Below, piece after piece: positions 1-64,000 of a stretch of DNA of 64,000 bases (its first letter is position 1; every line of letters begins with the position of its first letter). The position numbers and the translations under genes were made by a program. Under the pieces are notes generated by a model. It was not told where the DNA came from. It worked only from the letters and a program-made list of their open reading frames with translations, and made no database searches. This stretch comes from Sagittula sp. P11 (GTDB lineage Bacteria > Pseudomonadota > Alphaproteobacteria > Rhodobacterales > Rhodobacteraceae): the NCBI RefSeq assembly GCF_002814095.1, contig NZ_CP021913.1:1736001-1800000 (forward strand), given 5' to 3'.

Positions 1-305
1 TGGAAGGACCGGCTCTTCTTGACCTCCACGAAGATCAGGCCGTCGCCGTCCCGCACGATGAGGTCGATTTCGCCGCCCTGTCCGCGCCACCGCCGACGGG
101 CCAGAGGAAATCCGCGCCGCTCGTAATCCTGGGCAACGCGCAGTTCCGCGGATGCACCCGCCTCGTACCCGGTGCGCCCTGCGTCCCGCTTGGCGCGTCG
201 CACCGTATCCTGTTTTGGCACCTGAACCACCCGGTCAGGCGCAGGGGCGGACCAGTCCCAGAGCGACATCTGCCTCGTATCCACAGTCCCCGACCGATGA
301 ACCAT
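1..305 (-). CDS. YraN family (UPF0102) nuclease-like protein, partial
   Basis: The gene runs off the left edge, so only its N-terminal part is visible. The translation contains G-x-E-A-x-A-x-x-L-R, then RRWRGQGGEIDLIVRDGDG and FVEVK. The GEIDLI...FVEVK signature is the Mrr/Holliday-resolvase-like fold of the YraN family. That family has no firmly established function. The ATG at 305 follows a good AAGGAAG ribosome site; an in-frame ATG at 353 would overlap the rsmI stop. The order rsmI-yraN next to an LpoA-like gene is common in proteobacteria. The N-terminus before the domain is longer than usual. Confidence 0.8.
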   Translation of the reverse strand, partial: MVHRSGTVDTRQMSLWDWSAPAPDRVVQVPKQDTVRRAKRDAGRTGYEAGASAELRVAQDYERRGFPLARRRWRGQGGEIDLIVRDGDGLIFVEVKKSRSF

Positions 306-342
306 CGTGTTCTTCCTTCGCCAACACGCAGGAACCGCAGCG

Positions 343-1233
343 TCAGCCGCCATCCACGTCTGTGTGTTCCTTCGCCAACCGCATCGCCATCTGATAAACC
401 GGCCGCCGCTTCACGCCGAACCGGGTAGAGACATAATCGGCTGCGTCCCGCACGGTCATCGTCTCAAGCGCCGCGTTCACTTCCTGTTCTATGTCGATTT
501 CCCTAATGTTTCCTGAATCCCCTTTGCCGATCACCACCACGATTTCGCCGCGTGCAGCGGATTGGGCGTAGTGGGTTGCCAGTTCTGACAGGGGTCCCCG
601 GCGGATTTCCTCGAACTTTTTCGTCAATTCCCGGCAGACGGCCGCCGGACGGTCTCCGAGCCGGTCGGCGGCGTCAGCCAGCATCGCGGCCACCCGCTTT
701 GGCGATTCGTAGAACACCAGTGTTGCCGCGATGCCCGTCAGCTCGTCCAGCGCCTTGCGGCGCGCCGCACCGGCGTTCGGCAGGAAGCCGAGGAACATGA
801 ACCGGTCGGTCGGCAGGCCAGCCAGCGTCAGCGCGGCGATGGCGGCGGAAACCCCGGGCGCGGTCGTGACCGCCAGCCCCGCCTCCGTCGCCTCCCGCGC
901 AAGGTCGAATCCCGGGTCGGAAACCATCGGTGTCCCGGCCTCGGATGCATAAGCAACGGCCTTGCCAGCCACGATCTCGTCCAGCACCCGATGACGGGTC
1001 CTGTCGCCACTGTGATCGTGATAGGCAAGAAGCTGCCGTTCTCGCAGCGGGATTCCGTGCAGGTCCATCAGGTGCCGAAGCGAGCGCGTGTCCTCTGCCA
1101 CGAGCACGTCTGCATCGCGCAGGACATCAAGTGCCCTAAGGGTAATGTCGCGCGCGTTCCCGATGGGCACGGCCACGAGGTACAGGCCCGCGGCCAATTT
1201 GCCGCCGATCCCGGTCTTATCCGGATAAGTCAC
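343..1233 (-). CDS. rsmI: 16S rRNA (cytidine(1402)-2'-O)-methyltransferase
   Basis: RsmI uses S-adenosylmethionine to 2'-O-methylate C1402 in the decoding centre of 16S rRNA. The 296-residue protein has the family length. It opens with GLYLVAVPIGNARDITLRAL, followed by VAEDTRS, the glycine-rich EAGTPMVSDPG loop and FYESPKRV, all typical of the tetrapyrrole-methylase fold of this family. It is divergent from the LpoA-like gene and followed by yraN, the usual arrangement. I see nothing broken. Confidence 0.95.
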   Translation of the reverse strand: MTYPDKTGIGGKLAAGLYLVAVPIGNARDITLRALDVLRDADVLVAEDTRSLRHLMDLHGIPLRERQLLAYHDHSGDRTRHRVLDEIVAGKAVAYASEAGTPMVSDPGFDLAREATEAGLAVTTAPGVSAAIAALTLAGLPTDRFMFLGFLPNAGAARRKALDELTGIAATLVFYESPKRVAAMLADAADRLGDRPAAVCRELTKKFEEIRRGPLSELATHYAQSAARGEIVVVIGKGDSGNIREIDIEQEVNAALETMTVRDAADYVSTRFGVKRRPVYQMAMRLAKEHTDVDGG

Positions 1234-1319
1234 TGGCCCCGCCTTTCGTGCTCGCCTATGATCGTGTCAAACCCGTGCGGGTCACTCACCCCGCACCACG
1301 ACACGACGAGGGAGTCTCC

Positions 1320-2513
1320 ATGTTCACCGTTTTGCCCCGCCTTCGCAAGGCGTTGCGCCCGCTTGCCGCACTCACCGCGGCTGCCCTTCTGTCTGCCTGC
1401 GACCCGACGATGGTCGGCGGTCTTGGCGGATCCGGCGCCAGCACCGGCGGTCCCAGCATCGACGCCAGCGCCCCGATCCCCGTGGCGCTCCTGGTGCCGA
1501 AATCCGACTCCGGCGCCGGGCCGGTGGCCGTGTCGCTGGAGAACGCCGCCCGCCTCGCCATCCGGGAGCAGTCCGGCGTGCAGATCGACCTGCGTGTCTA
1601 TGACACCGGCGGGCAGTCGGCGCAGGCCGCCGCGCAGGCGCAGAAGGCCGTGGACGACGGCGCGAAGATCATTCTCGGCCCGCTGTTCTCCGAAGCGGCC
1701 AATGCCGCCGGTGCCGCCGTTGCCGACGAGGGCGTGAACGTCCTGAGCTTCTCGAACACCACCGCCATCGCCGGCGGCAACGTCTTCATCCTCGGGCCGA
1801 CCTTCGCCAACACGGCGGACCGCCTGATGGCCCATGCCCGCAAGCGCGGCAAGAAGAGCATCGTGATCGTCTACTCCGACGACGTGCCCGGCCAGTTCGG
1901 CAAGGCCGCCATCGAGCAGGCCGCCACCGCGAACGGCATCCGCGTCGTCTCGGCAGAGCCCTACTCGCTCTCCGTCGCCGGTGTCTCGGCCGCGGCACAA
2001 CGCGCGGGCGCCACGGTGAAGTCCGGGGCTGCCGACACGGTCTTCATCACCACAGATGCGACCAACGCCGCCATGCCGATGCTGCTGAACCAGTTGCCGG
2101 AGAACGGCGTGACCCCGGGCCAGATCCAGTACGTCGGCCTGACCCGCTGGGACGTGCGGCCGGATCTCTTCGCATTGCCGGGCGCGCAAGGCGCATGGTT
2201 CGCCATCCCCGACACTCAGCGGCAGGAAGCGTTCAACCAGCGCTACGCCTCCACCTTCGGCTCCGCGGCACATCCGCTCGCCGGGCTGGCCTATGACGGT
2301 ATTTCCGCCATCGCGCTTCTCGCCAAGCAGGGCAGAAGCGACGCATTGACCGGAAAATCCCTCACATCTTCTGGCTTTACCGGCACCGGCGGTGTATTCC
2401 GGCTGCTCAAAGACGGCACGAACGAGCGCGCGCTGGCCGTCGCGACGGTACAGAACAACCAGATGGTGATCCTTGACCCTGCCCCCCGCAACCTCTCCGG
2501 CGCAGGTTTCTGA
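1320..2513 (+). CDS. penicillin-binding protein activator, LpoA-like lipoprotein
   Basis: The protein (397 aa) has a lipoprotein signal peptide with lipobox LLSAC around residue 24. It then shows a periplasmic-binding-protein-like fold (VALLVPKSDSGAG, ILGPLFSEAANAAG, SFSNTTAIAGGNVF). This matches the C-terminal domain of LpoA/YraM, an outer-membrane lipoprotein that activates peptidoglycan synthase PBP1A in gammaproteobacteria. In alphaproteobacteria the long N-terminal TPR part is absent, as here, so the activator role is inferred. The ATG at 1320 follows a GAGGGA site and gives the proper signal peptide. The gene overlaps the proposed glnD start by about 40 bp. Confidence 0.85.
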   Translation: MFTVLPRLRKALRPLAALTAAALLSACDPTMVGGLGGSGASTGGPSIDASAPIPVALLVPKSDSGAGPVAVSLENAARLAIREQSGVQIDLRVYDTGGQSAQAAAQAQKAVDDGAKIILGPLFSEAANAAGAAVADEGVNVLSFSNTTAIAGGNVFILGPTFANTADRLMAHARKRGKKSIVIVYSDDVPGQFGKAAIEQAATANGIRVVSAEPYSLSVAGVSAAAQRAGATVKSGAADTVFITTDATNAAMPMLLNQLPENGVTPGQIQYVGLTRWDVRPDLFALPGAQGAWFAIPDTQRQEAFNQRYASTFGSAAHPLAGLAYDGISAIALLAKQGRSDALTGKSLTSSGFTGTGGVFRLLKDGTNERALAVATVQNNQMVILDPAPRNLSGAGF

Positions 2514-5271
2514 CGCAGACCCGGGTACGCTGCCGACCGACCTGATCGCGTCGGCAGCGGATATCTTCGACCTTCCGGCCGTGAGGGCAGAGCTGTTCGC
2601 AGCCCTGCCCACCGGCGCGGAGAACGGTGTCCGCAAGGCCACCGTTTCGGTCCTCTCGGCGGCGGCAAAGCACGGGCGCGACACGGTGCAGGCCGCCTTC
2701 GAACGCGAACCCTTCGGCTCCCGCCGCACCACACGGGCCTACACCTGGATCACCGACGGGCTGGTCACACTGGCCTTCGAGGTCGCGACGCAGGTCATCC
2801 ACCCCAACCCCAGCCCGACCCGGTCCGAACGCATCGCCGTTCTCGCGGTCGGCGGTTACGGCCGGGGCGAGATGGCGCCCTATTCCGACGTCGACCTGCT
2901 GTTCCTGACCCCCTACAAGATCACCCCCTGGGCCGAGAGCGTCATCGAATCGATGCTCTACATCCTGTGGGACCTGAAACTGAAGGTCGGCCACTCCTCC
3001 CGCACCGTCCGGGATTGCGTCCGCCTCGGCGGCGAGGATTTCACCATCCGGACCGCCATGCTCGAAAGCCGTTACCTGATCGGCGACGAGAAGCTGGCCA
3101 ACAACCTTGAAGAAAAGCTCTGGTCCGACCTCTTCGAAGGGACGGAGCGCGAATTCGTCAAGGCCAAGCTGGAGGAGCGCGACGCCCGCCACGGCAAGCA
3201 GGGCCAGCGCTACATGGTCGAGCCCAACGTCAAGGAGGGCAAGGGCGGCCTGCGCGATCTCCAGTCGCTGTTCTGGATCACGAAATACGTGCATCACACC
3301 GACGATGTCGGACAGCTCGTCCGCAGCGGCGTGTTCCTGCCCGAGGAATACGAGACCTTCGTTCAGGCCGAACGCTTTCTCTGGGCGGTGCGGATTCACC
3401 TGCACCTGTTGGCGGGCCGCGCGGTGGAGCAACTGACCTTCGACATGCAGGTCGAGGTCTCGGCCCGCATGGGCTACAACGACCGTGGCGGGCGGCGTGC
3501 CGTGGAATGGTTCATGCAGGACTATTTCCGCCACGCCACCGCGGTGGGCGACCTGACCCGCATCCTTCTGACCTCGCTCGAGGCCGACCATTCCAAGGGG
3601 CCGCCGCTGCTGGAACGGTTCTTCAAGCGCGCCCCCGAGACGGGCGATGGCTACAGCGTGGTGAACGGACGGCTGGCGATTGCCGACGACAAGGCCTTCC
3701 TCGCCGACCCGCTGAACCTGCTCCGCATCTACGAGGAAGCGCTGCGCACCGGGCTGCTGATCCATCCGGACGCCATGCGGCTGATCAAGGCCAACCTGCA
3801 CCTCATCAACGACGCCATGCGGAAGAACCCGCAGGCGCAGGAGCTGTTCCTCAACCTTCTGCTGAACCACGGGAACCCGGAACGTGCGCTGCGCCGGATG
3901 AACGAGCTTGGCGTCCTTGCCGCCTTCATCCCCGAATTCGCGCCCATCGTGGCGATGATGCAGTTCAACATGTACCACCACTACACGGTAGACGAACACA
4001 CCATCCAGTGCATCTGGCACCTGTCGGAGATCGAGCACGGGCACCTGAAGGAAGAGCTGGTCGTCTCCTCCTCGATCCTCGACGAAGGCGTGAACCGCCG
4101 GGTGCTTTACGTCGCGCTGCTGCTGCATGACATCGGCAAGGGCCGGGACGAGGATCACTCGATCATCGGCGCCCGCATCTCCCGCACGGTGGCGCCGCGC
4201 CTCGGGCTCAACAAGGAAGAATGCGAGACGGTGGAATGGCTGGTCCGCTACCACCTGCTGATGTCCGATATGGCGCAGAAACGCGACATCGCCGACCCGC
4301 GTACCGTGCGCGACTTCGCCAAGGCGGTGAAGACGGTCGAGCGGCTGAACCTGCTGACGGTGCTGACGGTCTGCGACATCCGTGGCGTGGGTCCCGGCAC
4401 GTGGAACAACTGGAAGGCCGCCCTGCTGCGCGCCCTCTACCGCCAGACCCGCCGCGCGCTCGAAGGCGGCATGGAAGAGCTGAACCGCGAAAAGCGCGGC
4501 ACCGTGGCCAAGCAGGAACTGCGCGAGAAGCTGTCCGACTGGTCGGAGGCCGATCTGGCGCACGAAACGTCTCGGCACTACGGGCCCTACTGGCAGGGCC
4601 TGCATGTCACCGCGCATGTCATCTTTGCCAACCTGCTGCGCGGGCTCACGGACGACGAGGTGCGGATGGATATCCATCCCGACGACGACCGCGACGCCAC
4701 CCGCGTCTGCTTTGCGCTGCAGGATCATCCCGGCATCTTCTCCCGCCTGACCGGCGCGCTTGCGCTGTCGGGCGCCAACGTGGTGGACGCGCGGACCTTC
4801 ACGACCCGCGACGGCTATGCCACGGCGGTCTTCTGGATACAGGATGCGGACGGCGCCCCCTACGAGGAAGTGCGCATCCCCCGCCTGCGCGAAACCATCC
4901 GCAAGACCCTGACCGGAGAGGTGGTGGCCCGCGAGGCGGTGAAATCGCGCGACAAGTACAAGAAGCGCGAAAAGGCGTTCAAGGTGCCGACCCACATCAC
5001 CTTCGACAACGAAGGGTCCGAGATCTTCACGATCATCGAGGTGGACACCCGCGACCGGCCTTCGCTGCTCTACGATCTGGCGCGTGTGCTGGCGAGCCAG
5101 AACATCTACATCGCCTCCGCCGTCATCGCCACCTATGGCGAACAGGTGGTCGATACCTTCTACGTGAAGGACATGTTCGGGCTGAAGCTGCACTCCAAGA
5201 CGAAGCGCGACATGATCGAGAAGAAGCTGCGGCTGGCGATGGCGGAAGGGGCGGAACGCGCCTACGGCTGA
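2473..5271 (+). CDS. glnD: [protein-PII] uridylyltransferase / uridylyl-removing enzyme
   Basis: GlnD senses glutamine and adds or removes UMP on PII proteins, controlling nitrogen assimilation. The 932-residue protein shows the nucleotidyltransferase motif GGYGRGEMAPYSDVDLLFL near residue 127, an HD hydrolase motif (LLLHDIGKGRDEDHS) near residue 551, and two C-terminal ACT domains (DHPGIFSRLTGALALSGANV and DRPSLLYDLARVLASQNIYI). Length and domain order match the family. The start is uncertain: TTG at 2473 gives the usual length but overlaps the upstream lipoprotein gene; GTG at 2581 is an alternative. Confidence 0.96.
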   Translation: MTLPPATSPAQVSDADPGTLPTDLIASAADIFDLPAVRAELFAALPTGAENGVRKATVSVLSAAAKHGRDTVQAAFEREPFGSRRTTRAYTWITDGLVTLAFEVATQVIHPNPSPTRSERIAVLAVGGYGRGEMAPYSDVDLLFLTPYKITPWAESVIESMLYILWDLKLKVGHSSRTVRDCVRLGGEDFTIRTAMLESRYLIGDEKLANNLEEKLWSDLFEGTEREFVKAKLEERDARHGKQGQRYMVEPNVKEGKGGLRDLQSLFWITKYVHHTDDVGQLVRSGVFLPEEYETFVQAERFLWAVRIHLHLLAGRAVEQLTFDMQVEVSARMGYNDRGGRRAVEWFMQDYFRHATAVGDLTRILLTSLEADHSKGPPLLERFFKRAPETGDGYSVVNGRLAIADDKAFLADPLNLLRIYEEALRTGLLIHPDAMRLIKANLHLINDAMRKNPQAQELFLNLLLNHGNPERALRRMNELGVLAAFIPEFAPIVAMMQFNMYHHYTVDEHTIQCIWHLSEIEHGHLKEELVVSSSILDEGVNRRVLYVALLLHDIGKGRDEDHSIIGARISRTVAPRLGLNKEECETVEWLVRYHLLMSDMAQKRDIADPRTVRDFAKAVKTVERLNLLTVLTVCDIRGVGPGTWNNWKAALLRALYRQTRRALEGGMEELNREKRGTVAKQELREKLSDWSEADLAHETSRHYGPYWQGLHVTAHVIFANLLRGLTDDEVRMDIHPDDDRDATRVCFALQDHPGIFSRLTGALALSGANVVDARTFTTRDGYATAVFWIQDADGAPYEEVRIPRLRETIRKTLTGEVVAREAVKSRDKYKKREKAFKVPTHITFDNEGSEIFTIIEVDTRDRPSLLYDLARVLASQNIYIASAVIATYGEQVVDTFYVKDMFGLKLHSKTKRDMIEKKLRLAMAEGAERAYG

Positions 5272-5807
5272 AGGGCGCGCGCCCCGGCCTGCTGCGCCCT
5301 CGCGGGCCATGCCGGCCCCCGGTATCCCAGCCAGCGGTCTGCAAAGGCGGCGTAGTCGGGATGCCCCTGGTCCAGTTGCATGAAATCCAGCGCTTCGGCC
5401 CGGCTGTGAAAGATCTCCGTCTCCCACGGCGCATCGTCGAGCAGCATCTGCAACATCCGGCACATGCCGTAGGTCACGTCATCGGTCACGAAACAGGCGT
5501 GTCGGACGTTTGCCGACTGCGCCAGGAAGGTCCGGCGCGATTTCATGGCGACGGCGCGCATCTCGGCGTAGCCGTGGTTCGGAAAGCGGCATCCGTCGAG
5601 GTCGAAGAGGATGCTCTGGCTCGGCTCGAAATCGGGGTCCTGGGCATACGCCGCGATGGAGTCGAGATGCTCCAGCGGATCCACGTCGCCTCTCAGCGTG
5701 ACTACGACCGCCCCGAGACTCTTGTGTATGCGGTATCCAATTCCCAAGCTGCCCCCGCTGAGCGTCAGGAAAGTTGACTGGTAAACTATCTTAGCACCTT
5801 TTTGCAT
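5262..5807 (-). CDS. hypothetical protein of a three-member CRFP-motif family
   Basis: I do not recognise a named family. The product (about 181 aa) is soluble, starts MQKGAKIVYQ, and has the core YRIHKSLGAVVVTLRGDVDP, then DPDFEPSQSILFDLDGCRFP, EMRAVAMKSRR, DDVTYGMCRM and AEALDF. Two genes at 54894-55340 and 55448-55957 share this pattern, so it is a paralogous family. The alternating hydrophobic strands and the D-x-x-x-CRFP turn recall a SpoIIAA/STAS-like fold, but this is inference. The 3' end overlaps glnD by 10 bp, convergently. An ATG further upstream exists but overlaps the lysE start. Confidence 0.7.
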   Translation of the reverse strand: MQKGAKIVYQSTFLTLSGGSLGIGYRIHKSLGAVVVTLRGDVDPLEHLDSIAAYAQDPDFEPSQSILFDLDGCRFPNHGYAEMRAVAMKSRRTFLAQSANVRHACFVTDDVTYGMCRMLQMLLDDAPWETEIFHSRAEALDFMQLDQGHPDYAAFADRWLGYRGPAWPARAQQAGARALQP

Positions 5808-5844
5808 TGTTGCAACTGAATATATGGCGCGGTAGCTCAAACGC

Positions 5845-6435
5845 ATGAGCGACCTTCCGCAATTCCTGCTTGCGGGATTCGCCCTTGCGGGCAGCCCCGG
5901 GCCGAACACGCTGTCGATGGCAGCGGTCGGTGCCGCTTTCGGCCGCCGCGATGCGATAGGCTACCTGCTGGGGCTCAGCTTCGGGATGCTCGGGGTCATC
6001 GCGCTGGTCGGTACGGGCACGGCGGGGCTTTTGCTGGCTGTTCCCGGCGCCGCGCCGGTCATCACCGGGCTCGCCGCGCTCTACTTCCTGTGGCTCGCCT
6101 GGCGGATCGCGAATGCGCCGCCCATCGGCCCGGCAGACAGCGGTCGCCGCCCGCCGCGCTGGCACGAAGGCGCGCTTCTGTCGATGATGAACCCCAAGGC
6201 CTACGCCGCCATGGCCGCGCTCTTCTCGGGCTTCACCCTGCGCCCGGAGCCGCTGCCCGATGCGCTGACGAAGACCCTCGTGGCCTTCGCGGTGATCCTG
6301 ACCGTGAACGCGGCATGGATGGTCATCGGCACCTTGCTGACCCGTCTGGCGGGCAATCCGCGCACTGCCCGGGCCATCAACTACGGGTTTGCGGCGGCGC
6401 TGCTGATCTCCGTCGCCGCGACCACGCTGCTCTGA
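5845..6435 (+). CDS. LysE family translocator
   Basis: A 196-residue inner-membrane protein with about six hydrophobic helices. The N-terminus LAGFALAGSPGPNTLSMAAV carries the SPGPN motif of the LysE/RhtB amino-acid exporter superfamily. A second conserved block is ALLSMMNPKAYAAMAALFSGF, containing the helix-4 NPK motif. The family exports amino acids or derivatives; the substrate cannot be read from sequence. It stands alone between a divergent hypothetical gene and murJ. Confidence 0.9.
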   Translation: MSDLPQFLLAGFALAGSPGPNTLSMAAVGAAFGRRDAIGYLLGLSFGMLGVIALVGTGTAGLLLAVPGAAPVITGLAALYFLWLAWRIANAPPIGPADSGRRPPRWHEGALLSMMNPKAYAAMAALFSGFTLRPEPLPDALTKTLVAFAVILTVNAAWMVIGTLLTRLAGNPRTARAINYGFAAALLISVAATTLL

Positions 6436-6518
6436 CTGCACGAAACCTGCACGAAGGCGGGGTTCACCCTGCACATCTTTCGCGGTAACTGCATCCAGAC
6501 CTCTTGCTGCGAGCAGCC

Positions 6519-8072
6519 ATGAAACCCATCCGCCTCATCTCCGGCATCCTCACTGTCGGATTCTGGACCCTCGCCAGCCGCGTGCTGGGCCTTGTCCGCG
6601 ATATCCTGATCGCCACCGTCATCGGCCCCGGCCCGCTGATGGACGCCTTCGTCGCCGCTTTCCGGCTGCCGAACCTGTTCCGCCGGTTCTTTGCCGAGGG
6701 CGCGTTCAACGCCGCCTTCGTGCCGATGTTCTCCAAAAAGTTCGAAGCCGGGGAGGACCCGCAGGGCTTTGCCCGCGACGCCTTTTCCGGGCTTGCCTTC
6801 TTGCTGCTGATCCTGACCGCGCTGGCAATGATCTTCATGCCGCTCCTGGTCTGGGCCACGGCGGGCGGATTTGCAGGCGACGAACGCTTCGACCTGACAA
6901 CTGCCTTCGGGCGCATCACCTTCCCCTACATCCTGACGATCTCGCTGGCGGCGCTCCTGTCCGGCGCACTGAACGCCGTGGGCCGCTTTGCCGCCGCCGC
7001 CGCCGCGCCCGTCCTGCTGAACATCCTGATCGTGTCCGGCCTGACCTTCGGACAGGGCCTGTTCGGCGGCGCCCATATCGAGTGGCTGATCTGGACGATC
7101 CCGGTGGCGGGCCTGGCACAGCTGACCCTCGTCTGGGTCGCGGCAGAGCGCGCCGGGCTGAAGATCCGCCCCGGCCGCCCGCGCCTGACCGACGACATGA
7201 AGCGCCTGACCCGCATCGCCATTCCCGCGGCCCTCGCCGGAGGCGTCATGCAGGTGAACCTGCTGGTCGGCCAGCAGGTGGCCTCGCACTTCGAAAAGGC
7301 GGTATCGTGGCTCTACAACGCCGACCGTCTCTACCAGCTTCCGCTGGGGGTCGTCGGCATCGCCATCGGCATCGTGCTCCTGCCCGACCTCTCGCGCCGC
7401 CTGAAGGCAGAGGATCACGTCGGTGGGCGCATGGCCTTCTCCCGCGCGGGCGAACTGTCGCTGGCCCTGACCGTGCCCTGCGCCGTGGCACTTGTGGTCA
7501 TGCCGCTGCCGCTGGTCTCGGTGCTGTTCGAACACGGTCGCACCGGGCCGGAGGACAGCCGCGCCATGGCCATAGCCGTCGCGATCTACGGCGTGGGCCT
7601 GCCCGCCTTCGTCCTCCAGAAGGTGCTGCAACCCGTCTATTTCGCGCGCGAAGACACCCGGTCGCCCTTCCGCTTCGCAGTCTGGTCGATGGTCGTCAAC
7701 GCCGTGGCCGCCATCGGGCTTGCGCCGCTGATCGGCTGGCTCGCGCCCGCCATCGCCACCTCGCTCGCCGGATGGACGATGGTCTGGCAACTGGCACGCG
7801 GAACCCGGGGCATGGGCGACGTGGCGCGCTTCGACACCCGCTTCTACAAGCGCGCGGGCCGCATCGTCGCCGCGTCGGCGATCATGGGCGCCGCGCTTTT
7901 CGGGGCCGAACTGCTGCTGGCCCCGTGGCTGGCGACCGCCGGTCTGCGCGTGCTGGCCCTGCTCCTGCTGATCGCCGTGGGCGTCGCGGTCTATGGTGTC
8001 GCGGGGCAGCTTCTGGGCGCCTTCCGGCTGTCGGAGTTCCGCTCCATCGTGCGCCGCCGCAAGCCCGCATGA
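6519..8072 (+). CDS. murJ: lipid II flippase MurJ
   Basis: MurJ moves lipid-linked peptidoglycan precursors across the inner membrane. The protein (517 aa from ATG 6519) has about 14 membrane segments and the conserved MOP-superfamily N-terminus TLASRVLGLVRDILIATVIG followed by DAFVAAFRLPNLFRRFFAEG and AFVPMFSKK. An arginine-rich first cytoplasmic loop and ALNAVGRFAAAA-A-P are also typical. A TTG five codons upstream is possible, but the ATG gives the usual start of family members. It overlaps the following PLD-like gene by 4 bp (ATGA), implying coupled translation. Confidence 0.95.
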   Translation: MKPIRLISGILTVGFWTLASRVLGLVRDILIATVIGPGPLMDAFVAAFRLPNLFRRFFAEGAFNAAFVPMFSKKFEAGEDPQGFARDAFSGLAFLLLILTALAMIFMPLLVWATAGGFAGDERFDLTTAFGRITFPYILTISLAALLSGALNAVGRFAAAAAAPVLLNILIVSGLTFGQGLFGGAHIEWLIWTIPVAGLAQLTLVWVAAERAGLKIRPGRPRLTDDMKRLTRIAIPAALAGGVMQVNLLVGQQVASHFEKAVSWLYNADRLYQLPLGVVGIAIGIVLLPDLSRRLKAEDHVGGRMAFSRAGELSLALTVPCAVALVVMPLPLVSVLFEHGRTGPEDSRAMAIAVAIYGVGLPAFVLQKVLQPVYFAREDTRSPFRFAVWSMVVNAVAAIGLAPLIGWLAPAIATSLAGWTMVWQLARGTRGMGDVARFDTRFYKRAGRIVAASAIMGAALFGAELLLAPWLATAGLRVLALLLLIAVGVAVYGVAGQLLGAFRLSEFRSIVRRRKPA

Positions 8073-9475
8073 CCCGCCTCCTCCACACCCGGTCCGAAAC
8101 CCTCGCCGCGCTGGAAACGCTCGCCGCCTCCGCGACAGAAGAGCTGATCCTCGCCGTGCGGACCCTGTCGCCGGGAACGCCCCTGCTGACCGAGGCACTG
8201 ACCGAGCGTGGCCTGACCACCTGGAGCGACCTGATCGCCTGGGTCACGCGCCGCGGCGTCCGCCTGCTGATGGCGTTCGGGGACGACGACCCGCTGTTCG
8301 ACGCGGACCGTCACCGGCGGGTGTGGCTGGCGGCCTCGGCCTTTGCCAACGTGCACCAGGGCAATGCGCAGATCCTTTGTGCCCCGCACGGCCAGACGAT
8401 GGGCAGGCTATGGGCGCTGCGCTTTCGCAGACCGATCCGTGCCGCGCTCCGGCAGCTTGCCACCGACGACGCGCGGCGGCTGACCCTGCCGCAGCGCGCG
8501 GCACTCGCCAAGGGTCCGACGCCCAGGCCGCAGCGGATCGCACAGTCCTTTGCCGTGGCGGACGGCGAACGGGCCCTGATCGGCGGCTACTCCATCGACA
8601 TGCGGCACAAGGGTCAGGACTGGCACGACGTCGCGGCCCTGATCGAGGACGCGGATTTCGCCGGGGCCCTCCGGTCGCATTTCGCCGACTGCTGGAGCGC
8701 CGCGATCGCCACCGGCGCGCCCACCCTCGCGTCGGAGCCGCGCCCCTTCGCGACGGTCTCCCGCCGTCAGAGCCGGCCCGAACTGCGCCTGCTCCGCACG
8801 CTCTCCGACCCGTCCTCAGGCCCGCTCGCCTTCACCGGCACGACGAAGGCCCGCGATGCGGAGACGCATCTCCTCCGCACATTCGGGGCGGCCCGGCAGC
8901 ACGTCTACATCGAGACGCCCGCCTTCCGTCATCCCGCGCTTGCCGACGCGCTGGCCAGCGCCGCACGCGCCACGCCGGAGCTGCAACTGACGGTCGTGCT
9001 GCATCCAGACGCGGACATCCTGCCCTTCGGCGGCGCCCTGCCCGACACGGTGGCGCGGGCAGAGGACGCACGCGACCACACGCTCGCCCTGCTCGCCCGG
9101 GCCTTCGGTCGGCGGGTCACCTTCCTGAGATACGCGCCGCAGGGCCGGGACACGGTGGCACAGCGCGGACCGGACGGGACGGCCGGGCGGGTGATCGTCG
9201 TGGACGGCACCACCATCGTGCTCGGCTCGCACAGCCTGACGCTGCGCTCCATGCGGCTGGACACCGAAGCCTCCGTCCTGATCCGCGACACGTGCCTTGC
9301 GCAGGACCTCGTGGCGCAGCGGGCGCGGAAATGGCTGGGACCGGAGGCAGACCACAAGGATGCGACCCGGGCCGATACTTGGGCCACGGCGCCCGCGCCG
9401 CTGGAACCCTTCAAACCGCAGGCCCCGGCGCCACGCAGCACCCGGCCCATGCGCCTGCCGGACAAGGCGTTCTAG
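8069..9475 (+). CDS. phospholipase D-like protein with degenerate HKD motifs
   Basis: The 468-residue protein has two repeats matching the C-terminal half of the PLD motif: QSFAVADGERALIGGYSID and AGRVIVVDGTTIVLGSHSL. In each, D-x6-G-(G/S) is intact. However the histidine and lysine of HxKxxxxD are replaced: A-Q-S in the first and A-G-R in the second. Cardiolipin synthases and phospholipases D need those residues, so this copy is probably inactive or has another function. No signal peptide is obvious. It is coupled to murJ by an ATGA overlap. Its stop codon interlocks with that of the convergent rhomboid gene in a shared CTAG. Confidence 0.8.
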   Translation: MTRLLHTRSETLAALETLAASATEELILAVRTLSPGTPLLTEALTERGLTTWSDLIAWVTRRGVRLLMAFGDDDPLFDADRHRRVWLAASAFANVHQGNAQILCAPHGQTMGRLWALRFRRPIRAALRQLATDDARRLTLPQRAALAKGPTPRPQRIAQSFAVADGERALIGGYSIDMRHKGQDWHDVAALIEDADFAGALRSHFADCWSAAIATGAPTLASEPRPFATVSRRQSRPELRLLRTLSDPSSGPLAFTGTTKARDAETHLLRTFGAARQHVYIETPAFRHPALADALASAARATPELQLTVVLHPDADILPFGGALPDTVARAEDARDHTLALLARAFGRRVTFLRYAPQGRDTVAQRGPDGTAGRVIVVDGTTIVLGSHSLTLRSMRLDTEASVLIRDTCLAQDLVAQRARKWLGPEADHKDATRADTWATAPAPLEPFKPQAPAPRSTRPMRLPDKAF

Positions 9476-10161
9476 CCCCGGCCCCCGCGCACGCGGTGCA
9501 GGAAGCGGCGCCAGCCGCCCGGCACCATCACGACCGCCAGCAGGAACCCCGCAAAGAAACCGCCGAGGTCGGCGATCCATGTGTCGTCCGTCCCGAAGAG
9601 CAGGCCGAACACCAGCCGGATGCCCATGAGCATGCCGATCAGCCCGAAAGCCCGCATCTGCGGGCCGCCCTCCTGTCCCAGCCGCAGCCACAAGAGATAG
9701 GTGAACCCTCCGATCAGGCCGAAGTCCGAAGGGTAGGCGCCCACCAGCCACGGATCGTTGCTGAACAGGCCGAAGCACAGCGCGCCCGCCACGGCGCTGA
9801 CGAAGAAGATGGCGACAAAAGCCAGCGCCCCCATCGACTCCGTGACGATCTTGCCCATGGCCAGCAGGAAGACCATGCCGAACAGAGCCTCGTAGAAACT
9901 GCCGTGCAGGAACGGGTAGGACACGAAACGGATCAGGTGCTCGGGCGGGTAGCGCGCGTTGTCCAGCATCCAGTCGAAGACCTGCCCCGAGAATCCGAAC
10001 CGCTCGATGTAGCCGAACCGCAGGCCCACGGCGTCGCGGCCGCCGATCATGCCCATGTCGGCCAGCGAAAAGAACGCCTCGATCCCCAGCAGGACAAGGA
10101 ACATCGCGGCCACGACCGGGGGCAGCGGGTTCACCGGCGCTTCGTTGTGCGGATGGGTCAT
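9472..10161 (-). CDS. rhomboid family membrane protein, apparently inactive
   Basis: A 229-residue protein with about six membrane helices and the rhomboid architecture: a first loop ending [19 protein letters not shown], then helices 2-6. Active rhomboids carry GxSx (for example GASG) in helix 4 and an (A)HLGG histidine in helix 6. Here the corresponding segments read [12 protein letters not shown] and [12 protein letters not shown], so both catalytic Ser and His appear replaced (Ile and Asp). I therefore call a pseudoprotease of the DUF/rhomboid-like type. The start at 10161 (MTHPHNEAP) precedes the first helix. Its stop overlaps the stop of the PLD-like gene, and trpS is divergent. Confidence 0.8.
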
Positions 10162-10237
10162 GCGGGGCCTTTCCTTGACGGGGTGTCCGGGCATGGGTAA
10201 GCCAGCCGCGCAGCAATTTCCAGACGGAGACACCGCC

Positions 10238-11269
10238 ATGACCGAGGGGGTCCAAACCTCTCCCGCTTTCGCGCCCCGCGTCTTTTCCGGCATCCAGCCT
10301 TCCGGCGGCCTGACGCTCGGCAATTATCTTGGCGCGCTCAAGCGTTTCGCGCAGAGCCAGAACACCGGCGTGCAGTCGATCTACTGCATGGTGGACATGC
10401 ACGCGATCACCGTCTGGCAGGACCCTGCCAGCCTGAAGCGCGCCACCCGCGAACTCTGCGCCGGCTTCATGGCGTCAGGTGTCGATCCGGAGAAATCCGT
10501 GCTCTTCAACCAGAGCCAGGTCTCCGGCCATGCAGAGCTGGCGTGGATCTTCAACTGCGTCGCCCGCATGGGCTGGATGCAGCGGATGACCCAGTGGAAG
10601 GACAAGGCCGGCAAGAACCAGCAGAACGCCTCGCTGGGCCTGTTCGCCTATCCCGCGCTGATGGCCGCCGACATCCTCCTGTACCACGCGACGCACGTCC
10701 CGGTGGGTGAGGACCAGAAGCAGCACGTCGAGCTGACCCGCGACATCGCGATCAAGTTCAACCACGACTTCGGCGTCGACTTCTTCCCGATCCCCGAGCC
10801 GGTGATCGAGGGCGCGGCGACCCGCGTCATGTCCCTGCGCGACGGCACGAAAAAGATGTCGAAGTCCGATCCCTCGGACATGGCGCGCATCAACATGACC
10901 GACGACGCGGACGCCATCGCCTCTAAGATCCGCAAGGCGAAGACCGACCCGGAAGCCCTGCCCTCCGAGGCGGAGGGGCTCGAAGGCCGGGCCGAGGCGC
11001 GCAACCTCGTCAACATCTACGCCGCCCTGGCGGACATGACGGTGGACGAGGTGCTGCGCGATGTCGGCGGGCGTCAGTTCTCGGAGTTCAAGCCGATGCT
11101 CTCCGAGCTTGCCGTGGCGAAACTGTCGCCGATCTCCGGCGAAATGGCCCGCCTGATGGAGAACCCCTCGGAAATCGACGCCATCCTCGCCCGCGGGGCC
11201 GAGCGTGCGCGAGAGATCGCGACGCCGATCATCGACCGCACCTTCGAAATCGTCGGCATGGTACGATGA
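10238..11269 (+). CDS. trpS: tryptophanyl-tRNA synthetase
   Basis: Class I aminoacyl-tRNA synthetase that charges tRNA-Trp. The 343-residue protein has the HIGH-equivalent region [20 protein letters not shown], the [20 protein letters not shown] block and the KMSKS loop ([13 protein letters not shown]). Length is normal for bacterial TrpRS. The ATG at 10238 is preceded by a GACGGAGA site. A hairpin follows the stop. Nothing unusual was seen. Confidence 0.97.
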
Positions 11270-11282
11270 CGTAACGATCTTG

Positions 11283-11304
11283 CCGGGGCGCATTGCCGCC
11301 CCGG
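11283..11304 (+). terminator. stem-loop after trpS
   Basis: CCGGGGCG, a six-base loop, then CGCCCCGG: a perfect 8-bp GC stem 14 bp after the trpS stop. Only a short TTGT follows, so termination is likely but not certain. Confidence 0.6.
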
Positions 11305-11420
11305 TTGTCGGAGGGTATCCACAGCCCGTCTGTTTACGGCTCGTGCCGCCTGTCAGGACCGAATGTTTTTGGTGTCGAAAAGCAACGAATCGGCGCACAC
11401 TGCGTGCGGCGTTTACCGCG

Positions 11421-11436
11421 TTAGGACATTATTAAC
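11421..11436 (+). promoter_or_regulatory. CtrA-like box upstream of the GGDEF/EAL gene
   Basis: TTAG-N7-TTAAC differs at one position from the alphaproteobacterial CtrA consensus TTAA-N7-TTAA(C). It lies about 95 bp before the proposed start of the c-di-GMP gene. CtrA controls motility and c-di-GMP genes in Rhodobacterales, so the placement is sensible, but the match could be chance in this AT-richer gap. Confidence 0.3.
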
Positions 11437-11530
11437 ATAAATCAGTTTTCTGGAAGCGCGCGGGCCGGGTCTTTCAACGCCAGGCCGATGCGGTTTCACG
11501 GTGTTAAGGATCCAGACAGGAGGTCGTGGC

Positions 11531-13459
11531 GTGGACGGCCCGGCGACTACCAAAGTAGGGCAGGCCACTGTACGGTCACCCAGGCGGGCCCGTTACAGGT
11601 TTGACCGATGGAAAGATGGCAAGTTGAGCGACCTCTGGGAAAGTAACGCAGTTGAATCCGGTGCCGCCTTTCAAGAGGAAGTCAGGCGCATCGTCGAAGG
11701 TGCAGAGACTCTGATCCGTGATTCGCTCGGGGCGGCGGAGGTCGTGCTGATCCCGCGCGCGAGCTCCAAGCACGGCGATGTCCACGTGCTGCGCCAGGTG
11801 CAGTCGTCCCAGCTGGAAGAGGCCGCGACCCGCTTTCTCGATGACTACCTGATCCAGCGCGCCACCGGCACCAGCATCCCGACAGTCAGGACGATGCCGT
11901 ATCCCGTGGACGGGCGGCACGGGTCGGACCAGATCATCTGCCGGATCCTCCTGGACGGGGACTACAGCGTCTGCGGCTGCCTCGCGGTGCGCATGCAGGA
12001 AGCGGACGCCGCGACGGCCCCGCACAAGGCACGGCTCGACGCGATCTCTGTCATGGTGTCGACGATGCTGAAGGCGGTGACCACCAGCTTCGAGCTGGAG
12101 ATCGAGCTGATTGCCGCGCAACGCCGCTCTGCCCGGCTCGAGCTGCAGACCCGTACCGATCCGCTGACCGGCGCGCAGACCCTCGGCGCCTTCGAACGCG
12201 AGGTCCGAAAACGGTTGCAGGACAGCGCGGATGCCTGCGCGCTGATCCTGTTCGAGGTGGAGAACCTCAAGAACGTCAACGATCTCTTCGGATACCAGTT
12301 CGGCAACAGCTACCTCGGACTGGTGGCGGGTGCCCTTTCGGCGGCCCTGCCCGACACCGCCATCGTCGGGCGCCTTGCCGGCGACCAGTTCGGGGCGCTG
12401 GTCGAACTGCCCGAACGCTACAACAGCTACCTCGGCGACGTGCTGTCCCGCTGCCGCGACAGCATCCTGCGCAGCACCGCCACGCTGGGGCGTCCGAACC
12501 TCGGGCGGACCAGTGCAGGCGCCGCGACCTACCCCAACGACGCCGTGGACTACGACACCCTCTTCGAACTGGCCGAAGGCGCGCTCCACGTCTCCAAGAG
12601 CGGCGGGCGCGGCCTGTCCACCGTCTTCGCCCCCGGCATGGACCGGCGCCCGAACCCGCGCGAGATCACGCGCCGCTTCAATGCCGCGCTGTCCGCCAAC
12701 CAGATCCGCCCGTATTTCCAGCCGGTCCACAACCTCGTCACCGGCGACTGCACGGGCTTCGAGGTGCTGGCCCGCTGGGAAGACCCGGACCGCGGCGTCC
12801 TGATGCCCGACGATTTCATCCCGATCCTGAACGATCCGGAAAACGCGGAGCGGCTGACCCAGAAGCTGACCGGCTCCGCGCTGAAGGCGCTCGCCGATCT
12901 CGGCCCCAACCGGGCGCGGGACCTGACGCTTGCCATCAACGTCACCAGCTTCGACCTGATGAACCGGGAATTCGCCTTCGAACTGCAATCCCACCTGTCC
13001 GAGATCCACGGGCTGTCGTGGTCGCAGATCATCATCGAGGTGACCGAGAAGATCATGCTCGGCGCCGCCGAGGGGCAGGTCTTCCGCACGCTGGAGGAAC
13101 TGCGCCGCCGCGGCGCGCGCGTGGCGCTGGACGACTTCGGCACCGGGTACGGCGGGCTGCGCCATCTCAGCGGATGGCCGGTGGACATCCTCAAGATCGA
13201 CCGCCACTTCATCGGGCGGATGCTGGACAGCGAAATCGACCGCGCCATTGTCGAGTCGATCCTCCACCTGTCCGAAAGCTCGGACCTGACGGTCATCGCC
13301 GAGGGGATCGAGACGCCGGAACAACTGCGGGCGCTGCAAAGCATGAACTGCGCCAAGGGTCAGGGCCACCTCTTCGCGGCGGCGCTGCCCGCTTCCGGCC
13401 TGGCCGACAGCCTCAGGACCATCGACTTCGACATGCTCAACAGCCGGGACGACTGGTAG
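11531..13459 (+). CDS. EAL-domain c-di-GMP phosphodiesterase with degenerate GGDEF domain
   Basis: The 642-residue protein is cytoplasmic, with no clear membrane helix. An N-terminal GAF-like region (about 30-210) leads into a GGDEF domain (about 220-370) whose signature is RLAGDQFGALVE near residue 283, so GGDEF is AGDQF and cyclase activity is doubtful. The EAL domain (about 390-635) keeps FEVLARW, INVTSFDL, IIIEVTEK, DDFGTGYGG, LKIDRHF and AEGIET, so the metal and catalytic residues for c-di-GMP hydrolysis are present. GTG at 11531 sits seven bases after AGGAGG and is preferred over GTG at 11501. It heads a cluster of signalling genes. Confidence 0.92.
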   Translation: MDGPATTKVGQATVRSPRRARYRFDRWKDGKLSDLWESNAVESGAAFQEEVRRIVEGAETLIRDSLGAAEVVLIPRASSKHGDVHVLRQVQSSQLEEAATRFLDDYLIQRATGTSIPTVRTMPYPVDGRHGSDQIICRILLDGDYSVCGCLAVRMQEADAATAPHKARLDAISVMVSTMLKAVTTSFELEIELIAAQRRSARLELQTRTDPLTGAQTLGAFEREVRKRLQDSADACALILFEVENLKNVNDLFGYQFGNSYLGLVAGALSAALPDTAIVGRLAGDQFGALVELPERYNSYLGDVLSRCRDSILRSTATLGRPNLGRTSAGAATYPNDAVDYDTLFELAEGALHVSKSGGRGLSTVFAPGMDRRPNPREITRRFNAALSANQIRPYFQPVHNLVTGDCTGFEVLARWEDPDRGVLMPDDFIPILNDPENAERLTQKLTGSALKALADLGPNRARDLTLAINVTSFDLMNREFAFELQSHLSEIHGLSWSQIIIEVTEKIMLGAAEGQVFRTLEELRRRGARVALDDFGTGYGGLRHLSGWPVDILKIDRHFIGRMLDSEIDRAIVESILHLSESSDLTVIAEGIETPEQLRALQSMNCAKGQGHLFAAALPASGLADSLRTIDFDMLNSRDDW

Positions 13460-13462
13460 GCC

Positions 13463-15736
13463 CTACCGGCCAAGTGCCAGCGCAGCCGTCCGCTTCAGCA
13501 GCATGATCGACACCGGCTTGCGCAGGCCGAGGCCGGGAACATGGCGCAGCGCGGGGTCGACCATCTCGGCATAGCCCGAGCAATAGATCACCCTGAGGTC
13601 CGGATTGCGCCCTCGGGCCAGCTTGGCAAGGTAATCGCCGCTGCTGCCGTCGTCCAGTTGCACGTCCGTGATAAGCAGATCGATCCGGGCGTCGCCCTTC
13701 AGGCTGTCGCGCGCCGCGGCGGCGGTCGCGGCGGTCGTGACATCGGCCCCCATGGCCGCCAGCGCCTCTGCCGACAGGGCCCTCGTGTCGACACGCTTGT
13801 CCATCAGCAGCACGCGCACGCCGGACAGGACGGGCTGCTCGACGGGCGTCTGTCCGGCGGCGGCGGGCTCCGGCTCCAGCACCATCCGCACCGAGAGGCC
13901 CGCACCGGGCACGTTCGACAGCTCCAGCCGTCCGCCCGTCCGGTCGGCAAAGGCGCGGACGGCGAACAGTCCGATCGGCGTGTCGCCCACCCCGGGACGC
14001 TTCACGGCCTGCCGTTCACTGAACCGCGCCAGCAACTCCGCCGACATGCCGGGCCCGGTGTCGCGCACCTCCAGCACGACGGGGTCGCCCTCTGCCCCCC
14101 CGGTCAGCCGCACCGTGATCCGCCCGCCGGGACCAGAGGCGATGCAGGCGTCGCGGGCGTTCAGGATCAGGTGGACCAGCGCCGTCTCGTAGTCCGCAGG
14201 CCCACCGGGCACCGACACCGGCCCCTCTGGCAGGTCCGCCTCCAGGATCATGTCCGTCGGCAGGGAGGGCCGGACGACCGAGACCGTCTCCTCGATCAGG
14301 CGGACGAGTTCAGTCCGGAGGTCCGGGCGCGAATCCCGCGTCAGCGCCATGAGCTGGTCGATCAGCAGCACCCCGCGCGAGACGACCTTCTGCAAGGTGC
14401 CGATCACCCCGTCCATCGACGGATCGGTCTTGCGCAGCGACCACGTGTCGGTGGACAGCCGGATGACCCCGAAGATGTTGGCGACCTCGTGCACCACGCC
14501 CGAGGCAAGCTGGCTCATCGCCTCGAAGCGTTCGGTCCGCGCCATGTTGGTGCGCACGACCCAGCTTTCGGTCTCGTTCCAGACGGTCAGCACATGACGC
14601 CCGGCAGTGCCCGGAACCGGCTCCAGCGGGGTCAGGACGAACTGCAGGGCCTGCTCGCTGCCGTCGGGGCCGAGATGCCCGACAAAGACCGACCGGAAGG
14701 CCTCTGCGCCCGTCAGGCGTGCAAAGGGATGCTCTTCCCCCACAAGCCGCCGCCGGGTTTCCAGTTCGTGAAACTCCGCCTCGCGCAGCCAGCGGTCCGC
14801 CGTTTCGCCGTCACCGATCATCGCCCGTGCACTGTGGTTGGTCAGGATCACCTTCATGTCCGCGTCCATCAGGAAGACGCCAAGCGGCACCGCCCCAAGG
14901 ATCGTCCCCAGTTCCTCCAGCCGCTGCCGCGCGGCCTGCGCCCGCTCGTTCTGGAACGCCGCGACCCGCAGGATCACGTAACCCCCGAGCGCGCCCAGCA
15001 ACATGCTAAGCGCGCTCAGCCGGACGCTGGGTGTGATGAACCCGAGCTCGGTGGCCTTCAGCGCCAGCCACGCCAGCACAACCGGCCCGATGACGACCGG
15101 AAGAAGGAACCGCCGGGCGATGTGGCTGCCCGATCCTTCGCCGGTCAGCACAGCCATCCAGCCGCGCGACGGGCGCGAAAGGATCTGGGCAAGGAAGATC
15201 AGCGTCAGGCTCAAAGCGGTCGGCAGCGACAGGCCGGTCAGGACCGGGGTGCCCTGCATGCCGCCCAGGTCGAAGGCGAAACTGACAAGCGAGACAAGCG
15301 CCAGCAGAAGCCCGGCGCTTGCCACGTAGCCCTTTGCATCGTGCCGCTCCGGCATCGCGGCGACCAGCGCGGCAAGGACGACGCCCAAGCCGGTCGCGGT
15401 CGACATCCATGCCGTGGGCTCTGCCCCGACCCGGCCCAGCGTCAGCCCCCAGAAGGCGATCAGGACAGCGAGGCCCTTCAGCCCAAGTGCCAGCGGCGCC
15501 AGGCGCGGCGCAAGGTGCCGAAGCGCAAAGCCCGCCGACAGCAGCATCACGCAGACCGAGGTGGCGGGCACCATCGCCGGGCCCAGATCGAAGGCAAGCC
15601 CGCCGCCCGTCAGCCGCGTCACGAGGTTGAGAAACCCGACCGCGAAGGCGGCGGCGTTCAGCACATGCGCGGCGCGGCGCACCCGGGAACGCCGCCGTTC
15701 GCCGCTCTGGTCCATGTGGGCTGCCGCTGCGCGCAT
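13463..15736 (-). CDS. membrane hybrid sensor histidine kinase with C-terminal receiver
   Basis: The 757-residue protein begins with about eight hydrophobic helices (residues 20-270), then a PAS-like region (LGAVPLGVFLMDADMKVILT). A dimerisation/phosphoacceptor segment follows with QLASGVVHEVANIFGVIR (His near 415). The ATPase domain has the N box HLILNARDACIA and the G box VRDTGPGMSAELLARF. A C-terminal receiver carries LLITDVQLDDGSSGD with the phosphorylatable Asp. The H box is VVHEVANI rather than the usual SHE-L-N-P, as in the HWE/NtrB-like variants. It converges on the GGDEF/EAL gene and lies downstream of a single receiver on the same strand, a plausible partner. Confidence 0.9.
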   Translation of the reverse strand: MRAAAAHMDQSGERRRSRVRRAAHVLNAAAFAVGFLNLVTRLTGGGLAFDLGPAMVPATSVCVMLLSAGFALRHLAPRLAPLALGLKGLAVLIAFWGLTLGRVGAEPTAWMSTATGLGVVLAALVAAMPERHDAKGYVASAGLLLALVSLVSFAFDLGGMQGTPVLTGLSLPTALSLTLIFLAQILSRPSRGWMAVLTGEGSGSHIARRFLLPVVIGPVVLAWLALKATELGFITPSVRLSALSMLLGALGGYVILRVAAFQNERAQAARQRLEELGTILGAVPLGVFLMDADMKVILTNHSARAMIGDGETADRWLREAEFHELETRRRLVGEEHPFARLTGAEAFRSVFVGHLGPDGSEQALQFVLTPLEPVPGTAGRHVLTVWNETESWVVRTNMARTERFEAMSQLASGVVHEVANIFGVIRLSTDTWSLRKTDPSMDGVIGTLQKVVSRGVLLIDQLMALTRDSRPDLRTELVRLIEETVSVVRPSLPTDMILEADLPEGPVSVPGGPADYETALVHLILNARDACIASGPGGRITVRLTGGAEGDPVVLEVRDTGPGMSAELLARFSERQAVKRPGVGDTPIGLFAVRAFADRTGGRLELSNVPGAGLSVRMVLEPEPAAAGQTPVEQPVLSGVRVLLMDKRVDTRALSAEALAAMGADVTTAATAAAARDSLKGDARIDLLITDVQLDDGSSGDYLAKLARGRNPDLRVIYCSGYAEMVDPALRHVPGLGLRKPVSIMLLKRTAALALGR

Positions 15737-15809
15737 TCCTGTCCTCCGGCCGTGTTCCGGCCAAGCTTGGCGTTCCGCAAGACGGCGAGACGCAGGCCCG
15801 AAGCCCGCC

Positions 15810-16187
15810 TCAGCCTTTGGTCAGGACCCGGACAACCTCGGCCAGCTCCGACAGCGTGGACGTTTTCCTGATCTTCGCATCTGCAGACCGCAGCCCCTGC
15901 GTGAACAGCGGAGAGTCAATCAGTTCGGGCCGCCCGGTGATGACCACCACCGGAATGTCCGGCTTGAGTGCGCGGACGCTGTGGACCGCGGTGATCGCCC
16001 CGCCCCCGTCCATGATGACATCGAGGAACACGATGTCGAAGGGATCTGCCTGCAACGCCTCCAGCGTCTCGGCCACGGTTTCGAAGGCCGCCACTGAGTG
16101 TCCGACCGCCTCCATCGCCTCTGCAAAGGCGATGCGATACTCCGGATCGTCGTCGGCAAGCAGAATACGGACCAAGCTCGGCTCCAC
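15810..16187 (-). CDS. single-domain response regulator
   Basis: A 125-residue stand-alone receiver domain: acidic pocket LLADDDPEYR, phosphoacceptor in DIVFLDVIMDGGG, the switch threonine in VVVITGRPE, and a lysine near KIRKTS. There is no output domain, so it probably acts by protein contact or phosphotransfer (CheY/DivK type). It lies on the same strand as the hybrid kinase (74 bp apart) and is divergent from the CheB-CheR fusion, suggesting one signalling module. Confidence 0.88.
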   Translation of the reverse strand: MEPSLVRILLADDDPEYRIAFAEAMEAVGHSVAAFETVAETLEALQADPFDIVFLDVIMDGGGAITAVHSVRALKPDIPVVVITGRPELIDSPLFTQGLRSADAKIRKTSTLSELAEVVRVLTKG

Positions 16188-16256
16188 GTTCGATTGAAAA
16201 CGCCTTCTTCTGTGTTACCAAGAGTTCAGGCACATTTAAACCGGGAAGGATCTGGT

Positions 16257-18792
16257 ATGGCCGACGCGAAAGGCAGCTCTGAGAGTGTCCCTCTCGTCGT
16301 TGTGGGCGCATCTGCCGGCGGGCTCGAACCGCTCGAAGACTTCTTCGAAGCCGCTTCGGATCTTTCCGGCTGGGCCTTCGTGGTGATCCAGCACCTCTCG
16401 CCGGACTACAAGTCGATGATGCACGAACTTCTGTCGCGGAAGTCGCGCATGAAGATCGAACACATCGAAGACGGCATGAGGCTGCGGCCCGACACGATCT
16501 ACCTGAACCGTCCCGGTATCAGCGTCGAACTGGAGGACGACATCTTCCGGGTCCAATCGTTTTCAAGCCAGGACAAGCTGCCCCGCCTGCCGATCGACAC
16601 TTTGCTCAGGTCAGTCGCCAAGCGCAAGAAACAGCCCGTGGTCGGGGTGATCCTTTCCGGATCGGGCAGCGACGGATCGCGCGGGGCGAAGGTTCTGCAC
16701 GAGGCCGGAGGCGCCGTAATCGCCCAGTCTCCGAACGAGGCCGGCTTCAACTCGATGCCGATGGGCGTGATCGCCGCAGGCGCCGTCGACCGCGTGCTGC
16801 GCGCCGCCGACATGCCCGATGCGATCCGCGATATCTTTGCCGGACGGGCACCCGATAGCGGCGAAGACAAGGATTTTTCCGGCACGATGAACGGCATCCT
16901 GCAATTGCTCGAAGACGGGTTCCGCGTCGACTTTTCCTCCTACAAGTCGGCCAACGTCCGGCGGCGGGTGGAACGGCGGCAACACCTGCGCGGCATCGAG
17001 GATCCGGCCGACTATTTCAAGCTGCTGGCCGACGACCGGTCGGCCCTGGACGAGCTTTACCGCGACCTGCTGATCGGCGTGACGGAGTTCTACCGCGACC
17101 CGGAGGCCTTCACCGTCCTGCGCAAGCAGGTGCTGAACAAGCTCGCCCGCAATGACGACGAAACCTCGCCCCCTGCGTATCTGGGTGCCGGGCTGCGCCT
17201 CCGGCGAAGAGGCCTATACGCTCGCCATAGAGATGTCCGAAGCGCTGGCCGAGGCAGGGGCCGCCCGCAAGTTCCGCATCATCGCGACCGACATGCACCG
17301 CGGCTCGCTCGAACGGGCCTCTGCCGGGGCCTATGACGCGCAGGCCGTCGCGAACCTGCCGCCCGAGATCGTCGGCCGCTACTTCGAAAAGCGCAACAAC
17401 AAGTATGTGGTCGATCCGATCCTGCGCCAGAAGATCATCTTCTCCGCCCATGACGTGCTGAGCGATCCGCCCTTCATGAACCTCAACCTGATCTCCTGCC
17501 GCAACCTGTTCATCTACCTTCAGGACCGCCCGCAGGCGCGCGTCCTGTCGATGTTCCTCTTCGGGCTGCGGCGGAACGGCTACATGTTCCTCGGCCCCTC
17601 CGAAAGCCTTGGCCGGTTCAGCCAGGAATTCGACACCATCGACTCGCGCTGGCGCATCTTCCAGAAGGCCTCCGAAGGCCGTGTGCTCGACCACAGCGTG
17701 ATGACCGGCAAGTTCCGCGCCCGCCCGCTGCACGAAACCGCCGTCGCCGCGCCAAAGCGTCCGCGTGACCGTTCCGTCGCCTCGGACATCGCCGACATCC
17801 GCAGCCGCGAGACGCTGATCAAGGGGTACGACGCCCTGCTCAAGCGCTATGCGCCGCCGTCGATCCTCGTGACCGGGGACGGGTCGGTGCTGGGCTGGTT
17901 CGGCATGGCGCGGCTGTTCATCGACACGATGAACAACCTCACCGACTGGACGGTCGAGAACATCGTGCACCACGACCTGCACTTCACCATCAACGTCGCG
18001 CTCGAGAAACTGCGCCAGGGCCAGCTCGAGTCCTACAGCCGCAAGACCAAGGTCACGCTGACCGATGGCGAGGTCCAGACCTGCAACGTCCGCATCGAGG
18101 CGCTGGACCAGGTGTCGCGCGTCAAGGTCATGCTGGTCGGGCTGGAACTCGCCAAGGAAGAGGCTCCGCAGGACTCCGCTGCCGCGATCCAGCCGATCAG
18201 CGACGAGGACGTAAGCGTCGTCACCACCCGCATCCACGAACTCGAACGCGACCTCCGCCTGACCGAACAGACCCTCCAGCACGTGACCGAACGGCTGGAG
18301 GCCAGTGGCGAGGAACTTCAGGCCTCCAACGAGGAACTGCAGGCCTCCAACGAAGAGCTTCAGGCCGCGAACGAGGAACTCCAGTCCTCCAACGAGGAAC
18401 TGCACGCGGTGAACGAGGAACTCGTCTCCGTCAGCGCCGAGCACGAGCGCAAGATCGAACTCCTGTCGCAGCTCAACGCCAACACCGAACAGGTGCTCGA
18501 ACTTCTGGGCACCGGGGTCATCTTCCTCGACAAGCAGGGGCGCATCCAGCGGTTCAGCGAACTGGTCTCCGAACGGTTCAAGCTGGAAACCCACGACATC
18601 GGCCGCACCTTCCACGTAGTCGGTCCGCGGCTGGAATTCACCGCCCTCGAAACGGTGATCGACGAGGTGCTGGAATCCGGCACGTCCCAGACGGTCAGCG
18701 GCGAGCATCGCGGCCAAGCGATCACGGTCGAGGTGCACCCCACGAAGGAGAACCCCGACTCGGACACCGGCGCCGTGGTGCTGGTCCGCTAG
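16257..18792 (+). pseudogene. CheB-CheR-PAS chemotaxis-type fusion, frameshifted
   Basis: A CheB methylesterase domain comes first (GASAGG Ser19, IQHLSP His46, LSGSGSDG Asp139). A CheR N-terminal part follows (LLIGVTEFYRDPEAF). The frame then breaks in the C5 run at 17169-17173. Removing one C joins NDDETSP to LRIWVPGCASGEEAYTLAI, the SAM-binding CheR core, and restores one protein of about 844 aa. After CheR come a PAS-like part, a coiled coil of EELQASNEEL-type repeats, and a second PAS that ends with the gene; there is no kinase domain. As written, the first part stops at 17336 and the second begins at ATG 17152 without a clear ribosome site. Either a real phase change or a sequencing error is possible. 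Confidence 0.85.
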
Positions 18793-18835
18793 CGGCGGCA
18801 CACGCCGCGTGACGTGCAGGCCCCGCCGGCGCGCC

Positions 18836-19486
18836 TCAGGCGTCCGGCAACTGCGCGGCCATGCGTGCGAACAGCCGCAGCGCGTGGCTCGGGTCCAGCG
18901 ACACGGCGGGCAGCACGGGATCGTAGGCGGCGCGGATCACACCCGCGATGTCGGGCCGGAGTACCGTGGTCTCCCCCGCCCGCGCCAGCGGCGAGCGTTC
19001 CGAAAAGGCCGTGTCGGACCAGCACAGGATGCTCTGCGCCACCTGTCCCAGGGCCAGCTCCTCTGCCGGGACTTTCGACAGCGCATCGTCCATCCGCAGG
19101 AACACGAAACAGGCCCGGATCGCGCCGCTTTCGTCAAAGCGGAAGACCCTGTACTGGTTGGCCTCCGCCGCGTCCAGCCGCGCGACCAGCGCGCCCAGCC
19201 CGTCGATCAGCCGGTCGAGGTTGGGCACGTCCAGCAGTTCCGGCCAGTCGCGGAAGAAGAACACCATGAAGTTGCTGCCCAGTTCCGTATCCGTCTCGGC
19301 CATGCCGTGAGCGGCCAGCGCACAGACCGCCTCGAACGCCCCCTTCACCACGCTTAGTGTCGCGTCCTCCACGCCAAAGACGATGGGCGCGATGGGCCGC
19401 CCCCAGCGGGCGCAAAAGAAGCTGCCGTCCGACCGGGTGAACAGGGCCGCGATGTCCTCGGGGGTGATGGTGTCGGTCTGGGTCAT
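18836..19486 (-). CDS. conserved hypothetical protein
   Basis: I do not recognise the family. The product has 216 residues, is acidic and soluble with no signal peptide. Recognisable stretches are DGSFFCARWGRPIAPIVFG, ETDTELGSNFMVFFFRDWPE and RVFRFDESGAIRACFVFLRM. It lies 110 bp downstream of ruvB on the same strand and could be at the end of that transcript. Codon use is like its neighbours, so it looks a resident gene. Confidence 0.75.
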   Translation of the reverse strand: MTQTDTITPEDIAALFTRSDGSFFCARWGRPIAPIVFGVEDATLSVVKGAFEAVCALAAHGMAETDTELGSNFMVFFFRDWPELLDVPNLDRLIDGLGALVARLDAAEANQYRVFRFDESGAIRACFVFLRMDDALSKVPAEELALGQVAQSILCWSDTAFSERSPLARAGETTVLRPDIAGVIRAAYDPVLPAVSLDPSHALRLFARMAAQLPDA

Positions 19487-19596
19487 GGGCCCTCCGCCAT
19501 GTCTCGGGGCGCGCGTGCGGCCACCGGGGCCGGCGCAACAGGATGTGGGGCGGGGTTACACGCCCCTCCCCTTGCGGGCAATCCCGGCGTTTTGTC

Positions 19597-20622
19597 TCAC
19601 TTCCCGAACAGGTCGGGGGGTGTGTCCGGGCGCGGCGGGGCCATGCCGATGTGCTTCCACGCCGACTGCGTCAGCATCCGCCCGCGTGGCGTCCGCTGGA
19701 TCAGGCCCTGTTGCAGCAGGTAGGGCTCCACCACTTCCTCCAGCGCGTCGCGGCTTTCCGACAGCGCGGCCGAGAGCGTCTCGATCCCCACCGGCCCGCC
19801 GCCATAGCTCTGCGCGATCAGCTGCAGGTAGCGCCGGTCCGCACCGTCCAGACCCAGCGCATCCACGCCCAGCCGAGTGAGCGAGGAATCCGCAAGCGCC
19901 TGCGTGACAACCCCGCCACCCTCGACCACGGCAAAGTCCACGACCCGGCGCAGCAGCCGCCCGGCGATCCGGGGCGTGCCCCTTGCGCGCCGCGCGATCT
20001 CCCGCGCGCCGGAGCCTTCGACCCGCACGCCCAGCTTGCGCGCGTTGCCAGCGACGATCGTCTCCAGCTCGTCGACCGTGTAGAAGTTCAGCCGCGTCGG
20101 GATGCCGAAGCGGTCGCGCAGCGGCGTCGTCAGAAGCCCCAGCCGCGTCGTGGCCCCCACCAGCGTGAAGGGCTGCAACTCGATCCGCACGGTGCGCGCC
20201 GCCGGCCCCTCGCCGATCACGAGGTCCAGCTCGTAGTCCTCCATCGCCGGATAGAGGACCTCCTCCACCGCCGCGCTCATGCGGTGGATCTCGTCGATGA
20301 ACAGCACGTCCCGCGCTTCGAGGTTGGTCAGGATCGCCGCCAGATCGCCCGCCTTGGCCAGCACAGGACCGGAGGTCATGCGGAACCCCACCCCCAGTTC
20401 GCGCGCCATGATCTGCGCCAGCGTCGTCTTGCCCAGCCCCGGCGGGCCGTGGAACAGCGTGTGATCCATCGCTTCGCCGCGCGACCGGGCGCTTTCGATG
20501 AACACCCGGAGGTTCGCCCGGGCCTCCGCCTGGCCGACGAAATCCACCAGCATCTGCGGCCGGAGCGCGCGGTCGCGGTCCTCGGGCAGGGGCTCGGGCC
20601 GCATCGTCGGGTCAGGTTCCAT
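19597..20622 (-). CDS. ruvB: Holliday junction branch migration DNA helicase RuvB
   Basis: The AAA+ motor of the RuvAB complex that drives branch migration during recombinational repair. The 341-residue protein has [16 protein letters not shown], Walker A ([12 protein letters not shown]), Walker B (VLFIDEIHR), sensor 1 ([18 protein letters not shown]) and the C-terminal winged helix ([15 protein letters not shown]). Length is standard. It follows ruvA with a 38 bp gap and belongs to the ruvCAB operon. Confidence 0.97.
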
Positions 20623-20660
20623 GCCTCTTCCTTACCGGTCGGTCGGGCGCGCGACCCGCC

Positions 20661-21326
20661 TCACCCCTTGGGCGCCAACAGCTTCAGCGCCGCGCGGATC
20701 AGGCCCGCCGTGTCCAGCGCTCCGTCCTCTCCCGCGGCCTGCGCCACGGCGCCTGCCGCCTCGCCCGGTCCATACCCGAGGTTGCCGAGCGCGGAAAGCG
20801 CCTCTGCCTGGGCCGAGGCCACGGGTGCCGGGGCCGCTGCAGGGGCGCGCGGGGCGGTCTCGATCACCTCGTCGGGCGTATCCGACAGCGGCACCGAGGT
20901 CGCGCTCACGCCCATGGCCATGACCATCGGCGCCTTGTCCTTCAGCTCGTTCACCACGCGCTGCGCGGTCTTGGGACCGATGCCCTTCGCCGCCTTGATC
21001 GCGTTCCAGTCGCCAAGCGCCAGCGCCCGCGACACGCCATCCGCGCCAAGCGCGCCGAGGATCGCAAGCGACGCCTTGGCCCCCACGCCCTGCACCGACA
21101 TCAGCAGGCGGAACCATTCCTTCTCCACCAGCGTCGGAAAGCCGAACAGCTGCAGCAGGTCCTCGCGCACCAGCAGGTCGGTATACAGCGCTGCGAACTC
21201 CCCGGCCCGGCCAAGCGACGCCAGCACCCGGTCGGTGCAATAGACGACATAGCCCACGCCGCGCACGTCGATCAGCACGTGGTCGTCGCCGCGATAGACG
21301 ATCTGTCCGGCAATCCGCCCGATCAT
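20661..21326 (-). CDS. ruvA: Holliday junction branch migration protein RuvA
   Basis: RuvA binds the four-way junction and loads RuvB. The 221-residue protein starts [20 protein letters not shown], with the OB fold, two helix-hairpin-helix motifs ([14 protein letters not shown] and [17 protein letters not shown]) and a C-terminal UBA-like domain ([19 protein letters not shown]) after an Ala/Pro linker. The start at 21326 overlaps the ruvC stop by 4 bp (ATGA), implying translational coupling. Confidence 0.97.
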
Positions 21327-21811
21327 GCCCGCACCTTCATCCGCTGCACGCCGGAGTGATGCGCATGGCAGATCGCGATGGCCAGCGCATCCGCCGCGTC
21401 CGGGCCGACCGGCTGGCAACCGGGCAACTGCATCTTCACCATGTGCAGGATCTGGTTCTTGTCCGCATGACCCACGCCGACCACCGTCTTCTTGACCTGG
21501 TTCGGCGCGTACTCCCCGATGCTCAGCCCGAACTGCGCCGGCACCAGCAGCGCGACACCCCGCGCCTGGCCCAGCTTCAGCGTGCCCACCGCGTCCTTGT
21601 TGACGAATGTCTTCTCGATGGCGGCCTCGTCCGGTGCGTGCGTCTCGAAGACCCGCGTCAGCTGGCTGTGCAGCGACAACAGCCGCAGCGCCAGATCGGT
21701 CCCTTCCGAATCGCAAATGCCGTTGGCCACGTGCCGCAAGCGGCTGCCGTCGACCTCGATGACCCCCCATCCGAGGTGTCGCAACCCCGGATCAATGCCC
21801 AATACCCGCAT
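21323..21811 (-). CDS. ruvC: crossover junction endodeoxyribonuclease RuvC
   Basis: RuvC cuts Holliday junctions after branch migration. The 162-residue protein has the RNase-H-like acidic residues in [17 protein letters not shown] (Asp7), in [20 protein letters not shown] (Glu), and in [16 protein letters not shown] (two Asp near residues 139-142). It is the first gene of ruvCAB, 36 bp after a LexA-like site, consistent with SOS control. Confidence 0.97.
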
Positions 21812-22136
21812 CCTCGCCCACTTTTCTTGTTATGCGGCCACAGTTAGCACGAAACGCGAACAAACGCCAAGGTTAAAGCGGCGGAGCCCAAAAGCGACAC
21901 CCCTTTATCCACAGGCGACATCGCGCGGCAGGCGGTGTCGGTTTGCGCCGGTTGCGGAGTGGAAAGCGACACGATTTCAGGCGGAATTTTGCCAGTTTTT
22001 ATAGGCAGTTAACCGCGAATGCTGCCATGCAGAAAATGCAGATGTCCCATGCAATTTCCGCCCCTTGCTTGTGCGCTTCGCACATTTTACGTGCGCTTTG
22101 TAAACATGCACCCCCCCCATCATCCAGGAGATCGAG
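21812..22136. other. gene-free spacer between ruvC and the DUF1127 gene
   Basis: This 325-bp divergent spacer holds the ruvCAB control region (LexA-like site 21847-21861) and, nearer the DUF1127 gene, a perfect 6-bp inverted repeat TGTGCG-CTT-CGCACA at 22070-22084, 52 bp before the ATG. TGCGCTTTGT is partly repeated just after it. I see no coding region or structured RNA in the rest. Confidence 0.5.
21847..21861 (-). promoter_or_regulatory. LexA-like box before ruvCAB
   Basis: On the minus strand this reads GTTC-GCGTTTC-GTGC. The alphaproteobacterial LexA site is GTTC-N7-GTTC, so seven of eight fixed bases match. It is centred about 43 bp upstream of the ruvC start, a suitable repressor position. 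ruv genes are SOS-regulated in many bacteria. Confidence 0.45.
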
Positions 22137-22343
22137 ATGGCCGCATACGACACCACCCGCCACCACGCCGCCACGGGCTCCGCCGCCCGCATTGGCACCA
22201 TGTTCACCACTGCCGTCGGCGCGTTCGCCGCATGGAATGACACCCGTCAGACCCGCAAGGCACTTGCATCGCTGACCGACCGCGAACTCGACGACATCGG
22301 CCTGCACCGCGGCGACATCGACGCCGTAGCCCGTCGCTACTAA
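22137..22343 (+). CDS. DUF1127 domain-containing small protein
   Basis: A 68-residue basic protein ending KALASLTDRELDDIGLHRGDIDAVARRY, the C-terminal signature of DUF1127 (L-x-D-x-x-L-x-D-I-G-L). These small proteins are abundant in alphaproteobacteria; some bind RNA and affect stress and phosphate responses, but the role here is unknown. It has a strong ribosome site (CAGGAGATCGAG before ATG) and its own terminator, so it looks like a well-expressed single-gene transcript. Confidence 0.85.
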   Translation: MAAYDTTRHHAATGSAARIGTMFTTAVGAFAAWNDTRQTRKALASLTDRELDDIGLHRGDIDAVARRY

Positions 22344-22361
22344 GCGCATGGGGCGCTACAG

Positions 22362-22398
22362 AAAAAGGGCCGCGTCTGGCAAAGACGCGGCCCTTTTT
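22362..22398 (+). terminator. strong intrinsic terminator after the DUF1127 gene
   Basis: AAAGGGCCGCGTCT, a five-base loop, and the exact complement AGACGCGGCCCTTT, with A and T runs on either side. The 14-bp perfect stem is bidirectional and can also end the convergent gene at 22428-22775. Confidence 0.92.
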
Positions 22399-22427
22399 AC
22401 GTGAGCACAGCGAGAGATAGTCAGTCT

Positions 22428-22775
22428 TTACGAAACAAGCAGTGATCCGAGCTCGGCCAGTTTCGCGGTCAGCGGGTCGATCTGCATGAGCCACGCGCCG
22501 ACCCGTTCAAAGATGGAGCCGCTGGCCAGGGTATCGACGTGGACCTGGTAATCCCCGCTGCCGAGGTACGTCAGGACCAGCGTCTTGAAGGCGATGAAGC
22601 CTGCCACCGCCGCCAGAATGACACGCAGTCCCACTCCGCCGGTCTTGCCGGCGGGCACCTGCACGTAATTCCCTGTCTTCTTGTCGAGCTTCGTCACATA
22701 GCCCCGCGCCAGGCGCTCGTGCTTGCGACGAAGGGCCTGTTCGCGACGTTTATAGCTGGAGAGCGCTTCTTCCAT
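22428..22775 (-). CDS. small membrane protein of unknown function
   Basis: About 115 residues from the ATG at 22775 (MEEALSSYKRREQALRRKHE). A charged N-terminal helix is followed by KLDKKTGNYVQVPAGKTG and one clear membrane helix (LRVILAAVAGFIAFKTLVLTY), then a short soluble tail. I do not recognise a family; similar short proteins occur in Rhodobacterales. It lies downstream of prmA on the same strand, about 110 bp away. Confidence 0.7.
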   Translation of the reverse strand: MEEALSSYKRREQALRRKHERLARGYVTKLDKKTGNYVQVPAGKTGGVGLRVILAAVAGFIAFKTLVLTYLGSGDYQVHVDTLASGSIFERVGAWLMQIDPLTAKLAELGSLLVS

Positions 22776-22886
22776 GGCAGCCTCTGAAATACCGGCCCCC
22801 ACCGATTGGACACATTTTTAGCCAAGGAATGTGGCGAGAATTGGGCACTTGCCGCAGGTTTTACCCAAAAACGGCATGAACCCTCC

Positions 22887-23756
22887 TCATTTTTGCAGGA
22901 GCAGCGTGACCCAGTCACCGATCGTGGTGCGGTTCACCTCGGCGATTCCCTCTGCCGCGTAGGCCTCTGCGACCTCGTCGGCCTGACGCGTCAGGATGCC
23001 CGACAGGATCGCATAGCCGCCGTCGGCCAGATGCGCCTTCATCGACGGGGCAAGGTCGATCAGCGGCTGCTTGAGGATGTTCGCGAACACGAGGTCATAG
23101 GGCGCGCGTTCGTGCAGGACGTCGTTCTCGAAGCCCGCCGCCTCCACGCAGATGACCTTGCCCTCAAGCGCGTTGGCGCGCACGTTGGCCTCGGCCACCT
23201 CGACCGCAACCTCGTCGATGTCGGAGGCCACCACGGTCTCCGGCCAGATGCGCGCGGCACCCATGGCCAGAACCGCCGTGCCGCAACCGATGTCCGCGAC
23301 GCTGCGGCCGACAAAGCCCTCGCCCGCCAGCCGGTCCAGCGCCTCAAGGCAGCCCTGCGTGGTGCCGTGGTGCCCGGTGCCGAAGGCCATCGCCGCTTCG
23401 ATCAGCAGCGGCTCCGACCCTTCCGGGATCTTGTCCGCATCGTGGCTGCCGTAGACGAAGAACCGCCCCGCAACGACGGGCGTCAGTTCGCGGCGCACCT
23501 TGTCGACCCAGTCGGTGTCCGGCACTTCGGACACGACAAAGCCCTGCGCGTGGTAGGCCGCGGACAGAAGCGCAAGCTCCACTTCGTTCGGCGCTTCGAT
23601 GAAGTAGCCGCCGATTTCCCACAGGCCCGATCCGTCCTCGATCTCGAAAACGCCGACGCCTGTCGGTTCCGGTTCGAGCTCTTCCATCGCCTCGCCCAAC
23701 GCCTCGGCGCGGGTCTTGTCGTCGATCTTGGTGAAGGCGGTCCAGGTCGGCATCAT
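22887..23756 (-). CDS. prmA: ribosomal protein L11 methyltransferase
   Basis: PrmA trimethylates lysines and the N-terminus of ribosomal protein L11. The 289-residue protein has the short N-terminal L11-recognition domain, AFGTGHHGTTQGCLEAL, the SAM-binding motif VADIGCGTAVLAMGAARI, and the catalytic-loop sequence DLVFANILKQPLIDLAP (NILxxPL). Length and motifs match. It is divergent from the small gene at 23871. Confidence 0.95.
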   Translation of the reverse strand: MMPTWTAFTKIDDKTRAEALGEAMEELEPEPTGVGVFEIEDGSGLWEIGGYFIEAPNEVELALLSAAYHAQGFVVSEVPDTDWVDKVRRELTPVVAGRFFVYGSHDADKIPEGSEPLLIEAAMAFGTGHHGTTQGCLEALDRLAGEGFVGRSVADIGCGTAVLAMGAARIWPETVVASDIDEVAVEVAEANVRANALEGKVICVEAAGFENDVLHERAPYDLVFANILKQPLIDLAPSMKAHLADGGYAILSGILTRQADEVAEAYAAEGIAEVNRTTIGDWVTLLLQK

Positions 23757-23870
23757 CGGGTCTCCATCGGGTGCTTCCGCGCCTTACACCAGCCGGAGGG
23801 CACACGCCAGCATTGCCAGACTCGCGAAACTGCGCCACGCTCACGGCGTATTCTTTCGGAGTCCATTCTT

Positions 23871-24251
23871 ATGAAAACCGTTCTCAAGGTCCTTGGCGGC
23901 CTCGTTCTTGTTGTCGCGCTGTTCGCCGGTGCCATGTTCTTCTTCACCTCCGGGTCGCGCGACATCGCCCGGCAGTTCGTCACGCTCAGCACCACCGGCG
24001 GCCACGCCGAGGCGCGCGCCCTCCTCCATCCCGGCCTTCAGGATCAGCTCAGCACCGACAAGATGGCCGAGATGTTCGCGGGCGCGAAAGCCTACGAGAA
24101 GGTCTCGTTCTCCAGCGTCTCGACCGGCACCGGCAAGCCGACCGTCCTCGAAGGCACGGCCACGACCGCCGACGGCTGCATGTCGGTCCTGAAGTTCGAG
24201 CTGCTGAACGAACAGATCGTCGGTTTCGACGTCTCGCCGCTCTGCCGCTGA
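23871..24251 (+). CDS. small single-helix secreted or membrane-anchored protein
   Basis: A 126-residue protein with an N-terminal hydrophobic helix (VLGGLVLVVALFAGAMFFF). A compact domain follows (ARQFVTLSTTGGHAEARALL, then FSSVSTGTGKPTVLEGTATT). This looks like the NTF2-like DUF4878/DUF3887 group of lipoprotein-size domains, though I cannot assign it firmly. The start at 23871 is the only ATG before the helix. It lies convergent to an MFS gene. Confidence 0.7.
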   Translation: MKTVLKVLGGLVLVVALFAGAMFFFTSGSRDIARQFVTLSTTGGHAEARALLHPGLQDQLSTDKMAEMFAGAKAYEKVSFSSVSTGTGKPTVLEGTATTADGCMSVLKFELLNEQIVGFDVSPLCR

Positions 24252-24255
24252 CGGA

Positions 24256-25491
24256 TCACTCCGCCGGGGCGGGGGCCAATGCGCTGAACCGGGTCTCGTT
24301 CCCCGGCGCGGGGTGGCGCGGGATCAGCAGCGCCAGCCCCAGCGAGGTCATCGCCATGCAGGACGCCAGCCCGAACACCGCCCCCGGCGAGGTCAGCCAG
24401 AGGTAGCCCAGCAGCGCCGGCAGGAAGACCGCCGCGATGTGGTTGATGGTGAACGCTACCGCCGCCGTGGGCGCGATGTCGCCCGGGTCGGCAATCTTCT
24501 GGAAGTAGGTCTTCAGCGCCAGCGCCATGGCAAAGAACAGGTGGTCGACGACATACAGCACCGCCGCCAGCACCACGCCCCAGCCGAACCAGTAGATCCC
24601 GCCATACAGCGTGAACACCAGCGTCAGGCCGATGTACTCGAAGACCAGCGTGTTGCGTTCGCCGAACCTGAAGACGGCGCGCCCGAAGACCGGCCCGATC
24701 ACCATGTTGGCGACAAGGTTGATGAGGTACAGCGCCGTCACCTCGTGCACGTCGAAGCCGAAACGCTCGACCATCATGAAGCCCGCGAAGACCACGAAGA
24801 TCTGCCGCCGCGCGCCCGACATGAACTGCAGCGCGTAGTACAGCCAGTACCGCTTGCGCAGGATGAACTTCTTCACCTGCGGGTTCGGGCTCTCGAACTG
24901 CGGGAAGGCGATGGCGCAATAGATCACGATCACCAACGTCAGGCCGCCCGAGGCCATGAACACCGTGTCATAGCTGAGGCCAAGCCGGTCCCAGGTCAGC
25001 ACGATCAGCCCGTAGGCCACCAGCGTCGCGCCCGATCCGGCAGCGATCAGCCAGCCCAGGATCTGCGGCGCGCGGTCCTTCCTCAGCCACTGAAGCTGCA
25101 GCGACTGGTTCACCGTCTCGTAGTAGTGGAAGCCGATGGACGACATCAGCGTAATGAACAGCAGCCCGCCCATCGTCGGGAACCACGCCGTGACCGCCGT
25201 GGCCACCGCCAGCAGCGCCAGCGACACCAGCGCCAGCACCTGTTCGCGCATTACGATGATCACGAGGATCACCCCGATGGCAAGGAAGCCGGGGATCTCG
25301 CGCACGGTGTGCAGCCAGCCGATGTCCGCCCCGTCGAACTGCGCCACCTCGATGACGAAGTTGTTGAGCAGCGCCGACCACGTCGCGAACGACAGTGGCA
25401 TGGCAATCGACATCAGGAACAGCAGCGTGATGGGCCGGCGCCAGATCGGCAGCGAACGTGCCTCGGAGAGCGGAATAGGTGTCATGAGCAT
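24256..25491 (-). CDS. MFS transporter
   Basis: A 411-residue inner-membrane protein with about twelve hydrophobic segments. It starts MLMTPIPLSEARSLPIWRRP and has the MFS-like loops GWLHTVREIPGFLAIG and FGRAVFRFGERNTLVFEYIG, a weak version of the loop after helix 8. Substrate is unknown. It stands as a single gene, divergent from nothing close. Confidence 0.85.
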   Translation of the reverse strand: MLMTPIPLSEARSLPIWRRPITLLFLMSIAMPLSFATWSALLNNFVIEVAQFDGADIGWLHTVREIPGFLAIGVILVIIVMREQVLALVSLALLAVATAVTAWFPTMGGLLFITLMSSIGFHYYETVNQSLQLQWLRKDRAPQILGWLIAAGSGATLVAYGLIVLTWDRLGLSYDTVFMASGGLTLVIVIYCAIAFPQFESPNPQVKKFILRKRYWLYYALQFMSGARRQIFVVFAGFMMVERFGFDVHEVTALYLINLVANMVIGPVFGRAVFRFGERNTLVFEYIGLTLVFTLYGGIYWFGWGVVLAAVLYVVDHLFFAMALALKTYFQKIADPGDIAPTAAVAFTINHIAAVFLPALLGYLWLTSPGAVFGLASCMAMTSLGLALLIPRHPAPGNETRFSALAPAPAE

Positions 25492-25560
25492 GCTTTACGC
25501 CCGGGCAAACACTTTGGCGAGTCCGCTTTTCGTGCGAAAACGCACAGCCCGGCGAAAAGA

Positions 25561-26001
25561 TCACGCCACGGAGAAGCGGTACTCCACCTCGGCAAAGCGG
25601 TCGCGCGGGAAAACGTAGAGGAAGCGCAGCCCCTCAGACCCGGCCACCGTGCCATGCTCCACGTCCGACGGGATGTAGAGCGCAACGCCCGGCGCGATCT
25701 CATGTGCTACGCCATCGATGGTGACGATGCCGGTGCCCGACAGGCCGAAGTAGATTTCGGCCGGGGCATGGCGGTGCGGCAACAGCGTTCCCTGCGGGCC
25801 GAACTCCGCCACGCCCAGCACCATGGAGGAGGTCGCGGTCTTGTCGCCGTCGAACAGGGTCTTCCAGCGCACCGTGCCAAACGCCGGGTCCTCGCCGCCT
25901 TCCAGCGGCGCATGGTCGGCATTGGCCACCACCGGAAGCGCAGACATGGCCACGGCCGCCATCGTCGCGGCGGTCAGGTCGAACTGGACGGTCTCGTTCA
26001 T
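25561..26001 (-). CDS. cupin-domain protein, DddW-like (possible DMSP lyase)
   Basis: A 146-residue single-cupin protein. Metal ligands are visible in LPHRHAPAEIYFGLSG (H-x-H-x3-E, with the following Tyr) and in DVEHGTVAG (third His). The lead-in VRWKTLFDGDKTATSSMVLGV is, from memory, like the cupin DMSP lyase DddW, which cleaves dimethylsulfoniopropionate to dimethyl sulfide and acrylate in marine roseobacters. I cannot separate DddW from other small cupins by eye, so function is tentative. The ATG at 26001 is preferred to one at 26043, which lacks a clear ribosome site. Confidence 0.7.
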   Translation of the reverse strand: MNETVQFDLTAATMAAVAMSALPVVANADHAPLEGGEDPAFGTVRWKTLFDGDKTATSSMVLGVAEFGPQGTLLPHRHAPAEIYFGLSGTGIVTIDGVAHEIAPGVALYIPSDVEHGTVAGSEGLRFLYVFPRDRFAEVEYRFSVA

Positions 26002-26158
26002 CGCGGGCGCCTCCCGGCAAAGCGTGTCTCTGGATCCGCCCATTGCATTTCAGACACCTCCACCGCTGCCCGGAAAACGACGCGCATGTCGCACATGACG
26101 CTGTGACGGGCAAAAAACCGGCGCCGTGACCGGCCATTCATGCGGAAAATTGAATTTA

Positions 26159-26172
26159 ATGATCTGCATCAA
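26159..26172 (+). promoter_or_regulatory. FNR/FnrL-like box before the YeeE/YedE gene
   Basis: ATGAT-CTGC-ATCAA matches nine of ten fixed positions of the FNR consensus TTGAT-N4-ATCAA. It lies 62 bp before the ATG of the transporter and about 160 bp from the divergent cupin gene. Low-oxygen control of one or both is a reasonable inference. Confidence 0.5.
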
Positions 26173-26233
26173 GTCACCTTTTCCGATTCTCCGGCAGAAC
26201 CCCGGCCAGCGTCACACCGCAGGAGGGCCGCCC

Positions 26234-27295
26234 ATGGACATCGTTCCGCTGATCGACCGGATCGGAGAATCCCCGACCGCCGCGCTCTTCGGGCTGGTGA
26301 CCGGCGTGATATTCGGCATCGCGGCGCAACGCTCACGCTTCTGCCTGCGTGCCGCGACGGTCGAATTCGCCCGCGGCATGATGCAGGACAAGGTCGCGGT
26401 CTGGCTGCTGACCTTCTCCACGGCGCTTGTCTGGGTGCAGGGCGCGCAGCTACTGGGCCTGCTCGACACGACCGAGGCCCGCATGATGGCCGTCCCGGGA
26501 AGCTGGTCGGGCGCCATCGTCGGCGGGCTGATCTTCGGCGCCGGCATGGTGCTGGCGCGCGGCTGCTCGGGCCGCCTGCTGGTGCTGGCGGCCACGGGCA
26601 ACCTGCGCTCCGTCGTGTCGGGGCTGATCTTCGCCGTCACCGCACAGATGAGCCTGACCGGCTGGCTCGCCCCGATCCGCGACCGCATCGCCGCACTCTG
26701 GATCACCACCGGCGGGCGCAACATGGACCTGCTGACCGCCCTGCACCTGCCGCGTGAGGCCGGGCTTGTGATCGGCCTCGCCATCGCGCTCGTCGCGCTG
26801 GAACTGAGCCGCCGCAACCGCATCGGGTTTTCGCGGCTGGTCTTCGCCTCCGGCGTGGGCTTTGCCGCGGCTGTGGGCTACGGGCTGACCTACATGCTGT
26901 CGCAATCCGCGTTCGAGCCGGTCCAGATCGAAAGCCTGACCTTCACCGGCCCCTCGGCCAACACGCTGATGTTCTTCCTCGACCGTACCTCTGTGCTCGA
27001 ATTCGACGTGGGTCTGGTGCCGGGCGTCGTGCTGGGGTCGTTCCTGTCGGCCCTTCTGGCGAAGGAACTGAAGTTCCAGGGGTTCGAAGGCTCGACCCCC
27101 ATGCGCAACGCCATGATCGGCGCGGTGATGATGGGCTTCGGCGGGATGCTGGCCGGCGGCTGCGCCATCGGCGCGGGCGTCTCCGGCGGCTCGATCTTTG
27201 CCGGAACCGCGTGGCTGGCGCTGTTCTGCATGTGGATCGGCGGGATGAGCATGGACGTCATCCTCGGCGGCCGCGGCCAGCCCGCGCACGTCTGA
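26234..27295 (+). CDS. YeeE/YedE family sulfur-compound transporter
   Basis: A 353-residue membrane protein with about ten helices. It has the two signature loops GIAAQRSRFCLRAATVEF and FGAGMVLARGCSGRLLVLAA. The second half repeats them with FGGMLAGGCAIGAGVSGGSI. The conserved cysteines within the RG-C-S-G and GG-C-A-I-G loops are those used by YeeE for thiosulfate uptake, so a sulfur substrate is expected. The ATG at 26234 follows GCAGGAGGG. No TusA-like partner gene is adjacent. Confidence 0.9.
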   Translation: MDIVPLIDRIGESPTAALFGLVTGVIFGIAAQRSRFCLRAATVEFARGMMQDKVAVWLLTFSTALVWVQGAQLLGLLDTTEARMMAVPGSWSGAIVGGLIFGAGMVLARGCSGRLLVLAATGNLRSVVSGLIFAVTAQMSLTGWLAPIRDRIAALWITTGGRNMDLLTALHLPREAGLVIGLAIALVALELSRRNRIGFSRLVFASGVGFAAAVGYGLTYMLSQSAFEPVQIESLTFTGPSANTLMFFLDRTSVLEFDVGLVPGVVLGSFLSALLAKELKFQGFEGSTPMRNAMIGAVMMGFGGMLAGGCAIGAGVSGGSIFAGTAWLALFCMWIGGMSMDVILGGRGQPAHV

Positions 27296-27302
27296 CCCGC
27301 CG

Positions 27303-27334
27303 AAAAAGCTGCGGGCGACCCGAAGGCCGCCCGC
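27303..27334 (-). terminator. terminator of the ABC export operon
   Basis: A GCGGGCG/CGCCCGC stem with a ten-base loop lies between convergent genes. On the minus strand it is followed by AGCTTTTT, so it should end the ABC transcript, and may also serve the YeeE/YedE gene. Confidence 0.6.
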
Positions 27335-27340
27335 GCAGTC

Positions 27341-28102
27341 TCAGTTCCGGATCCGCCAGCCGGTCCGGAAGATCAGCCAGATCACCGCCAGACACAGGAA
27401 CAGGAACCCGCCGATCGCCAGCAGCGACAGGCCGATGGGCACATCCGCCGTGCCGAAGAACGACCAGCGGAAGCCCGAGATCAGGTAGACCACCGGGTTG
27501 AACAGCGTGATCTTCTGCCAGATCGGCGGCAGCATGGAGATCGAGTAGAACGACCCGCCAAGGAACACCAACGGCGTCACGACCAGCAGCGGCACAAGCT
27601 GAAGCTGTTCGAAGTTCTTCGCCCATATGCCGATGATGAAGCCGAACAGCGCGAAGCTCACGCAGGTCAGGATCATGAACACCAGCATCGCGAAGGGGTG
27701 CAGTATCGTCAGGTCCACGAACAGCGCCGATGTGGCAAGGATCACCACGCCGATGAACAGCGCCTTGGTGGCCGCCGCCCCGACATAGCCCGCCACCACC
27801 TCGAGGAAGTTCACCGGGGCGGACAGCAGTTCGTAGATCGTGCCGATGAACTTCGGGAAGTAGATCCCGAAGGACGCGTTCGACAGCGCCTGCGTCATCA
27901 CCGACAGCATGATGAGACCCGGCACGATGAAGGCGCCGTAGGACACACCCTCCACCTCATCGATGCGCGACCCGATGGCCGCGCCGAACACCACGAAGTA
28001 GAGCGACGTGGAAATGACCGGAGAGATGAAGCTCTGGAACAGCGTGCGGAAGAACCGCGCCATCTCGAACCGGTAGATGGATGCGACTGCGCGGAAGTTC
28101 AT
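27341..28102 (-). CDS. ABC-2 type transporter permease
   Basis: A 253-residue membrane protein with about six helices. It starts [20 protein letters not shown] and contains [18 protein letters not shown] and the C-terminal [19 protein letters not shown] and [14 protein letters not shown], typical of ABC-2 permeases. It overlaps the ATPase gene by 4 bp (ATGA) and forms an exporter with it. Substrate class cannot be told; homologues export polysaccharides or drugs. Confidence 0.9.
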
Positions 28103-29037
28103 GCCGCGTCCTCCTTCTGCTCGTCTTGCACGAGGCCGACGAAGATGTCTTCGAGCGAGTTCTGCGCGGTCGCCACGTCGCGCACCACCAGCCCCTCCGA
28201 GGATATGGCAGACATGAGCCGCCCGATGCCCGTCCGCTCGGCGTTGGAATCGTACTGGTAATCCAGGCGCGTGCCGTCCTCCGCCAGCGTCAGGCCGAAG
28301 TCCGACAGCGCCGGGGGAATGGCCGACAGCGGCTCGCCCAGTTCGATGCGCAGCTCCTTCTGGCCCATGCGGACCATCAGCGCGTCCTTGTCCTCCACCA
28401 GCAGGATGCGGCCCTTGTTGATGACGCCCACGCGGTCGGCGATGGCCTCCGCCTCCTCGATGTAGTGAGTGGTCAGGATGATGGTGACGCCCTGCCGCTT
28501 GAGGTCGGCCACCACCTCCCACATGTCGCGCCGCAGTTCCACGTCGACACCGGCGGTCGGCTCGTCGAGGAACAGCACGCGCGGTTCGTGGCTCAGCGCC
28601 TTGGCGATCAGCACCCGGCGCTTCATGCCGCCCGACAGTTCCTTCACCGCCGAGTCGCGCTTGTCCCAGAGCGACAGCTTCCTGAGGATGTCCTCGAGCA
28701 GCGCCTCGTCGTGTTTCAGCCCGAACAGCCCGCGCGAGAAGCGCACGGTGTTGATGACCTTCTCGAACGGTTCGAGGTTGATCTCCTGCGGCACCAGCCC
28801 CACGAGGCTCCGCGCCGCGCGGTATTCGGTGACCACGTCGTGCCCGCCGATGCGGATCGTGCCCTCGGTCGGAATGGTGATGCCGCAGATGGCCGAGATC
28901 AGGGTGGTCTTGCCTGCCCCGTTCGGCCCGAGCAGCGCGAGGATCTCGCCTTCCTCGATGGTCAGGTCGACCCCTTTCAGGGCCTCGAACCCGCCCTCAT
29001 AGCGCTTCTTCACGCCGTCAATTTCTACCATGGCCAT
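28099..29037 (-). CDS. ABC transporter ATP-binding protein
   Basis: A 312-residue ATPase with Walker A ([16 protein letters not shown]), Q loop ([13 protein letters not shown]), signature ([17 protein letters not shown]), Walker B ([13 protein letters not shown]) and H loop ([11 protein letters not shown]). The DrrA/CcmA-like C-terminal extension ends with [13 protein letters not shown]. The ATG at 29037 follows GGAGGGG; another Met lies two codons on. Together with the permease it forms a two-gene ABC-2 exporter. Confidence 0.93.
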
Positions 29038-29171
29038 GGTCAGAGCCCCTCCGTTTACGCAAGCGGAACCTAAACTCGCCGGTTCGGATTGCAATTGTGC
29101 AAACGCGCATACTGCCTATTCATGTCGCTTTCTGACAGGACGGGGGCAGCCCCCTGCCGTATGGGCAGGGC

Positions 29172-30146
29172 ATGAAGGACCGCCTCGACAACCCCGCCCT
29201 CGGAATAGTGCTCATCTGCCTCGGCGTACTGGCGATCTCGGTAAATGACTTGCTCATCAAGTGGTTGTCGGGCGGATACCCGCTGCACCAGATGGTCTTC
29301 ACCCGCTCCGCCATCGGGCTTTGCTTCACCTTCGGCTTCGTGTTCTGGGAAGGCGGGCTCGGGCTCCTCCGCAGCAGGACGCCGGGCATCCACGCCCTGC
29401 GCGGCTTCCTCGTGGTCGTGGCGAACATGACCTTCTACGCCGCGGTGGCCGTGCTGCCACTGGGCCAGGCGACCGCGCTCTTCTTCGTGGCGCCGCTGTT
29501 CATCACTCTCCTGTCGATCCCGATTCTCGGGGAAAAGGTCGGGCCGCTCCGGCTCGGCGCGGTAATCGTCGGATTCCTCGGCGTGCTGGTGATGCAGCAG
29601 CCGTGGAACACCGATGCACAGGTCTCGCGGATCGTGATGCTCCTGCCGGTGGCGGCCGCGCTGTTCTATGCGCTGATGCAGGTCCTGACCCGCAAGCTGG
29701 GCGCGACGACGGCGGCCTCCGCCATGGCGGTCTACACGCAGGGCGCCTTCCTGCTGGTCTCCACCGCGTTTTTCCTGATCGCGGGGAACGGGCGGTTTGC
29801 GGAGGGCGTCAGCAACGAAAGCCTGATCTTCCTCCTGCGCGCATGGACATGGCCCACGCCCGAGGACTGGCCGGTGTTCATCGGCCTTGGCCTGTGTTCG
29901 GGCGTGGTGGGATACTGCCTCAGCTCGGCCTACCGGCTGGCCGACGCGGCGATCATCGCGCCCTTCGAATACATCGGCCTGCCGATGGCGATCTTCTGGG
30001 GCTGGACGATCTTCGGCGAATGGCCGGAAATCGCCACGTGGATCGGCTGCGCGCTGATCATCGGGGCGGGCATCTTCGTCTTCCTGCGCGAACAGGCGCG
30101 CAACCGGCCGCTGCCCGGCCGCCGGTCGCGCTGGGGCCGCCGCTGA
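29172..30146 (+). CDS. EamA/DMT family transporter
   Basis: A 324-residue protein with ten hydrophobic helices arranged as two EamA repeats. It starts MKDRLDNPALGIVLICLG and has TRSAIGLCFTFGFVFW, LPLGQATALFFVAPLF and, in the second repeat, RLADAAIIAPFEYIGLPMAI. This superfamily exports or imports small metabolites; the substrate is unknown. Three EamA-type genes lie in this window and are not closely similar by eye. Confidence 0.9.
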   Translation: MKDRLDNPALGIVLICLGVLAISVNDLLIKWLSGGYPLHQMVFTRSAIGLCFTFGFVFWEGGLGLLRSRTPGIHALRGFLVVVANMTFYAAVAVLPLGQATALFFVAPLFITLLSIPILGEKVGPLRLGAVIVGFLGVLVMQQPWNTDAQVSRIVMLLPVAAALFYALMQVLTRKLGATTAASAMAVYTQGAFLLVSTAFFLIAGNGRFAEGVSNESLIFLLRAWTWPTPEDWPVFIGLGLCSGVVGYCLSSAYRLADAAIIAPFEYIGLPMAIFWGWTIFGEWPEIATWIGCALIIGAGIFVFLREQARNRPLPGRRSRWGRR

Positions 30147-30158
30147 CGGCGGACCCGC

Positions 30159-31187
30159 TCAGGCGCTGCGCACCGCGTCGATCATGATCTGCACGTTCTC
30201 CGGATCGGCGTCCGGCGTGATCCCGTGGCCGAGGTTGAAGATGTGCGGCCCCTTCGAGAATGCCCGCACCACGCGCTTCGTCTCTTCGACCAGCGCGTCG
30301 CCGCCGGTGACGAGATGCGTGTTGGCCAGGTTGCCCTGCACGCAGCCGTGGGGCTGAACATGCTCTGCCGCCCACTCCGGCGTCACGCTGTCGTCGATGG
30401 CGACGCAGTCGGCGCCCGTTGCGGCGTGGAAGTCGATGTACCTGTCGCCCGCCTGACGCGGGAAGGCGATGACCGGCAGACCGGGAAAGCGCGACTTCAG
30501 TTCCTGCGTGATGATCTTCGCAGGTTCCAGCGCATAGCGGTCGAAATCCTCGCCCTGCAGCGACCCGGCCCAGCTGTCGAAGATCTTCACCACCTCGGCC
30601 CCGGCCTTCACCTGCTCCGTCAGGTAGTCGATGGTGCCCTCGGTCAGCCGGTCGATGATCTTCTCGAACAGCGCGCGGTTCTCGGCCTTCAGCGCATGCG
30701 CCGGGCCCTGATCGGGGGTGCCGCGCCCGGCGATCATGTAGGTCGCCACCGTCCAGGGCGCCCCGGCAAAGCCGATCAGCGTGACCTCCTCGGGCAGGGT
30801 CCTGCGCAGGATCTTCACCGTCTCGTACACCGGCGACAGCGTGTCGTGGATCATCTCGCCACGGCCCAACTTGTCGAAGTCCGCATCCCGGGTGATCGTC
30901 GACAGTCGCGGCCCCTCGCCCGTGACGAACCACAGGTCCGCCCCCAGCGCCTGCGGCAGCAGCAGGATGTCGGCAAACAGGATCGCCGCGTCGAAACCGT
31001 AGCGCCGGATCGGCTGCAGCGTCACCTCGGCGGCCAGCTCCGGGTTGTAGCACAGCGACAGGAAGTCCCCCGCCTCGGCCCGTGTGGCCTTGTACTCCGG
31101 CAGGTAACGTCCCGCCTGCCGCATCATCCAGATCGGCGGGGTCGGAAGCGTCTCTCCGGCAAGCGCGCGCAGCAGGGTCTTGGTCAT
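30159..31187 (-). CDS. hemE: uroporphyrinogen decarboxylase
   Basis: HemE decarboxylates uroporphyrinogen III to coproporphyrinogen III in heme and bacteriochlorophyll synthesis. The 342-residue protein carries [66 protein letters not shown] and [16 protein letters not shown], all family hallmarks. The ATG at 31187 is preferred; an ATG four codons upstream lies at 31199. It is divergent from hemC across a short spacer with an inverted repeat. Confidence 0.97.
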
Positions 31188-31203
31188 GTTGGCTCCCATC
31201 GGT

Positions 31204-31227
31204 GTTTTGCCGCACTTAGGGCAAAAC
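31204..31227. promoter_or_regulatory. inverted repeat in the hemE-hemC divergent spacer
   Basis: GTTTTGCC, an eight-base spacer, then GGCAAAAC: perfect 8-bp arms in the 85-bp gap between two divergent tetrapyrrole genes, only 17 bp from the hemE ATG. The position suits an operator acting on both genes. The cognate factor is unknown. Confidence 0.5.
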
Positions 31228-31272
31228 GCGGGTGGTTGCCAGCGGTCAGCCTGCCGCATAAAGCTCTGGGCC

Positions 31273-32223
31273 ATGACGATGCCCACGCCCAACTCCCCGC
31301 TCAAGATCGGCACCCGCGGCTCTCCGCTGGCGCTGGCGCAGGCCTTCGAGACCCGTGAACGGCTGATGGCCGCCTTCTCGCTGCCCGAGGAAGCCTTCGA
31401 GATCTGCATCATCAAGACGACCGGCGACGACCGCGCGATGATCGCCGCGGACCGGCCGCTGAAGGAGATCGGGAACAAGGGCCTCTTCACCAAGGAAATC
31501 GAAGAGGCGCTGATCGCGGGCCGCATCGACATCGCCGTGCACTCGATGAAGGACATGCCGACGGAACAGCCCGAAGGCCTGATCCTCGACTGCTATCTCC
31601 CGCGCGAGGACCCGCGCGACGCCTTCATCTGCCACGATCACGGCTCGATCCACAATCTGCCGATGGGCGCCGTTGTGGGCTCCTCCTCGCTCCGCCGCCG
31701 TGCGCAGCTGCTCCACCGCCGCCCCGACCTGAGCGTGGTGGAGTTCCGCGGCAACCTCCAGACCCGGCTGAAGAAGCTCTCGGACGGTGTGGCCACAGCC
31801 ACCTTCCTCGCCTGCGCCGGTCTGAACCGGATGAAGATCCCCGGCGTGCCGATGTTCCCCATCGCCGAAGAGGACATGCTGCCTGCCATCGCGCAGGGCG
31901 CCATCGGCATCGAACGCCGCATCGACGATCCCACCACGCAAGAGATGCTGGCCGCCATCCACGACCACGACACCGGCCTGCGGCTTGCGGCGGAACGCGC
32001 CTTCCTCGCCCAGCTCGACGGTTCGTGCGAGACGCCGATTGCCGGGCTGGCCGAACTCGACGGCGAGAACCTGAGGCTCCGTGGCGAGATCCTGAAACCG
32101 GACGGCTCGATCTCCCACGCAGGCGAGATCAGCGGCCCGGTGGCCGACGGCGCGACCCTCGGCCGGGCCCTCGCCGACGACCTTCTGGCCCGCGCGGGCG
32201 ACGGCTTCTTCGACTGGCATTGA
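31273..32223 (+). CDS. hemC: hydroxymethylbilane synthase (porphobilinogen deaminase)
   Basis: HemC joins four porphobilinogens to hydroxymethylbilane. The 316-residue protein has [60 protein letters not shown], and the cofactor-binding cysteine in [18 protein letters not shown]. The ATG at 31273 is chosen because the earlier in-frame ATG lies inside the divergent promoter region. It is paired with hemE. Confidence 0.97.
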
Positions 32224-32370
32224 CGCCCCTCTGACCGCGCGCCTCTCGCACAGAGGTGATATGCCGGGCCCCGCTTCCGTGTTACGCTGAGTTCGGAAGC
32301 GCCCGCGGTCGAGGCCGGCGCAAAGATCGACCTCTTCCACCGGCGGGCGCCACGCCGGGAGGAGATCGAC

Positions 32371-33225
32371 ATGACCCAAACCATCGGAAATCCCGCAAGC
32401 TGGCTCGCCGGCGCCTTCGGACGCGCCTCGCACCACGCGGTCGAAAGTTCGCGCCGCATGGGCGGCATCGCCCATCTCGCAGCCCCCCGAACGCGCAGGC
32501 TGCGCATGGGCGATATCGGCGACGCCCTCCGCGCCGGATGGGCGGATTTCAAGGCCTGCCGGACGGACGTGATGTTCCTCGTCCTCATCTACCCGGTGAT
32601 CGGGCTGGTGCTGATGGCCATGGGGTTCGACCGCAACCTGATCCCGCTGATCTTCCCGCTGATGGCCGGCTTCGCCATCCTCGGCCCGGTCGCCGCCGTC
32701 GGCGTCTACGAGATCAGCCGCCGCCGCGAACGTGGCGAGGACACCGGCCTCTTCGCCGCGCTCAAGGTGGTCCAGCGCCCGCGTTTCAGCGCGGTGGTGA
32801 TGCTGGGCCTCTACCTCTGCGCGTTGTTCATCGGCTGGATGCTGATCGCCGCGGGCCTGCACAGCGCCCTGCTGGGCGACGCCCCCGCCTCCCTCTCAGC
32901 CTTCGCGGATCAGGTCTTCGGCACGGCCGCGGGCTGGACGATGATCGTCGTGGGCTGCGGCCTGGGGTTCGCCATCGCGCTCGCGGTGCTCGCCATATCG
33001 CTGGTGTCCTTCCCCCTGCTGATCGACCGGCCCGTGGGCCTGCCCGTCGCAGTCTCCACCTCGATCCAGGTCACGCGCGAGAATCCGAAGGTCGTCCTGA
33101 CATGGGGCGCGGTGATCGCCGCCGGGCTGATCCTCGGCAGCCTGCCCATGCTGATCGGCCTCGTGGTGGTGCTGCCGGTGCTGGGCCACGCCACGTGGCA
33201 CCTCTACCGGCGCGCGATCCACTGA
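32371..33225 (+). CDS. DUF2189 domain-containing membrane protein
   Basis: A 284-residue protein with a soluble N-terminus (about 60 residues, including RRMGGIAHLAAP) followed by about six membrane helices. The segment ALRAGWADFKACRTDVMFL and the helices FAILGPVAAVGVYEISRRRE are characteristic of DUF2189. Family members are often near cytochrome oxidase genes, but the function is unknown. The start follows GGAGGAGATCGAC, a strong ribosome site. A GC hairpin (33235-33255) lies after the stop, between convergent genes. Confidence 0.85.
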   Translation: MTQTIGNPASWLAGAFGRASHHAVESSRRMGGIAHLAAPRTRRLRMGDIGDALRAGWADFKACRTDVMFLVLIYPVIGLVLMAMGFDRNLIPLIFPLMAGFAILGPVAAVGVYEISRRRERGEDTGLFAALKVVQRPRFSAVVMLGLYLCALFIGWMLIAAGLHSALLGDAPASLSAFADQVFGTAAGWTMIVVGCGLGFAIALAVLAISLVSFPLLIDRPVGLPVAVSTSIQVTRENPKVVLTWGAVIAAGLILGSLPMLIGLVVVLPVLGHATWHLYRRAIH

Positions 33226-33268
33226 AGGCGGCAGGGGCCGGGTCGCCCCCGGCCCGCCACCCGCCGGC

Positions 33269-34249
33269 TCAGCCGACCTTCAGCACGATCTTCCCGATAT
33301 GGCCGGAGCTTTCCATCCGGGTATGCGCCTGCGCGGCGTCGTCCAGGGCGAACTCCGAATCCATCACCGGCGCGATCTTGCCCGCATCCAGAAGCGGCCA
33401 GACCTTCGCCTTCAGCTCATCCGCGATGCGCGCCTTGGCCAGGTCGCTCTGCGGACGCAGCGTGCTGCCGGTGATCGTCAGCCGCTTCACCATGACCATG
33501 GCGAAGTTCAGTTCCACCTGCGGCCCCTGCAGAAAGGCGATCTGGACCAGCCGCCCGTCCTCCGCCAGCGTCTTCACGTTGCGCGGTATGTAGTCGCCGC
33601 CCACCATGTCGAGGATCAGGTTCGCGCCGCCTTCGTCCTTCATGACCTTGACGAAATCCTCGTCGCGGTAATTGATCGCCCGCTCTGCCCCCAGCGCCTC
33701 GCAGGCGGCGCATTTCTCCACCGACCCGGCGGTGGCAAAGACCCGCGCCCCGAAATGCTTTGCCAGCTGGATCGCGGTCGTGCCGATCCCGGACGACCCG
33801 CCGTGGATCAGGAACCGCTCCCCCGCCTGCAGGCCGCCGCGCATGAAGACGTTGGACCAGACGGTGTAGAAGGTCTCCGGCAGGCAGGCTGCCTCCTTCA
33901 TGCCCATGCCCTCCGGCACCGGCAGGCAATGCGCGGCGGGCGTCGCCACGTATTCCGCGTAACCGCCCCCGGGCAAAAGCGCGCAGACCATGTCGCCCAC
34001 CGCGGGCCAGTCCACGCCCGCCCCCACGGCCACCACCTCGCCCGAGGCCTCAAGCCCCGGCAGGTCGGACGCGCCCGGCGGCGGCGCGTAGCTGCCTGCC
34101 CGCTGCAGCGCGTCGGGGCGGTTCACCCCGGCATAGGCCACCTTCAGGACGACCTGCCCGGCCTTCGGCTCCGGCACGGGCCGCGTGCAGGGCTTCAGCA
34201 CCTCCGGCCCCCCGGCCCCGGTTATCTCGATCGCGCGCATGTCGGCCAT
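33269..34249 (-). CDS. NAD(P)H quinone oxidoreductase, PIG3/zeta-crystallin type
   Basis: A 326-residue medium-chain dehydrogenase/reductase without the catalytic zinc ligands. It starts MADMRAIEITGAGGPEVLKP and has VNRPDALQRAGSYAPPPGAS, GLEASGEVVAVG and the nucleotide-binding turn FLIHGGSSGIGTTAIQLAKH. This matches the PIG3/QOR family, which reduces quinones with NADPH. It stands alone upstream of coq9 on the same strand, but 66 bp separates them. Confidence 0.93.
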   Translation of the reverse strand: MADMRAIEITGAGGPEVLKPCTRPVPEPKAGQVVLKVAYAGVNRPDALQRAGSYAPPPGASDLPGLEASGEVVAVGAGVDWPAVGDMVCALLPGGGYAEYVATPAAHCLPVPEGMGMKEAACLPETFYTVWSNVFMRGGLQAGERFLIHGGSSGIGTTAIQLAKHFGARVFATAGSVEKCAACEALGAERAINYRDEDFVKVMKDEGGANLILDMVGGDYIPRNVKTLAEDGRLVQIAFLQGPQVELNFAMVMVKRLTITGSTLRPQSDLAKARIADELKAKVWPLLDAGKIAPVMDSEFALDDAAQAHTRMESSGHIGKIVLKVG

Positions 34250-34315
34250 GGGGCCCTCCCTGTTGTCTCGTCCGGCAACGCTATCAGCGCACCGGCCCCG
34301 GGCAACACCCCGAGA

Positions 34316-34990
34316 TCAGCCGCGGGTGGTCCAGCCCCCCGGCAAATCGTCGCGCTTCGGCGCCTTCACCATGTCGAGGATCCGCGCCGGACCGGCGGCC
34401 AGCGCGCTCAGCACCTTGCTGTCCCGCACGCCCGCCTTCATCTTCTCGATCCGCATCACGTCCTCGATCCTCCGGTCGAGGAAGGCCCAGGTCGCCTCGT
34501 GCCCCGGCGAATCGTCGCCCAGCCAGAACAGCACGGTCGAGGAATAGACCCCCGACAGCGTCGCCCGCTTGGTGTACCAGTTCACGTCCTCCGAGGTGTC
34601 GCCCAACGCCCGCCAGATCGCATCCGCCGTGCCCCAGATCAGCTTCGCGCCCTCGGCGGCATACATCGGCAGCGCAAAGAGCGTGGTGCCCCGCCGCACC
34701 GCCTCCCGGTCCTCCGCCGCCTCGATCCGCGCCCGCACGGCAAAGGCCACCTTGTCGCGGAACCGCATGCCTTCCATGTCGGCCGCCTCGATCCGCTCCA
34801 GCATCAGCGCGTCGCCCCGCCGGTGATAGGCCGCGGCCAGGTCCACGGCGCCGCGCGGGAACAGCGCCCGCGCCACCGTGCGGTCGACCTCCGCATCCTG
34901 CACCGCCGCGCGGAACGTGGTCTCCGACCAGCCGTCGAAGGGCACGTGTGTCAGGGCTGCATCCAGCAACCGGTCAGCGGTATCGGGCAT
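34316..34990 (-). CDS. COQ9 family ubiquinone biosynthesis protein
   Basis: COQ9 is a lipid-binding helper of the COQ7 hydroxylase step in ubiquinone synthesis. The 224-residue protein starts MPDTADRLLDAALTHVPFDG and resembles a TetR-like helical fold: DGWSETTFRAAVQDAEVD, then LFPRGAVDLAAAYHRRGD. The C-terminal part has DVNWYTKRATLSGVYSSTVL and WAFLDRRIEDVMRIEKMK, typical of the family. It is divergent from rpsU, an arrangement I recall in other Rhodobacterales. Confidence 0.9.
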   Translation of the reverse strand: MPDTADRLLDAALTHVPFDGWSETTFRAAVQDAEVDRTVARALFPRGAVDLAAAYHRRGDALMLERIEAADMEGMRFRDKVAFAVRARIEAAEDREAVRRGTTLFALPMYAAEGAKLIWGTADAIWRALGDTSEDVNWYTKRATLSGVYSSTVLFWLGDDSPGHEATWAFLDRRIEDVMRIEKMKAGVRDSKVLSALAAGPARILDMVKAPKRDDLPGGWTTRG

Positions 34991-35021
34991 GGGACCTCTC
35001 CTCTTGCATCGCGCATCAGGG

Positions 35022-35050
35022 TAGACAAATAGTCCGCCCCTTGCTATAGG
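35022..35050 (+). promoter_or_regulatory. sigma-70-type promoter of rpsU
   Basis: TAGACA, 17-bp spacer, TATAGG. Five of six and four of six consensus bases match. Transcription would start near 35057, giving a leader of about 50 bases before the ATG, which is preceded by AGAAAGGTGGTG. Confidence 0.5.
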
Positions 35051-35107
35051 GCCGCTTCCTGCAAAACTTCCTTGCAACTCCAGACTTAGAAAGGTGGTGA
35101 AAACCAC

Positions 35108-35314
35108 ATGCAGGTCAGTGTTCGTGACAACAATGTCGATCAGGCGCTCCGCGCCCTGAAGAAAAAGCTGCAGCGCGAAGGCGTGTTCCGCGAAATGAAG
35201 CTCAAGCAGCATTTCGAGAAGCCGTCCGAGAAGAAGGCCCGTGAAAAGGCCGAGGCTATCCGCCGCGCCCGCAAGCTGGCTCGTAAAAAGGCCCAGCGCG
35301 AAGGTCTCCTCTGA
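35108..35314 (+). CDS. rpsU: 30S ribosomal protein S21
   Basis: A 68-residue basic protein of the small subunit platform, involved in translation initiation. The sequence [20 protein letters not shown] and the C-terminal lysine/arginine-rich helix are unmistakable. It has its own promoter and terminator, so it is probably a single-gene transcript. Confidence 0.97.
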
Positions 35315-35349
35315 GGCTCAGCCGTTCTTCGGCACTGAACAAACGATCG

Positions 35350-35380
35350 ACCCCCGGGGCACCCGCCTTCGGGGGTTTTT
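35350..35380 (+). terminator. intrinsic terminator of rpsU
   Basis: ACCCCCG, a 13-base loop, CGGGGGT, and then five T residues. It lies 36 bp after the stop. Confidence 0.85.
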
Positions 35381-35479
35381 CATGTGCTCAAGCCGCCAGC
35401 CCCCTTGAACTGGCCCCAGCCACAGGCGGGCGAGCCCACACCTGCCGCGCCGCCGGCGCCCCCCCAAACGCCCTCCTCC

Positions 35480-35537
35480 TTCATCTTGGCAAGAAATACC
35501 TCGGGGTGAGGCCGCAGGCCGAGGGGCGGAGCCCCTC
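35480..35537 (+). repeat. dispersed intergenic repeat, copy 1
   Basis: Core TTCATCTTGGCAAGAAATAC then CTCGGGG, followed by hairpins GGCCGCAGGCC and GAGGGGC-GGA-GCCCCTC. The same core occurs at 39883 and, reversed, at 51071-51046. From memory this core is widespread in Rhodobacterales intergenic regions. Confidence 0.75.
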
Positions 35538-35625
35538 CCCTGTCCCGCAAAGGAAAAGGGCCGGCACGAAGCCGGCCCAGTATGGCATGTCAGCGGAGGG
35601 CAGGGCGTCCACCGCCCACCCGGGA

Positions 35626-37137
35626 TCAGCTAGGCCCGATCATGAAGCAGTTCACCTGCCGCGCCTGCAGCCGCTTGCAGGCCAGTTCGGCGGTGTCCCG
35701 CGTCAGCCCCATGAAGTTCGCGTCGAACCCGCGGTTGCCCTGCACCACCTTGCGCAGCGATCCGTCCAGCGTCGCGGTCTCCGCGAGGGCAGTCTTCAGC
35801 AGGATCTTCTCGGCGGCGTAGCGGCTCGGGAAGCGGCCGACGTTGATGCCCCAGTGCCGGGCGTCGTTGGTGGACAGCCGCGTGACGACCTCCGCCTCGC
35901 GCGCGGGCGTCGGCGTGTCGCGCAGCGCGGCGCTGGCCAGCGTCACGCCCTGCGGCCTGCGGATCGGCTTGGCCGAGGCCGAAGGCGCCACAGCCGAGGC
36001 CGCGACCACGGCGGACCCGACCGGCGCCGCGGCGGCGGCGGACGACGTGGCCTGCACTTCCTTCAGCACCGTCTCGATCTCGTCCTCGAGCTGCGCAACC
36101 AGCGGCGCGACCTCGCCCGCGGGCACCGCCGGGGCCACAGATCCCGCCCGCGCCAGCGGACGCAGGCTGCGCGAAACGGCGGCGCTGGCCACGCGGATCG
36201 ACTTCGCCCGCGTGCCCGGTGCCGGATCGGAGGTATTGGCGACCACGATGCCCGCAGTCCCCGCGCCACGGCCCAGGTAGGGCGGCTTGCCGGGTGCCGC
36301 AAAGGCCACGCGGCTCGGCGATTCGCGGAAACCGAGGTCCAGCAGCTCCGCCACCTTGGCGTTGCGCGACGCGGTCGACTGGCCGCCGAACACCGTGGCG
36401 ATCACTCGCTCCTGCCCGCGCTCGGCCGAGGCGACAAGGTTGAAGCCCGCCGCCCGGGTGTAGCCGGTCTTGATGCCGTCGGCGCCCTTGTAGCTCTGCA
36501 GCAGGCGGCGGTTGGTGTGCGACACGGTGCGCACGCCCGCATCCGCCGTCACGCGCGAGAACAGGTTGTAGTACTCCGGGTAGTCGTAGATCACGTGCCG
36601 CCCGAGGATGGACATGTCACGCGCGGTGGACAGGTGCCCCTCCGCCGTCAGCCCGTGGGCGTTCTTGAACGTGGTCCGGGTCATGCCCATCGCCTGCGCG
36701 GTGCGGTTCATCCGGCGGGCAAAGGCCGCCTCCGACCCTTCCACCGCCTCGCCGATCGCGGTGGCCGCGTCGTTGGCCGACTTCACCGCCGCCGCACGCA
36801 CGAGGTAGCGCAGCTTGATCTTCTGCCCCTCGCGCAGGCCCAGCTTCGACGGCGGTTCCGCCGCCGCGTTCTTCGACACGGTGACGAGCGTGTCCATCGT
36901 CAGCTCGCCGTTCTGCACCGCCTCGAAGGCAATATAGAGTGTCATCATCTTGGTCAGCGACGCCGGGTGAAGCCGGGTGTCCGCGTTCTGTGCGTGCAGC
37001 ACCTTGCCGGTGCGCGCGTCCATGACCATGGCTGCGTAGGGCGCGGCTTTCACTGCCATCGGCAGCAGAGCCACCAGCCAAACGAATGTGAGTAAACGGA
37101 GGCCTGTCCGGCCCCACTTCCTGCGACGTCCCGTCAC
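35626..37137 (-). CDS. D-alanyl-D-alanine carboxypeptidase with SPOR domain
   Basis: A periplasmic peptidoglycan carboxypeptidase of family S11 (DacC/DacF type). After a hydrophobic signal segment ([19 protein letters not shown]), the catalytic motifs are SLTK, SAN ([14 protein letters not shown]) and KTG ([14 protein letters not shown]). A long Ala/Pro linker leads to a C-terminal SPOR domain ([20 protein letters not shown] to NCFMIGPS), which usually targets proteins to denuded glycan at the division site. The GTG at 37137 follows AAAGGCGGAACAG; ATG codons at 37197 and 37221 have no clear ribosome site. Confidence 0.9.
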
Positions 37138-37262
37138 CTGTTCCGCCTTTCTGCCTCTTTCCCCCCGATGTTTCGGTGGGGTTTGTCCTGGTACCATTCT
37201 GCGGGCACCATGGTTAAACAAATGCTAACACGGAAAGGGCTTGTGGAAAAGCCTGCAGTGCA

Positions 37263-37276
37263 TTGATTTGCATCAC
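37263..37276 (-). promoter_or_regulatory. FNR-like box upstream of the carboxypeptidase gene
   Basis: TTGAT-TTGC-ATCAC matches nine of ten FNR consensus positions. It lies about 126 bp upstream of the proposed GTG. The spacer also has TTAA-N7-CTAAC (37214-37229), a weak CtrA-like site. Both may be chance in an AT-richer gap. Confidence 0.25.
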
Positions 37277-37415
37277 ATTTTCCGGGCAGGTGTTACCAAC
37301 ATCTTGGGGGTTGTCCGCACAACCCCAACTATTGAGGCCATTGTGTCCGGAATAAGGCAAATTGTGGCGAAAATGGGGCAGCCAAACCCGGGCTACAACC
37401 GGACCGCCGCGGGAC

Positions 37416-38564
37416 TCACCCGGCCATGAACCGCGCCGCCACCGGACCGCTCATCCAGGCCACCTGTCCCCCCGCCACGGTCGCCACGATTCGCCGGCTC
37501 TCGCGCTCCATGACCAGCAGGTCGGCCCGCTTGCCCGGCAGGATCGCCCCCCGGTCCTCCAGCCCCAGCAACCGCGCGGGCCCGTCGGAGACCAGCCGCC
37601 ACGCCGCCGCCTCGTCCAGAAGCCCCAGCTCGACACAGCGCCAGGCCGCCCGCGCGGGCGAGGGGTAGTGATAGTCGGACGCGAGCGCGTCGCACAGCCC
37701 TTCGGCGATCACCTCCTGCGCCGCGACATTGCCCGCGTGCGAGGCGCCCCGCACCACGTTCGGCGCGCCCAGCACCACCTTGTCGCCGCCGTCGCGCGCC
37801 GCCTGTGCCGCCTCCAGCGTCTCCGGGAATTCCGAGATCCGGACGCCGCGCGCCCGCCACCCGGCCCGCTGTGCCGCCGTCCGGTCGTCGTGGCTGCCCA
37901 TCGCCACGCCCCGCGCCGCCAGCCGCGCGCACAAACCGTCCATGGCCGCAGGCACATCCGCCGCCGCCGCGTGCAGGCCCATCATGAGCGCGAAATGCGC
38001 CTCCGGGTTACGGCCCGATTTCAGCGCCTGCCCGGTCAGCCGCGGCGGCTTGCGTCCCTCCGCCAGCCGGTCGTGCGGCAGGTGGTCGTTCATCACCACG
38101 TAGCCGATGCCCCAGCGGTCCACCGCCGCCTCCGCCCGCGCGAAACTGTCCAGGTAATGCGTCTCCAGCCGCAACTGCAGCCGCAGGTCCACCGGCACCG
38201 TCCCCGCCACCGCCGCGACGGAGGCAAAGACCTCCTCCGCGAACTCCGGCCCGCGCATCCCGCCCTCCCAGGACCAGAACTGCGCCAGCATCGCCGTGGT
38301 GATCCCGCAGGCCGCAAGCTCTGCCGCAACGGCCACCATGCCCGCGTCCCGTTCCCGCAGGGCCCCGCGCCGCGGCGCCATGTGCCGCTCGAACCCGTCG
38401 CCATGGGCGTCCACGATCCCCGGCAGCACGTCGTACCCCGACAGGTCCACGCGCCGTCCCACAGGCACGTCGGCGATCACGCCGCCTGCCATCGAAACGG
38501 CGCCGCTGTCCCATCCGGCGGGCGTCATCACGCGCGCGCCCGTCCATGTCATCCCGAGGCTCAT
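37416..38564 (-). CDS. phnM: alpha-D-ribose 1-methylphosphonate 5-triphosphate diphosphatase (PhnM-like)
   Basis: PhnM belongs to the amidohydrolases and removes pyrophosphate from the phosphonate intermediate of the C-P lyase pathway. The 382-residue protein has the metal-binding VDAHGDGFERHM, FWSWEGGMRG, the metal residue region MNDHLPHD, and VAMGSHDDRT, then LASDYHYPSPARAAWR near the end. Length and motifs fit. No other phn gene lies in the window; it is flanked by a carboxypeptidase and a NUDIX gene, so it is an orphan here. Confidence 0.88.
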   Translation of the reverse strand: MSLGMTWTGARVMTPAGWDSGAVSMAGGVIADVPVGRRVDLSGYDVLPGIVDAHGDGFERHMAPRRGALRERDAGMVAVAAELAACGITTAMLAQFWSWEGGMRGPEFAEEVFASVAAVAGTVPVDLRLQLRLETHYLDSFARAEAAVDRWGIGYVVMNDHLPHDRLAEGRKPPRLTGQALKSGRNPEAHFALMMGLHAAAADVPAAMDGLCARLAARGVAMGSHDDRTAAQRAGWRARGVRISEFPETLEAAQAARDGGDKVVLGAPNVVRGASHAGNVAAQEVIAEGLCDALASDYHYPSPARAAWRCVELGLLDEAAAWRLVSDGPARLLGLEDRGAILPGKRADLLVMERESRRIVATVAGGQVAWMSGPVAARFMAG

Positions 38565-38605
38565 GGCGCTGGCATAGCCGGGAGAGGGCGCATAGAAAAG
38601 GCACC

Positions 38606-39046
38606 ATGACCTCCCCTCGCCTCGCCTGCCGCGCCATCATCATGCACGACGACCGCCTGCTCCTGGTGAACGCCTGGCCGGGCCGGACCTCGACGCTCTG
38701 GTGCGCGCCGGGCGGCGGCGTCGAATGCGGCGCCTCCCTGCCCGACAACCTCGCCCGCGAGGTGCACGAGGAAACCGGCCTGACCGTCGACGTGGGGGCC
38801 CCCTGCCTGGTGAACGAATACCACGACCCCGACACCGGCTTTCACCAGGTGGAGGTCTTCTTCCGCTGCACCGTCACCGCGGGCCAGATCACCGACGACT
38901 GGCAGGACCCCGAGGGAATCGTCCACACCCGGCGCTTCTTCACGCGCGCCGAACTCGCTGACTTGCACATGAAGCCCGACAGCCTCCGCACCCTGCCCTG
39001 GCAGGACGGGCTGACCTACGATCCGCTGGAACTCCTCGCGAAATAG
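38606..39046 (+). CDS. NUDIX hydrolase
   Basis: A 146-residue NUDIX protein: WCAPGGGVECGASLPDNL followed by AREVHEETGL. The metal-binding REVHEE core is intact, but the first glutamate of the box (G-x5-E) appears to be Ala. Substrate is unknown (nucleoside diphosphate derivatives in general). The last 31 bp overlap the convergent EamA gene. The start at 38606 has no strong ribosome site. Confidence 0.88.
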   Translation: MTSPRLACRAIIMHDDRLLLVNAWPGRTSTLWCAPGGGVECGASLPDNLAREVHEETGLTVDVGAPCLVNEYHDPDTGFHQVEVFFRCTVTAGQITDDWQDPEGIVHTRRFFTRAELADLHMKPDSLRTLPWQDGLTYDPLELLAK

Positions 39047-39873
39047 CGCGGCCCAAGGACCGACAGCGCCACACCGCCCAGGATCACCGCCGAGGCCATG
39101 AGGAACGTCACCGTCAGCGGTTCGCCCAGCAGCAGCACGCCCCCCAGCGCCGCGATCATCGGCACCGTCAGCTGTGCCACAGCCGCCACCGCCCCGTCGA
39201 GCCGCGGCAGGACCGCGTACCAGAGGGCGTAACCCATGCCCGACGTCACCGCCCCCGACAGCACCGCCAGCGCGATCCCGCCTCCGGTCATCGGGCCCGG
39301 ATCGACCCCCATGGGCAACAGCGCCAGCGGCGCCGCGATCACGAAATTCGCCGCCGTGGACCCCAGCGCATCCGCAGCCTTCCGCCCGGCCAGCGAATAG
39401 ACGCCCCAGCCCACGCCCGCGGCCACCATGCTCATGACCGCCCAAAGCCCGCCGGACGCCCCGCCGGACGGCCAGGCCAGCCACATGAGCCCGGCAAAGG
39501 CCAGTCCCGCCCCGACCCAGCGCAGAAGCGGCGGCCGCTCCCCGCCCAGAAGGCTGCCCGCAAACATCGTCACCTGCACCATGCCGAACAGGATCAGCGC
39601 CCCCAGCCCGGACGGCAGGTCGACGTAAGCCGATGAAAACCCGAAGATATAAGCCAGGAGCCCCAGCACCCCCGCAACCCGGCCCGCGCCGCCCAGCCGC
39701 AGCCCGCCGCGCAGCGCGAAGGCCAGAACCGCCAGCATCGCGGCCCCGGCCCACAGGCGGATCACCCCGAAGGCCACCGGCTCGATCAGCCCGGCACCGA
39801 CGGCAGCACGGTTCAGCACGGAATTGGCCGCAAAGGCGACCATCACCACCCCGACCCACGCAAACAGCCTCAT
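39016..39873 (-). CDS. EamA/DMT family transporter
   Basis: A 285-residue ten-helix membrane protein with paired EamA repeats: MRLFAWVGVVMVAFAANSVL, ALILFGMVQVTMFAGSLLGG and, in the second repeat, LPRLDGAVAAVAQLTVPMIA followed by LGGVLLLGEPLT. Substrate unknown. It is downstream of smc on the same strand, about 86 bp away, with a dispersed repeat between. Confidence 0.9.
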   Translation of the reverse strand: MRLFAWVGVVMVAFAANSVLNRAAVGAGLIEPVAFGVIRLWAGAAMLAVLAFALRGGLRLGGAGRVAGVLGLLAYIFGFSSAYVDLPSGLGALILFGMVQVTMFAGSLLGGERPPLLRWVGAGLAFAGLMWLAWPSGGASGGLWAVMSMVAAGVGWGVYSLAGRKAADALGSTAANFVIAAPLALLPMGVDPGPMTGGGIALAVLSGAVTSGMGYALWYAVLPRLDGAVAAVAQLTVPMIAALGGVLLLGEPLTVTFLMASAVILGGVALSVLGPRYFARSSSGS

Positions 39874-39882
39874 GCCGCCCCC

Positions 39883-39927
39883 TTCATCTTGGCGAAAATA
39901 CCTCGGGGTCCGGGGCAGAGCCCCGGC
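39883..39927 (+). repeat. dispersed intergenic repeat, copy 2
   Basis: Core TTCATCTTGGCGAAAATACC followed by TCGGGG (39883-39908), then a perfect CCGGGGC-AGA-GCCCCGG hairpin (39911-39927). It lies between the EamA gene start and the smc stop. Confidence 0.75.
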
Positions 39928-39958
39928 GGATCGCCCGGCGCACGCCGGGCGAGACCCC

Positions 39959-42900
39959 TCATGCTACCAGCTTCTCCGCCCGCTTCAGATCGACGGAGAC
40001 AAGCTGCGACACGCCCTGCTCCTGCATGGTTACGCCGAACAGCCGGTCCATGCGCGCCATCGTCACCGCGTGGTGGGTGATGATCAGGAACCGCGTGTCG
40101 GTGCGGCGGCACATCTCGTCCAGCATGTCGCAGAACCGCGTGACGTTGGCGTCGTCCAGCGGCGCGTCCACCTCGTCCAGCACGCAGATCGGCGAGGGGT
40201 TGGCCAGGAACACCGCAAAGATCAGCGCGAGGCAGGTCAGCGTCTGCTCGCCCCCCGACATCAGCGACAGCGTCGACAGCTTCTTGCCCGGCGGCTGGCA
40301 CATGATCTCCAGCCCCGCCTCCAGCGGATCGTCCGATTCCACCATGACGAGGTTCGCCTCGCCGCCGCCGAACAGGTGCTTGAACAGCATCGAGAAGTTG
40401 GAGTTCACCTGCTCGAAGGCCGTCAGCAGCCGCTCGCGCCCTTCGCGGTTCAGCGAGGCGATGCCGGTGCGCAGCGTCTTCACCGCCTCCTCCAGGTCGG
40501 ACTTCTCCTTCACCAGGCCGTCGTGCTCCGCCTCGACCTCGCGGGCGTCCTCCTCGGCGCGCAGGTTGACCGCGCCAAGCGCGTCGCGTGCGCGCTTCAG
40601 CCGCGCCACCTCGATCTCGATCTTCTCCGCGTCGGGCATCTCGTCCGGGTCGGCGTCCAGCGCCTCCAGCAGGGCCTGCGGCGTGGTTTCCATGACCTCC
40701 TCGATGCGCAGGGCCGCGGCCTGCACGCCCTCGCGCGCCGCTTCCGCACGGGCCTCGCAACCGGCGCGGGCCTCGCGGGCTTCGCCGGCGCGGCGCTCCG
40801 CCTCGCGTTCCGCCGTCACCGCGTCGCGCAGCAGGGTCTCCGCATCGGCCAGCCGGTCCTGCGCCAGGCCGCGCCGCTCCTCGGCGGCGGCGATCCCCTC
40901 CGACAGTTCCTCGCGCTGCACCGACAGCGCCTCCGGCACCTCGGCGGCCTCGTACAGCTCCTGCTCGGTCTCGTCGCGCCGCTCCGCCAGTTCGCGGGCG
41001 CGGACCGTGGCGGTCTCCAGCCGGTGCCGCCAGCCCGACAGTTCCTGCGTCACCCGTTGTGCGCGCCCCTTGCGGGCCTCGCCCTCGCGGCGCAGCTCGT
41101 CGGCGGCGGACCGGCGGGCCATCATCGTCATCCGCGCCGCCTCCACCGTCATCTTGACGTCCTCGGCCTGCCCGCGCACCTCGTCGAGATCGTCGAGCCC
41201 CTCCAGCGCGCGCTCCGCTTCCTTCAGTTGCGCCCGGGCCGCGCCCGCCTCGTCCTCGAACCGCTTCACCGCCAGCGCGGCGCTTTCCAGCTTGCCCTCG
41301 GCCATGTCGCGATCGGCCTCGGCACGGGACAGGGCGCGGGTCGCCTCCGTCACCTGCTGGTCGGCCTCGCGCCGGGCCACGCGGGCCTCCTTGTCGGCGC
41401 GGGTCAGCTCCGCCAGCCGGGCCACCAGCGCGTCATGCGCCGCCCGGCATCCGTCCAGATGCGCAGAGGCTTCCGCCATCTCCTGCTTCAGCGCCTCGAG
41501 CCGGTTGAGCTGTTCCAGCCGCAGCGCCGCGGCAGAGGGCTGATCCTCCGCCCAGGCGCGGTAACCGTCCCAGCGCCAGAGGTCGCCTTCGACTGACACC
41601 AGCCGCTGCCCCGGCTTCAGAAGCTGCTGCAACCGCGCGCCGTCCTCCGCCTCCACGAGGCCGATCTGCGACAGCCGCCGTTCCAGCACATCCGGCACCG
41701 ACACGTGCTGCGCCAGAGAGGTCACGCCCGGCGGCAGGGGCTGCGTCACGTCGTAGGCGGGCAGCACCAGCCAGCCCGACGGCCCGTCCTCTCCCACTTC
41801 CGGAGCACGCAGGTCGTCGGCCAGCGCCGCGCCCAGGGCCTTCTCGAAGCCCTGCTGCACCTGCAGCCGGTCGAGGATCTGGCCGCCCTCCGCCGTGTCC
41901 CGCTCCAGCAGGCGCGCCAGCGCCGTCACCTCGGCGCGCAGCGCGTTCATCACGCCCTCCGCCTCGGACCGTTCGCCGCGGGCCTCCGCCTCGCGCGACT
42001 GGCACTCTGCCCGCGCGGTCTCCGAATCGGTCAGCAGGGTCTCCGCCCGCTCCGCCATGGCGGTCGCATCCATCTGGCGGCCGCGCGCATTCTCCGCCGC
42101 CTCGCGGGCCGATGCCAGCCGCCCCTTCGCCTCCGCGACGGAGGCATGGGCCTTCTCAGCCTCCGCCTCGCCGCGCGCCACGGTGCGCTGGCAATCGGCA
42201 AGGTAGCGCTGCGCCGATTGGTGCCGTGCCGCCAGACGGGCCACGTCCTCCGTCATCTGCGACAGGTCGGCCTCGCGAGCCTGCAACACGTCCGACGCCT
42301 CATGCGCCGCCGCCTGCGCCTCCGCCAGCTTTTCGTCGTGGCCCTCTCCGGCCTTTTCCAGCTCGCGCGCTTCCCACTCCAGCCGTTCGATCGTCTCGCC
42401 GGCATCGCGGTTCAGCGTCTCCTCGCGGGCCATGTCTTGGTCGAGCTGGGCAATCCGCTTCTTCAGCGTCTCGATCCGCTCCGCTGCCTGCCGCTCCTGA
42501 TCGGACAGCGAATCGCGCTGCACCAGCAACCGCTGCAGGATGGCAGAGGCGATGGCGTCCTCCTCGCGCAGCGGCGGCAGGGCCTCTTCCGCGGTGCCGC
42601 GCCGGGCCTCCGCCTCGCGCGCCTCGCGCTCTGCGGCCAGGGCCGCGGCGACCATGGCGCGCAGCGCCTCTTCCGCCTGCGCGCGGGTCAGGTCCGCCTC
42701 CTTCCAACGGCGATACAGCAGCATCCCCTCGGTCTGGCGCAGTTCCTCGCCGATGGCGCGGTAGCGCGCCGCCTGCTTGGCCTGCCGCGCAAGCTGCGCC
42801 AGTTGCCCGGCCAGCTGCTCCACCACGTCGTCGACGCGCAGCAGGTTGGCCTCTGTGCTCTTCAGCTTCAGTTCCGCCTCGTGGCGCCGCTGGTAGAGGC

Positions 42901-43414
42901 CGCCGATCCCCGCCGCGTCCTCCAGCACCTTCCGCCGGTTCGCGGGCCGCGCGTTGATCAGTTCCGAAATCTGCCCCTGCCGCACCAGCGCCGGAGAGGT
43001 CGCCCCGGTCGCGGCATCGGCGAACAGCATCTGCACGTCGCGCGCCCGGGTGTCCTTGCCATTGACCTTGTAGGCCGACCCCACGTCCCGCGTGATCCGC
43101 CGCACCACCTCAAGCTGGTCGGTGTCGTTGAACCCGGCGGGCGCCAGCCGGTCGCCGTTGTCGATGGTCAGCGCCACCTCGGCAAAGTTGCGGGCAGGCC
43201 GGGACGAGGCCCCGGCAAAGATCACGTCTTCCATGCCGCCGCCGCGCATCGCCTTGGCGCGCGTCTCGCCCATCACCCAGCGCAGCGCCTCCAGCAGGTT
43301 CGACTTGCCACAGCCGTTCGGCCCCACGACACCCGTCAGCCCGGACGAGATGATGAGGTCGGTCGGATCGACGAAGCTCTTGAAGCCGGTGAGTCGCAGA
43401 CGGGAAAAGTGCAC
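39959..43414 (-). CDS. smc: chromosome segregation protein SMC
   Basis: SMC dimers with ScpA/ScpB compact and separate chromosomes. The 1151-residue protein has Walker A (GPNGCGKSN near residue 32), long coiled coils (about 170-500 and 650-950), a hinge region around residues 500-650, the ABC signature (LMSGGEQTLTCLALIFA) and Walker B (ICVLDEVDAPLDDANV). Length is standard. The start at 43414 (MHFSRLRLTGFKSFVDPT) is the usual N-terminus. Upstream lies a small lipoprotein gene on the same strand. Confidence 0.97.
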   Translation of the reverse strand: MHFSRLRLTGFKSFVDPTDLIISSGLTGVVGPNGCGKSNLLEALRWVMGETRAKAMRGGGMEDVIFAGASSRPARNFAEVALTIDNGDRLAPAGFNDTDQLEVVRRITRDVGSAYKVNGKDTRARDVQMLFADAATGATSPALVRQGQISELINARPANRRKVLEDAAGIGGLYQRRHEAELKLKSTEANLLRVDDVVEQLAGQLAQLARQAKQAARYRAIGEELRQTEGMLLYRRWKEADLTRAQAEEALRAMVAAALAAEREAREAEARRGTAEEALPPLREEDAIASAILQRLLVQRDSLSDQERQAAERIETLKKRIAQLDQDMAREETLNRDAGETIERLEWEARELEKAGEGHDEKLAEAQAAAHEASDVLQAREADLSQMTEDVARLAARHQSAQRYLADCQRTVARGEAEAEKAHASVAEAKGRLASAREAAENARGRQMDATAMAERAETLLTDSETARAECQSREAEARGERSEAEGVMNALRAEVTALARLLERDTAEGGQILDRLQVQQGFEKALGAALADDLRAPEVGEDGPSGWLVLPAYDVTQPLPPGVTSLAQHVSVPDVLERRLSQIGLVEAEDGARLQQLLKPGQRLVSVEGDLWRWDGYRAWAEDQPSAAALRLEQLNRLEALKQEMAEASAHLDGCRAAHDALVARLAELTRADKEARVARREADQQVTEATRALSRAEADRDMAEGKLESAALAVKRFEDEAGAARAQLKEAERALEGLDDLDEVRGQAEDVKMTVEAARMTMMARRSAADELRREGEARKGRAQRVTQELSGWRHRLETATVRARELAERRDETEQELYEAAEVPEALSVQREELSEGIAAAEERRGLAQDRLADAETLLRDAVTAEREAERRAGEAREARAGCEARAEAAREGVQAAALRIEEVMETTPQALLEALDADPDEMPDAEKIEIEVARLKRARDALGAVNLRAEEDAREVEAEHDGLVKEKSDLEEAVKTLRTGIASLNREGRERLLTAFEQVNSNFSMLFKHLFGGGEANLVMVESDDPLEAGLEIMCQPPGKKLSTLSLMSGGEQTLTCLALIFAVFLANPSPICVLDEVDAPLDDANVTRFCDMLDEMCRRTDTRFLIITHHAVTMARMDRLFGVTMQEQGVSQLVSVDLKRAEKLVA

Positions 43415-43528
43415 GGGCAGGTCCTCCTGAGACGTGCAGTCTGCCTGTCCCCACCCCCGAGAGTCAATCTGGAGGCGCCCGATATGGCGGGGCTGCGATC
43501 AACTTTCCACAAGATATAGCACGTTACG

Positions 43529-43918
43529 TCAGGTCTTGTGGCACTCCATTTCAAAGCTGTTTCCGATGCCCGTGAACAGCTCGCAATACATGGTGTGGCG
43601 GCGTTTCGGCAGCTTCGGCGGGGTACGCCCGGGGCAGGCCATGCCCACGACCATCATCGCCGGATCGCCCATCACCCACTCGGCCCGGCAGCCCGTCCAA
43701 AGCTGCGCGGCGATGCCCGCCTTGGGCGCCACGGCCTGGAATCGGGGAAGAACCTCGGGATTGGTGCGAATCGCCTCCACCAGATCGCCGCGCCGCCGGA
43801 GCGTGAAATGCGCGCCGTCCTGTTCCCGGATCGCCTTCTCCGCCCCGGAGAACCCCGGCCCCGCCGCGTCACACGCAGCGAGGCCGAGGATGAGAGAAAC
43901 CACGGGTAACGTCCGCAT
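43529..43918 (-). CDS. small lipoprotein of unknown function
   Basis: A 129-residue protein from the ATG at 43918 (MRTLPVVSLILGLAACDAAG) with a lipobox LAAC, so it is probably exported and lipidated. The mature part has cysteines in WTGCRAEWVMG, GMACPGRTPP and the C-terminal MECHKT, possibly forming disulfides. I do not recognise the family. It lies 114 bp upstream of smc on the same strand. Confidence 0.7.
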   Translation of the reverse strand: MRTLPVVSLILGLAACDAAGPGFSGAEKAIREQDGAHFTLRRRGDLVEAIRTNPEVLPRFQAVAPKAGIAAQLWTGCRAEWVMGDPAMMVVGMACPGRTPPKLPKRRHTMYCELFTGIGNSFEMECHKT

Positions 43919-43989
43919 GGATACAGTATCGCTCACCTTCCTTACCGTTAGGTTAACCCGTCCGGACAATCCGCGCTTTCATGCTTTAC

Positions 43990-44030
43990 ATTCCAAGTTC
44001 AGAATGTATATTACATTCCAATATCGGAAT
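43990..44030 (+). promoter_or_regulatory. tandem ATTC-N8-GAAT boxes (SqrR/BigR-like operators)
   Basis: Two perfect copies: ATTC-N8-GAAT at 43990-44005 and at 44015-44030, centres 25 bp apart, 23-48 bp before the ATG of the membrane protein. This is, from memory, the recognition pattern of SqrR, the persulfide-responsive ArsR-family repressor of Rhodobacter capsulatus, and resembles BigR sites. A CtrA-like TTAC-N7-TTAAC lies further left (43942-43957). Confidence 0.6.
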
Positions 44031-44052
44031 TTGTTTAGTCACGGAGGCCGAC

Positions 44053-45261
44053 ATGGCACAGACTCATCGTCCCGCCGACAGCTACTCGCCCGTCTACTTC
44101 CTCGCGTCGCTTGGCGCGGGCGGGATCGCTGTCACCTTCTTCATGTTCCTGATGTTCTGGGTGCCCCACAAGGGCCAGCCCGTCCCGATCTTCGAAGACA
44201 TCATGGCCGCATGGTCCACCGGCAGCCCGTGGATGCAGACCGGGATCGCCGTGGCGCTGGCCGGGATCGCGTTCTTCGCGTTCCTCAACATCCGCTCGCT
44301 GATCTGGAACCTCTCCGCCGACAGCGCCTTCAAGCGGACGGAGGGCTACGCCAGCCTCAAGGCCTCGAACGCCGAGACCACGCTGCTTGCCATGCCGCTC
44401 GCGCTGGCGATGACGGTGAACGTCGGCTTCATCCTCGGCCTCGTCTTCGTGCCCGGCCTCTGGGGCGTGGTGGAATACCTCTTCCCGCTCGCTATGGTCG
44501 CCTTCGGCCTGATCGCCGTCATGGCCTTCCGGCTGATCGGTGACTTCCTCGGCCGGGTGCTGTCGAAGGGCGGCGTCTTCGACGTGACCGCGCACAACTC
44601 CTTTGCGCAGCTCACCCCGGCCTTCGCGCTTGCCATGATCGCCGTGGGCTTCTCTGCCCCCGCCGCGATGAGCACGAACGCCCTGACCGTCGGCACCGCG
44701 CTGGTGATCTCCACCCTGCTCGGCACCATCGCGATCCTCTACACGGTGCTCGCCGCCACGACCGCCTTCGCCTCCATGCTGCAGCACGGCACGGCGCGCG
44801 AGGCGGGCCCGACGCTGATGATCGTCGTGCCCATCGTCACGGTGCTGGGCATCATGTTCGTCCGCCAGGACCACGGGCTGCACACCACCTTCGAGGGCCA
44901 CACCACCGCCGGTGAAACCATGGTCTTCCTTGCCCGGCTGCTCGCCATCCAGGTGGCCTTCCTCGGCCTCGGCGCGGTCGTCCTGAAGGCGCAGGGCTAC
45001 TTCTCCGACTTCGTGACGGGGCCAAAGACCTCGCCCGGGTCCTACGCGCTGGTCTGCCCGTTCGTGGCCTTCTCGGTGATGATGCACTTCTTCATCAACA
45101 AGGGGCTTGTCGCGGCGCAGGTGATCGACAAGTTCGGCACCGGGTACTGGAGCCTGACCGCCATCGCCATCGCCTTCCAGGTGGTCGCCATCGCGCTGGT
45201 CCTGCGCCTGAACCGCCAGCACTTCGCCCGGACGCAGATCGCTGCCGTCCCGGCCGAGTGA
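44053..45261 (+). CDS. multi-pass membrane protein, possibly sulfur-related (TsoY-like)
   Basis: A 402-residue protein with about ten membrane helices. It starts MAQTHRPADSYSPVYFLASL, then GGIAVTFFMFLMFWVPHKG, and later SAPAAMSTNALTVGTALVIS, VRQDHGLHTTFEGHTTAGE and LVCPFVAFSVMMHFFINKG. From memory it resembles proteins labelled TsoY family (seleno)protein, though I cannot confirm this. A single cysteine sits in LVCPF. The two SqrR-like boxes upstream would fit a sulfide or persulfide link. It is followed by a good terminator and seems a single-gene transcript. Confidence 0.75.
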   Translation: MAQTHRPADSYSPVYFLASLGAGGIAVTFFMFLMFWVPHKGQPVPIFEDIMAAWSTGSPWMQTGIAVALAGIAFFAFLNIRSLIWNLSADSAFKRTEGYASLKASNAETTLLAMPLALAMTVNVGFILGLVFVPGLWGVVEYLFPLAMVAFGLIAVMAFRLIGDFLGRVLSKGGVFDVTAHNSFAQLTPAFALAMIAVGFSAPAAMSTNALTVGTALVISTLLGTIAILYTVLAATTAFASMLQHGTAREAGPTLMIVVPIVTVLGIMFVRQDHGLHTTFEGHTTAGETMVFLARLLAIQVAFLGLGAVVLKAQGYFSDFVTGPKTSPGSYALVCPFVAFSVMMHFFINKGLVAAQVIDKFGTGYWSLTAIAIAFQVVAIALVLRLNRQHFARTQIAAVPAE

Positions 45262-45282
45262 CCCACCTGCCGGAAACGATGA

Positions 45283-45308
45283 AGCCGGGGCCATGCGCCC
45301 CGGCTTTG
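45283..45308 (+). terminator. terminator after the membrane protein gene
   Basis: AGCCGGGGC, five-base loop, GCCCCGGCT, then TT. The perfect 9-bp stem starts 22 bp after the stop. Confidence 0.75.
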
Positions 45309-45333
45309 CCGTCCGTACCGGAACCGCCAGCCC

Positions 45334-46143
45334 TCAGAACGTGACGTCGACCCCGGGCAGCTTCAGCGCCTTGATCAGTTCCCGCAGCTCCTGCCGCGCC
45401 GCCACGTTCGAGATGTTGAGCTGCTTGACGCCCACGTCCTTCAGATCCAGCAGCGTCAGCCCGCGCGGAAACAGTTCGCGGAACACCACGCGTTCGGAAA
45501 AGCCCGGCGCAACGCGGAAACCGATCCGCTTCGACAGCCGCTCCAGCGCGCGCTCGATCTTCATCTTGTTGACCATCTGCTGCGCGCCCAGCCGGTTGCG
45601 CAGCACCACCCAGTCGATCGGCGGCAGACCGGCCTGCGCGCGCACCTGCCGCGCCGACCAGACCATCTCGGAATAGACCGAAGGGCCGAGGATCTTGTCG
45701 CCGTCCGCGTCGATCCGGGCCAGCAGGTCGAAGTCGATGAAACTGTCGTTCAGCGGGGTCACCAGCGTATCCGCCAGCGAATGCGCCACCTGCGCCAGCC
45801 GGGTGTGCGAACCGGGGCAGTCGATGACGATGAAATCGCAGGCCGCATCCAGCCCGGCCACCGCCTCGCTCAGCTTCTCCTCGTTCGCCGCCTCGTTGAC
45901 CGTCAGCCCGTCCTTGTCCGCGTCGGGCAGTTGCGTGTGCCCCGGAGAGGGCAGCGTCAGGTCCGACTTCTGCAGAAAGGCCGTCCGGTTGTCGAGGTAG
46001 CGGCCCAGACTGCGCTGCCGCAGGTCGAGGTCAAGCGTCTCTACCCGATGGCCGAGGCGCGCGAGCGCCGTCGCCAGATGCATCGAGACGGTGGATTTCC
46101 CCGCACCGCCTTTTTCGTTCCCGACCACGATGATGTGTGCCAC
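45334..46143 (-). CDS. mipZ: division plane positioning ATPase MipZ
   Basis: MipZ is a ParA/MinD-like ATPase that forms a gradient from the chromosome-partition complex and blocks FtsZ assembly away from midcell. The 269-residue protein starts MAHIIVVGNEKGGAGKSTVS with the deviant Walker A KGGAGKS, then DLDLRQRSLGRYLDNR, FIVIDCPGSHTRLAQVAHSL and TPLNDSFIDFDLLARID, which mark MipZ rather than ParA. Length is typical. Confidence 0.93.
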   Translation of the reverse strand: MAHIIVVGNEKGGAGKSTVSMHLATALARLGHRVETLDLDLRQRSLGRYLDNRTAFLQKSDLTLPSPGHTQLPDADKDGLTVNEAANEEKLSEAVAGLDAACDFIVIDCPGSHTRLAQVAHSLADTLVTPLNDSFIDFDLLARIDADGDKILGPSVYSEMVWSARQVRAQAGLPPIDWVVLRNRLGAQQMVNKMKIERALERLSKRIGFRVAPGFSERVVFRELFPRGLTLLDLKDVGVKQLNISNVAARQELRELIKALKLPGVDVTF

Positions 46144-46308
46144 GCCCGAACCCCCAAAATCTTACCACATGTTTGCCTGTGGTTTGGTATCCCCAACAGT
46201 ATCTTGTAGAGACCGTCAAGGAAAGATGAACCCGTGCACGGCGAAAGCAGGCCGCGGCGCGCGGGCCACAAGGCAGGGCGGGCGCAACGCCGCCCCACGA
46301 ACGGAAAG

Positions 46309-46328
46309 ACCCGGCGCCATGGCCGGGT
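46309..46328 (-). terminator. terminator of the F0 ATP synthase operon
   Basis: A hairpin ACCCGGC-CATGGC-GCCGGGT on the minus strand, about 25 bp after the atpF stop, followed by CTTTCC. It closes the atp transcript. Confidence 0.65.
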
Positions 46329-46352
46329 CCTTGCCTTAAACCTTGCGAAGGC

Positions 46353-46910
46353 TCAGTGCAGCTTGGCACCGACTTCCGTGATGGAGGAGTCGATCATCTG
46401 CTTGGCTTTCGCCGCATCCGTCTGCTCTGCCACCACTTCGCGCGCGGCTGCGATGGCCACGGTGGCCGCCGTGTCGCGCACTTCCTTCACCGCAGCAGCC
46501 TCTGCCGACGCGATCTGCGATTCGGCGGCGGCCAGGCGGCGCTTGATCGACTCGGCGATCTTGGCTTTCGCCTCCTCGGCGGCCAGCTCGGCCTCCTGGC
46601 GGGCATGGGCCACGATCCGGTCGGCCTGGTCCTGCACGTCGCGCTGCTTGCGCTCGTAGCTGGCCAGAAGGGTCTGCGCTTCCTCGCGGATGCGCCGTGC
46701 CTCGTCCAGCTCGGACTGGATGTCCTCTGCCCGCTTGTCCAGCAACTTGCCCAGCATGTTCGGCACGTTGAAGTACACGAGCACCACGAGGAACAGCAGG
46801 AACGCCAGCAGCACGATGAAGTTCGTGTTGTGCAGCGAGAAGAACGGACCCGTTGCGGCATGCGCCGGGGCCGCGGCCAGCAGGGCGAGGGGAAGAACGA
46901 TCTTTTTCAT
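46353..46910 (-). CDS. atpF: F0F1 ATP synthase subunit B
   Basis: Peripheral stalk subunit b of the F0 sector. The 185-residue protein has a short N-terminal hydrophobic segment, one membrane helix (FIVLLAFLLFLVVLVYFNVP), LDKRAEDIQSELDEARRIRE and a long charged coiled coil. It follows the b' gene by 5 bp and is the last gene of the operon. Confidence 0.95.
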   Translation of the reverse strand: MKKIVLPLALLAAAPAHAATGPFFSLHNTNFIVLLAFLLFLVVLVYFNVPNMLGKLLDKRAEDIQSELDEARRIREEAQTLLASYERKQRDVQDQADRIVAHARQEAELAAEEAKAKIAESIKRRLAAAESQIASAEAAAVKEVRDTAATVAIAAAREVVAEQTDAAKAKQMIDSSITEVGAKLH

Positions 46911-46915
46911 GTCCC

Positions 46916-47467
46916 TTACCCCTTCAGCTGATTGTCGACGGCGGCCGCGATGCGGCTTTCGTCAGCGGACATGCCCAACGCCGCCACGATGGCCTGCGCG
47001 GTGTCCTTTGCGACGACCTCGACGTGCTGCATTGCGCTGGCGCGGATCTCGGCAATCGCCTTCTCCGACTCTGCGGCTTTCGCGGCGATCTCCGCGTCGG
47101 CCTTCGCAATGGAAACGTCGAGCTCTTCCTTGATCTCGTCGCGCGTCTTCTGCGCGATGGTCTGGGCCTCGGCCCGGGCATCCGCCAGCGCCTTCTCGTA
47201 GGCCTTCTCGGCCTCCTCGGCCTTGGACTTGAGGTCCTCGGCAGCGGCGATGTCGTTGGTAATGGTGCCCTGGCGTTCGGCCAGGACGGACGCGATCCGC
47301 GGCAGGGCGACACGCGCCAGGATGAAATAGATCACCACCAGCGTGATGATGAGCCAGAAGACCTGGTTGCCGATCCACTCGCCGCACAGCTGCGGCATGC
47401 CGATCGCGCTGCCGTTTGCGTCGACGCAGGCGCCCGCAAGCTCTTCCGTGATGGGTTCTGTCGCCAT
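46916..47467 (-). CDS. F0F1 ATP synthase subunit B'
   Basis: The second, diverged b-type stalk subunit found in photosynthetic-type and alphaproteobacterial ATP synthases. The 183-residue protein has one helix ([20 protein letters not shown]), [20 protein letters not shown] and the long helical stalk. It lies between atpE and atpF, the standard F0 order. Names atpF2, atpG and atpX are all used, so I leave the symbol blank. Confidence 0.95.
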
Positions 47468-47554
47468 GTCGTTCTCCGTCGGAACTTGTCTCTACATCGG
47501 GCGGTCCGTCAAACGGCGAACCGCCCGCGCGTAAGGATCGTTAAGTTCCGTGGA

Positions 47555-47776
47555 TCAGACGGCGAACATCAGCAGCAGCGAAACGAGGAAGGCGAAGATG
47601 CCCAGCGCTTCCGCGAATGCGATGCCGATGAAGAGGGTGGCGGTCTGCGAAGCAGCTGCCGACGGGTTGCGCAGGGCGCCTGCCAGGAAGTTGCCTGCCA
47701 CGTTGCCCACACCGATTGCGGCTGCGCCGGAACCGATAGCTGCGAGACCTGCGCCGATGAACTGAAGACCTTCCAT
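47555..47776 (-). CDS. atpE: F0F1 ATP synthase subunit C
   Basis: The proton-carrying rotor ring subunit. The 73-residue hairpin has [20 protein letters not shown] in helix 1, the RNPSA loop, and the essential carboxylate in [13 protein letters not shown] in helix 2. The ATG follows AAGGAGAT. A GC-rich 70-bp gap separates it from atpB. Confidence 0.97.
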
Positions 47777-47846
47777 GTCCTATCTCCTTACGATTGGAAG
47801 TTGTATGTTCGGGTGTGTCGGGGGCGGGCGCCGGGGCGCCCAGCCG

Positions 47847-48638
47847 TCAGTGATGCGGATGCAGCGCGTCCTTGAGGTACACGCACGTCAGGATCGTGAA
47901 GACGTAGGCCTGGATGAAGGCCACGAGGATTTCCAGACCGTACATCGCGGTGATCGCCAGGACCGAGATCGGCGAGACGGCGGCAATGGCCGCAAAGCCC
48001 GCGAAGACCTTGATCACGGCGTGGCCCGCCATCAGGTTGCCTGCAAGACGGATGGAGTGGCTGACCGGGCGCACGAAGTACGAGATCAGCTCGATCAGCG
48101 CCAGCACCGGGCGCAGCGCCAGCGGCGCGGCCGAAACCCAGAACAGCGACAGGAAGCCCACGCCGTTCTTGATGAAGCCAAGGATCGTCACGGTCAGGAA
48201 CACGGCCAGCGCCAGAACCACCGTCACGGCAAAGTGCGACGTGGTGGTGAACGACATCGGGATCAGCCCGAGGAAGTTGGCGAAGACGATGAACAGGAAC
48301 AGCGTCATGATGTAGGGGAAGTACTTCAGGCCGTCCTTGCCGGTCACGTCCTCGACCATCTTGTAGACGAAGCCGTAGGCCAGTTCGGCGACCGACTGGG
48401 AGCGCGACGGCACGATGGCCCGGCGCGAGGTGCCCACGACCATCAGCAGCACGATGGCGACGATCGACAGGAACAGCCAGAGCGTCACGTTGGTGATGGT
48501 GAACATGCCGACATCGCCATGGCCGAACAGCGGCTTCACGATGAACTGGTCCATCGGGTGGAAGACGAGGCTGCTGCCCTCGGCTGCGCCGTGGGCTGCC
48601 TCGGCTGCCTGTTCTGCACCTTGCGTTTCAGCTGCCAT
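47847..48638 (-). CDS. atpB: F0F1 ATP synthase subunit A
   Basis: The stator subunit that forms the proton half-channels. The 263-residue protein has about six helices and the essential arginine in [20 protein letters not shown]; other markers are [20 protein letters not shown] and [18 protein letters not shown]. The ATG at 48638 overlaps the atpI end by 11 bp. Confidence 0.97.
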
Positions 48639-49020
48639 CTCTGTTCCCCTCGTTCGCACCCGACCGGGCGCCCTTGTCTGCTTCGGGCGCGTCCGCCCCG
48701 TTGTGTCCCGGCGTGACCGCCATCTGTGTCGCCTGCACCTCGGCCGCCGTCCTCAGCATCACCTTGATGCCCGCGACGATGCCCAGGAGGGCGAAGATGA
48801 CCATCAGGAAAGGCGCGGTGCCCAGCACCATGTCGAACCCGTAGCCAAGGCCGAACCCGATCCCGAGTCCCGCCACCATTTCCGTCACCATCCGCCAGGC
48901 GATGTTGGCCTGGCTGTAGTGTTCTTCCTGATGTTTCTTCTCGAGCTTCCGCCCGGCCTTGAAGGCCGCCAGCTTCGCATCCAGGTCGTTCAGCTGCCGC
49001 TTTGGATCGGGCGCGCTCAT
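48628..49020 (-). CDS. atpI: ATP synthase protein I
   Basis: AtpI helps assemble the c-ring. The 130-residue protein has a charged N-terminus ([20 protein letters not shown]), two helices ([19 protein letters not shown] and [20 protein letters not shown]) and a polar tail. It is the first gene of the operon, 32 bp after the predicted -10 box. Confidence 0.92.
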
Positions 49021-49051
49021 GCTCGGGTCGGTTCCATCAGTGTCGCGCTAG

Positions 49052-49080
49052 GGATTAGGTGCAGGGACGGCCTGAGTCAA
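49052..49080 (-). promoter_or_regulatory. sigma-70-type promoter of the atpIBEF'F operon
   Basis: On the minus strand TTGACT, a 17-bp spacer, TAATCC. Five of six -35 bases match the consensus. It lies 32 bp before the atpI start codon, giving a short leader. Confidence 0.55.
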
Positions 49081-49274
49081 TGTCCGGTTAAGCCCCGGAA
49101 TTCGGCCCGCAGGTATCTGAAATCATTAATAATTTCCAAGGACCGGTCGGGACGGCACAGGATGCCGCACCTCCGTTAGCGCCCCAAGACGGCCAAAACC
49201 CATATTCAACCCATCAGTTGACAATGCACGGAACCGGGCCTGCGCCCCGCTCCTCCGGGCCCTGGGCCGTGCGA

Positions 49275-50177
49275 TCAGGTGTCGATCCCCGGCCCCTCGT
49301 CGAACCGCCAGGGCGCGCCCTCCGCGATCACCCAGTCGCGGAACTGCCGCACCGCGCGCCGCCGCGCCGCCTGCGGCTCGGTCAGGATCATGTAGGACCC
49401 GCCCCAGAGCGGCACGTCCCAGGCCCTTTGCAGATCGCCCCGCGCCACGTGGACCTCCGCCACCTCGGCACTGACCAGCATCACCCCCTGCCCCGCGACG
49501 GCGGCGGGCAGCGCCAGATCGGCCAGCAGGCGCCACTCCGGCGGTTCCAGCCCGCCCGGATCGACACCGGCGGCGATGAACCAGTCGCGCCACGGATCGC
49601 CGCGCCGGTCCTGCAATCGCGGCAGCCGCAGCAGGTCCGACGCATCGGCGATCCCGGCGCAGACCTCGGGCCGGGCAAAGGGATACATCGGCGCGTTGCT
49701 GACCAGCGACGCGGGCACATCCGGCACGGTGCGCACCACGGAGCGGATGGCGACATCCGCCTCGAAGCCGGTCAGGTTCGCCAGCGCATAAGAGGCGGTG
49801 ATCCGCGGCTCGACACCCGGAAAGGCCGCATGGAACCGCCCCAGCCGCGGCAGAAGCCAGTGCGCCGCGATGGTCGGTTCGCAGGAAACGGTGACGACGC
49901 CCGGTGCCCGCCCGGTGAGCGTCTCGGTCGCCTCTGCCAGCACGTCGAAGGCCGGGGAGACCTGCCGGAGGTAGGCCCGCCCCTCCGGCGACAGCTCCAC
50001 CCCGCGCGCCGCGTCACGGAACAGGTTGACACCCAGCCGCAGCTCCAGCCCGCGCACGTGGCGGCTGATGGAGGAGTGGCTGACCCCAAGTTCCGCCGCG
50101 GCGGCGCTGAAGCTGCCATGCCGCCCGGCCGCCTCGAAGGCGCGCAGGGCATTCAGCGGAGGCAGGCTGCGGGGCAT
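49275..50177 (-). CDS. LysR family transcriptional regulator (GcvA-like)
   Basis: A 300-residue regulator. The N-terminal helix-turn-helix is LNALRAFEAAGRHGSFSAAA followed by AAELGVSHSSISRHVRGLE, the pattern of the GcvA/AmpR branch. The effector domain follows with VTVSCEPTIAAHWLLPRLGR. The target is unknown. A DUF1127-like gene begins divergently 107 bp away and is a natural candidate. The start at 50177 gives the standard length. Confidence 0.92.
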   Translation of the reverse strand: MPRSLPPLNALRAFEAAGRHGSFSAAAAELGVSHSSISRHVRGLELRLGVNLFRDAARGVELSPEGRAYLRQVSPAFDVLAEATETLTGRAPGVVTVSCEPTIAAHWLLPRLGRFHAAFPGVEPRITASYALANLTGFEADVAIRSVVRTVPDVPASLVSNAPMYPFARPEVCAGIADASDLLRLPRLQDRRGDPWRDWFIAAGVDPGGLEPPEWRLLADLALPAAVAGQGVMLVSAEVAEVHVARGDLQRAWDVPLWGGSYMILTEPQAARRRAVRQFRDWVIAEGAPWRFDEGPGIDT

Positions 50178-50283
50178 GGCGTCATGTGCGTTTTCCGCAC
50201 AGGCTCTGTCAAGCAACTCGCGTTGATCGGACCCGCCATGAGCGGGATATTGAGGGAAACCCACGTCATTCGGACACTCAGAC

Positions 50284-50490
50284 ATGCACAAGAACCGCAC
50301 AGCTCCGCTGGCGCGGGTCTGGGCCGCCTGCCGCGCGCTCACCCGCGTCCTTGCCTCTTCTTCAACTCAGGTGGATCCCGTCAACGGGCTGCCGACCGGC
50401 CTCAGCGACCATCACCTGCGCGACATCGGCCTGTCGCGTCAGCAGATCTATCTTTACCGGCAGCGGGAGGCGACACCGCCGCGCTTTTGA
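50284..50490 (+). CDS. atypical DUF1127-like small protein
   Basis: 68 residues. The C-terminal segment LSDHHLRDIGLSRQQIYLYR fits the DUF1127 pattern (L-x-D-x-x-L-x-D-I-G-L-x-R). The N-terminus MHKNRTAPLARVWAACRALT differs from the copy at 22137. The two share only the C-terminal motif. No strong ribosome site is seen, and it is divergent from a LysR gene. Confidence is moderate. Confidence 0.65.
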   Translation: MHKNRTAPLARVWAACRALTRVLASSSTQVDPVNGLPTGLSDHHLRDIGLSRQQIYLYRQREATPPRF

Positions 50491-50520
50491 AATCCCGGGA
50501 AAGCATGTATCGCGGGAAAC

Positions 50521-50886
50521 ATGACCGCCCGTCTCGACGCCACCTTCGCGGCCCTCGCCGATCCGACCCGCCGCCGCATCCTCGCGATGCTGCTGGAGGA
50601 CGACATGGCCGTGACCGATGTGGCCGAACCTTTCGAGATGTCGCTGGCCGCGATCTCCAAGCACCTCACCGTGCTGACCAACGCCGGGCTCATAAGCCAG
50701 GAAAAGCGCGGCCGCCTGAAGTGGTGCAAGCTGGAACCCGACGCCCTGCGCGAGGCGACGGTCTGGATGCAGGGCTTCGGCCTGTTCGAGCCGGTCAACC
50801 TCGACGCCTTCGAGCGTTTCCTGGAAATGGAACTCGCGCCCCGCGGCGACATCCCCGACGGCCCGCAGAACCCCGACGCGGCCTGA
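50521..50886 (+). CDS. ArsR family transcriptional regulator
   Basis: A 121-residue winged-helix repressor-type protein: LADPTRRRILAMLLEDDMAV, then FEMSLAAISKHLTVLTNAGL and ISQEKRGRLKWCKLEPDAL. Metal-binding cysteine pairs of ArsR/SmtB are missing (one Cys only, in KWCKLE), so it resembles the SdpR-like group, often paired with a START-domain gene. No such partner is present here. It is 30 bp downstream of the DUF1127-like gene. Confidence 0.9.
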   Translation: MTARLDATFAALADPTRRRILAMLLEDDMAVTDVAEPFEMSLAAISKHLTVLTNAGLISQEKRGRLKWCKLEPDALREATVWMQGFGLFEPVNLDAFERFLEMELAPRGDIPDGPQNPDAA

Positions 50887-51024
50887 ACAGCGCCCGACGG
50901 GCATCCCGAAGACAGGCGCAGACCCGCCCCGGTCGTGCCCGATCCTGCCCCGGTTGCGGCGGGACCGCAACGCGGGCCGGGGCGCGTCTGCCGAGGCTTT
51001 GGACGCGGGCGGAGGCGACGGGTT

Positions 51025-51071
51025 GAGGGGCCAGCCCCTCAAACTCCCCGAGGTATTTGCGCCAAGATGAA
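51025..51071 (-). repeat. dispersed intergenic repeat, copy 3 (inverted)
   Basis: Minus-strand core TTCATCTTGGCGCAAATACC followed by TCGGGG (51071-51046), then the perfect hairpin GAGGGGC-CA-GCCCCTC at 51025-51040. It lies between the arsR gene and a convergent EamA gene. Confidence 0.75.
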
Positions 51072-51082
51072 GGGGAAGCGCA

Positions 51083-52009
51083 TCAGCTGCGGTGGGCGTC
51101 CTCGTCCTTCAGCAGGAGGAGCAGCGAGATCACGGTGAGCGCCACGCCGGGCAGCACCGCTGCCGCGGGCGCGCCCTGTCCGAGCGCCAGTTGCCAGAGG
51201 ATCACGCAGGACGGCACGAGGTAGGTGTAGGCCATGACCTTGGCCGAGGGCAGGCGCAGGGTGGCGAAGCGCATGATCAGGAAGGTCACGCCGGTCGCCA
51301 TCAGCGCGGTGTAGAGGATCACCCACCAGACCACAGCCGGCAGCGCGGCCCAGTCGGTCGCCAGGATGTCCGGCGCCGCCCAGAGGCCGAGGATCACCGC
51401 ACCCGCCGTGAGGATCGCCGCGGTGAAGGCCAGCGCCGGTTCGCCGCGGTTCAGCCGGCGCAGCAGCGGCGAGTAGAGCGCGTGGCCGATGCAGCCCCAG
51501 AAGTAGACCTGCTCGCCGCGGCCGATCTCGAACCGGGCCAGCGCCGAGGGGTCGCCCCGGAAGATCACCCAGAGCGCACCCGCGCCGCCGACGGCGATGG
51601 CCAGCGCCATGCGCGCGGTGGTCGCCTGCCGCACCACCAGCCAGCCGAAGACCGCGGTCAGCGCCGGGTTGAGGGTGAAGACCGCCGCCATGCTGACCGG
51701 CTCCGCCGTCTTCAGCCCTTCGAACATCGTCACGAAGTAGAGCGCGAAAAGCCCCGCCAGCGCGAAGTAGCGCCAGGGGGCGCGGAAGACGCGGGCCTCC
51801 GCCTGCCCCGCGCCCAGCGCCAGCGCCCACATGACCGCCGCCGCCACGGCGAAGCGCACCGCGGTCAGCACCGCCGGGTCGATGTGCGGGCCGACCATCG
51901 CCCCGAACGGAAAGCTCAGGGCGACGATCATCGCGAATCCCAGCATGGCGAGGTGGCCCTTGCCGGCCTCGCCCAGCCGCCCCTCCGCCGCGCCCGTCCC
52001 GTTCAGCAC
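51083..52009 (-). CDS. EamA/DMT family transporter
   Basis: A 308-residue ten-helix protein with EamA repeats: LAMLGFAMIVALSFPFGAMV, AAVFTLNPALTAVFGWLVVR and, near the end, LPSAKVMAYTYLVPSCVILW. Its start overlaps the end of the upstream LysR gene by 7 bp, so the two are probably co-transcribed and the regulator may act on it. Substrate unknown. Confidence 0.9.
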   Translation of the reverse strand: MLNGTGAAEGRLGEAGKGHLAMLGFAMIVALSFPFGAMVGPHIDPAVLTAVRFAVAAAVMWALALGAGQAEARVFRAPWRYFALAGLFALYFVTMFEGLKTAEPVSMAAVFTLNPALTAVFGWLVVRQATTARMALAIAVGGAGALWVIFRGDPSALARFEIGRGEQVYFWGCIGHALYSPLLRRLNRGEPALAFTAAILTAGAVILGLWAAPDILATDWAALPAVVWWVILYTALMATGVTFLIMRFATLRLPSAKVMAYTYLVPSCVILWQLALGQGAPAAAVLPGVALTVISLLLLLKDEDAHRS

Positions 52010-52887
52010 TCCGTTTCAGCCCCGACAAAGGCCTTCAGGTGGGCAAGGAAGGCCTGCACTTTCGCGGTGCGGTGCAGGTCGACATGGGTCACCAGCCACA
52101 GCGGCGAGGCCCAGTCTTCCTGCGGGCCCATCACCAGTTCGAGGTCGGGGTTGTTCTTTGCCTCGCGCGTCGGCAGGAAGCCCAGCCCGGCGCCCGCCAG
52201 CAGCGCCTGCTGCACCACGCGGCTGTCCTCCGACCGGAAGACCACGCGTTCGGTGTAGGGCACCTGCGCCTGCAGCCAGCGGTAGAAGGGCGCGCGGTTC
52301 TCCGGATCGTCGTGGCCGACGAAATCGTGGTTCACGAGGTCGGCTGCGCCGGAGGGGCGGCCGCGCCGGGCGATGTAGTCCTTGTGGCCGTAAAGCCCGA
52401 TGGACTGGCGCGCAAAGGCCTGCACCACGTTGTCGGGCTCCTGCGGCGCGTTGCCCGCGCGCAGCGCCACATGCGCCTCGCCGTATTCCAGCCGGAACAG
52501 CCGGTCGCCGGTCAGGAAGCGGACCACCACCTCCGGGTGCGCCTCGCGGAAGGAGGTCAGCGCCGGAACCATCAGCGGCGCAAAGGCCACAAGCGAGGTC
52601 ACCAGCAACTCGCCCGACACGTCGGAGCCGCGGCCGCGGATGCGTCCTTCGAGCTGCTGGAACTGGTCGGCGGTGGTCTGTGCCACCCGCAGCAGGTCGG
52701 TGCCGGCCTCCGTGGCGGTGTAGCCGCGGGCGTGGCGCTGGAACAGCTTGACGCCCAGCCGCCCCTCGAGCGCGTCGATATGGCGGATCACCGTGGCGTG
52801 GTGCACGCCCAGAACCTCGGCCGCACCGCTGACGGTGCCCAGGCGCGCCACCTGGAAGGCGGTTCTGATCTCATCCCAATTGTCCAT
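52003..52887 (-). CDS. LysR family transcriptional regulator
   Basis: A 294-residue regulator: the HTH is IRTAFQVARLGTVSGAAEVL followed by VHHATVIRHIDALEGRLGVK, and the effector domain ends QAFLAHLKAFVGAETEC. It is divergent from the azoreductase gene (117 bp) and overlaps the EamA gene, so it may control both. Such pairings are common for redox-related LysR proteins. Confidence 0.92.
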   Translation of the reverse strand: MDNWDEIRTAFQVARLGTVSGAAEVLGVHHATVIRHIDALEGRLGVKLFQRHARGYTATEAGTDLLRVAQTTADQFQQLEGRIRGRGSDVSGELLVTSLVAFAPLMVPALTSFREAHPEVVVRFLTGDRLFRLEYGEAHVALRAGNAPQEPDNVVQAFARQSIGLYGHKDYIARRGRPSGAADLVNHDFVGHDDPENRAPFYRWLQAQVPYTERVVFRSEDSRVVQQALLAGAGLGFLPTREAKNNPDLELVMGPQEDWASPLWLVTHVDLHRTAKVQAFLAHLKAFVGAETEC

Positions 52888-53004
52888 GTCTCACCATGTG
52901 CATCTGCAAACATATTCTGTCCATTTCCTCCGATTGCGTTCACGGATGCAAGAACCAAAATGAACGGCAGAGTTCACAAACCGGATATCGAACAGGAAAA
53001 CCGA

Positions 53005-53589
53005 ATGACACATACCTTGCTGCGCATCGACGCCTCTGCCCGCCACGAGAATTCCACCACCCGGACGCTGGCCGACCGCGTGGCGGAGCGCCTGCAACCG
53101 GCGAAGACCGTCACCCGCGACCTGAGCCAGGAGGTCATCCCGCAGCTCGACGCGGGCTGGCTGCACGCCATGTCGACCCAGACCGACGCCCGCAGCCCCG
53201 AGCAGCACGACCGGCTGGCCCTGTCCGACCGGCTCATCGCCGAGGTGCAGGAGGCCGACACCCTGCTGATCGCCATGCCGATCTACAACTTCAACGTGCC
53301 CGCCAGCCTGAAGGCCTGGTTCGACATGGTCGCCCGCGCCGGCATCACCTTCCGCTACACCGAGAAGGGCCCCCAAGGCCTGCTCGAGGGCAAGCGCGTG
53401 ATCCTCGTGGTCGCCACCGGCGGGACCGAGGTCGGCAGCCCCATCGACTTTGCCACCCCCTGGGTGCGCCACATGCTGAACTTCATGGGGATCACCGACA
53501 TCCAGGTGGTTCGCTCGGACCTGCAGAACCTCGACGCTGAAGCCTCTAAGGCGCGCGCCGAAGCCGACCTCGCCGAACTGGCGGCCTGA
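53005..53589 (+). CDS. azoR: FMN-dependent NADH:quinone/azo oxidoreductase
   Basis: A flavodoxin-like reductase of 194 residues that reduces quinones and azo compounds. It starts MTHTLLRIDASARHENSTTR, with the FMN-binding loops MPIYNFNVPASLKAWFD and VVATGGTEVGSPIDF. Motifs and length match AzoR. It is divergent from a LysR regulator, the usual control arrangement, and is followed by a hairpin. Confidence 0.93.
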   Translation: MTHTLLRIDASARHENSTTRTLADRVAERLQPAKTVTRDLSQEVIPQLDAGWLHAMSTQTDARSPEQHDRLALSDRLIAEVQEADTLLIAMPIYNFNVPASLKAWFDMVARAGITFRYTEKGPQGLLEGKRVILVVATGGTEVGSPIDFATPWVRHMLNFMGITDIQVVRSDLQNLDAEASKARAEADLAELAA

Positions 53590-53632
53590 CCGCCGACCGG
53601 ACTTGCCGCGTCCTGCCGTCCGGCGGGACCCA

Positions 53633-53657
53633 CCGGGGAGGGCAGTGCCCTCCCCGG
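53633..53657 (+). terminator. hairpin after azoR
   Basis: CCGGGGAGGGC-AGT-GCCCTCCCCGG, a perfect 11-bp stem 43 bp after the stop. No T run follows. Confidence 0.6.
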
Positions 53658-53809
53658 ACCCGTTCCGGGGTACGCGTCAGATGCCAGGCATCAGTGGCTC
53701 CTGTTTCACATCGCGGCCCCGGAGAGCGGCGCTTCGTCGGAAGGCCAAGGCCGGGGCCACGCGATCATTCGTGCAAGATTCAGCGAACGGCAGGATCGGG
53801 CCCGGACTG

Positions 53810-54679
53810 TCAATATGCCGCTCCTCCATCGCCTTTCAGGACTTTGAACAAAGCCATCACGTGCTCTTCGCCGTAGCCGGCTTTGATTGCCTTGTCGAAA
53901 AGTGTGCCAATGTGGTTCGGAAACCCGGCATCAATGCCTACGTCCATGGCTTGCCGCTTCAATAATTCCAGCGATGCCTGCCAAACGGACAACGTGGCCG
54001 TTCTTTGATCGTAAGTGCCGTCTCGTATCGTTCCGACATGATGCTGAATGCGTTCATTGTCAGGAAACATCGAAATGAACTTCTGCAGGTCTATTCCCTC
54101 TGCCTGGCATATGTTCGAAGCGTGCAGCATTCCCAAGAACTCGCCGAAGCGGATCGACAGCCATGCCAGGTCAAGCACGGATACGGCTGCAATGTCGTCG
54201 CCGAGATGCGCTATCTTCCCGCCCTGATGGCCCAGAAGGTTTTCAACCTGCCTGTAGCTGTCAGAGGGTCCGGAAATCAGGATGTTTCCGTCCTTCGTTC
54301 CCAGATACTGGGGGCCACAGTGAATGGCACCGTAGAGAAAGTCGGCGTTTCTTTCAGCCAGCCATTTCTGGTCTTCCCTTACCTGTTTTGGCAGGCTGGT
54401 GCTGAGTTGAATTATCGTTCGACCATCGAGCAGCCGCCCGACTTGGCTGTGTCCAAAGAGAGTAAGAACTGATTTAGGATCGTCTACACAGATGATTAAG
54501 ACCGGGCTTGCAACAATCGCGTCTGAAATCGTTTGAGCGACGACGACATTCTCGGGCTCCAGCGCCTCTGCTTTCCTGATCGTGCGGTTCCAGACGGTTA
54601 TGGAAACTCCGGCTCTCTGGTAAGCTCTGGCAAGCGCCAATCCCATCAGCCCAAGCCCGAAGATTGTGACTTCGCTCAC
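53810..54679 (-). CDS. NAD(P)-dependent oxidoreductase, imine reductase-like
   Basis: A 289-residue protein of the 6-phosphogluconate dehydrogenase/beta-hydroxyacid superfamily. The Rossmann motif is TIFGLGLMGLALARAYQRAG; VWNRTIRKAEAL then suggests NADPH binding. Blocks YGAIHCGPQYLGTKDGNILI and VSVLDLAWLSIRFGEFLGML are close to imine reductases. The GTG at 54679 gives the family length, with GGGAGAG upstream. The gene is visibly AT-richer than its neighbours, with different codon use, so it may be acquired. Confidence 0.82.
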   Translation of the reverse strand: MSEVTIFGLGLMGLALARAYQRAGVSITVWNRTIRKAEALEPENVVVAQTISDAIVASPVLIICVDDPKSVLTLFGHSQVGRLLDGRTIIQLSTSLPKQVREDQKWLAERNADFLYGAIHCGPQYLGTKDGNILISGPSDSYRQVENLLGHQGGKIAHLGDDIAAVSVLDLAWLSIRFGEFLGMLHASNICQAEGIDLQKFISMFPDNERIQHHVGTIRDGTYDQRTATLSVWQASLELLKRQAMDVGIDAGFPNHIGTLFDKAIKAGYGEEHVMALFKVLKGDGGAAY

Positions 54680-54893
54680 TTCCCACTCTCCCGACCAAAT
54701 GCGTGACGAGTGCGTAGACACTATGTCAAAACAGCAAGTTGACCAAGGTCCGGTTTGGGTCAGAAAGGCTTGGCATCCGGGCCGGAAGTGCCTGGTACGG
54801 CACCTTGGCAACATTCAGAGAGTGCGACACCAAGAGCCGGAAATGCACGCCATTCGGCAGCAAGTCCGCCGGGATGAAGGGAACCCATGCGCC

Positions 54894-55340
54894 TCAAGGC
54901 GCAACCCGGCCCTGCACGGAGGCCGGGCGCAGGAGGCCGCGGACCTCGGGCGACCGGGGGTCGAGGTCGGCAAAGTCCAGCGCCGCCTCCGCCGTGCGGA
55001 ACACACCGATGGGATAGGGCGCGTCGGGATTGACGCGCGACCGGTAGAGGCGCGACACGCCGTAGGCCACGTCGCCCGGCGCGTAGATCGACGTCCGGGA
55101 CCGGGGATCGCGGGTCTGGTAGTAGGGCCGCAGCCTTTCGGCCAGGGCACGCATCTCGACGAAGAAGTTGTCGGGAAAGCGGCAATGGGCCAGGTCCATC
55201 AGCACGTTCTGCAGACCGTCGAAGTCCGGGTGCTGCTGGTAGTCGAGGAAGGCCTCGATGTTTTCCTCGGACCGCACCAGCCCGTGGAACAGCACGAGCA
55301 CGATGTTGAGATCCGGGTGAACGGTGTAGTCGACTGGCAT
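54894..55340 (-). CDS. hypothetical protein, CRFP-motif family member 2
   Basis: 148 residues, starting MPVDYTVHPDLNIVLVLFHG. Shared features with the gene at 5262 are HPDFDGLQNVLMDLAHCRFP, VEMRALAERLRP, DVAYGVSRLY and AEAALDFADLD. No signal peptide or helix. Function unknown. The third member lies 107 bp upstream on the same strand, so these two may be a pair. Confidence 0.72.
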   Translation of the reverse strand: MPVDYTVHPDLNIVLVLFHGLVRSEENIEAFLDYQQHPDFDGLQNVLMDLAHCRFPDNFFVEMRALAERLRPYYQTRDPRSRTSIYAPGDVAYGVSRLYRSRVNPDAPYPIGVFRTAEAALDFADLDPRSPEVRGLLRPASVQGRVAP

Positions 55341-55447
55341 GGCGTCAATCGCGCCTCCTCGCGGCGCCCGGGCCCCCTCGGGCCATCTGCGCGGCGGGTT
55401 TTCGGATCAGCGGCCGCGCACGCTTTCCTGAACGATTTGTTGTGGGT

Positions 55448-55957
55448 TCAACGATGAAAGGCCGGTGCGGGTTGCACACGTGCGGGATTTTTCCGCAGGC
55501 GGCGCCCGTTGCCCCTCCCCTCTTGCGCGGGCCTCTGCGCCCTCTCAGCCGGGTCGAAGACCTCCTGCGCGCGCCAGTTCGCCGGGTCGATCCCGAGGTG
55601 TCCCAGCGCCCCGGCCGCGTCGCGGAAGATGGTGATCGGGTAGCCCGCTCCGGGGGCGGCCAGCGTCGCATAGGCCGTGGCGATGCGGAACGACCGGTCG
55701 TCGGGCGCAAGAAGCGCGCTGCGGGTCGGCGCGCTGTGGGCGCGGTAATAGGGACGGCAGAGGTCGATCAGCAGCTGCACCTCCTTCACGGAGGTCAGCC
55801 AGCCGCCGCTCAGGTCCATGGACATGCGGTACTCCGGATCGAAGTCCGGCCCCAGCGCGTATTCGATCGACACATGGGCCAGTTCCTCCGGGTCGACCCG
55901 GCCGTCCCACGCAAAGCGCACCAGCTTGAGCTTGTCGAAAACCCGGTAACCGACCAT
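55448..55957 (-). CDS. hypothetical protein, CRFP-motif family member 3 (diverged)
   Basis: About 169 residues from the ATG at 55957 (MVGYRVFDKLKLVRFAWDGR), preceded by GGAGGGGGATGACC. The pattern follows the other two: GPDFDPEYRMSMDLSGGWLT, CRPYYRAHSAPTRSALLAPD, AAGALGHLGIDPANW. The CRFP residues are lost (GGWLT) and a basic tail (GNGRRLRKNPARVQPAP) is added. An upstream ATG at 56014 is possible. Confidence 0.7.
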   Translation of the reverse strand: MVGYRVFDKLKLVRFAWDGRVDPEELAHVSIEYALGPDFDPEYRMSMDLSGGWLTSVKEVQLLIDLCRPYYRAHSAPTRSALLAPDDRSFRIATAYATLAAPGAGYPITIFRDAAGALGHLGIDPANWRAQEVFDPAERAQRPAQEGRGNGRRLRKNPARVQPAPAFHR

Positions 55958-56303
55958 GGTCATCCCCCTCCGGATGGGGAATGTTACCACAGATCGCCTG
56001 CCTTTCCAGAACATAGATCATTGACTCCGGGCGCGTGATGCGGCATGGACCAGCCACTTCCGGAAGTCCGCAGAGTCTTCCGGTCCCATGGGCATGGCCC
56101 GGGATCGACCTCCGTCAGCGCGTTGCGCCCACGGGGGCATTTCCGCATTGCCCCATGGCACAGGCGCCCCTGGCGCCACGGAAGACGGCGCCCCCGGCGC
56201 CATGGAACTCACCGGCGCCCCGGCGCCACAGGATTTGCGAAGCCGGTCGCCGCCCCCTACCTCTCAGGCGACCACCAGAGACATAGAGAAAGGCCAAGGG
56301 CCC
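55958..56303. other. gene-free spacer before ffh with three palindromic repeats
   Basis: The 346-bp spacer holds no convincing gene. Between 56163 and 56228 the 15-16-bp palindrome GGCGCCCCNGGCGCCA occurs three times (56163-56178, 56187-56202, and a shorter 56214-56228). Start-to-start distances are 24 and 27 bp. It precedes ffh by about 75 bp. Confidence 0.6.
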
Positions 56304-57815
56304 ATGTTCGAAAATCTCTCCGAACGCCTCGGCGGCGTCTTCGACCGGCTGACCAAGCAGGGCGCGCTCTCCGAGGACGACGTGAAAACCGCCCTGCGCG
56401 AGGTGCGCGTCGCCCTGCTTGAGGCGGACGTGTCGCTGCCCGTGGCGCGCCAGTTCGTCAAGGCGGTAGAGAAGAAGGCCACCGGCGCCTCCGTCACCAA
56501 GTCGGTGACCCCCGGCCAGCAGGTCGTCAAGATCGTCCACGACGAGCTGATCGCCACGCTGGCGGGCGAAGGCGAACCCGGCAAGCTGAAGATCGACAAC
56601 CCGCCCGCGCCGATCCTGATGGTCGGCCTGCAGGGCGGCGGCAAGACGACGACCACCGCCAAGCTGGCGAAACGCCTGAAGGAGCGCGACGGCAAGAAGG
56701 TCCTGATGGCCTCGCTCGACGTGAACCGCCCCGCCGCGATGGAACAGCTCGCCATCCTCGGCACGCAGATCGGAGTCGACACCCTGCCCATCGTCAAGGG
56801 CGAGGACCCGGTCGCCATCGCAAAGCGTGCCAAGACGCAGGCTGGCCTCGGCGGCTACGATGTCTACCTGCTCGACACCGCAGGCCGCCTGTCCATCGAC
56901 GAAGAGTTGATGCGCCAGGTGGAAGCGGTCCGCGACGTCGCCAACCCGCGCGAGACGCTCCTGGTGGTCGACGGCCTGACCGGCCAGGACGCCGTGCACA
57001 CGGCTGAAAACTTCGACAACCGCGTCGGCATCACCGGCGTCGTCCTCACCCGGATGGACGGCGACGGCCGCGGCGGTGCGGCGCTCTCGATGCGCGCGAT
57101 CACTGGCAAGCCGATCAAGTTCGTCGGCCTCGGCGAAAAGATGGACGCCCTCGAAACCTTCGAGCCCGAGCGCATCGCGGGCCGCATCCTCGGCATGGGC
57201 GACATCGTGGCCCTGGTCGAGAAGGCGCAGCAGACGCTGGAGGCCGAGCAGGCCGAGCGCATGATGAAGCGCTTCCAGAAGGGTCAGTTCAACATGAACG
57301 ACCTGCGGATGCAGCTCGAGCAGATGATCAAGATGGGCGGCGTCGCCGGCATGATGGAAATGATGCCGGGCATGGGCAAGATGGCCAAGCAGGTCGACAG
57401 CGCCGACATGGACGACAAGATGATCAAGCGCCAGATCGCCCTGATCAACTCCATGACCAAGATGGAGCGCGCCAATCCCCAGATCCTTCAGGCCTCGCGC
57501 AAGAAGCGGATCGCGGCGGGCGCCGGCATGGAGGTCTCGGACCTCAACAAGCTGCTGAAGATGCAGCGCCAGATGTCCGACATGATGAAGAAGATGGGCA
57601 AGATGGGCAAAGGCGGGATGCTGAAGCAGGCCATGCGCGGCATGTTCGGCAAGGGCGGCATGCCGCCGGGCATGGACCCCTCGCAGATGGACCCGAAGGC
57701 ACTGGAAGCGGCGGCCAAGCAGATGAGCGCCCGCGGCGGCATGCCCGGCCTGCCCGGTGCGGGCAGCGGCAGCGCCCTGCCCCCCGGCCTCTCCGGCTTC
57801 GGCAAGAAGAAGTAA
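56304..57815 (+). CDS. ffh: signal recognition particle protein Ffh
   Basis: Ffh with 4.5S RNA delivers nascent membrane proteins to the FtsY receptor. The 503-residue protein has MFENLSERLGGVFDRLTKQG, GTPase motifs (LQGGGKTTTTAKLAKRL, LDTAGRLSIDEELM, TRMDGDGRGGAALSM) and a methionine-rich M domain (MMEMMPGMGKMAKQV). Length is typical of the group. An SRP RNA gene is not visible nearby. Downstream begins the GNAT array. Confidence 0.97.
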   Translation: MFENLSERLGGVFDRLTKQGALSEDDVKTALREVRVALLEADVSLPVARQFVKAVEKKATGASVTKSVTPGQQVVKIVHDELIATLAGEGEPGKLKIDNPPAPILMVGLQGGGKTTTTAKLAKRLKERDGKKVLMASLDVNRPAAMEQLAILGTQIGVDTLPIVKGEDPVAIAKRAKTQAGLGGYDVYLLDTAGRLSIDEELMRQVEAVRDVANPRETLLVVDGLTGQDAVHTAENFDNRVGITGVVLTRMDGDGRGGAALSMRAITGKPIKFVGLGEKMDALETFEPERIAGRILGMGDIVALVEKAQQTLEAEQAERMMKRFQKGQFNMNDLRMQLEQMIKMGGVAGMMEMMPGMGKMAKQVDSADMDDKMIKRQIALINSMTKMERANPQILQASRKKRIAAGAGMEVSDLNKLLKMQRQMSDMMKKMGKMGKGGMLKQAMRGMFGKGGMPPGMDPSQMDPKALEAAAKQMSARGGMPGLPGAGSGSALPPGLSGFGKKK

Positions 57816-57893
57816 CCCTCCCGAAAGGACAGCCCCCGCGCTTCGCGCCGCCCGGACCAGATCCGGACCAGAAGCACACCGCCTGACACCGCC

Positions 57894-58427
57894 ATGCCCG
57901 CACCCACGCTGCATACCCCGCGCCTGACGCTGCGCCAGCACGCCCTGGCCGACCTCGAACCGCTTTACGCGGCGCTGGGGAGCGAGCACGCGCGCTACAT
58001 GGGCGGGCCGTTCTCGCGGCGCGACGCGTGGTACATCCTCGGCGCAGAAGCGGGAAGCTGGGACATCCTCGGCCACGGGTCCTGGGGCGTGGAGACGCGC
58101 GACGGCACCTTCGTCGGGCAGGTCGGCATCAATCGCCCGCCGCACTATCCGGAGGCAGAGATCGGCTGGACCCTCCTGCCGGAGGCAGAGGGCAAGGGCT
58201 ATGCCACGGAGGCCACGACCGCCGCGCTGCACTGGGCCTGGGAAAACGGGTTTCAGACGCTGGTCTCCTACATCACGCCGGGCAACGACCGCTCCATCGC
58301 GCTGGCCGAACGGCTGGGTGCAGCCCCCGACCCGGACGCCCCCCTGCCCGAGGGCGAGACGCCCGAGGAAACCGTGGTCTACCGCCATGCGCCCGACACC
58401 GACGGCGCGCCGGAGGCCTACGCATGA
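57894..58427 (+). CDS. GNAT family N-acetyltransferase, array member 1
   Basis: A 177-residue RimJ/RimL-like acetyltransferase: LHTPRLTLRQHALADLEPLY, then EIGWTLLPEAEGKGYATEAT, with the acetyl-CoA loop EGKGYA. Substrate is unknown. It begins a run of five related genes, each overlapping the next by 1-4 bp. The stop overlaps the following start (ATGA). Confidence 0.9.
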   Translation: MPAPTLHTPRLTLRQHALADLEPLYAALGSEHARYMGGPFSRRDAWYILGAEAGSWDILGHGSWGVETRDGTFVGQVGINRPPHYPEAEIGWTLLPEAEGKGYATEATTAALHWAWENGFQTLVSYITPGNDRSIALAERLGAAPDPDAPLPEGETPEETVVYRHAPDTDGAPEAYA

Positions 58428-58953
58428 GCCTGACCCGCGCGCCCCGCCTCGAAACCGACCGCCTGATCCTGCGCAGCCCGGAAACCGCCGACGCAGAGGC
58501 CTACATCGCCTTCCTCACCGACCGCCCCGCGCGGACGGCTTCGGCGCCTATGACAACCGCGGCGACGCGTGGCGCTGGTTCGCGCTGAACGTCGGCCACT
58601 GGCACATCCACGGCTACGGCTATTTCACGCTGGAGCTGAAGGACACCGGCGTGGTCGCGGGCATCTGCGGCATCTGGAATCCCGAAGGCTGGCCGGAACC
58701 GGAAATCGGCTGGGCGCTCTTTGCCGGGCACGAAGGCAAGGGGCTCGCGGTGGAGGCCGCGCTCCGCGCCCGCCGCTGGGCCTACGAGGATCTGGGCCTT
58801 CCGGCCCTGACCTCCAACATCGTTCCGGGCAATGCCCGTTCCGCTGCCCTGGCAGAACGCCTGGGCGCCGTGCTCGAACGCACATACGACAACGTCTACA
58901 TGGGCCAGGAAGAACTCTGGCGCCATCCCGCACCTAAGGATGACCTGCCATGA
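58424..58953 (+). pseudogene. GNAT acetyltransferase, array member 2, frameshifted
   Basis: The start reads MSLTRAPRLETDRLILRSPE and runs to FLTDRPA. The remainder, DGFGAYDNRGDAWRWFALNV to WRHPAPKDDLP, is in another frame, shifted by one missing base near 58525-58533 (a CCCCGCGCGG stretch). Inserting one base there restores a protein of about 176 aa. The acetyl-CoA loop HEGKGLAVEAALRARRW is intact. It may be a real pseudogene or a sequencing error. Overlaps with both neighbours are 4 bp. Confidence 0.85.
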
Positions 58954-59456
58954 TGGCCTCGTATTCCCTCAGCACCGACCGCCTCGTCCTCCGCACCCCG
59001 CGCGAGGAAGATTTCGAACATTGCGCCGCCTTCATGTCCTCCGAACGGTCGAAGTTCACCGGCGGCCCGACCGCCGACCGCTTCGACATCTGGCGCGGGT
59101 TCCTCGGCTCCATCGGTCACTGGGGCCTGCGCGGCTACGGCTTCTTCACCGTGCTGCACGACGACCAGCCGGTGGGCCGCGTCGGGCTGGTCAACCACAT
59201 CATGTGGGACGAGCCGGAGCTGGGCTGGCACCTCTTCGAAGGGCACGAGGGCAAGGGCTTTGCCACCGAGGCCGCCGAGGCCGTGCGCCTCTGGGCCGCG
59301 GAAACCCACGGGCTGAACCACCTGATCTCCTACATCCACCCGGAAAACGCCGCGTCGCGCCGCGTGGCCGAGCGGATGGGCGCCACCCACGAACGCGACA
59401 CCACGCTTCTGGGGCAGAACGCGCAGGTCTGGCGGCACAGGAAGATCGTGCCATGA
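58950..59456 (+). CDS. GNAT family N-acetyltransferase, array member 3
   Basis: A 168-residue GNAT: MMASYSLSTDRLVLRTPREE, SSERSKFTGGPTADRFDIW, ELGWHLFEGHEGKGFATEAA and the C-terminal LGQNAQVWRHRKIVP. It is coupled on both sides by ATGA overlaps. Substrate unknown. Confidence 0.9.
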   Translation: MMASYSLSTDRLVLRTPREEDFEHCAAFMSSERSKFTGGPTADRFDIWRGFLGSIGHWGLRGYGFFTVLHDDQPVGRVGLVNHIMWDEPELGWHLFEGHEGKGFATEAAEAVRLWAAETHGLNHLISYIHPENAASRRVAERMGATHERDTTLLGQNAQVWRHRKIVP

Positions 59457-60046
59457 CACCCCGTGATCTCAACGCGAAGGCACCGTGCGAAAAGCACCGC
59501 CCCGGACCGGCCGCGCGCGCCGCGGCCCGGATGGGCGGCCGCGTGCCGGTCCTGGACACCAAAAGGCTGCAACTGCGCGGCCCGCGTGTCTACGACTTCG
59601 ACGCCTACGCCGAGATCATGACCTCCGACCGCGCCATCTTCATGGACGGGCCCTACACCCGCGAAGAGGCTTGGGGCGATTTCACCAATTACGTCGCCTG
59701 CTGGATGCTGCACGGCCACGGCCTGTGGACCATCGACGCCGCCACCCAGCCGACGGCGGGCTTCGTGCTGCTGGGCTACGAATGGGAAGACCCGGAGCCG
59801 GAGCTGGGCATCTTCCTGACCGCCGCCGCCGAGGGTCAGGGTTTTGCGCTCGAGGCGCTCGAAGCGGCCCGCGACCATGCCTTCAACGACCTGAAGTGGG
59901 ACAGCGTCGCCTCCTTCGTCGCCTCCGACAACGACCGGGCGAACCGCCTGATGAAGCGCTCCGGCGCCCGCCGCGATCCGGTGGTCGAGGCGCAGATCAG
60001 CGAAACCGACCTGCACGTCTGGCGCCATCAGAAGGAGGCCGTGTGA
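59453..60046 (+). CDS. GNAT family N-acetyltransferase, array member 4
   Basis: A 197-residue GNAT with an extra N-terminal segment of about 30 residues (MTPRDLNAKAPCEKHRPGPA), then VLDTKRLQLRGPRVYDFDAY, MDGPYTREEAWGDF and LGIFLTAAAEGQGFALEALE. The acetyl-CoA loop is EGQGFA. The start at 59453 overlaps the previous stop; an internal start near the MGGRVP Met would make a protein of the usual size. Confidence 0.88.
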   Translation: MTPRDLNAKAPCEKHRPGPAARAAARMGGRVPVLDTKRLQLRGPRVYDFDAYAEIMTSDRAIFMDGPYTREEAWGDFTNYVACWMLHGHGLWTIDAATQPTAGFVLLGYEWEDPEPELGIFLTAAAEGQGFALEALEAARDHAFNDLKWDSVASFVASDNDRANRLMKRSGARRDPVVEAQISETDLHVWRHQKEAV

Positions 60047-60648
60047 TGCCCGGCCAGACCATTCCCGTGCTGGAGACGAAGCGCCTGCGCCTCTGCGCGC
60101 CCGAAGCGCAGGACTACCCGGACTTCAAGGCGACCTTCGCCTCCTACCGCTCGCGCTTCATGGGCGGGCCGCTCAACGCGTACGAGGCATGGATGCTTTA
60201 CGCCGCCGAGATCGGCCACTGGGAAATCCGCGGCTACGGCATGTGGATGATCCACCTGAAGGACACCGGCGAAACCGTCGGCATGGCCGGCGGCTGGTTC
60301 CCCGCGAAATGGCCCGAGCGCGAGATCGCCTGGATCATCTGGCCCGACCGCTCCGGCAAGGGCTTTGCGCTGGAGGCGACCGACCGCGTCCGCCGCCACT
60401 TCTACCACGACCTTGGGTGGGAGACCGCCGTCTCCTACATCGACCCCAAGAACCTCGATTCCATCCGCCTTGCCGAACGGCTGGGCTGCTGGAAGGACCG
60501 CGAGGCCGCCACCATCGACGGCTCCGACGCGGTCTACCGCCACCCGACCCTGGACCAGCTCAAGGGCCAGACCGGGCACGGCATCGCGATGGAAATCGCG
60601 CACTACCAGGACCCGCTCTTCAAACCGAAAGGCTTCGCCATTGACTGA
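60046..60648 (+). CDS. GNAT family N-acetyltransferase, array member 5
   Basis: A 200-residue GNAT: MPGQTIPVLETKRLRLCAPE, FMGGPLNAYEAWMLYAAEIG, EIAWIIWPDRSGKGFALEAT. It starts in a TGATG overlap with member 4 (ribosome site GAAGGAGG). The C-terminal tail (KGQTGHGIAMEIAHYQDPLF) is longer than in the others. It is followed by the chorismate mutase gene with an 8-bp overlap. Confidence 0.9.
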   Translation: MPGQTIPVLETKRLRLCAPEAQDYPDFKATFASYRSRFMGGPLNAYEAWMLYAAEIGHWEIRGYGMWMIHLKDTGETVGMAGGWFPAKWPEREIAWIIWPDRSGKGFALEATDRVRRHFYHDLGWETAVSYIDPKNLDSIRLAERLGCWKDREAATIDGSDAVYRHPTLDQLKGQTGHGIAMEIAHYQDPLFKPKGFAID

Positions 60649-60946
60649 CGTTCAGGACGATACACAGCGCGCAGCGATGCTGCTGAAAGGCCACCGCGAG
60701 TCGATCGACCGGCTCGACGCGATCCTCGTCTACACGCTGGCCGAGCGGTTCAAGCACACCCAGGCCGTGGGCGTCCTCAAGGCGCAGCACGACCTTCCGC
60801 CCTCCGACCCCGCGCGCGAGGAAAAGCAGATCGCGCGGCTCGAAGACCTCGCAGTCCAGGCCGACCTCGACCCGGATTTCGCCAAGAAATTCCTGAATTT
60901 CATCATTCAGGAGGTGATCCGTCACCACAAGGAACACCAGAACTGA
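60641..60946 (+). CDS. chorismate mutase
   Basis: A 101-residue AroQ-type enzyme that turns chorismate into prephenate for Phe/Tyr synthesis. It has [20 protein letters not shown], then [20 protein letters not shown], with the Arg, Lys and Gln/Glu residues of the active site, and [18 protein letters not shown]. The TTG at 60641 overlaps the GNAT stop. It matches the N-terminus known from relatives; the ATG at 60677 would cut it short. It is 49 bp upstream of rpsP. Confidence 0.92.
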
Positions 60947-60995
60947 GGCCACAAGACACGGCCTTCAATCGCCATTCAGATCAAGGAGAAACAAA

Positions 60996-61361
60996 ATGGC
61001 AGTCAAGATTCGTCTCGCCCGCGGCGGTTCCAAGAAGCGTCCCTTCTACCGCATCGTCGCCGCCGACTCGCGCATGCCGCGCGACGGCCGCTTCATCGAG
61101 AAGCTGGGCACCTACAACCCGCTCCTGCCGAAGGACTCGGAAGAGCGCGTGAAAATGGACCTGGAGCGCATCCAGTACTGGATGTCGCACGGCGCCCAGC
61201 CGACCGACCGCGTGTCCCGCTTCCTCGAAGCCGCAGGCGTGATCGAGAAGAAAGAGCGCGCCAACCTCAAGAAGGGCGAGCCGGGCAAGAAAGCCCAGGA
61301 TCGCGCCGAAGAGCGTGCCGCCAAGGCAGCCGCCGCCGAAGAAGCGACCGCCGAGGAATAA
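60996..61361 (+). CDS. rpsP: 30S ribosomal protein S16
   Basis: Small-subunit assembly protein. The 121-residue protein starts [20 protein letters not shown], then [20 protein letters not shown] and [20 protein letters not shown], with an Ala/Glu-rich tail. The start follows CAAGGAGAAAC. In most bacteria rimM follows; here the terminator and a foreign-looking insert come next. Confidence 0.97.
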
Positions 61362-61401
61362 TCGGCCCGCATCTGCGGCACGGTCCCCGGACCTTGTCAG
61401 A

Positions 61402-61430
61402 AGCCCCCGCCCCACCGGCGGGGGCTTTTT
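61402..61430 (+). terminator. intrinsic terminator of rpsP
   Basis: AGCCCCCGCC, loop CCACC, GGCGGGGGCT, then TTTT. It has a perfect 10-bp stem, 40 bp after the stop. Its right part is the direct repeat described next. Confidence 0.93.
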
Positions 61431-61433
61431 CAT
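61406..61433 (+). repeat. 28-bp direct repeat, left copy (att-like)
   Basis: From 61406 (CCCGCCCCACC...) to 61433 (...CTTTTTCAT) it is identical to 62724-62751. It is the right part of the rpsP terminator. Confidence 0.85.
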
Positions 61434-61490
61434 AACGGCATGAACCTAGCAGCCGCACAGAATATTTTCAGAAGAATAGAGTATCAATAT

Positions 61491-62540
61491 TTAAATTGGA
61501 TCAGAATACAAAATTTCCTCTCTATTAAATTCATCTCCTCCATAGCGATTTGCGCTTGCGGCCCCGGTGGCACGCACTTCGTAAGCGACGCTTAATTTTC
61601 TGACAATTCCTATTCTGTCCTTGTATATCACATACACAAGAATTGGCCCGAACCGCCGAAATGTAGCAAGCCGCGTAGCCTCCGTGATCTCATACCGAGC
61701 CAATGCAAAGACTTGATCCATATAATACTTCAGAGAACCGCTCCTAAGTTCCATTCCATGGCCATCCAATGGAAGGAACTCGCCCGGTTCGAGAGTAAAT
61801 GAACCTTTCTTTGAAAGATTTTCATGAATATCCGTGTCCAACAAGTCGACGGCGTTCGGGATTTCCGGATCAACGACCTTTATTCCATACTGCATGATGG
61901 TTGCGATGGTCTCTCCTTTATTCCAAACCTTTAGTTTACCTGTTAGAACCACCAGTCGTTTTGGCTCGTCCTGCTTAAGCTTGACGTCAGCCATCGGGTC
62001 AAGGAAGGGCCCTTCAAAAGCCACCTCGATTCTAGGCCGATACTTTTCCCGAAGATCACGCAAGATGATGTCGTTGGCCCTTTCACTAGCTATTACCGCT
62101 CTCTCTGCAGCGTTGCTCCCTCTTGCCGCTTCAGTAACAGCGTTCCTAGTTTCCCTCAGTGTTTGCCAGACAAAAAATATCCCCACCGCCGTAACCGAAA
62201 TTGATGTGATGCCAACTATCCAAGTCGCCCACAGCATAGCCTCGGCCCAGATTGCCATCTCTCTTTGCGCATTCAAATCTTGCTCCGAGCGCTCCTGTTC
62301 TCGCGTCAGAGCACCCTGATTAGACAAGCACCTCTGAAAATCAGCTATCGTTTCAGACCTACTCAAGCAGAGCTCCAAGCCGACCTCTATTGATGCCGTC
62401 TTCGCATTTATTTTTGCATGCTCTGAATCAGAATCTTGGAAACCCCAAGAGTAGGAAAAAGTTATGGAGATAAAACCGATTGACAACAGCGCCAACACGC
62501 AAAACAAAGCCAAGGCCAAGTATCCATTGTCAAATCTCAA
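61491..62540 (-). CDS. two-helix membrane protein of unknown function
   Basis: A 349-residue protein. Helix 1 is residues 8-28 (YLALALFCVLALLSIGFISI); helix 2 is near 100-125 (ATWIVGITSISVTAVGIFFV). Between them lies a short acidic segment with cysteines (LELCLSRSETIADFQRCLSN). After helix 2 a coiled-coil segment (AARGSNAAERAVIASERAND) precedes a C-terminal, probably cytoplasmic, beta-rich domain (RPRIEVAFEGPFLDP, LTGKLKVWNKGETIATIMQY). The WQTLRETRNAVTEAARGSNA pattern is common in membrane proteins of alphaproteobacterial islands and phages. Function unknown. Codon use is AT-rich and unlike its neighbours. Confidence 0.72.
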   Translation of the reverse strand: MRFDNGYLALALFCVLALLSIGFISITFSYSWGFQDSDSEHAKINAKTASIEVGLELCLSRSETIADFQRCLSNQGALTREQERSEQDLNAQREMAIWAEAMLWATWIVGITSISVTAVGIFFVWQTLRETRNAVTEAARGSNAAERAVIASERANDIILRDLREKYRPRIEVAFEGPFLDPMADVKLKQDEPKRLVVLTGKLKVWNKGETIATIMQYGIKVVDPEIPNAVDLLDTDIHENLSKKGSFTLEPGEFLPLDGHGMELRSGSLKYYMDQVFALARYEITEATRLATFRRFGPILVYVIYKDRIGIVRKLSVAYEVRATGAASANRYGGDEFNREEILYSDPI

Positions 62541-62723
62541 TATTACCCCCGACAGGATAGCGATTCGATGAATCGCTCAAATACGACATTACTTCCTCAT
62601 CTTAACGGCGCTTATCGCCCATGGCGAAAATGCTAATGCCGGAACAGGGCCATCCCTCTTACAGAGTTTGTCAATCCTATACTCTATCATATGATATCTC
62701 GAAGAATGTATCGAGTCTCTATA

Positions 62724-62751
62724 CCCGCCCCACCGGCGGGGGCTTTTTCAT
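62724..62751 (+). repeat. 28-bp direct repeat, right copy (att-like)
   Basis: Identical to 61406-61433. Here the left terminator arm is incomplete (flank ATA instead of GCC), so the original full terminator is the copy next to rpsP and this is the duplicate. Confidence 0.85.
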
Positions 62752-62787
62752 GTCTGGATCACACCGGCCCCCGCGGCCCGAAGCACC

Positions 62788-63765
62788 TCAGCGCCGGATC
62801 GACCAGGTCAGCGCAACCTCGTGGCCCGAGGCCTCCAGCATCCCGCGCTTCGATGTCCAGCCCGCCGGGCAGATCACCATCCCGGCCCGCGCGCCCCGCG
62901 CCGCCAATGCCGCCTCGGCGGCCTGCAAGAGGCGCAGCGCCTCGCCCGCGACACCCTCCGCGCCGATCTCCGCGAATGCCTCGTGGAAATAGTCGTCGAT
63001 CATGCCGATGCCCTTCGGATCGTGCGCGGCGGGCAGGTGCAGCGGGGTGGCGGGATGCGCGATGGCATAGCCCGACACCCGGCCCCCGGCCTCCGTCACC
63101 AGCATGTCGCGGTCCGTCAGCGTCAGGCTCTTGCGCATCCACGATTCGAACCGCGCATCCGCCTCCGGGTGCGGCTTCCAGAACGGATCGACCGCGTACA
63201 GGCAATCCCGGTTCACCGCGCTCTGCGCCACGAGGCCGGGGATGTCCTCTGCCCCGGCCAGCCGCACGGCACCCTCCGCCGCATCCATCCGCGCGCCGTA
63301 ATACAGCGTCAGCGGCTCGTAACCCGCCCCTTCCAGCGCCGCAGTCCAGGCACAGGGCAGCACGGAAGAGGCCAGCAGCACCCTTGCCCCCGCCTCCCGC
63401 AGGTCGGCCTCCGCCGCTTCCAGCAGCGCCTCTGCCGTGCCCTCCGGGGCGTCCGGCGCCACGGCGCAATCCTCCATCAGAAGGCCGGGCATCCCGTCCT
63501 CCCCGGCATAGATCGGCGGCACCGGCAGCAGGATGGAATGCGCGACACCCGTGATGCGCCCCTCTTCCTCTGCCACGGTCCAGCCATGCCGGATCGGCGT
63601 CCCGCCCTGCGTCGCCCCCTCGATGAAGCTGGCGACCGCCGTTCCCGCATCGGGCTTCAGCGCCCACAGCGCGGGATCACAGGCCTGCCGCGCGGCCGCA
63701 TCCTGCAACAGCAGCCCGGTGACGGACCCCACATCTTCGGGCGAAAACGGACGAACGACGGTCAT
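62788..63765 (-). CDS. GNAT family N-acetyltransferase, tandem-domain type
   Basis: A 325-residue protein. The first half (MTVVRPFSPEDVGSVTGLLL to about 150) contains GVAHSILLPVPPIYAGEDGM. The second (RLAGAEDIPGLVAQSAVNRD onwards) contains TEAGGRVSGYAIAHPATPLH and, near the end, MLEASGHEVALTWSIRR. This is two GNAT-like halves, as in dual acetyltransferases, but the acetyl-CoA loop is weak in both. It is not closely similar to the array at 57.9-60.6 kb. It lies on the opposite strand to rpsP. Confidence 0.8.
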   Translation of the reverse strand: MTVVRPFSPEDVGSVTGLLLQDAAARQACDPALWALKPDAGTAVASFIEGATQGGTPIRHGWTVAEEEGRITGVAHSILLPVPPIYAGEDGMPGLLMEDCAVAPDAPEGTAEALLEAAEADLREAGARVLLASSVLPCAWTAALEGAGYEPLTLYYGARMDAAEGAVRLAGAEDIPGLVAQSAVNRDCLYAVDPFWKPHPEADARFESWMRKSLTLTDRDMLVTEAGGRVSGYAIAHPATPLHLPAAHDPKGIGMIDDYFHEAFAEIGAEGVAGEALRLLQAAEAALAARGARAGMVICPAGWTSKRGMLEASGHEVALTWSIRR

Positions 63766-63910
63766 GACGGGCACTCCTGCATTGAAACGCCACAAGCTAA
63801 GCCCGTTTTCCGCGCCTCTGCCAGCGGATGCCCCGCCCCCGGCGGCTTCCCGCACACCCTGTGTCCGTCCCCTCTGGCCCCCGCCCGCGCGCCGTGGCAC
63901 ATGCTGCGCC

Positions 63911-64000
63911 ATGTTCGGACTGATCCGCCTCCCCATCCTGTTGCTCATCGCCTTCGTTGCGGGCATCTTCTACGAGCGCGCGCAGCAGGAAGAGTCCTGC
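63911..64000 (+). CDS. small membrane protein, partial
   Basis: Only the first 30 residues are visible; the gene continues past the right edge. The sequence MFGLIRLPILLLIAFVAGIF has a hydrophobic helix followed by YERAQQEESC. Similar small proteins occur near rpsP/rimM in Rhodobacterales, as far as I recall. Confidence 0.55.
   Translation, partial: MFGLIRLPILLLIAFVAGIFYERAQQEESC

Follow-up and report, generated by a model that had tools for sequence, protein, structure and literature searches.

In Sagittula sp. P11, the gene for ribosomal protein S16 (rpsP) is followed by a terminator hairpin, part of which recurs downstream as an exact direct repeat; between the two copies is A+T-rich DNA with a single gene (the cargo gene). 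The features at the locus are given in coordinates of the window, that is, the whole stretch of 64,000 nucleotides that was analysed (contig NZ_CP021913.1, positions 1,736,001 to 1,800,000); G001, G002, and G003 are the genomes of three congeners.

60996..61361, plus strand: rpsP, ribosomal protein S16 (Pfam PF00886, E 4.1e-30)
61402..61426, plus strand: full hairpin of the rpsP terminator, with a 10-bp stem, a 5-nt loop, and a T run after it (script scan, RNA fold)
61406..61433, plus strand: left copy of the 28-bp repeat (exact match)
61434..62723, no strand: inserted DNA, 1,290 bp, 46% G+C, absent at rpsP in G001, G002, and G003 (comparison)
61491..62540, minus strand: cargo gene, 349-aa predicted membrane protein (ORF, relatives, alignment, low-confidence model)
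62686..62714, minus strand: promoter-like hexamers 5' of the cargo gene, within the insert, weak (9/12) (motif scan)
62724..62751, plus strand: right copy of the 28-bp repeat, hairpin stub only (exact match, RNA fold)
62788..63966, minus strand: right-flank ORF, possible GNAT acetyltransferase (PF00583, E 0.0062, 17.2 bits, below the cut-off of 20.7)

A repeat-bounded insert at the rpsP terminator

The repeat, CCCGCCCCACCGGCGGGGGCTTTTTCAT, is identical at 28/28 positions in its two copies (61406-61433 and 62724-62751), which start 1,318 bp apart; it is exactly 28 bp long because the neighboring bases differ between the copies on both sides. When up to three mismatches are allowed, the only matches in the whole genome of 5,576,178 bases are these two copies. 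The terminator hairpin, located with a script scan, starts 40 bp 3' of the rpsP stop codon, and the repeat begins within its left arm, takes in the loop, the right arm, and the T run, and ends with CAT. In RNA folding, the left copy with its flanks gives a full rho-independent terminator (−26.6 kcal/mol, z −4.6); the right copy, in which the outer left arm is missing, is a weak stub that folds no better than shuffled sequences (−14.3 kcal/mol, z −0.4). A preliminary description of this DNA had reported the exact repeat, the full stem in the left copy and a duplicate on the right, all of which we confirm; it placed the repeat correctly at the right half of the terminator, but its extent is greater, since the repeat begins in the left arm and reaches the CAT.

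The enclosed 1,290 bp have a G+C content of 46.4%, compared with a chromosome average of ~67%. Among 3,591 half-overlapping segments of this length from 2.319 Mb of the chromosome (the insert's own included; values rounded to 1%), the mean is 66.8% G+C with a standard deviation of 3.2%, and three are at ≤46%. We also searched 2.319 Mb, that is, about half of the 4.62-Mb chromosome (the other six contigs are outside the scan), for exact repeats of at least 16 bp located 0.3–20 kb apart. The rpsP pair alone among the 374 pairs encloses DNA of ≤57% G+C (the next-lowest values are 58%, 58%, and 59%); no further element of the same kind, as defined by these limits of G+C content and repeat length, is present in the scanned 2.319 Mb.

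Two other repeats on the chromosome were noted. A perfect palindrome, TGTTTCACGTGAAACA, occurs in two copies 1.9 kb apart (G000:C1:2093462 and 2095367), perhaps near the origin, and is presumably parS-like. A 24-bp hairpin repeat, GGTGCGTGAATCACGCACCCTACG, occurs at G000:C1:3014854 and 3015454, where the copies, 600 bp apart, enclose DNA of 59% G+C; this is possibly a common extragenic palindrome.

The insert contains a single long credible ORF, the cargo gene, which has no recombinase match; no recombinase was found in the insert, and no terminal inverted repeat scores above shuffled sequences (24/200 shuffles score equally well). The earlier account of ~1.3 kb of AT-rich DNA with one membrane protein and no recombinase is borne out. 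The promoter-like hexamers 5' of the cargo gene are one of three such sites in the scanned region, where 1.1 are expected. We consider the insert at rpsP to be a genuine observation and a modest curiosity.

An empty site in the closest congener

Four genomes of the genus were compared, the window's own and G001, G002, and G003; each represents one species, and all contain rpsP. In G003, the closest congener (rpsP 96% identical), a single terminator copy (27/28) is joined directly to the flank that starts at 62752 in the window; the right flank is identical at 822/983 aligned bases, and the DNA of the right-flank ORF (62788-63966) is also located 3' of the empty site. The preliminary description had proposed that the outer flanks fit a simple ancestral junction and that relatives be searched for a single copy joined to the 62752 flank; G003 has precisely this arrangement. 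In G001 and G002, the 1.5 kb 3' of rpsP contain different terminators and match neither the insert nor the right flank; a search of the whole genome of G002 gave no cargo homologue. Because none of the three congeners (0/3) has the insert at rpsP, the simplest reading is that the insertion is fairly recent and took place in the window's lineage; loss in G003 instead of gain is possible, but it would require exact excision.

The window's chromosome and G003 are collinear across the 324 kb compared, and the alignments contain 14 junctions, including that at rpsP, plus four or five more. We searched for direct matches between the borders of 12 junctions with gaps of at least 284 bp (those left out are some replacements or insertions and gaps of <60 bp). 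The rpsP junction gives a 28-bp match with a score of 56; for the remaining 11, scores are 10–15 over at most 15 columns. At three other junctions the alignments overlap in G003, by 21, 38, and 28 bp, and none was retained: the 21-bp overlap accompanies a 555-bp insert (window 25553-26107) with a border repeat that is not above chance (12 columns, two mismatches), the 38-bp overlap, at a 33-bp insert, looks like a repeated palindrome, and the 28-bp overlap, at a 38-bp insert, is a short G+C-rich palindromic stretch. Some of the other G003 junctions are AT-richer gene inserts or replacements, so single-gene gain is not rare in the genus; the unusual feature of the rpsP insert is its exact ends, rather than the gain of a single gene.

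Two differences from G003 are described in their own right. At G000:C1:1852780-1853939 (L075), an AT-richer one-gene replacement encodes a putAbiC protein (PF16872, E 5.8e-14), a candidate abortive-infection gene; its borders contain no repeat. In the window, positions 53673-54889 are an insertion (G003 has 105 bp there) with an NAD-binding/reductive-aminase-like gene (PF03446, PF21761); this insertion is located directly 3' of a terminator-like palindrome and also has no border repeat.

The cargo gene and its relatives

The cargo ORF (61491-62540, minus strand) has a TTG start and encodes a predicted membrane protein of 349 residues that belongs to no known family; its N-terminal half is helical in a single-sequence model of low confidence (mean pLDDT 48.8). 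Searches of Pfam, PADLOC, PHROGs, and NCBIfam gave no acceptable match; the only Pfam match (E 0.057) is below the cut-off, and the best PADLOC match, also the only one, has an E-value of 0.016 over 49 residues.

Homologues were found at E ≤ 1e-3 in eight other genomes when 295 family genomes were searched, and four more genomes were added from 385 genomes of the class. We kept 11 of these 12 relatives; L015 was dropped because the match is antisense in a long gene-like ORF, presumably EF-G-like, and has a stop within it. Homology to the relatives is confined mainly to residues 9-153 of the cargo protein. Eight of the 11 (L008, L009, L011, L012, L013, L103, L104, and L106) adjoin an IS1595-type transposase and a DUF6471 gene, and the cargo protein matches these eight over its N-terminal part with E-values from 1.6e-14 to 4.0e-5. 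The neighbors were found by tblastn with the L008 proteins, and the family names were checked for L008 only (NF033547, E 6.9e-40; PF12762, E 1.8e-36; PF20075, E 4e-25). As for the other three, L105, which is cut by a contig end, has a partial DUF6471 gene; L010 has kept the end motif TTATGTATCAA.CGCACCAAG, with no transposase within the fetched stretch; and L014 has neither a transposase nor a DUF6471 match. Because 8/11 relatives adjoin IS1595-type transposases, the cargo is a relative of transposon passenger genes. It had been suggested earlier that the cargo could be a defence or mobile-element accessory gene; the kinship with mobile elements stands (8/11 beside an IS1595-type transposase), and a role in defence finds no acceptable match in the four databases. 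The element is an insertion difference from G003 with exact repeats, foreign composition, and a cargo that is kin to transposon passengers.

No cargo homologue was found in scans of plasmid, phage, IMG/VR, and GTDB sequences (the IMG/VR and GTDB scans catch close relatives only), and a phage, plasmid, or viral origin of the insert was rejected for lack of a match in these scans. Among 26 pattern matches in GTDB contigs, no named species with a cargo homologue was confirmed.

The eight loci listed above share an IS1595-type layout in Alphaproteobacteria, that is, a transposase, a DUF6471 gene, and a membrane-protein passenger; in L008-L013, the end of the passenger gene is close to the motif TTATGTATCAA.CGCACCAAG. 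In L008, L010, and L013, the transposon ends directly next to an extragenic motif resembling GAAATAT, which may reflect a target preference.

The target site in the family

The genes rpsP and rimM were each searched in 394 family genomes; among the matches listed, 84 genomes have both, and in 83 the two are on one contig and strand. Among these 83, the rpsP-rimM gap is <500 bp in 55, and the gap in the window (2,704 bp) is exceeded once, by G070 (4,757 bp), both counts being among the matches listed. The four longest other gaps (G070, G310, G182, and G038) hold at least one ordinary-looking ORF and lack both an exact repeat of at least 16 bp at a spacing of at least 300 bp and any recombinase recognisable by eye; with no repeat-bounded element in these four, the idea that the rpsP terminator is a general hotspot was rejected. 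Gene gain is tolerated at the rpsP-rimM site, which is no marked integration hotspot among the sampled genomes.

The 28-mer is absent at up to two mismatches from the 294 other family genomes (the one match in 295 is the window's own; G003 is outside this sample). The 28-mer pattern, with C or G allowed at the position that varies in G003, is also absent from the 84,980 species genomes of GTDB in an exact scan, and this pattern and the 27-mer have no match in exact scans of IMG/VR; near relatives are possibly missing from both collections. The terminator sequence is private to the window's lineage.

Because the 28-mer is absent from the 294 family genomes and from the GTDB and IMG/VR scans, the repeat is unlikely to be a conventional att site located in a conserved target. 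The lack of a recombinase in the insert and of the 28-mer elsewhere in the family instead points to either an element with a very narrow host range or a target duplication in situ. For an att site brought from outside, it is awkward to explain why 28 bases should equal a host sequence that is not conserved, unless the element is confined to the species or its closest kin; on a staggered cut with fill-in, the identity of the copies is automatic because the second is made from the first.

Candidate movers in the genome

The genome contains 15 tyrosine recombinase matches, 14 of them above the Pfam cut-off; their action in trans is conceivable in principle. No integron integrase is above cut-off (the best TIGR02249 match scores 85 bits versus 265), no IS1595 transposase is present, and no Ku gene was found.

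Att-like repeats were found for one of the recombinases, and these are located at a tRNA, not at a terminator. At G000:C1:2392922-2410567 (L163, L164), a 47-bp repeat has copies at 2392922 and 2410521, ~17.6 kb apart; the first coincides with the 3' part of a tRNA-Met gene, and a tyrosine recombinase at 2409055 adjoins the second. This is probably an integrase-borne island of 17.6 kb at a tRNA. It has a conserved target and an integrase beside one end, whereas the rpsP insert on the same chromosome has neither.

Three adjacent tyrosine recombinases are found at G000:C3:42328-45133 and again, with equal scores and in opposite orientation, at G000:C4:83324-86129; these triplets look like a recombinase-in-trio element.

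How the insert may have arrived

Our tentative reading, to which we give somewhat less than an even chance, is that a ~1.3-kb one-gene element was put into the rpsP terminator by site-specific recombination, with the recombinase supplied in trans. After the window's lineage split from that of G003 (with gain as the presumed direction of change), a small circle would have recombined with the terminator palindrome, the enzyme being probably of the tyrosine type and acting in trans; the 28-bp copies would then be attL and attR, the gene-side copy would restore the full rpsP terminator (as predicted by folding), and the displaced copy would stay as a stub. The anatomy fits site-specific integration because the core is palindromic, the repeat continues until the host element ends, the gene side is restored, and a stub is left on the far side.

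Several observations argue for site-specific recombination in trans: the uninterrupted site of G003; a full hairpin retained next to rpsP, in the manner of islands that restore the 3' end of a tRNA; the tRNA-Met island as an ordinary example on the same chromosome; the border match, notable only at rpsP among the 12 junctions tested; the 14 above-cut-off tyrosine recombinases (15 in all) as possible helpers; and the relatives of the cargo, which are passengers of mobile elements. However, a recombinase is missing from the insert; the target lacks conservation (0/294 family genomes), whereas the att site of a mobile element is expected in a conserved target; the att-like repeats found for one recombinase are located at a tRNA; and the four longest other rpsP-rimM gaps contain no such element. 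Site-specific integration, as proposed in the preliminary description, therefore agrees with the anatomy (the full hairpin on the gene side, the stub on the far side) and not with the expectation of an integrase (none in the insert) or of a conserved target (0/294 genomes); the search that it recommended for an integrase next to such sites recognised none in the insert or in the four gaps.

It is very doubtful that the insert represents a class, that is, cargo-only cassettes that use terminator hairpins as recombination sites with host or helper machinery in trans; if such a class exists, single genes could enter behind essential genes with no harm done.

Duplication of the target site is a rather unlikely explanation, although one to be taken seriously: the terminator, as a hairpin-forming sequence, would have suffered a staggered break at which a linear cargo fragment was captured, and fill-in would have duplicated the 28 bp; our estimate also covers insertion by a transposase or another enzyme with a long stagger. 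Such an event would need no recombinase and would account for the identity of the two copies of a lineage-specific sequence (27/28 in G003; 0/294 at up to two mismatches), and palindromes are fragile sites. Such an event lacks a known agent, since no Ku was found in the genome, which makes classical end joining unlikely, and the insert has no terminal inverted repeat above shuffles (24/200); the duplications made by transposons are usually shorter than 28 bp, and a start inside the left arm and an end just past the T run would both be chance.

That the insert is the remnant of a larger integrated island (a prophage, ICE, or satellite), from which internal deletion left one gene and two att sites, we regard as improbable. 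The end structure would be the same as for site-specific integration, and islands often undergo internal deletion. However, the cargo gene is the only long credible ORF in the insert (the 240 non-coding bases were matched against an IS1595 transposase and DUF6471 only), no intact relative is present at rpsP in the four gaps examined, and no phage, plasmid, or IMG/VR record contains the cargo.

A degenerate IS1595-family transposon, or a passenger cassette without its transposase, is highly improbable even though 8/11 relatives (12 found) adjoin an IS1595-type transposase and DUF6471 gene and L010 keeps an IS end: the end motif is absent from window 61000-63000 at up to six substitutions, the insert contains no transposase or DUF6471 remnant (best tblastn E 1.2), the genome has no IS1595 transposase, and IS1595 duplications are ~8 bp, versus 28 bp at rpsP. 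The missing ends largely refute an IS1595 element. An integron cassette was rejected, with no match to an integron integrase reaching the cut-off anywhere in the genome, and we leave only a slight chance to all other explanations taken together.

Comparison with known systems

The rpsP insert, whose ends are exact, whose host element is restored, and whose site is empty in a sister species, is a usable test system for the arrival of genes. If the terminator palindrome is a recombination site, the spaces 3' of essential genes would offer generic landing pads; if the target was duplicated, the insert documents the capture of a fragment in a genome where no Ku was found. Single foreign genes occur in bacterial genomes without a visible mover.

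Islands that tyrosine integrases insert at tRNA genes or other gene 3' ends resemble the rpsP insert in having direct repeats of tens of bp, in the restoration of the 3' part on the gene side with the duplicate displaced to the far side, and, often, in foreign base composition. The rpsP insert differs in its size (~1.3 kb), its one gene, the lack of an integrase, and its target, a non-conserved terminator. Judged as an integrase-borne island, it has an empty site and att-like repeats that restore the host element (the hairpin, by folding), and no adjacent recombinase.

IS1595-family transposons with passengers share with the insert the homologous N-terminal part of the cargo protein; the end motif, the transposase, and the DUF6471 gene are all absent from the insert, and the length of the duplication differs. 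Integron gene cassettes, like the insert, consist of one gene bounded by hairpin-forming sequence; in contrast, the rpsP insert is a single insertion, its repeat is a terminator, and no integron integrase match in its genome reaches the cut-off.

The H47 island of E. coli is 13 kb long, makes microcin H47, and contains extensive imperfect repeats; it has no recombinase of its own, its flanking direct repeats recombine, and its excision is independent of RecA and of the host recombinases tested (PMC5426353). The H47 island and the rpsP insert are alike in being recombinase-free and repeat-bounded; mobility was shown for H47 (PMC5426353), and we infer it for the rpsP insert. H47 shows that islands that are bounded by repeats and have no recombinase can be mobile (PMC5426353).
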